Notes under the pieces: generated by a model
Database searches by the model: none
What the model was told of the DNA's origin: nothing
The model's input: only the letters and a program-made list of their open reading frames with translations
Part shown: positions 1 through 33,771 of the stretch, in pieces
How positions within the stretch are numbered: position 1 is the stretch's first letter
How the letters are laid out: each line of letters opens with the position of its first letter
DNA from: Propionibacteriaceae bacterium
Lineage (GTDB): Bacteria > Actinomycetota > Actinomycetes > Propionibacteriales > Propionibacteriaceae
DNA: 33,771 bases
Direction of reading: 5' to 3'
Assembly (NCBI GenBank): GCA_020846255.1
Contig: JADLEH010000045.1
Span: forward strand, 1 to 33,771
Translations under genes and position numbers: made by a program

Positions 1-54
1 GCCGACCTGGGTGAGGCCGCCGACCTCGGTGATGCCGCCGACTTGACCGACGCT
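1..54. repeat. 18-bp degenerate tandem repeat (GCCGACCTSGGTGAKGCC) in the minus-strand secreted protein
   Basis: gccgacctgggtgaggcc / gccgacctcggtgatgcc / gccgacttgaccgacgct; encodes SAASPR-type units on the minus strand; likely continues left of the window. Confidence 0.6.
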
Positions 55-323
55 GCCGAGACCGGGGTGTTCTGGGTGGCCAGGGAGCGGGCTGACTGCG
101 CGGTGTTCGCGGTGTTCGCAGTGTTCGCGGACGGAGAGGTGCTGGCGCTGAGCGTCGGGCCGGCACTCGGGGTGGCTGCCGGGCTCGCGGCAGGTGAAGC
201 CGAGGTCGTGGCTGCCGGGGACGGGGTCTGCGAGTCGGCGGAGGCGATGCCGATCCCTCCGACGACGGTGAGGCCGATGGCGCCGGTGATGGCCCAGGCG
301 GCTGTGGAGCGCGAGATCTTCAT
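1..323 (-). CDS. Secreted/exported Ala-Ser-Thr-rich protein, truncated at left window edge
   Basis: Minus-strand ATG at 323-321 preceded by an AGAGGAAC ribosome-binding site; translation MKISRSTAAWAITGAIGLTVVGGIGIASADSQTPSPAATTSASPAASPAATPSAGPTLSAS... looks like a signal peptide plus low-complexity stalk; open to the window edge, so absent from the ORF track. Confidence 0.75.
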   Translation of the reverse strand, partial: MKISRSTAAWAITGAIGLTVVGGIGIASADSQTPSPAATTSASPAASPAATPSAGPTLSASTSPSANTANTANTAQSARSLATQNTPVSAASVKSAASPRSAASPRS

Positions 324-390
324 GTTCGTTCCTCTCGTAGGGGCTATGGCTACACAAGACCGGCACCCGGTGAACTGCCAAGGAGAGCCG

Positions 391-408
391 GGTGAGAGTT
401 CTCTCACC
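391..408. promoter_or_regulatory. Inverted repeat GGTGAGAG-TT-CTCTCACC in divergent intergenic region (candidate operator)
   Basis: Perfect 8-bp arms with a 2-nt centre, between the divergent starts at 323 (-) and 475 (+). Confidence 0.4.
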
Positions 409-474
409 GCTCTTGCCGCCGGGCTGTGCCGTGGCGGTTAGGGTGATCGCGGACGAGCCGAAGGGGGGTGCGCT

Positions 475-1686
475 GTGACCGCAGCAGCGACCTCCGAATC
501 GCGCGCCCGCGCGGTCGCACTGGCCCTGGCGGCGGTGGCGCTGGCCGTCGGCACGCTGCTCGTGGTCTCCCTGACCAGGACGACGGCTGCCGGCCTGCTC
601 GGCGACCTCGACATCTATCGCGAGGCGATCCGGACGAGCCTCGCCGGGGGCGACCTCTACGCCTACACCTACGACCATCCGACCGTGCACGGCCTCGGGT
701 TCACCTACCCGCCGTTCGCCGCGCTGGTCCTGGTGCCCTTCGCCCTGCTCGAATCGCTCCCGGCCAAGATCATCTGGACGGGCCTCACCTTCGCTGTGGC
801 CATCGGCTGCCTCGCCGTCCTGGTCCGCCAGGCCGGCAGCGACAGCACTGGCCGGGTCCGGGCGCCGTCCGCATCGAGGGTGGCCTGGGTGGCCGGCCTC
901 GCCGTGCCGGTGATGCTCACCTACCCGTTCCTGCACAACCTCGTGGTCGGCCAGGTGAGCCTCTTCGTCGTCGCCCTGGCATTGTGCGACCACCTGCTGC
1001 CCCGGCGCTGGCAGGGCCTGCTGGTGGGTCTGGCCGCGGCGATCAAGCTCACCCCGCTGGTGTTCCTGCCCTACTACCTGCTCACCCGGCAATGGCGGCA
1101 GGCGGCCGTCTGTGCCGGCTCCTTCGCCGGCGCCTCAGCGCTGGCCTGGGCGATCCTGCCCGGTGCCTCCCTGGCGTACTGGACGGACAAGCTGTGGCAG
1201 ACCGGACGGGTCGGGCGCACCGACTCGACGGTGAACAAGTCGCTGCTGGGCTTCCTCTCCCGGCAGCTGCCCGATGGTGTCCCGACCAACCTGGTCTGGC
1301 TGGTGGTGGCCGCGGCCGTTGCGGTGCTGGCCTACTGGCGGGCCGGGCAGCACTTCCGCGACCACAACCTGCTCGCCGCAACCCTGGCCGTCGGCGCCCT
1401 CTCCGTTGCCGTCTCGCCGATCTCGTGGCCGCACCACCAGCTGTGGCTGGTGTTCGCCGCCTGCTGGTACGTCCTGCAGTGCGGGCGCACTGCCCTGCTG
1501 CTGGGAACGGCCCTGTTCGTGGTCTTCCTCGGTTACCCGTGGTTCGACGACTACCCGGCCGGGACGGTAGGCACCCTGCTCGGCATCGGCGTCGAACTGC
1601 CGGCCCTCGCCGTCCTGGTGGTGCTCGGGTTCGGGCTGCTGCCCAGCCGCAGGGCCAGGGTCGCGCCAGAGCCGGCCCTGAGCTGA
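475..1686 (+). CDS. GT87/DUF2029-family polyprenol-phosphate-dependent glycosyltransferase (paralog 1)
   Basis: Multi-TM protein; DLDIYREAI near N-terminus, FTYPPFAAL, AAIKLTPLVFLPYYLLTRQWRQA, NKSLLGFLSR, SPISWPHHQLW motifs; GTG start. Confidence 0.8.
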   Translation: MTAAATSESRARAVALALAAVALAVGTLLVVSLTRTTAAGLLGDLDIYREAIRTSLAGGDLYAYTYDHPTVHGLGFTYPPFAALVLVPFALLESLPAKIIWTGLTFAVAIGCLAVLVRQAGSDSTGRVRAPSASRVAWVAGLAVPVMLTYPFLHNLVVGQVSLFVVALALCDHLLPRRWQGLLVGLAAAIKLTPLVFLPYYLLTRQWRQAAVCAGSFAGASALAWAILPGASLAYWTDKLWQTGRVGRTDSTVNKSLLGFLSRQLPDGVPTNLVWLVVAAAVAVLAYWRAGQHFRDHNLLAATLAVGALSVAVSPISWPHHQLWLVFAACWYVLQCGRTALLLGTALFVVFLGYPWFDDYPAGTVGTLLGIGVELPALAVLVVLGFGLLPSRRARVAPEPALS

Positions 1687-2861
1687 TGGCCGGCGACTGG
1701 AGCCGCGCGAGGCTGCTCGCCGCGAGCGTCGCGCTCGGGCTCGCGCTGGTGTCCGGCTACTACTTCCTCGCCGCGGTGGTCGGCGGCAGTCCGGCCGCCG
1801 ATGGTGGCCTGCGCCTTGCCGACTTCGACGTCTATCGGGCAGCTGTGCAGTCCTGGCTCGACGGGCGCGGCCTCTACACGGGGGTCGCCCCGAGCGGGGT
1901 CTGGACCTCGGAGCTCCAGTTCACCTACCCGCCGTTCGCAGCCATCGTGCTGGCTCCACTCGCCTGGCTCCCGGCTCCGGTCGCGGACTGGTTGTGGTTC
2001 CTGCTGTCGCTGGCCGTCTATCCGGTACTGGCGATCCTGCTGCTGCGGCAGGCGCCCGGTGCCCGCCAGGGACCGCGACTCACATCGTTGCTCGCCGGTG
2101 CCCTGGTCAGCCTCGGGTTGCTGCTCACCCAGCCGGTGAGCCACGGCCTGTTCGTCGGCCAGATCAGCGGCTTCATCATCGTGGTCGCGCTGCTGGACGC
2201 TGCGGGCATCGTCCCGCAGCGCTGGCGGGGGTTCCTGGTGGGCCTGGTTGCTGCAGTGAAGCTGATCCCGCTCGTGTTCGTCCCGTACTTCCTCGTCACG
2301 CGACAGTGGCGGGCGGCCCGGAACAGCCTGATCGGTTTCGGTGCTGCGACCCTGCTCGGCTTCGCCGTCCTGCCCCAGGAATCGGTGCGCTACTGGACGG
2401 CGCTGGTGTTCGACTCCTCCCGGGTCGGCGAAGTCGCGGTGAGCCGGAACAAGTCGCTGCTCGGCCTGCTCCACCGCTGGGGCCTTGGCGGCGAGAGCTG
2501 GCTGTGGGTCGCCCTCGTCGCGGCGATCGCCCTGGTCGCGTTCTGGCGGGCCAGCCGGCACTACGCCCGCGGCGAGGAGTTCGCTGCTGCGCTGGTGGTC
2601 GGCACCCTCTCGATCGTGGTGAGCCCGATCTCCTGGCCGCACCATCAGGTCTGGATTCCACTGGCCGCCATGTACCTGATGCTGCTGCGCCGGCGCTGGC
2701 CGGCTGTTGCCGGGGCGTTGTTGCTGGCCGGCTACTGGTTCTACACCCCCTTGATCAGCTGGGCGGAGACCGGCCCCCTCTGGTTGCGGCTCGCCTGGGA
2801 GATCCCGACCCTGGTCCCGGTGACCATCGCGCTCCTCGGCCTGGCCAGGAGACAGCCGTGA
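1686..2861 (+). CDS. GT87/DUF2029-family glycosyltransferase (paralog 2)
   Basis: DFDVYRAAV, FTYPPFAAIVLAPLAWL, AAVKLIPLVFVPYFLVTRQWRAA, NKSLLGLLHRWGL, SPISWPHHQVW; ATG overlaps the upstream stop (TGATG). The longer frame from 468 is an upstream extension. Confidence 0.8.
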   Translation: MAGDWSRARLLAASVALGLALVSGYYFLAAVVGGSPAADGGLRLADFDVYRAAVQSWLDGRGLYTGVAPSGVWTSELQFTYPPFAAIVLAPLAWLPAPVADWLWFLLSLAVYPVLAILLLRQAPGARQGPRLTSLLAGALVSLGLLLTQPVSHGLFVGQISGFIIVVALLDAAGIVPQRWRGFLVGLVAAVKLIPLVFVPYFLVTRQWRAARNSLIGFGAATLLGFAVLPQESVRYWTALVFDSSRVGEVAVSRNKSLLGLLHRWGLGGESWLWVALVAAIALVAFWRASRHYARGEEFAAALVVGTLSIVVSPISWPHHQVWIPLAAMYLMLLRRRWPAVAGALLLAGYWFYTPLISWAETGPLWLRLAWEIPTLVPVTIALLGLARRQP

Positions 2862-3976
2862 GTGACCTCCGGCTCCCCGCTCCGGCGAGGGTCGGCGCCG
2901 CCGCCGGCATCGGGCTGGGCCTCGCCTACGTCGGGGTGGCTATCGCCGCCCTGCCTGCCGTCCAGGTCGACCTGGGCACGTACCAGGCGGCGGTCGGACG
3001 GTGGTTGACCGGCGGTTCGCTGTACGGCCCGACCAGCGAGGGGGCCTTCCTCTACCCACCGTTCGCCGGGCTGCTCCTGGTTCCGGCTGTGCTGCTGCAA
3101 GCCCCGGTGCCTGCGGCGATCAACGTGGCCGTGCACCTGGTCGCCTGCGTGGTGCTGGCCGTCGTCCTGCTCGTTGGGTGCCCGTCGGGCCCGCGCGGTC
3201 GCGTGGACGGGGTGCTCGGGTTCCTGCTGTGCACGCTTGCCCTGCTGGCAAGCAACCCGGTCGTCTCGGGGGTGTACTTCGGTCAGGTGAGTCTCGCCGT
3301 GGTGACCATGGTGGTCCTGGACTCGGTCGTCGGACCCCGCTGGCGCGGCCTGCTCACCGGAGTAGCTGGAGCGATCAAGTTGTGGCCCCTGATCATGGTT
3401 CCGCACTACCTGCTCACCCGGCAGTGGCGCGCTGCGGCGAACTCGGCTGTCGGGTTCGGTGTGGCCACAGCGCTCGGTTTCGTCGTCGCACCGACCGACT
3501 CGCTGCGGTACTGGTCCGGCAGCGTTTCCGTGCCCACCGCGCTGGCACCGTTCAACAAGTCCCTGTTCGCGCTGGTGCACCGCTGGAGCCTTGATCCCGG
3601 GCTGTGGATCGCCGGCGTCGTGGTCATCGGGGCGGTTGCCCTCTGGCGGGCCGGCCGGCACCACCGTCGCGGGGAGGGCCTGGCCGCCGTTCTGGTGCTC
3701 GGTCTCGCGACCACCCTGGTGAGCCCGCTGACCTGGATGCACCACCTGGTCTGGTGGCCGCTTGCCGGGCTCTGGCTCGTGCTGGCGGGGAACCGGTGGC
3801 AGCGCCTCCTGGGTGGGCTGATGATCGTGTCGATCCTGTCCGGCTCACCACTGGTGCCCTACACCGCGGAGGTGGCGCCCGGCCTGGACCTGCTGGGTGA
3901 TGTGTTCACGGTCGGCTCGGCGGTCCTGGTGTTCACCGGCCTGCCCGGTACGGCTCGGGCCGAGGCGGTCCCGTGA
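2858..3976 (+). CDS. GT87/DUF2029-family glycosyltransferase (paralog 3)
   Basis: GTG start in a GTGA overlap with the previous gene; VDLGTYQAAVGRWL, FLYPPFAGLLLVP, GAIKLWPLIMVPHYLLTRQWRAAANSAVGFG, NKSLFALVHRWSL, SPLTWMHHLVWW. Confidence 0.78.
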   Translation: MSDLRLPAPARVGAAAGIGLGLAYVGVAIAALPAVQVDLGTYQAAVGRWLTGGSLYGPTSEGAFLYPPFAGLLLVPAVLLQAPVPAAINVAVHLVACVVLAVVLLVGCPSGPRGRVDGVLGFLLCTLALLASNPVVSGVYFGQVSLAVVTMVVLDSVVGPRWRGLLTGVAGAIKLWPLIMVPHYLLTRQWRAAANSAVGFGVATALGFVVAPTDSLRYWSGSVSVPTALAPFNKSLFALVHRWSLDPGLWIAGVVVIGAVALWRAGRHHRRGEGLAAVLVLGLATTLVSPLTWMHHLVWWPLAGLWLVLAGNRWQRLLGGLMIVSILSGSPLVPYTAEVAPGLDLLGDVFTVGSAVLVFTGLPGTARAEAVP

Positions 3977-5637
3977 CTGCTGTCGGGCCGGCTTCGGCGG
4001 TCGAGCGATCGGGTCGGGTCGATGCGCTCGTCCGCAACGGCTCCAGCCTCCACCACTACCGTCGGTTGACCGATCGGCCCGACCGGCCCTGGCAGCGGAT
4101 CGGCACCGTCAGCGAACGGGCTAGCGGACCCGGCCGGCTCGGCAGGGCCGGCAGCGGCTTGCTGGCCCTGATCCCGGAGGACGGCCGGATGGTCGGCTAT
4201 CGATTCGATCAGACCGGCTGGCAGCGGGCAGAGGTCGAGGCCGCGCAGCTGGGTCGACTCCCCGGGGGGATGGCGCCCTCCGCCGCGGAGCTCGGCGTGG
4301 GGGCGCGAAGCCTTCGAGCGGTCGCGACCTACACCGCCCGCGGCTGGCCGCAGGCCCTCACCGACGAGGACGGCTCGGTCTTCAGCTACCACCGGCGGCC
4401 CGACGGACGTTGGGAACGCAACTCCTGCCTGCGGCTGGCGGACGACGCGCCGTTCGTGGCCGACGGCCCGGAGTCGGTGAAGCTGGCCCAGGTGACCGGC
4501 GACCTGGACGCGACCCCGACCCCGTGGGGTGAGCGCGCGCCGACCCTGAGCAGGTCGCTGAGCACCGCCGGGATCAGGGGCACCGACCTCGGCGTCCGCG
4601 TCGACCACGACGGGCGGACCTTCCTGCTGTTCGGGGACACGCACTGGACCCGGCCCTGGCTCAGTACCAGGGACTCGATCGCAGAGGTGACCGAGGCCGG
4701 CCCGCTGCCCGGGTTGCCGGGCGTTCGGTTCCATGGCTCGCCGCTGAAGCTGGTCGGTGGCGGCACCACCATGCGCGAGTACGACGTGCCGCTGGACGGG
4801 TTCTCTGCCGGCGGCAACCTGTACGGCTTCTTCACCAGCAACCACGGTCGCCGGCGGCGCATCATGGGCCGCTCGGTGCTGGCCCGTGCCGAGGACCCGG
4901 CCCTGCCGATCGACCCAGCCAGCCGGCACCGTCCCGTGCGGTTCAGGGTGCTCGGGACCTTCAGCGACCGGCACTTCATCAACGTCTCCACCCAGCTCGT
5001 GCCCGCGGCAACCGTCCCGGGCTGCGGAACCGTGGGGGAGGTGCTGCTGATCTGGGGCAGCGGCCCCTACCGTGCCTCCGAACCGCGCCTGGCGATGCTG
5101 GACGGCGAAGCGCTCGCCCGATTGGCGGAAGCGGGTTCGGCGGGGGACGGATCCGGCTTCGGCGTCCGCTACTGGACGGGGTCGGGTTGGTCGCAACTCG
5201 AGGACGACGCGGCCCAGCTGTTCGGGCCGGCCGCCCTCGGCGAGCTCTCCGTGCGCTGGGTTCCTGCTGCCGGGGCCTACCTGATGCTGGCCGGGGCCGG
5301 CCCCGAGGACCCGATCGGCCCGGCCATAACGCTGCGGACCTCGCCCACTCCGTGGGGACCGTGGTCGCGGCGGCGGCGGTTGCTGGACTGGGTGGCCACC
5401 GGCATGTCCCATGCCGACCCGTTCGCCAGGTTCATCAGGGCGACCGGTACCGACGACCCGGTGGGCGACCGGATCTTCGCAGCGCAGGCCCGGGTCACTG
5501 GCGCCGCCTACGCCCCGTACCTGTTCGATGCCAGCGCCGAGGGCTCAGATCTCGTGCTGCGCTACACGCTGTCCACCTGGAACCCGTACCAGGTGGTGCT
5601 GATGCAGCACCGGCTGCCCATCCAGCCCCTAATCTAG
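3973..5637 (+). CDS. DUF4185-domain protein (GH183-like fold) with N-terminal lectin/propeller-like segment
   Basis: GTGA overlap with preceding gene; GTDLGVRVDHDGRTFLLFGDTHW, DVPLDGFSAGGNLYGFFTSN, SPTPWGPWS typical of DUF4185; N-terminus has repeated short segments (VRNGSSLHHYRR, VFSYHRRPDGRWER). Confidence 0.7.
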   Translation: MTAVGPASAVERSGRVDALVRNGSSLHHYRRLTDRPDRPWQRIGTVSERASGPGRLGRAGSGLLALIPEDGRMVGYRFDQTGWQRAEVEAAQLGRLPGGMAPSAAELGVGARSLRAVATYTARGWPQALTDEDGSVFSYHRRPDGRWERNSCLRLADDAPFVADGPESVKLAQVTGDLDATPTPWGERAPTLSRSLSTAGIRGTDLGVRVDHDGRTFLLFGDTHWTRPWLSTRDSIAEVTEAGPLPGLPGVRFHGSPLKLVGGGTTMREYDVPLDGFSAGGNLYGFFTSNHGRRRRIMGRSVLARAEDPALPIDPASRHRPVRFRVLGTFSDRHFINVSTQLVPAATVPGCGTVGEVLLIWGSGPYRASEPRLAMLDGEALARLAEAGSAGDGSGFGVRYWTGSGWSQLEDDAAQLFGPAALGELSVRWVPAAGAYLMLAGAGPEDPIGPAITLRTSPTPWGPWSRRRRLLDWVATGMSHADPFARFIRATGTDDPVGDRIFAAQARVTGAAYAPYLFDASAEGSDLVLRYTLSTWNPYQVVLMQHRLPIQPLI

Positions 5638-5661
5638 GACGGGCTTGCTTGAGGAGGTGCG

Positions 5662-6843
5662 GTGCGGACCGAGCGGATTCGGGTCATGACGCTGCGCGCC
5701 CTCCTGGCCCTGCCACCGCTGCTGGCCGCGCTCTACATCGGCGGCACCCAGATCCCCGGCAGCACCCTCTGGCCCTGGCGCCCCAACATGATCGACCTCG
5801 AGGTCTACCAGCGGGCCGGCCAGCGGCTGCTGACCGGCGGGGACATCTTCGACGCTGCCGGTCAGCTGCCCTGGATCTATCCGGCCTTCGCAGCCCTGCT
5901 CACCATCCCGTTCGCAGTCGTGCCGTTCCTGCTCGCTGCGTTCGCCTGGCTGGCGCTGTGCACGGCCGCGCTGGCAGCCGTGCTGTTCCGCCTCGGCTTC
6001 ACCGGCTGGCGGCTGAGCCTGCTCACCACTGCCGTGATCCTGTTCGTCCAGCCGGTTCGCGACACCCTGGGTTTCGGTCAGTTGGCCATCTTCCTCGTCG
6101 CCGCCGCCGTTCTCGACTCCATGCCGGGGCCGCGGGTGTTCCGGCGCCGGCTCCTGCCGGAAGGCTGGCTGGTCGGCGCCGCCACCGCAGTGAAGCTCAC
6201 CCCGGCGGTCGTCGCCGCCTACAACTTCTTCGCCGGGCGGAGGAAGGCCGGACTCGTGGCTTTCGGCACTTTCCTTGCTGCGACGGCGCTCGGCTTCGCC
6301 GTGCTGCCACAGGCATCGCTCAGTTACTGGTTGAAGCTGGCCACCGGCGACTCCGGGCTTAACTCCGGGATCCTCTACGCGTCCAACCAGTCGGTGCTGG
6401 GGGTCTGGACCCGGCTCACCGGTGAGCCCAGCCGCGGCGGACTGGTGCTCAGCGCACTGGTTGTGGCCCTCGGGGTCTGGGCAGCCGTCCTGATGCACCG
6501 CAGTGGCCAGGTCGCCCTTGCGTTGTGCCTGGCCGGCCTGACCAGCCTGCTGGCCTCGCCGATCTCCTGGTCGCACCACTACGTCTGGGCCGTGCCACTC
6601 GGCATCGTCTTGTGGCAGGCAAGGGACCTGCCCGGCCATCTGCGGTGGCCCGGCATCGGGTACACGCTGTGGGCAGCCCTGGCGCCGTTCATGATGCTGC
6701 CGATGGGCGGCGAGCTGGAGTTGGGCTACACGTTCTGGCAGCAGGTGGTGGTGAACATCGGCGTCTTCGCCGGGGTGGCCCTGCTGGCGGCATCCGCTGC
6801 GACTGCGCTCGGCCCCTGGGGACACCGGAAGGCCCAGTCATGA
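5662..6843 (+). CDS. GT87/DUF2029-family glycosyltransferase (paralog 4)
   Basis: RBS GAGGAGG before GTG; MIDLEVYQRAGQRLL, WIYPAFAALLTIPF, TAVKLTPAVVAAYNFF, SNQSVLGVWTRL, SPISWSHHYVW. Confidence 0.78.
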   Translation: MRTERIRVMTLRALLALPPLLAALYIGGTQIPGSTLWPWRPNMIDLEVYQRAGQRLLTGGDIFDAAGQLPWIYPAFAALLTIPFAVVPFLLAAFAWLALCTAALAAVLFRLGFTGWRLSLLTTAVILFVQPVRDTLGFGQLAIFLVAAAVLDSMPGPRVFRRRLLPEGWLVGAATAVKLTPAVVAAYNFFAGRRKAGLVAFGTFLAATALGFAVLPQASLSYWLKLATGDSGLNSGILYASNQSVLGVWTRLTGEPSRGGLVLSALVVALGVWAAVLMHRSGQVALALCLAGLTSLLASPISWSHHYVWAVPLGIVLWQARDLPGHLRWPGIGYTLWAALAPFMMLPMGGELELGYTFWQQVVVNIGVFAGVALLAASAATALGPWGHRKAQS

Positions 6844-7721
6844 AGCGGTGGTTCACGGCTGCTGCCGTCCTCACCCTGGCCTCGGTGGTGCTCGGCGCCG
6901 TGGTGTGCGCAACCGAGTCCGGCGCGGCCTGCCCGAATTGGCCCGGCTGTTACCCCGACGGCTTCGCTCCCGCAGCCCAGCTGAATCCGCTGATCGAGTT
7001 CGTGCACCGGGTGGTCGCAGCTGTCACCGGCCCGACGGTGCTCGTCGCTGCCGTCCTCGGGCGACGCCTCGCCGACCCGCGGCCGCGGCGGCTGGCCTGG
7101 ATCGGGCTGGCGGGCACGATCTCGGCGGGGCTGTTCGGGATGCTGATCGTCAAGATCGGCATCCCCTGGTGGCTCGGCGTCCTCGACCTGGCCAGTGCGC
7201 TGATGGCCACCGTGGTGCTGCTGGTGGCCCGGCTGCTGCTCGCTCCCGGGGCGGAATGGGCGCCCGGCCCGGTGGCCCGGCCGGCGTGGACGGCGGTCGG
7301 CACCCTCGCGGCCATGCACCTGCTGGCCCTGGCCGTTGCCGGCGCGAACTCGTTCACCCGCTGCCTCAGCTGGCCTCTCGGTGTGATCGCCGCTGACCGG
7401 TGGCCCTGGCTCCAGGTGGTGCGGGTCGGCCTGGCGGTGGTGGCCGCCGGAGCGATCGCGGTAGCAGCCAGGCGTGCCGGACGTCAGCCCGGCACCCGCC
7501 TCGCCGGGCGGCTGGCCACCGTGCTGCTGGTGGCCGAGCTCGGTCTGGCCGCACTGCTGCTGGCCGGCTCCGGCGGGCTCCTGCTGCGCACTGCCTACGC
7601 TGTGGTCGCGGCCTGCCTGTTCGGCGCCGTGGCACTGCTCGCCGGCCGCGCCAGCGTCCCGGCCGGGCCCGGGGCAGAGCCCGGGAAGACCCCGGCCCCA
7701 GCGGTGCTGACGGCGGAATAG
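6840..7721 (+). CDS. CtaA/COX15-like multi-TM membrane protein (degenerate heme A synthase-like)
   Basis: ATGA overlap with previous gene; CPNWPGCYPDG...NPLIEFVHRVVAAVTG resembles the CtaA first-half motif (CPDWPxC...EWxHR). Confidence 0.55.
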   Translation: MKRWFTAAAVLTLASVVLGAVVCATESGAACPNWPGCYPDGFAPAAQLNPLIEFVHRVVAAVTGPTVLVAAVLGRRLADPRPRRLAWIGLAGTISAGLFGMLIVKIGIPWWLGVLDLASALMATVVLLVARLLLAPGAEWAPGPVARPAWTAVGTLAAMHLLALAVAGANSFTRCLSWPLGVIAADRWPWLQVVRVGLAVVAAGAIAVAARRAGRQPGTRLAGRLATVLLVAELGLAALLLAGSGGLLLRTAYAVVAACLFGAVALLAGRASVPAGPGAEPGKTPAPAVLTAE

Positions 7722-7736
7722 CTGCAGGACTAAGCT

Positions 7737-7759
7737 AGTTGAGTCTGGTGAACTCAACT
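7737..7759. promoter_or_regulatory. HspR-associated inverted repeat (HAIR-like) upstream of clpB
   Basis: AGTTGAGT-CTGGTGA-ACTCAACT, perfect 8-bp arms and 7-nt spacer; matches the HAIR core TTGAGT-N7-ACTCAA; 22 bp before the clpB ATG. Confidence 0.85.
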
Positions 7760-7781
7760 TTGCGAGGAGACGACCTTCCTG

Positions 7782-10376
<2,595 letters not shown>

Positions 10377-10384
10377 CCGGTGCC

Positions 10385-11350
10385 TCAGTGCCGCCGGGTT
10401 CCGCCGGGCACCAGCAGGGCCGTGGGCAGGTCGAAGTGGTACGGGCTGAGGAACAGGCCGCCGCGCCACTGTCCGTCGATGAGCACCCCCGCCTGCGCGT
10501 TCTCGCCGAGGGCGACCTCCAGGTCCATCGTCTCGGCGTAGAAGTTGGCGCCGGACCGGGCGGTGGCGGCCTCGACGGTGTCCGGGGCTCCGGCCAGGTC
10601 GCCGAAGTACGGCTCGGTGCCCGCTCCGAGGGAGTCGAGGTCCGCGCACGCCCCGTTGACGCCGAAGTAGAACGCCCGGCCGCGGCTGGCGTTGCTCACG
10701 GCCGCGCCCTCGACGACCAGCTGGTTGACGCTTGAGGCGGTCGACCACGGTGCGTACGACACCAGTCCCGAGCCGGCTCCTGCGCTGATCGGGCGGGCGT
10801 CCCGCCCGGTCTCGGCACTGTGCAGCGGCCGGGCCTGCAGCTGGACCAGGGTGTCGTCCGGTGTGACGAAGTCCGGCGCGAACCCGGCATCGCAGGACAG
10901 CACCGACAGCACCACGACCTCTGCACCCGACGTCACGGCCATCACCAGGTGGTCGCGGCGGAGGAAGATGTGCTGGGTGAGCTGGGTTCCGGCGAGGGCC
11001 GGCTTCACGAACGCCGGCTCGCCGAGCTGGCCGACCAGGTAGGACAGGCTGTTCCCGGCGTGCAGGCCGGCCAGCACCTGGTACTCGGCTTCCCGCCAGA
11101 AAACCGCCCGGTACGCCTGCGGGCCGAGCCCGAGCACCAGCACCAGGGCACTCGTGAAGCCAGCCAGGCCAAGCAGCAACCGACCGACCAGGTGGCCGAC
11201 GACGGAGGTGCGGTGCCAGCGCGTCCAGGCGGACCAGGGCCAGCGGCCGATCCAGCGCACCGGCTGGGGGAAGGTGTCGCCGGGATCGCCGACGTCGGCG
11301 ACCGCGCGGTCCGGGGGTGCCGGTCCGGCCAAGGGCTGATCAGCTGGCAT
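10385..11350 (-). CDS. Hypothetical protein with one predicted N-terminal TM helix and a large C-terminal domain
   Basis: Intact ORF, hydrophobic segment VVGHLVGRLLLGLAGFTSALVLVLGLG, convergent with clpB; no family recognised with confidence. Confidence 0.65.
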   Translation of the reverse strand: MPADQPLAGPAPPDRAVADVGDPGDTFPQPVRWIGRWPWSAWTRWHRTSVVGHLVGRLLLGLAGFTSALVLVLGLGPQAYRAVFWREAEYQVLAGLHAGNSLSYLVGQLGEPAFVKPALAGTQLTQHIFLRRDHLVMAVTSGAEVVVLSVLSCDAGFAPDFVTPDDTLVQLQARPLHSAETGRDARPISAGAGSGLVSYAPWSTASSVNQLVVEGAAVSNASRGRAFYFGVNGACADLDSLGAGTEPYFGDLAGAPDTVEAATARSGANFYAETMDLEVALGENAQAGVLIDGQWRGGLFLSPYHFDLPTALLVPGGTRRH

Positions 11351-11492
11351 GCCGCCTCCGTCCGAGCCGGTCGGCGCGCAGGGGTGGCGTCACCGCTCCC
11401 GCTCATCTTGGCACTGGCTCGACCGGCGCGAGGGAACGGGCCGGTCGAAGCTGATCCCGGTTGTCCGGCGGCCGGCGGGTAGGCTGCGGGGA

Positions 11493-12302
11493 GTGAACCG
11501 TGTGGTGCCTGCCCCCGACGACCGGCGGGCGTTCATGGTGATGCACGGCAAGACCGAGCAGTCCTGGGTCGACCCGGGCGACCCGCTGCGCCTCGAGTTC
11601 GAGTACGTTCAGCGGATCGCCGAGGTGCTGGACGAGACGATCCTCACCCGGCCGCTGACCGAGAACCTCCGCGCCATCCATGTCGGTGGCGGTGGTCTCA
11701 CCCTGCCCCGCTTCGTCGCTGCCAGGCGTCCCCGCACAACCCAGGTGGTGCTCGAGCCGGACGAGGACCTGACCGCCTCGGTGCGGGAGAAGCTGCCACT
11801 GCCCCGCAACTCCGGCATCAGGATCCGGCCGGAGGACGGCCGCACCGGCATGGCGAACCTGCCGGACGCCTGTGCGGACGTGGTCATCGTCGACGCCTTC
11901 GCCGGGGCCAGCGTGCCGCCGGAACTGGCCACGGTGGAGTTCTTCGCCGACGTCGCCCGGGCTCTGCGCCCCGACGGTCTGATGGTGATGAACCTGACCG
12001 ACCAGGCCCCGTTCGGCTGGGCCCGGCGCTGCCTTGCCGGGATGGTGGCCACCTTCCCGCAGGTGGCCGTCAGCGCTGAGGTGCCGGTCTGGAAGGGCCG
12101 GCGTTTCGGCAACCTCGTGGCCATGGCCGGCGACGACCTGCCGACCCAGGCGGTCGAGCGTCGGCTGAGCCGGGCCGGCTTCCCGTACCGGCTGGTGTGG
12201 GGCCGTGAACTGGCCCGCTGGCTCGGTGGCGCCACCGGGTTCAGCGGGACCGATGCCGAGCCGTCCCCCTCCCCGGCCTGGAGCCGGGGCTGGTTCGCGT
12301 GA
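11493..12302 (+). CDS. Spermidine synthase-like protein (SAM-dependent methyltransferase fold)
   Basis: GTG 11493, in frame, 7 nt after TAGGCT; HVGGGGLTLPRFVAARRPRTTQVVLEPDEDL, DVVIVDAFAGASVPPELATVEFFADVARAL. Confidence 0.75.
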   Translation: MNRVVPAPDDRRAFMVMHGKTEQSWVDPGDPLRLEFEYVQRIAEVLDETILTRPLTENLRAIHVGGGGLTLPRFVAARRPRTTQVVLEPDEDLTASVREKLPLPRNSGIRIRPEDGRTGMANLPDACADVVIVDAFAGASVPPELATVEFFADVARALRPDGLMVMNLTDQAPFGWARRCLAGMVATFPQVAVSAEVPVWKGRRFGNLVAMAGDDLPTQAVERRLSRAGFPYRLVWGRELARWLGGATGFSGTDAEPSPSPAWSRGWFA

Positions 12303-12317
12303 CGGTACGGTGCTCCC

Positions 12318-12860
12318 ATGGCAGCCCGCGAATCGCTAATCGAACAGATCAAGACCCTTGCGGTGGTCCGGGGCCGGGTCACCCTTGCCTCCGGCAAGGA
12401 GGCCGACTACTACGTCGACCTGCGCCGGGTGACCCTGGACGGGGTGGCTGCGCCGCTGGTCGGTGAGGTGATGACGGGGCTGGTGGCCGACTGGGACTTC
12501 GAGGCCGTCGGCGGGCTGACCCTCGGCGCCGACCCGGTCGCGGTCGCGATGCTGCACCACGCCGCCCACACCGGCGGCCGGCTGGACGCGTTCGTGGTCC
12601 GCAAGGAGTCGAAGGCGCACGGACTGCAGCGCCGGATCGAGGGCACGGAGGTGGCCGGCCGCCGCTGCCTCGTGGTCGAGGACACCTCCACCACCGGCGG
12701 TTCGGTGATGACGGCCGTCGAGGCCGTCCGTGAGGCCGGGGGCGTGGTGGTCGGCGTAGCCGTGATCGTCGACCGCAGCACCGGAGCCGATGTCCTGATC
12801 GAGGCGGCCGGGGTGCCGTACCGGTACGCCGTCGGGCTCGCCGACCTCGACCTGGGCTGA
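12318..12860 (+). CDS. pyrE: Orotate phosphoribosyltransferase
   Basis: LASGKEADYYVDLRRVTLDG, FVVRKESKAHG, CLVVEDTSTTGGSV PRPP-binding motif. Confidence 0.93.
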   Translation: MAARESLIEQIKTLAVVRGRVTLASGKEADYYVDLRRVTLDGVAAPLVGEVMTGLVADWDFEAVGGLTLGADPVAVAMLHHAAHTGGRLDAFVVRKESKAHGLQRRIEGTEVAGRRCLVVEDTSTTGGSVMTAVEAVREAGGVVVGVAVIVDRSTGADVLIEAAGVPYRYAVGLADLDLG

Positions 12861-12969
12861 CCGCTGGCGATCGTCGCCCGGGTCTCGACCGGTTGGCGGG
12901 TCGGGACGTTAGGCTTGGGCCTGCCGGGCCGTTGCGGCCGGGACCGTCCCTCGGATTGGAGAACTCTGA

Positions 12970-13788
12970 ATGAGTACTGGCCTGGTCATCTTCATCGTGC
13001 TGTTGCTCATCGTCGTCGGTGTAGCGCTCTACGCCGTGTCGCTGTACAACGGCTTCGTCCGTTCCCGGAACCTGATCCAGGAGTCGTGGCGGCAGATCGA
13101 CGTCGAGCTCAACCGGCGCTACGACCTGATTCCCAACCTGGTCGAGACCGTCCGCGCCTACGCGGCCCACGAGCGCAACACCCTCGAGGGCGTCACCCGG
13201 CTCCGCAACCAGGCCGCAGCGCTGGCGCAGGCCGGCGGCGGGGTCACTGAGGAACGGGCCCAGATCGAGGAGCAGCTGAGCGGCGCCGTCCGCAACCTGC
13301 TGGTCAGCGTCGAGGCCTACCCCGAGCTGAAGAGCAACGTCAACTTCCTCGAGCTGCAGCGCGAACTGACCGCCACCGAGGACCGGATCGCGGCCGGCCG
13401 GCGCTTCTACAACGCCAACGTGCGCAACTACAACACCCAGGTGGAGTCGTTCCCGTCCAACGTCCTCGCCGGCATGTTCAAGTTCGAGAAGGCCACCTAC
13501 TTCGAGGTGAACGAGGCAGCCGTCCGCCAGGCCCCGCAGGTGAGCTTCGGCGAGATCAGCACCCGGCCCGGAGGCTCACCCGAACCGACCAACGACCAGC
13601 TCGCCGCCGGCAGCACGCCGTCCGCCCTGCCCAACCCGCAGGCCTACCCGCAGGCCAACCCGGCCACGCCGGCTCCGGGGGAGTTCGGCAACCCGCAGCC
13701 GCCGACCTATGCACCGCCGGCCCAGCCGCCGACGTACACCCCGCCGACGCAGCAGCCGCCGACCTACCAGCAGCCGCCGCAGTCCTGA
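12970..13788 (+). CDS. LemA family protein with Pro/Thr/Tyr/Gln-rich C-terminal tail
   Basis: SLYNGFVRSRNLIQESWRQIDVELNRRYDLIPNLVETVRAYAAHE...FPSNVLAGMFKFEKATYFEV; tail with PPTYAPPAQPPTYTPPTQQPPTYQQPPQS. Confidence 0.92.
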   Translation: MSTGLVIFIVLLLIVVGVALYAVSLYNGFVRSRNLIQESWRQIDVELNRRYDLIPNLVETVRAYAAHERNTLEGVTRLRNQAAALAQAGGGVTEERAQIEEQLSGAVRNLLVSVEAYPELKSNVNFLELQRELTATEDRIAAGRRFYNANVRNYNTQVESFPSNVLAGMFKFEKATYFEVNEAAVRQAPQVSFGEISTRPGGSPEPTNDQLAAGSTPSALPNPQAYPQANPATPAPGEFGNPQPPTYAPPAQPPTYTPPTQQPPTYQQPPQS

Positions 13789-13793
13789 ATCGT

Positions 13794-14675
13794 TCAGAGG
13801 CGCTCAGCCAGCAGGCTGAGCGCCTCTGACGTCCCGGCGTTCAGCCGCACCTCGGCCAGCTCGTCGCCACGGGTGAGGCCCCGGTTCACGATCACGACCG
13901 GCTTGCCCGCGCGGGCGGCGTGCCGGACGAACCGCAGCCCCGACATGACTGCCAGCGAGGTGCCCGCGACCAGCAGGGCGCCGGCGGAATCGACCAGCCC
14001 GAAGGCCGCCCGGACCCGCGAGGGCGGCACCGTCTCGCCGAAGAACACGATGTCTGGCTTGAGCACCCCGCCACAGGCCGGGCAGTCGGCGACGACGAAC
14101 CCCGAGGTGGCCTCAAGCACCGCGTCCGCGTCCGGGGCGATCTCGACATCGCCGAGCTCGCTGACCCGTTCGAGGAACCCCGGGTTGAGGGCCAGCAACC
14201 GGTCGTCCAGCTGCGCCCGGGTGCACTCCCAATCGCAGGCCAGGCAGCGGATCCGGTCGTAGTGGCCGTGCAGGTCGACAACGCGCTGCGAACCGGCCCG
14301 CTGGTGCAGCCGGTCGACGTTCTGGGTGATCACCCCGACCACCTTGCCGGCCCGTTCCAGCGCTGCCAGCGCCAGGTGTCCGGGGTTGGGCTCGGTGCGG
14401 CTCATGCTGTGCCAGCCCAGGTGGTTGCGGGCCCAGTAGTGGCGCCGGTAGCCGGGATCGCCGACGAACTGGGAATAGGTCATCGGGTTGCGCGGGCGGG
14501 CGTCCGGCCCGCGGTAGTCGGGCAGCCCGGAGTCGGTGGAGAGTCCAGCCCCGGTGAGCACCACCAGCCGGTGGCCGGTGAGGACGGCTACCGCGGACTC
14601 GAGTTCGGCCGGTCCGGCCGGCGGCCGGGTGTCGGCAGCACCGGGCAGCCAGCCGATGCCGGACCTGCGTTCCAT
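13794..14675 (-). CDS. Sirtuin, NAD-dependent protein deacylase (Sir2 family)
   Basis: VVLTGAGLSTDSGLPDYRG, ITQNVDRLHQRAGS, zinc cysteines CLACDWEC and CPACGGVLKPDIVFFGE. Confidence 0.93.
   Translation of the reverse strand: MERRSGIGWLPGAADTRPPAGPAELESAVAVLTGHRLVVLTGAGLSTDSGLPDYRGPDARPRNPMTYSQFVGDPGYRRHYWARNHLGWHSMSRTEPNPGHLALAALERAGKVVGVITQNVDRLHQRAGSQRVVDLHGHYDRIRCLACDWECTRAQLDDRLLALNPGFLERVSELGDVEIAPDADAVLEATSGFVVADCPACGGVLKPDIVFFGETVPPSRVRAAFGLVDSAGALLVAGTSLAVMSGLRFVRHAARAGKPVVIVNRGLTRGDELAEVRLNAGTSEALSLLAERL
13795..13828. terminator. Likely bidirectional hairpin terminator, overlapping the 3' coding end of the sirtuin gene
   Basis: CAGAGGCGCTCAGCC-AGCA-GGCTGAGCGCCTCTG, perfect 15-bp stem and 4-nt loop, directly after the lemA stop. 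Confidence 0.75.
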
Positions 14676-14679
14676 GGCC

Positions 14680-15384
14680 TCAGGACTCGGAGGCCCTCGC
14701 CGCAGCGGACCGGCGCCGGGCGAGGACGGCCTCGACCACCATCGGCAGCACCGAGACCAGCACGATCAGCACCAGCACGAGGTCGATGTTGTTGGCGATC
14801 AGCGGCACGTTGCCGAGGAAGTAGCCAAGGACGGTGACGCCGACGGCCCAGAGCACGCCACCGATCGCGGTCCAGGTGATGAAGGCCCGGAAGTCCATCC
14901 GGCCGATGCCGGCGATCAGCGTTACGAAGGTACGCACGAACGGGACGAACCTGGCCAGCACCAACGCCCGGTTGCCGTAGCGGCCCAGCAGCTCGTGGGT
15001 CTGGTCGACGTACTTGGGCGCGAAGACCTTGCCCCAGAACCCCTCCCGGGGCTTGAACAGGGCCGGGCCGATCAGGTGCCCCAGCCAGTAGCCGGCCACG
15101 TTGCCGGCGACCGCGGCCACGGTGAGGATCACGCAGGAGAGGATCAGCACCTGCCAGGGGGCCATTCCGGGGAAGGTGATCGACGGCGGGTTCATCGCGA
15201 TGAACATGCCAACGGTGAACAACAGGGAGTCGCCCGGAAGCACCGGGAAGATGGCGCATTCGATGAAGATGATGAACGCGACTCCCCACAACGCCCAGTT
15301 CCCGAGGTTGTGGATGATGAAGGCCGGGTCGAGCCAGTCGGGCAGCAGCAGCGGCACTAACGCGAGCTGGGGCAACAGGTCCAT
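14680..15384 (-). CDS. DedA family membrane protein
   Basis: FPVLPGDSLLFTVGMF, ARFVPFVRTFVTLIAGIGRMDFRAFITWTAIGGVLWAV; start MDLLPQ preferred over the ORF-track start (15423) because of TACCCT 8 nt upstream. Confidence 0.9.
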   Translation of the reverse strand: MDLLPQLALVPLLLPDWLDPAFIIHNLGNWALWGVAFIIFIECAIFPVLPGDSLLFTVGMFIAMNPPSITFPGMAPWQVLILSCVILTVAAVAGNVAGYWLGHLIGPALFKPREGFWGKVFAPKYVDQTHELLGRYGNRALVLARFVPFVRTFVTLIAGIGRMDFRAFITWTAIGGVLWAVGVTVLGYFLGNVPLIANNIDLVLVLIVLVSVLPMVVEAVLARRRSAAARASES

Positions 15385-15392
15385 GATCAAAG

Positions 15393-15402
15393 AGGGTACC
15401 TT
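15393..15402. promoter_or_regulatory. Overlapping divergent -10 elements in the dedA / trmH-like 25-bp intergenic gap
   Basis: Plus strand TACCTT (15397-15402), 7 nt before GTG 15410; minus strand TACCCT (15398-15393), 8 nt before ATG 15384; they share bases 15397-15398. Confidence 0.55.
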
Positions 15403-15409
15403 GGCGCCT

Positions 15410-16042
15410 GTGGAGCCGCTCAATGACGAGGAGCTGGGCGCCGTCAGCAGCCCGGGGGTGGGTCCCCATCCGTCGCCCTGGCCGGACGATGCGCGCTACG
15501 ACCAGACACTGCTCGCCGAGGGTGACCGCCGCAACGTCGTCGACGCCTTCCGCTACCTCAGTGTCGAGGCGATCGTCGCCGAACTGGACACCAGGCGGCA
15601 GCCGCTGCACGTGGCGATCCAGAACTGGGAGCACGACTTCAACATCGGTTCGATCGTGCGCACAGCGAACGCCTTCAACGTCGAGGCCGTCCACATCCTC
15701 GGCCGCCGGCGCTGGAACCGGCGCGGGGCCATGGTCACCGACCGCTACCTGCACGTGCACCACCACCCGGACGTGGCAGCTTTCCTCGGCTGGCTGGCCG
15801 AGCACGACGTGGTCCCGGTGGGTGTGGACAACATCCCCGGTTCGGTTCCGCTGGAGACGACCCGCCTGCCGCAGCGCTGCTGCCTGGTGTTCGGGTCCGA
15901 AGGCCCCGGCCTGACCGAGGAGCTGAGCGCCGGGTGCCGGCAGCTGGTGGCGATCACCCAGTACGGCTCCACCAGGTCACTGAACGCCGGCGCCGCGGCT
16001 GCGATCGCGATGTACCACTGGGCCTGCCAGTGGGCCAATTAG
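15410..16042 (+). CDS. TrmH/SpoU-family RNA methyltransferase
   Basis: GTG 15410; NIGSIVRTANAFNVEAVHILGRRRWNRRGAM, CCLVFGSEGPGLTEEL, GSTRSLNAGAAAAIAMYHW SPOUT motifs; longer ORF from 15101 is an extension over dedA. Confidence 0.9.
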   Translation: MEPLNDEELGAVSSPGVGPHPSPWPDDARYDQTLLAEGDRRNVVDAFRYLSVEAIVAELDTRRQPLHVAIQNWEHDFNIGSIVRTANAFNVEAVHILGRRRWNRRGAMVTDRYLHVHHHPDVAAFLGWLAEHDVVPVGVDNIPGSVPLETTRLPQRCCLVFGSEGPGLTEELSAGCRQLVAITQYGSTRSLNAGAAAAIAMYHWACQWAN

Positions 16043-16052
16043 GATTGGCCCG

Positions 16053-16568
16053 GTGAGCGACGAGTACGGGGTCTACTACCGGCCCGACCTGGTGGTGGGC
16101 CAGGTCCGGCGGGCCAGGAGCCTGCTCGTCTGGCGGATCGGATCGACGCTGGTCAGCGCTGCCCTGGTCGGGGCGGTCTGGTACTTCTTCCCCGAGCAGT
16201 TCGGCTCCTGGGGCCCGTGGATGCTGGGGATCTCCGTCGCGACCGGCCTCGTCACCACGATCTGGAGCCTGATCCAGTTCCTTCGCATCCGGGCCGACGC
16301 GCGGATCGCCCAGCCGGGCCTGGCGATCGGGCTGAACCGGCAGGGCATGCTGATCGGCGAGCGCTGGTTCCCCTGGCCCGAGGTGGGTTCGGTGATCGTC
16401 AAACCCGGCGCCCTCGGCAGCTCCACCTCGCTCGTGACCACCGACCGGGCGAAGGGCACCGGGGTCGTCCCGCTTGACTACACCGACACCATGCCGGCCA
16501 CCCTCGACGCGGCCGTCCGGGTCCTCTCCGCAGGTCGGGCCTGGGTGGACCTGTCCCGCATGGACTGA
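16053..16568 (+). CDS. Small membrane protein, two N-terminal TM helices plus PH-like C-terminal domain
   Basis: GTG start 7 nt after TAGGAT; VYYRPDLVVGQVRRARSLLVWRIGSTLVSAALVGAVWYFF... followed by a soluble C-terminus. Confidence 0.65.
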   Translation: MSDEYGVYYRPDLVVGQVRRARSLLVWRIGSTLVSAALVGAVWYFFPEQFGSWGPWMLGISVATGLVTTIWSLIQFLRIRADARIAQPGLAIGLNRQGMLIGERWFPWPEVGSVIVKPGALGSSTSLVTTDRAKGTGVVPLDYTDTMPATLDAAVRVLSAGRAWVDLSRMD

Positions 16569-16702
16569 TCCCGGTGCGTGGTGATTACCGTCCAATCTCT
16601 GCTCGAAGCACCAACCCCGGCCGAGTTTTGAGAGACTGGGGTTGTTCCGTCTAGTGCCGCGCACCGTCGCAGGCGCTGTCACCTTGAGAGAGGCCAATAC
16701 GA

Positions 16703-17725
<1,023 letters not shown>

Positions 17726-17738
17726 GCAGTTCTACCGA

Positions 17739-17769
17739 AACGGGCCGGCCCTCCCGGGGCCGGCCCGTT
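17739..17769 (+). terminator. Rho-independent-type terminator after fba
   Basis: AACGGGCCGGCCC-TCCCG-GGGCCGGCCCGTT, perfect 13-bp stem, followed by CTGCTT. Confidence 0.8.
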
Positions 17770-17800
17770 CTGCTTGCCCGGACAGCCCTAGCCTGAGGCC

Positions 17801-18619
17801 ATGGACCACAGCGGGCGGATCGCCCAGGTGGCTGCGCTGTTCGATCGCGTGGCCCCGACCTACGACACCACCGGCCACCCGTGGTTCACCCCGATCGCAG
17901 CGGCACTGGTCGCTGAAGTGGCTCCGCGGCCGGGGGAGCGGGTGCTCGACATCGGGACCGGCAGGGGGGCAGCCCTCTGGGCGGCCGCGGAAGCTGTCGG
18001 CCCCGGCGGGAGCGCTGCCGGGATCGACATCGCGCCCGGCATGGTGGCAGCGGCCCGCGAGGAGGCGGCCCGGCGCAACGTCTCCGTCCGGATCGAGCTG
18101 GGCGACGCCACCGCCCCGGCCGCCGGCCTCGGTCCGGTCGACCTGATCGTCTCCTCCCTTGTGCTGTTCTTCCTGCCCGACCCGGCCGCAGCCGTTCGCA
18201 GTTGGGTGGATCTGCTGGCGCCGGCCGGGCGCCTCGGCGTGGCCACCTTCGGCCCGCGGGACCCGGTCTGGGAGCGCCTTGATGCAGTTTTCGTCCCGTA
18301 CCTCCCGCCGGAGCTGCTGGACGCGCGGACGTCCGGCTCCCGTGGCCCGTTCGCCAGCGACGAAGGGGTTGCCGGCCTGCTGGCAGCCGCCGGCCTGCGC
18401 GAGGTGCGCACGCGGCACTTCAAGCAGCACCTGCACCTGCGCGATGTCGGGGACTGGCGGCACTGGTCGGGTTCGCACGGCCAGCGCGGCATGTGGGAGG
18501 CGGCCGGCGATGCGGCTCCCGAGGTGCTGGCGCTGGCAGCCGAGCGCCTGGAGGCGGCCCGCGACGGGGACGGCTACACCCTTGGCCAGGATGTGCGCCT
18601 CACCGTCGGGCACAGGTAG
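17801..18619 (+). CDS. Class I SAM-dependent methyltransferase
   Basis: FDRVAPTYDTTGHPWF, ERVLDIGTGRGAALWAAAEAVGPGGSAAGIDIAPGMV, FFLPDPAAAVRSWVDLLAPAGRLGVATFGP. Confidence 0.85.
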   Translation: MDHSGRIAQVAALFDRVAPTYDTTGHPWFTPIAAALVAEVAPRPGERVLDIGTGRGAALWAAAEAVGPGGSAAGIDIAPGMVAAAREEAARRNVSVRIELGDATAPAAGLGPVDLIVSSLVLFFLPDPAAAVRSWVDLLAPAGRLGVATFGPRDPVWERLDAVFVPYLPPELLDARTSGSRGPFASDEGVAGLLAAAGLREVRTRHFKQHLHLRDVGDWRHWSGSHGQRGMWEAAGDAAPEVLALAAERLEAARDGDGYTLGQDVRLTVGHR

Positions 18620-18671
18620 GCCGGCGGATCTGCGCGCCGGATCCCCTTCCGGGGGCGACCCGGTAAAGTGA

Positions 18672-20011
<1,340 letters not shown>

Positions 20012-20012
<1 letters not shown>

Positions 20013-20308
20013 TGGACCGCCAGCAGCCAACCCCGTGGTGGGTACCGATCCTGCTGGGCTTCCTCGGCCTCACCGCGGGATTCCTCACCGTTGCCTACCT
20101 CTCCTGGATCCAGGTGGCCGGGCAGGTGTACTGGTTCGGGCTGTTCATGGCGATCGCCAACCTGGCTGCCACCGTCGCGGCGATCGTCGCGACCGGCATG
20201 GACGCCCGCAGTGGGCAGGTGGCCTGGACCTGGTGGGCCGTGCTCGGCAGCTTCGTCGTGGTGAGCATGGCGCTGTTCGGTTTCATGGGCCTCTGGGCAC
20301 CGCGCTGA
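20012..20308 (+). CDS. Small hypothetical membrane protein (98 aa, about 3 TM helices)
   Basis: ATG overlaps the purA stop (TGATG); MDRQQPTPWWVPILLGFLGLTAGFLTVAYL...; the longer 19874 frame lies inside purA. Confidence 0.7.
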
Positions 20309-20349
20309 ACGGCGCGGTGGCCGAGGGCCGGCCTCGGTAGGATCGCGGC

Positions 20350-21618
20350 GTGACGAACCTGACCGTGCTGGTGATCGGATCGGGCGGACGGGAACATGCC
20401 CTTGCCTGGGCACTCGGCCGCGACCCGGGCGTGGTCGTGCACGTCGCCCCGGGCAACCCGGGCACAGCCGCGGTCGGCACGAACCATCCGGTGGACGCGA
20501 TGGACGGTGCCGCTGTCGCCGACCTGGCGGTCGCCCTGGGCGCCGGCCTCGTCGTGATCGGGCCGGAGGCCCCGCTGGTCGCCGGTGTTGCCGACGATGT
20601 GCGGGCCCGCGGGATCCCGGTCTTCGGGCCGAGCGCCGCAGCCGCACGGCTGGAGGGGAGCAAGGCCTTCGCCAAGGAGATCATGGCCGCTGCCGGCGTG
20701 CCGACGGCCGACGCGCGGCTCTGCCTCTCGATGGACGAAGTTGTGGCTGCCCTCGACGAGTTCGGCGCCCCCTACGTCGTGAAGGACGACGGGCTGGCTG
20801 CAGGCAAGGGCGTGATCGTCACGGGCGACCGCGACGCCGCCGTCCGGCATGCTGCGAGCTGCCGGCGGGTGATCGTCGAGGAGTTCCTGGACGGGCCGGA
20901 GGTGAGCCTGTTCGCGTTGTCGGACGGCACCGACGTCCTGCCGTTCGAGCCGGCCCAGGACTTCAAGCGGGTGGGGGACGGCGACACCGGACCCAACACC
21001 GGCGGCATGGGCGCCTACACCCCGCTGCCCTGGGCGCCGCCCGGCCTGGTGGCGCAGGTGGTGGCGACCGTGATCCAGCCGACCGTTGACGAGCTCCGCC
21101 GCCGCGGGACGCCCTTCGTCGGGCTGGTCTACGCCGGCCTGGCCCTCACGTCCCGCGGCCTGCGGGTGGTCGAGTTCAACGCCCGCTTCGGCGACCCGGA
21201 GACCCAGCCGCTGCTCACCCGCCTGAAGACCCCGATCGCCGAGGTGCTGCTGGCGGCGGCCACCGGCCGGCTCGCCGGTCACGCTCCCCTGGAGTGGGGC
21301 AGCGGTGCCGCCGTCGGCGTCGTGGTCGCTGCCGACGGTTATCCGGAGGCGCCCCGCAAGGGCGACCCGATCACCGGCGCCGACGTCGAAGGCGTCTTCC
21401 ACGCCGGCACAGCGCTCGACGCCGATGGCCGGCTGGTCAGCGCCGGCGGCCGCGTCCTGACCGTCGTGGGCACCGGTGACGACCTGGCGGCCGCGCGCGA
21501 GGCCGCCTACGCCAAGGTGGCCCTGATCGACCTGCCCGGCGGCTTCCATCGCACCGACATCGCCCTCAAGGCCGCACAAACGGGGACAGTCCCCTTTCCA
21601 GTTCAGGAGAAGGCATGA
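20350..21618 (+). CDS. purD: Phosphoribosylamine-glycine ligase
   Basis: VLVIGSGGREHALAWAL, GPEAPLVAGVADDVRARGIPVFGPS, GDTGPNTGGMGAYTPLP, RFGDPETQPLLTRL. Confidence 0.96.
   Translation: MTNLTVLVIGSGGREHALAWALGRDPGVVVHVAPGNPGTAAVGTNHPVDAMDGAAVADLAVALGAGLVVIGPEAPLVAGVADDVRARGIPVFGPSAAAARLEGSKAFAKEIMAAAGVPTADARLCLSMDEVVAALDEFGAPYVVKDDGLAAGKGVIVTGDRDAAVRHAASCRRVIVEEFLDGPEVSLFALSDGTDVLPFEPAQDFKRVGDGDTGPNTGGMGAYTPLPWAPPGLVAQVVATVIQPTVDELRRRGTPFVGLVYAGLALTSRGLRVVEFNARFGDPETQPLLTRLKTPIAEVLLAAATGRLAGHAPLEWGSGAAVGVVVAADGYPEAPRKGDPITGADVEGVFHAGTALDADGRLVSAGGRVLTVVGTGDDLAAAREAAYAKVALIDLPGGFHRTDIALKAAQTGTVPFPVQEKA
21582..21594. repeat. REP-like palindrome GGGGAC-A-GTCCCC inside the 3' end of purD
   Basis: ACAAACGGGGACAGTCCCCTTTCC; perfect 6-bp arms flanked by AAAC and TTT. 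Confidence 0.45.
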
Positions 21619-23033
21619 TCCCCAACGTCCTCGCCAACCGGTACGCCTCCGCGGCCATGCGCGAGATCTGGTCGCCCGAAGCGAAGATCGTCGCCGAGCG
21701 CCGGCTGTGGCTGGCCGTGCTGCGGGCCCAGGCCGAACTCGGGGTCGACTTCGGCGGTGACGATCCGACGGCTGTGATCGCCGACTACGAAAGGGTCGCG
21801 GAGCAGGTCGACCTGGACAGCATCGATGCGAGGGAGCGGGTGACCCGCCACGACGTGAAGGCGAGGATCGAGGAGTTCAACGCCCTCGCCGGACACGAGC
21901 ACGTGCACAAGGGCATGACCAGCCGCGACCTCACGGAGAACATCGAGCAGCGCCAGCTGCTCAGCTCCCTCGAACTGGTGCGGGAACGGATCGTCACCGT
22001 CGCCGTCAACCTGGCCCGGCTCGCCGTGCAGTACCGGGACCTGCCGATGGCCGGCCGCTCGCACAACGTCGCTGCCCAGACCACGACGCTCGGCAAGCGG
22101 TTCGCCTCGGCAGCGGACGAGCTGCTGGTCGCGTTCGCGCGTGTCGACGAGCTGATCGGACGCTACCCCGCCCGCGGCATCAAGGGTCCGATGGGCACCG
22201 GCCAGGACATGCTCGACCTGCTCGGCGGCGACCAGGCCAGACTGGCCGAACTGGAGCAGCGGGTCGCCGCGCACCTCGGCTTCGGCGGCGTGTTCACGGC
22301 AACCGGGCAGGTCTATCCGCGCTCCCTCGACTACGAGGTCCTGACCGCGCTGGTGCAGGTGGCCGCCGGGCCGTCGAGCCTGGCCACCACGATCCGGCTG
22401 ATGGCCGGCCAGGAACTGGTCACCGAGGGCTTCGCCGAGGGCCAGGTCGGGTCGTCGGCGATGCCGCACAAGATGAACACCCGCTCCTGCGAGCGGGTCA
22501 ACGGGCTGGCCGTTGTGCTGCGGGGCTACGCCTCGATGGCCGGCGAACTCGCCGGCAACCAGTGGAACGAGGGCGACGTCTCCTGCTCGGTGGTCCGACG
22601 GGTGGCTCTCCCGGACGCCTGTTACGCCCTCGACGGCCTGTTCGAGACCTTCCTCACCGTCCTCGCCGAGTTCGGCGCCTTCCCGGCCGTGATCGAGGCA
22701 GAACTGCAGCGCTTCCTGCCCTTCCTCACCACCACACGGGTGCTGATGGCGGCCGTCCGCGCCGGTGTCGGACGCGAGACCGCGCACGAGGTGATCAAGG
22801 AGCACGCCGTCGCCGTGGCGCTGGGGATGCGGGCCGGGGGAGCCAACGACCTCTACGAGCGGCTGGCAGCAGACCCCCGCCTCGGCCTGACCAGGCAACA
22901 GCTGGGCGGGATCGACCCGCTGGAGCTCACCGGGTCGGCGCGCGGCCAGGTCGACGTCATCGCTGCCCGGGTGGCGGCACTGGCCGCACGGTTCCCGGCC
23001 GGCGCCGCGTACCACCCGGGTGCCGTGTTGTGA
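21615..23033 (+). CDS. purB: Adenylosuccinate lyase
   Basis: ATGA overlap with purD; RYASAAMREIWSPEAKI, HKGMTSRDLTENIEQ, VGSSAMPHKMNTRSCER signature. Confidence 0.96.
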   Translation: MIPNVLANRYASAAMREIWSPEAKIVAERRLWLAVLRAQAELGVDFGGDDPTAVIADYERVAEQVDLDSIDARERVTRHDVKARIEEFNALAGHEHVHKGMTSRDLTENIEQRQLLSSLELVRERIVTVAVNLARLAVQYRDLPMAGRSHNVAAQTTTLGKRFASAADELLVAFARVDELIGRYPARGIKGPMGTGQDMLDLLGGDQARLAELEQRVAAHLGFGGVFTATGQVYPRSLDYEVLTALVQVAAGPSSLATTIRLMAGQELVTEGFAEGQVGSSAMPHKMNTRSCERVNGLAVVLRGYASMAGELAGNQWNEGDVSCSVVRRVALPDACYALDGLFETFLTVLAEFGAFPAVIEAELQRFLPFLTTTRVLMAAVRAGVGRETAHEVIKEHAVAVALGMRAGGANDLYERLAADPRLGLTRQQLGGIDPLELTGSARGQVDVIAARVAALAARFPAGAAYHPGAVL

Positions 23034-24181
23034 GTCCGGCCGGCCGGCGCGGCCGCCGGGTGGCGCGGCGCGGGCGACCATCGAGGAGGACCCTGGCCTG
23101 GGCCGGCTCGCTGCTGGGCGGGCTGGGCGTCGGTGCCGTCGTCACTGCGCTGGTCCTCGCGCAGGCACCGCCGCCGCCGCCCACCCTCCCGACGCAGCAG
23201 GCGGCGAGTGCCCCGGGCACCCCGAGCCCAACCCTGACCCAGGCCGAGCCGGAGACCGGCGGCGTGCTGCGGGTGTACAGCAACAACATCGAGAACCTCG
23301 TCCGGAACGAGGCCGACGGCGCCTGCTCGCGGGTCACCGAACTCGAGCACCTCTCCTCGATGCTGGTCGACGACGCCGGGCGTCCAGGCACCGCCGACGT
23401 GGCGCCACCCGACCTGCTGCTGCTGCAGCAGGTGAGCGGCGGCGCGCAGGCCAAGACTTACGCCGACCGGCTCTCGGTTCGGTTCGGCTACCCCGTCGGC
23501 ACGTATCGCTTCACCGTCGCCTGGGACGACCCGCTGGGTTGGGGGGTGACGCATGACTGCCGGGTCCGCGCCCTCGGCAACGACAAGAGCAAGCAGACGA
23601 ACGGGATCATCTACAACACCCGCACCCTCACCCTGACCGACCGGGCCGTCTTCGCCGCCGGCTGGCTACGGCCCGGCACGGCTTTCGCGAACGGCCGTGG
23701 GTGCACCACCTACGGGCCGGAGAGCAGGGACGCGAAGCCCAGCCGGGCCCACAAGTGGCAGCGGACCACGGCCGTCGCTGCGCGGTTCACGATCAACGGG
23801 AGCGGGACCACGGTCTTCGCCGCCACCATGCACCTGCCCCACCAGAACCTCTTCCACGGCTGCGCCGGCTACCGGGACACCGGTGTCGGGGGCAGCGGCA
23901 TCCGGCTGGACGAGGCAGCCACCAGGCTGCTGCGGCACTCGAAGCTGCGGGTGATCGGCGTCGACGCCAACCGCACGCGGCTCGATCCGGCGGTGCTCGA
24001 CGACTACGGGCTGACCGGCTACGGCAGCACCGACACGCTCGGGCACATCAAGATCGACTACCTCTTCGTCAGGGGCGCCGTCCAGCCGTCCGCCATCGAC
24101 CACACCGTGCCCGGCACCGACTCCGACCACCTCGCCCTGTACGGCTTCATCGACTATGGCCACGACACGGGGAAGGCCTGA
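23030..24181 (+). CDS. Secreted or membrane-anchored endonuclease/exonuclease/phosphatase (EEP) fold protein
   Basis: GTGA overlap with purB; N-terminal signal/TM LAWAGSLLGGLGVGAVVTALVLAQA; VYSNNIENLV, PDLLLLQQV, FAATMHLPHQ, VIGVDANRTRLD, TDSDHLALYGFI. Confidence 0.72.
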   Translation: MSPAGRRGRRVARRGRPSRRTLAWAGSLLGGLGVGAVVTALVLAQAPPPPPTLPTQQAASAPGTPSPTLTQAEPETGGVLRVYSNNIENLVRNEADGACSRVTELEHLSSMLVDDAGRPGTADVAPPDLLLLQQVSGGAQAKTYADRLSVRFGYPVGTYRFTVAWDDPLGWGVTHDCRVRALGNDKSKQTNGIIYNTRTLTLTDRAVFAAGWLRPGTAFANGRGCTTYGPESRDAKPSRAHKWQRTTAVAARFTINGSGTTVFAATMHLPHQNLFHGCAGYRDTGVGGSGIRLDEAATRLLRHSKLRVIGVDANRTRLDPAVLDDYGLTGYGSTDTLGHIKIDYLFVRGAVQPSAIDHTVPGTDSDHLALYGFIDYGHDTGKA

Positions 24182-24202
24182 GGCACCCGTTAGGCTGGCG
24201 CC

Positions 24203-25060
24203 GTGCTCGACCAACCGATTCACGTGGGCAAGGTCCGCAGGCTCTACGCCTGGCCGCAGGACCGCTACCTGATGGTCGCCACCGATGCGATCTCAGCCTT
24301 CGACCATGTCCTGCCGACCGAGATCCCGGACAAGGGCAGGGTGCTCACCCAATTGTCGCTGTGGTGGTTCGACCAGCTGCAGTTCCCGAACCACGTCGTC
24401 TCGACGCAGGTCCCGGCCGAGGTCGCCGGCCGGGCAGTGATCGTGGAGAAGCTCGACATGGTGCCGGTGGAGTGCGTCGCCCGCGGCTACCTGACCGGCT
24501 CGGGCTGGGCCGAGTACAGCGCTTCGGGCACGGTGTGCGGGATCCCGCTGCCGGACGGCCTGCTGGACGGCTCCAAGCTGCCCCGGCCGATCTTCACCCC
24601 GGCGATCAAGGCGCCGCTGGGTGAGCACGACGAGAACGTCGACTTCGCCACCATCGCCGGGTTGCACGGAGCCGACCTGGCCGGGCGGCTGCGGGAGGCG
24701 ACGCTGGCGCTCTACAGCCGGGCCGCCGACCTGGCAGCCGCGCGGGGCATCATCCTCGCCGACACCAAGTTCGAGTTCGGGTTGCGGGACGGCGAGCTGG
24801 TGCTGGCCGACGAGGTGCTGACGCCGGACTCCTCACGGTTCTGGGACGCGGCCGCCTGGCAGCCCGGGCGGAGCCTGCCCAGTTTCGACAAGCAGTACGT
24901 CCGGGACTGGCTGGCGCACGATTCCGGCTGGGACCGGGTCTCGCCGCCGCCCCCGTTGCCCCCAGAGGTGGTCGCCGCCACCCGGGAGCGCTACCTCGAG
25001 GCCTATCGAAGGCTCACCGGCCGCCAGTTGGGGGCACCCGAGCCGGACGCGGGAGGCTGA
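24203..25060 (+). CDS. purC: Phosphoribosylaminoimidazole-succinocarboxamide synthase
   Basis: GKVRRLYAWPQDRYLMVATDAISAFDHVLPTEIPDKGRVLTQLSLWWF; PVECVARGYLTGSGWAEY; ILADTKFEFGLRDGELVLADEVLTPDSSRFW. Confidence 0.96.
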   Translation: MLDQPIHVGKVRRLYAWPQDRYLMVATDAISAFDHVLPTEIPDKGRVLTQLSLWWFDQLQFPNHVVSTQVPAEVAGRAVIVEKLDMVPVECVARGYLTGSGWAEYSASGTVCGIPLPDGLLDGSKLPRPIFTPAIKAPLGEHDENVDFATIAGLHGADLAGRLREATLALYSRAADLAAARGIILADTKFEFGLRDGELVLADEVLTPDSSRFWDAAAWQPGRSLPSFDKQYVRDWLAHDSGWDRVSPPPPLPPEVVAATRERYLEAYRRLTGRQLGAPEPDAGG

Positions 25061-25116
25061 GTTTGCGGGCTGGGCCGGACACGGGCCGGCCCGGGTCGCC
25101 GGTTAGACTCCCTGCC

Positions 25117-25359
25117 ATGGCCCGAGTGATCGTTGACGTGATGCCCAAGCCCGAAATCCTCGACCCGCAGGGCAAGGCCGTGACCGGAGCACTGCGCCGG
25201 CTCGGCTTCTCCGGGTTGTCGGTCCGGCAGGGCAAGCGGTTCGAGATCGAGGTGGACGGGGAGGTGACCCCGGAGCGCCTCGACGACATCCGCCGGCTGG
25301 CCGAGACCCTGCTGGCCAACACCGTCATCGAGTCCTTCGACGTCCGGACCGACCAGTGA
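25117..25359 (+). CDS. purS: Phosphoribosylformylglycinamidine synthase subunit PurS
   Basis: [52 protein letters not shown] 25117, 7 nt after TAGACT. Confidence 0.95.
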
Positions 25360-26036
25360 CGGCACGCGTCGGCGTGGTGACCTTCCCCGGATCACTGGAC
25401 GACTCCGACGCGGCCCGCGCCGTCCGGTTGAGCGGTGCGGAGCCGGTGCCGCTCTGGCACGCCAGTGACACCTTCGATGTGGACGCGGTCATCCTGCCCG
25501 GTGGGTTCTCCTACGGCGACTACCTGCGCTGCGGCGCGATCGCGCGGTACTCCCCGGTGATGGGCGAGGTCATCCGGCGGGCCAACACCGGCATGCCGGT
25601 GCTGGGCATCTGCAACGGCTTCCAGGTCCTTTGCGAGGCCCACCTGCTGCCGGGAGCCCTGATCCGCAACGACCGGCGCACCTTCGTCTGCCGCGACCAG
25701 AAGCTGCTGGTGGAATCCACCGACACCGTCTGGACCTGCGACTTCGAGCCGGGCGACGAGATCGTGATCGCCCTCAAGAACGGTGAGGGCAACTACCAGG
25801 CCGACGCCGAGACCATCCGGAGGCTCGAAGGGGAGAACCGGGTGGTGTTCCGCTACCTGGAGGTGAACCCCAACGGTTCAACCAACGACATCGCCGGGAT
25901 CACCAACGAGCGCGGGAACGTGGTCGGACTGATGCCGCATCCGGAGCACAACGTCGAGGAACTCTCCGGTGCCTCGACCGACGGCCTGACGTTCTTCAGC
26001 AGCGTCCAGCGGTTCCTCGGCGCAACTGTCAGCTGA
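25356..26036 (+). CDS. purQ: Phosphoribosylformylglycinamidine synthase subunit PurQ
   Basis: [74 protein letters not shown]. Confidence 0.96.
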
Positions 26037-26931
26037 CCGCGCGGGCGACCAGCCCGGACAGCGGTGAACCCGGGTCCAGCCCGGCCAGCCGGGCGGCGCC
26101 GTCCAGCGCGTTGCCCATGGGCTCGGTGAGCTCGAGGGTCGGCCACTGCATCCGCAGGTAGCGGACGAACCTGGAGCGGATGTTCGTCGAGCGCAGCACC
26201 TGGCCGAGGGTGCAGACCGACGGGTCGTGCATGGCGCAGGCCCGGCGCAGCCCGGCCAGAACCGACTCACTCAGCTCGGCCGCTGCGGAATCGATGATCC
26301 TGGCAGCCACCGAATCACTGCCGGCCAGCTCGTCGACCACCTGGGCGAAGTCGGCGATCCGGCTCACCCGGCGCTCGTCGGACTGCAGCTCGACGTAGGC
26401 GCCCCGCAGATCGCCGAAGAGAGCTTCCAGCCGGTCGGTCAGCACCGTGAGCTGGCCGCGGCGGTCGAAGCCGCGCATCGCCGCCTCCATCCCGGCCCGG
26501 CCGATCCAGTAGGCGCTGCCGGCGTCACCGATCAGGTAACCCCAGCCGTCCACCCGCGCCACCGTCCGCCCGACGGCGAGGGTCACCACGCCGGTGCCGG
26601 CAGCGATCACAGCTCCCTGCCGGTCGCCGAGGGCGCCGAGGTAGTTGGTGGTGGCGTCGTGGGCCACAGCGACCTCGCGGACGCCGTGGCGGCTGAGCAG
26701 CCCGAGCAGCTCGGTGGCCTCAGGGGTGACAAGCCCGGAGCAGCCCACTCCGACGAACGCCGGCGCCAGACCGTTGGCAGTGATCAGGTCGCCGATCACG
26801 GCGGCGAGTTGCGGCATCAGCGGTCGATCGGTGAGCACGCCCGGGGCCTCGCCGTCGATGCGGTCCCTGCCGTGCTCCCAGCGCAGGCGGATGCCGGTCT
26901 GGCCGGCGTCGACGGCGAGCCGCTCGATCAT
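26029..26931 (-). CDS. BadF/BadG-type ATPase, N-acetylglucosamine kinase-like
   Basis: [67 protein letters not shown]. Confidence 0.82.
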
Positions 26932-26947
26932 GGCCTCACCCTAGCCA

Positions 26948-28669
26948 TCAGGCCAGGCGCGCCGGGCACCAACCGCGAACACTGTTGAGGAAGGCAACCC
27001 CCTCGGCCAGCCCGAGATCGGTGACCGCGAGCCTCCGCTCCCGGAGCTGCCCGCCGGCGAGCAGCTCGGCCCGGAGGGTGCCCGGCAGCAGGCCCACAGC
27101 CGCAGGTGGGGTCCACCACTGCCCGTCGAGCTGCAGGGCGAGGTTCCCCAGGGTGCACTCGGTGAGGTCCCCTCCGGTGTGGCAGATCACGTCGAACACC
27201 CCGGGCCCGGCCAGGTCCCGAAGCCGCTGGTAGTGGGCGCGGTGGGTCGTCTTGTTCCGGATCACGGGGGCGAAACCGACCACGTCCAGCGGTTCTGGCG
27301 CCAGCCGCAGGGTGACCGGGGTCCCCTGGGCGGGCGCTGCCGTGACCGTCACCTCCGGCGGGCCCCCGCCGGCCAGCAGCCGGAGCCGGTGGCTGCCCGA
27401 GGGCGGGCAGGCAGCGGCCAGCGCCGCCGTCACCTCGGCCGGATCGAGCGGCAGCCCGAGCTCGGTGCAGCTGCCGGCGAGCCGGGCCAGGTGCGCCTCC
27501 AACAGGTGGATCCGGCCGTCCACCGCCAGCATGGTCTCCAGCGCCCGCAGCGGCAGCCCGCCGAGGAACCGTGCCTTCGCCAGCCACTCGGCCACCTCGG
27601 ACGCGGGCTCGGAGTCGGCGACGATGCCGCTCCCGACGCCACAGGTGAGGCTGTCGCCGTCGGCGACGACGGTGCGGATCGGCACGTTGAACGTTGCCCT
27701 GCCTCCGGGCCGGATCAAGCCGACAGCCCCGCAGTACCAGCCCCTGGCGTCCGCCTCGAGCGCGGCGATCACGGCCATCGCCGCCAGCTTCGGTGCCCCG
27801 GTCACAGAACCGCAGGGGAACAGCGCAGCGAACACCTCACCGAGTCCGGTGCCCGGCCGGGCGGTACCGGTGACCGTCGAGGTCAGCTGCCAGACGGTCG
27901 GCAGGCGGTGCAGCTCGAACAGCCGCTCGACGCTGATCGTCCCGGGGACGCAGATCCGGCCGAGGTCGTTGCGCAGCAGGTCGACGATCATCAGGTTCTC
28001 GGCCCGGTCCTTCGCACTGTTGCGAAGCTGCTCGGGCGGGGACTCCGCTGGGGCCGTGCCCTTCATCGGCTGGGTGACCAGCCGACCGTCCGGGGTCCGG
28101 TGGAAGAAGAGTTCCGGCGAGACGCTGGCGATCCCCGCCAGCTCGGAGAAGACGGCGTAGCCGCCGGGTTGCGCTGCTGCGATGGCGGCGAAGTACCCGA
28201 ACAGCTCGAAGGCGACCGGCCGCACCGCCCGCCAGCGGGACGTGAGGTTGGCCTGGTAGCAGTCGCCCGCTGCGATGTGCTCGCGCACCCGCTCGATCGC
28301 GGCAACGGGAGAGCTGCCGGCCGCCATCCCCTGGTCAGGTCGCCAGTCGAGTGCCACGTGCCGGCCGGTGTCGGCCGGCCACGCTTCGGGCTGGCCGGCA
28401 TAGACCTCGAAGTGGGCTGCCGGGGTGGCGTCCCGGATCGCCTGCTGGGCCGGGTCCCAGGCGCCGGCCGCGCCATAGCTGAGGCCGCCGACCACCCAGG
28501 CGCCGGCCAGCGCCGCCCGCTCGGCCGCAGCCACCACACCAGGCACCTCGGCCGGCCCACCAGCCCGCAGCACCTCGACCGGCGGCCTGGTGAACCGGCC
28601 GCGCAACCGCCGGGTCCGTTCCGGCGGTTCGGCGGGGACGTCGAAGGCCGCCCAGGTTCGTCCGGTCAC
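26948..28669 (-). CDS. pabB: Aminodeoxychorismate synthase component I fused to aminodeoxychorismate lyase (PabB-PabC)
   Basis: Chorismate-binding motifs RVREHIAAGDCYQANL, TQPMKGTAPAESP, NDLGRICVPGTISVE, FPCGSVTGAPK; then class IV aminotransferase part (LETMLAVDGRIHLLEAHLARL...RNKTTHRAHYQ...ECTLGNLAL). GTG start with 4-bp overlap of the upstream SDR gene. Confidence 0.88.
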   Translation of the reverse strand: MTGRTWAAFDVPAEPPERTRRLRGRFTRPPVEVLRAGGPAEVPGVVAAAERAALAGAWVVGGLSYGAAGAWDPAQQAIRDATPAAHFEVYAGQPEAWPADTGRHVALDWRPDQGMAAGSSPVAAIERVREHIAAGDCYQANLTSRWRAVRPVAFELFGYFAAIAAAQPGGYAVFSELAGIASVSPELFFHRTPDGRLVTQPMKGTAPAESPPEQLRNSAKDRAENLMIVDLLRNDLGRICVPGTISVERLFELHRLPTVWQLTSTVTGTARPGTGLGEVFAALFPCGSVTGAPKLAAMAVIAALEADARGWYCGAVGLIRPGGRATFNVPIRTVVADGDSLTCGVGSGIVADSEPASEVAEWLAKARFLGGLPLRALETMLAVDGRIHLLEAHLARLAGSCTELGLPLDPAEVTAALAAACPPSGSHRLRLLAGGGPPEVTVTAAPAQGTPVTLRLAPEPLDVVGFAPVIRNKTTHRAHYQRLRDLAGPGVFDVICHTGGDLTECTLGNLALQLDGQWWTPPAAVGLLPGTLRAELLAGGQLRERRLAVTDLGLAEGVAFLNSVRGWCPARLA

Positions 28670-29442
28670 CGGCCCCGGCCGACGAAGTGGTCCATGGTGT
28701 GGTTGATCCCGAAGAAGTCGACCAGCGCGTCGAATGGCCGCACCGGCAGTACCCGGAGCGCCGGTACCAGCCGGGCCAGCGGGGGCAGCACCAGCTGTTG
28801 CCGGCCGGACTGCACAGCGTCGAGGATCCGGGTGGCGACGTCGGCCTCGCGAAGGATCGGCAGCAGCCTGGGGAAGCGGGTCTGCACGCCGGCGAACATC
28901 CCGGTGTCGATGTAGTAGGGCGCCACCACAAGGGTGGACACCCCGGTCCGGCGGAGCTCCGCCCGCAGCGACTCGGTGAAACCGATCGCAGCCCACTTGC
29001 TCGCGGAGTAGTCGGTCTGCCGCGCAACGCCGACCAGGCCGGCAGCGCTGGCGATGGTGACGATCGTGCCGGTGTCCCGGGCGAGCATCCCGGGCAGGAA
29101 GGCCCGCGTGGTCCAGTACAGGCCGAGCACGTTCACCTCGAAGGTGCGCCGGATCTGGGCATCGGTGGCTTCCAGCAGCAGCCTGCCGGTGACCACGCCG
29201 GCGCTGTTGATCACGACGTCCACGTCGCCGGCCTCCGCAGCCGCCAGGTTGACAGCTGCCGTGTCGGTGACGTCGACCCGCTGGTGCGAAGCCGTGCCGC
29301 CGGCGGCAGCGATCAGCTCGCTGGTGTGCGCAGCTGCTGCCTCGTCCAGATCCCACACCACGACGCGCGACCCCCGCGCCGCGGCCTGCAGGCAGAGCCG
29401 GCGCCCCAGGCCGCTGCCGCCGCCGGTCACGAGGGTGGTCAC
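28666..29442 (-). CDS. Short-chain dehydrogenase/reductase (SDR16C/retinol-dehydrogenase-like)
   Basis: TLVTGGGSGLGRRL, NSAGVV, YSASKWAAIGFTESLRAEL; C-terminal FFGINHTMDHFVGRG; GTGA overlap with the aldehyde dehydrogenase. Confidence 0.85.
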   Translation of the reverse strand: MTTLVTGGGSGLGRRLCLQAAARGSRVVVWDLDEAAAAHTSELIAAAGGTASHQRVDVTDTAAVNLAAAEAGDVDVVINSAGVVTGRLLLEATDAQIRRTFEVNVLGLYWTTRAFLPGMLARDTGTIVTIASAAGLVGVARQTDYSASKWAAIGFTESLRAELRRTGVSTLVVAPYYIDTGMFAGVQTRFPRLLPILREADVATRILDAVQSGRQQLVLPPLARLVPALRVLPVRPFDALVDFFGINHTMDHFVGRGR

Positions 29443-30923
29443 CAGCTCACGCCGTTCAGCAGCCGGATCCCCAGCGTCATCGCCTTCGCGTAGCCCTCGT
29501 TCCCGACCTTCGCCGGCGGGGCGATCGGGTGCAGCCGCTGGACGGCGATCGTCTGCGGCTCGGTGTACTTCAGCAGGCCGTGACCGCCGTGGCGCCGACC
29601 GACCCCGGACTCGCCCATGCCGCCGATCGGTGCTGCGTGCGAACCCCAGGTGGCCGCGTAGCCCTCGTTCACGTTCACCGTCCCGGCGCGCACCCGCGCT
29701 GCGATCTCCGGCCCCCGCCGCGCCGACCAGACACTCGCGTTCAGCCCGTAGCGGCTGTCATTGGCCCGGGCCACCGCCTCATCGTCGGACTCGACCCGGT
29801 AGACGGCGAGCACCGGCCCGAAGGTCTCCTCCCGGCAGAGCAGCATCTCCTCGGTGATGTCGGTGAGCACCGTCGGCTCGTAGCAGTACGGGCCGAGGTC
29901 GGGGCGGGCCCGGCCGCCGGCCAGCACGGTCGCGCCCTTCGACACCGCGTCCATCACGTGGGCGGAGACGGTTGCGAGCTGCCTTGCCGAGGCCAGCGAA
30001 CCCACGTCGACCTTCCAGTCGTAGCCGACGCCGAGGCGCAGGCCGGAGACCTCGGCCAGCAGTTCGGTGAGGTACTCCTCGTAGACGGCACGGTGGACGT
30101 AGGCCCGCTCGATCCCGACGCAGACCTGGCCGGTGTTGGCGAAGGCGGCGCGAACCGTGCCGGCCGCGGCGGCTGCGATGTCGGCGTCGGCCAGCACCAG
30201 CAGCGGGTTCTTGCCGCCGAGCTCGCCGGAGAAGCCGATCAGCCGGTCGGCGCAGGCACTGGCCAGGAGGCGCCCGGTGGCCGTGGAGCCGGTGAACATC
30301 AGGAAGTCGACGCCGGCGACGAGTGCCGGGCCGAGGTCGGCGCCCGACCCGGGCAGCACCTGGAACAGCCCGTCCGGCAGTCCGGCCTCGGCGAGCAGTT
30401 CGGCGAGCAGCAGGGCGGTGAACGGGGTCTGGGAGTCGGGCTTGAGCACGACGGCGTTGCCGGCGAGCAGGGCCTGGGCCGAGTCGCTGGCCGGCAGGTT
30501 GAACGGGTAGTTCCACGGGTTGATGATGCCGACGACCCCGAGTGGACGGTTGTGCTCCACCGCCCGGGTGAGCACCGGGATGGCCCCCCGCCGTCGACGC
30601 GCACGAAGCTGGCCGGGTGCCTCTGCTGCGAAGACCCGGGCAGCGCGGCTGGCGTCCATCACCTCCTCGAAGGCGCTCAGGCGGGCCTTGCCGGTCTCGG
30701 ACTGGATGGTGTCGAGGATCCGGTCCCTGTGGTCGAGGACGAGGCGCGCCAGGCGCCGGAAGACGCGGGCCCGGACGGTCACCGGCACGTTCTGCCAGGC
30801 GGCCTGCGCCTGCCTCGCCCGGTCGATCGCAGCGGGCACCTGCTCGGGCGGCGTCACCGGCACCGTGCCGTACACACTGTCGTCGAAGGGACAACGAACC
30901 ACCAGGTGTCGGTTGGACGACAT
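29439..30923 (-). CDS. Aldehyde dehydrogenase family, succinate-semialdehyde dehydrogenase-like
   Basis: [72 protein letters not shown] catalytic Cys, [13 protein letters not shown]. Confidence 0.9.
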
Positions 30924-31003
30924 TCTCGGCCTCCAGTCAGCTCGCTGTCAGGGTACGCGGACGCAGCCCGGCCGGCAGCCCCCGCCACGGTAGATTTGCC
31001 GCT

Positions 31004-33259
31004 GTGGCCGACACCGTGAGCAACGCCCTGCAGACCCCAGACGTGACCCAGCCCTGGTCGGAACTCGGCCTGAAGGGGGACGAGTACGACCGGATCCGCG
31101 AGATCCTTGGGCGCCGCCCGACCTCCTGCGAGCTGGCGATGTACTCAGTGATGTGGAGCGAGCACTGCTCCTACAAGTCCTCGAAGGTGCACCTGGCGAA
31201 GTTCGCAGAGGTCGGCAAGGACACCCCGCGCGGACCGCTGCTGGCCGGCATCGGCGAACAGGCCGGCGTCGTCGACGTCGGGAACGGCTGGGCGGTCACG
31301 TTCAAGATCGAGAGCCACAACCACCCGTCCTACGTCGAGCCGTACCAGGGCGCGGCCACCGGCGTCGGCGGCATCGTCCGCGACATCCTGGCCATGGGTG
31401 CCCGGCCGATCGGGGTGATGGACGCGCTGCGCTTCGGTGCGCTGGACGCCCCGGACACCGCGCGGGTGCTGCCCGGGATCGTCGCGGGAGTCGGCGGCTA
31501 CGGCAACTGCCTCGGCCTGCCGAACATCGGTGGCGAGGTCGTCTTCGACCCCACCTACTACGGCAACCCGCTGGTGAACGCGCTGTGCGTCGGCGTGCTC
31601 AGGCACGAGGACATGCACCTGGCGTTCGCCTCCGGCACCGGCAACCAGGTGATCCTCTACGGTGCGGCCACCGGCGGCGACGGCATCGGCGGGGCTTCGA
31701 TCCTGGCGTCGGAGACGTTCGAGGCGGACGGCCCGGCGAAGCGCCCGGCTGTGCAGGTCGGCGACCCGTTCATGGAGAAGCTGCTGATCGAGTGCACCCT
31801 CGAGCTCTTCGCCGCCGGGATCATCGTCGGCATCCAGGACCTGGGGGCTGCCGGCATCTCCTGCGCCACCTCGGAGCTGGCGAGCGCCGGTGACGGCGGG
31901 ATGCACGTCGACCTCGACCTGGTGCCGCTCCGGGACTCGACCCTCAGCCCGGAAGAGATCCTGATGAGCGAGTCGCAGGAGCGCATGATGGCCGTGGTCG
32001 AGCCGGGCGACGTCGCCGAGTTCATGCGGATCTGTGCCAAGTGGGACGTGCTGGCCACTGTGGTCGGTGAGGTGATCGAGGGCGACCGGCTGCTCATCGA
32101 CTGGCACGGCGAGCGCGTCGTCGACGTCGATCCGGCCACTGTCGCCCACGACGGTCCGGTCTACCACCGGCCGCTGGAACGGCCCTGGTGGATCGACGAC
32201 CTGAACGCCCGCACCGCCAACCACCTGCCAAGGGCCAGCGAGCCGGACGACCTGGCCGCGACCCTGCTGAAGCTGGTCGGGGCCCCCAACCAGGCCGACA
32301 AGTCCTGGGTGACCGACCAGTACGACCGGTACGTGCGGGGCAACTCGATCCTGGCCCAGCCGGAGGACTCGGGCATGCTTCGGATTGACGAGGAGACCGG
32401 CCTCGGCATCGCGCTGGCCACCGACTGCAACGCCCGGTTCGCGCTGCTGAACCCGTACCTGGGCGCCCAGCTGGCGCTCTGCGAGGCCTACCGCAACGTG
32501 GCCACCACCGGCGCCGAGCCGGTCGCGATCACCGACTGCCTGAACTTCGGCTCTCCTGAGGACCCGGAGGTGATGTGGCAGTTCAGCGAGGCCATCCTCG
32601 GCCTCGTGGACGCGTGCAAGGCACTGGGCACCCCGGTGACCGGTGGCAATGTGAGCTTCTACAACCAGACCGGTGGCGCGAACATCATGCCCACCCCGGT
32701 GATCGGCATGCTCGGCGTGATCGAGGACGTCGCCGACCGGATCCGGTCCGGCTTCACCACCACTGGCGACAACGTGTTCCTGGTCGGGGAGACCCGCGAG
32801 GACATGTCCGGCACGGCGTGGGCCGAGACCATCCACGGCCACCTCGGCGGGATGCCGCCGACGCCTGACTTCGACCATGAGCAGCGGCTCGCCCAGTTGC
32901 TGGTTGCCGCAGCCAAGGGCCACCTGCTGAGCTCGGCGCACGACCTGGCCGACGGCGGGCTCGCCCAGGCCCTGGTCGAGTCCTGCCTGCGCAACGACCG
33001 CTCGGTTGCGGTCACCCTCCCCGCCGGTGACGCCTGCGTGCAGCTGTTCTCCGAGACGCCGGGACGCGTGCTGGTCTCGCTGCCGAACGCGACCCTGGAC
33101 GACTTCGCCGAGCTGTGCGCCAGGCACCGCCTGCCACTCACCCGGCTGGGCGAGGTGACCAGCACCGGCTTCCTCGAGTTGCATGGCCACTTCGCGCTGC
33201 CCCTGGACGAGATCCGGCAGCGCTGGACGGCTCCCATCCCGGCGGCCATGCACGCCTGA
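31004..33259 (+). CDS. purL: Phosphoribosylformylglycinamidine synthase subunit PurL
   Basis: GTG 31004, 7 nt after [76 protein letters not shown]; 751 aa small-type PurL. Confidence 0.95.
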
Positions 33260-33322
33260 TCAGGGGAGATCCCGGGTGTCCTCGGGGTCCGCCGGCGAGG
33301 GTGCAGCACTAGGGTTGGCCAC

Positions 33323-33771
33323 ATGGAATCGTCCAGCAATCCCGAGAACACCACCAAGCTCCCCGAGGCGGAGACCGAGCCGGTAGAGGCCGAAGAGATC
33401 GTTGACCCGACCCCCGCCGAGGCGGGCGAGCCGGCACCCGAGCTGCTGATCGAAGCGGCCGAGCCCGAGGAGCAGGCAGCACCCGACCTGGCCGCCGTCG
33501 AGCCGGCGGCCCCGCCGGCACCGGCCGCGCCGAGCCTCGACCTGCCGAGCCTCGAGCTGCCGCACAACGGTGACTACACCGAGAACGTCGCCAGGGCGAG
33601 CTACGGCCAGCCCCTGCCCCAGCAGGCCCCGCCCGCTGCCGCCTACCAGACCCCCTACGCAGTGCCGGAGCCGCCGGCCCAGCCGCAGTACGGCCAGCCC
33701 CAGTACGACCAGCCCCAGTACGGGCAGCCCCAGTACGGCCAGCAGCAGCCCCAGTACGGCCAGCAGCAGCC
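33323..33771 (+). CDS. Acidic/Pro-rich protein with QYGQP repeats, truncated at right window edge
   Basis: ATG 33323, 7 nt after TAGGGT; MESSSNPENTTKLPEAETEPVEAEEIVD...AQPQYGQPQYDQPQYGQPQYGQQQPQYGQQQ; open to the window edge. Confidence 0.7.
   Translation, partial: MESSSNPENTTKLPEAETEPVEAEEIVDPTPAEAGEPAPELLIEAAEPEEQAAPDLAAVEPAAPPAPAAPSLDLPSLELPHNGDYTENVARASYGQPLPQQAPPAAAYQTPYAVPEPPAQPQYGQPQYDQPQYGQPQYGQQQPQYGQQQ
33686..33771 (+). repeat. 15-bp-unit (plus 6-bp CAG insertions) tandem coding repeat CAGTACGGCCAGCCC
   Basis: Five consecutive CAGTACG(G/A)(C/G)CAG-starting units running off the window. Confidence 0.85.

Follow-up and report, generated by a model that had tools for sequence, protein, structure and literature searches.

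Lipoglycan assembly is known mostly from mycobacteria and corynebacteria. The MptC and MptD proteins of corynebacteria and the MptC of mycobacteria are reported to be strongly related to PimE, and in C. glutamicum, MptC and MptD share the work of mannan branching, with roles that overlap in part (PMC3123699). Mutagenesis of PimE found residues D58, Y62, Y92, Q163, K195, W319, H321, and H322 to be essential or important (PMC12041525), and members of GH183, a second family relevant to this locus, cleave D-arabinan (PMC10115798, PMC10509167). Here, we analyzed a stretch of 33,771 nucleotides (the window) in which genes of both families lie in close succession. Our preferred reading, to which we give a probability of roughly 0.55, is a lineage-specific envelope-glycan operon of Propionicimonas-like bacteria that combines PimE/MptC-like transferases, using a polyprenyl-phosphate hexose (probably mannose), with a GH183-fold protein (g4) and an accessory or dispensable protein (g6). 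The families are all known ones, arranged here in a way seen at the level of the genus, and the system is not widely conserved. The relatives named by a public genome scan are Propionibacteriaceae; because Propionicimonas metagenome-assembled genomes (MAGs) are among the nearest of them, we refer to the host, conditionally, as Propionicimonas-like. The assembly behind the window is itself a MAG (4.13 Mb, 462 contigs, 97.5% complete, 5.5% contamination), so genes called absent could have been missed.

The original prediction of six same-strand genes between positions 475 and 7721 was confirmed. The forward-strand array starts with g1 (475 to 1686, GTG start, 403 amino acids), a predicted polyprenyl-phosphate-hexose-dependent glycosyltransferase of GT87, followed by two paralogs, g2 (1686 to 2861, ATG start, 391 amino acids), which overlaps g1 by 1 nucleotide in TGATG, and g3 (2858 to 3976, GTG start, 372 amino acids), which overlaps g2 by 4 nucleotides in GTGA. 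The DUF4185/GH183-like gene g4 (3973 to 5637, GTG start, 554 amino acids) overlaps g3 by 4 nucleotides, also in GTGA. The single gap, of 24 nucleotides, separates g4 from the core GT87 gene g5 (5662 to 6843, GTG start, 393 amino acids), and g6 (6840 to 7721, 293 amino acids), encoding a degenerate CtaA-family protein, overlaps g5 by 4 nucleotides in ATGA. Pfam agreed with the gene contents that had been assigned: g1, g2, g3, and g5 score 167, 165, 121, and 120 bits, respectively, in PF09594 (GT87; cutoff, 25 bits), g4 scores 87 bits in PF13810 (DUF4185; cutoff, 39.5 bits), and g6, at 30.3 bits, is a borderline match that only just exceeds the cutoff of PF02628 (COX15-CtaA; 29.9 bits). From this spacing, we infer that the six genes form one operon. 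The gene after g6 is clpB, which starts at 7782 and is directly preceded by a HAIR-like inverted repeat visible in the sequence itself (TTGAGT-N7-ACTCAA, 7739 to 7757, forward strand; 1e-4 expected per window). Such an element stands before clpB in nearly all of the clpB-bearing sister loci checked. clpB is thus likely under separate HspR-type heat-shock control, and given this element, the operon probably ends at g6 and cotranscription of g1 to g6 with clpB is unlikely. A sigma-70 promoter and terminator scan of the window gave matches at or below chance level, and Rfam and tRNA scans of the window gave none. Back to back with g1, on the reverse strand (1 to 323), lies a divergent gene for a secreted-looking protein (MKISRSTAAWAITGAIGLTVVGG..., rich in Ser, Thr, Ala, and Pro) that runs past the window start.

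The GT87 identity of four of the products was borne out. In a phmmer comparison, g1 matched the MaPimE cryo-EM structure (9dm5) with an E value of 6e-21, and a profile built from nine such GT87 proteins reached 4e-39 against MaPimE. Residues D44, Y48, Y78, Q160, K191, W318, H320, and H321 of g1 correspond, in this order, to the PimE residues listed above, and all eight are conserved in the four GT87 proteins; the catalytic Asp and Tyr and the donor-phosphate Lys, Trp, and His residues are invariant in all four and their orthologs. The paralogs are as strongly diverged as had been claimed (36 to 44% identity). Two of the sequence blocks described as common to all four are not universal: g5 lacks RQWR and reads KLTPA in place of KLxPL. 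All four proteins fall below the PimE equivalog cutoff (NF009915, NCBIfam, 413 bits; best score, 152 bits), so that acceptor and linkage may differ from those of PimE, and the donor may be other than mannose; judged by sequence, they are PimE-like enzymes rather than demonstrated PimE. In the GT87 tree, g5 belongs to one clade and g1 to another, while g3 is found among g2-like rows on a branch of length 1.42, and because of this long branch, its exact position is unsure. Homologs of g5 (E value of ≤1e-30) occur in 74 of 148 Propionibacteriaceae genomes, representing 17 of 29 genera; its linkage to clpB was seen only in Propionicimonas. The best reading is that g5 is a widespread core GT87 and that g1 to g3 are lineage-specific variable paralogs. 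Neither a backbone enzyme of lipomannan (MptA/MptB) nor Ppm1 was identified in the host MAG, and two other GT87-like genes of the host genome (C340 and C426) have no informative NCBIfam name.

The assignment of the DUF4185 protein as GH183-like was supported by fold and by conserved catalytic residues. The AF2 model of g4 (pLDDT, 86.6) has EndoMA1 (8hhv), with its GH183-type propeller, as its best fold match in the PDB (E value, 6e-16; TM scores, 0.45/0.52), and D205, D222, and E424 of g4 correspond to D33 (nucleophile), D51 (acid/base), and E243 of EndoMA1 and are invariant in ortholog alignments. A phmmer search of the PDB with g4 alone returned nothing, the GH183 match being obtained only with a profile; both sequence and predicted fold make g4 a remote relative of GH183. 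About 190 residues at the N terminus form a β-rich domain, which gave no Pfam match past the DUF4185 edge and no meaningful PDB profile match; PHROGs searches with g4 and g6 gave no match either. Hydropathy analysis of g4 and 17 orthologs (n = 18) detected no signal peptide or transmembrane segment. An export signal is usual in characterized GH183 members and is not part of the family definition. g4 and the active sites of the GT87 proteins should therefore lie in different compartments, and the earlier idea of assembly and trimming in one compartment was not borne out. The arabinan-like product fared no better: Emb-type arabinosyltransferase (PF04602) and AftA (PF12250) had no match in the host genome, with C. 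glutamicum as a positive control, and on this evidence we rejected arabinan as the product of the operon. What g4 and its orthologs define is a conserved GH183-like clade, apparently cytoplasmic, in bacteria without known D-arabinan.

g6 resembles the CtaA/Cox15 heme A synthases in its 8 predicted transmembrane helices, in the Cys pair (CPNWPGC) and EFxHR motif kept in its first half, and in profile matches to 8aw5 (E value, 2e-9) and 6a2j (E value, 2e-8). Its AF2 model has low confidence (pLDDT, 54), so the heme A synthase fold match is only supportive. Unlike these enzymes, g6 has other residues at the three heme-ligand His positions (in the TM4, TM6, and TM8 regions), where both other CtaA paralogs of the host (C281 and C117) keep His; on the loss of these histidines, we rejected g6 as a working heme A synthase. 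It would be a membrane protein derived from CtaA in which most of the heme ligands are gone, with an accessory or dispensable role.

GT87 genes are present in 29 of 30 Propionicimonas genomes, and DUF4185 genes of the g4 type are present in 14. The gene order is g1-g2-g4-g5-g6-clpB in one locus (L054), g1-g4-g5-g6-clpB in another where g2 was not found (L055), and g1-g2-g4-g5-clpB, lacking g6, in a third (L058); in a fourth (L060), where g2 was again not found, a TMEM175 gene on the opposite strand lies between g1-g4 and g5-g6. Two sister genomes (L085 and L086) carry LysE-g1-g2-type-g2-type-g5-clpB, with four GT87 genes in a row and no DUF4185, such arrays without g4 being recorded for G214/G052, and G147 has DUF4185 without GT87 neighbors. 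In G133 and G131, g1-g2-g4 is separated from g5-clpB by about 15 and 13 kb, respectively, with nitrogenase-type genes between them. Genes for nitrogenase-component-type proteins and a radical-SAM/NifB-like gene adjoin the DUF4185 module in three stretches from sister Propionicimonas (L037:11418-18978, L038:10418-17617, and L039:739-7920), two of which include a homocitrate-synthase-like gene. The gene set appears to be two separable modules joined, and the 24 nucleotides that separate g4 from g5 fall at their boundary.

Beyond this genus, the flanks examined of DUF4185 orthologs in Micropruina, Propioniciclava, and Nigerium (up to 10 kb, contig permitting) contain no GT87 gene, and these orthologs have unrelated neighbors, for example, SorC-type regulators and glp-type dehydrogenases. 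Within the short flank of 1.5 kb, the best 30 DUF4185 loci of a class-wide sample also have no GT87 gene. Linkage of GT87 and DUF4185, with or without the CtaA-like gene, was found only in Propionicimonas; the absence of co-occurrence beyond close relatives is what the original prediction had named as evidence against itself, and the idea of one dedicated system was not supported. In Micropruina (L064, L072, and L077), a gene for a SorC-type sugar-binding regulator is followed by the DUF4185 ortholog and then by genes of the glycerol-3-phosphate-dehydrogenase type (DAO).

This variability invites the reading that the stretch upstream of clpB is a site of variable insertion where genes gather without a shared pathway, g4 and g6 being passengers unrelated to the GT87 product. 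The contents upstream of clpB indeed vary among sister genomes (nitrogenase-type genes, TMEM175, MFS/TetR, GT87 genes, and DUF4185), g6 occurs in only some of them, and g4 elsewhere has unrelated neighbors. However, the tight overlaps of 1 to 4 nucleotides and the g1(-g2)-g4 order, which recurs in at least eight further genomes, are suggestive of selection for coexpression, and we consider the passenger explanation possible though doubtful. In another reading, the acceptors of the GT87 array would be extracellular proteins or an exopolysaccharide, and not a PI-anchored lipomannan. GT-C enzymes act on several acceptors, and no PIM-specific equivalog match was obtained here, but the nearest characterized relatives, PimE and MptC/MptD, work on PIM/LM, making this alternative unlikely. 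Quite improbable is the original prediction that a single dedicated locus builds an envelope glycan resembling arabinan or mannan and that g4 trims it outside the cell, a prediction for which the D-arabinan activity of GH183, the overlapping genes, and the intact g4 active site speak, but against which stand the missing Emb and AftA, the lack of signal peptides in g4 and its orthologs, the three genera in which g4 has no GT87 neighbors, and the arrays of G214/G052 that have no g4.

Under the preferred reading of a lineage-specific envelope-glycan operon, a polyprenyl-phosphate hexose would be made in the cytoplasm and then flipped outward, where the GT87 proteins, as GT-C enzymes, would have their active sites. 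g5 together with g1 to g3 would transfer a hexose, most likely mannose, from its polyprenyl-phosphate carrier onto an acceptor anchored in the membrane, in the manner of PimE and MptC/MptD acting on PIM/lipomannan; g1 to g3 may alter branching or capping, the number of paralogs setting the branch pattern. No lipoglycan structure for Propionicimonas was found. g4 would most likely hydrolyze or bind a glycan intermediate in the cytoplasm. As for the origin of the locus, the g1-g2(-g3)-g4 module was probably placed immediately upstream of the g5(-g6) module, itself located before clpB, this direction of the rearrangement being presumed.

A broader suggestion, which we put forward only tentatively, is that Propionibacteriaceae keep a clade of cytoplasmic GH183-fold enzymes whose substrate is other than mycobacterial D-arabinan and that Propionicimonas recruited it to a GT87 mannosyltransferase operon, pointing to unrecognized intracellular processing of glycan intermediates and to a second GH183-fold activity. 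The signal-less clade is the most interesting loose end of the locus and what merits experimental attention most in it, as it probes whether GH183 is truly restricted to D-arabinan. Lying outside mycobacteria and corynebacteria, the GT87 array of variable copy number in turn provides a natural series (one, two, or three extra paralogs, with or without DUF4185) for relating GT-C duplication to branching.

Among known systems, the mptA/mptB/GT-C cluster of Micrococcus luteus, reported to be cotranscribed (cited in PMC3229680), is likewise a set of clustered and probably translationally coupled lipomannan GT-C genes from another actinobacterium; unlike the present locus, it is described there with no mention of a DUF4185 or CtaA-like gene. 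With the GH183/DUF4185 endo-D-arabinanases (EndoMA1, DgGH4185a/b, and Rv3707c), g4 shares the propeller fold, the nucleophile and acid/base Asp residues, the third Glu, the equivalent of Tyr293, and the C-terminal WNPY motif, with about 19% identity to EndoMA1 in structural alignment, whereas it differs from them in having no signal peptide, in its extra N-terminal domain, and in belonging to a host in which no D-arabinan synthesis was detected. The four GT87 proteins are closest to PimE, MptC, and MptD, the GT-C α(1→2)-mannosyltransferases of PIM/LM/LAM synthesis in Corynebacterineae. They share with these enzymes the fold family, the catalytic Asp and Tyr, the phosphate-binding Lys, Trp, and His-His residues, and the presence of several paralogs per genome; in contrast to them, they lie below the PimE equivalog cutoff and are encoded as four paralogs in one operon, in a member of the Propionibacteriaceae.
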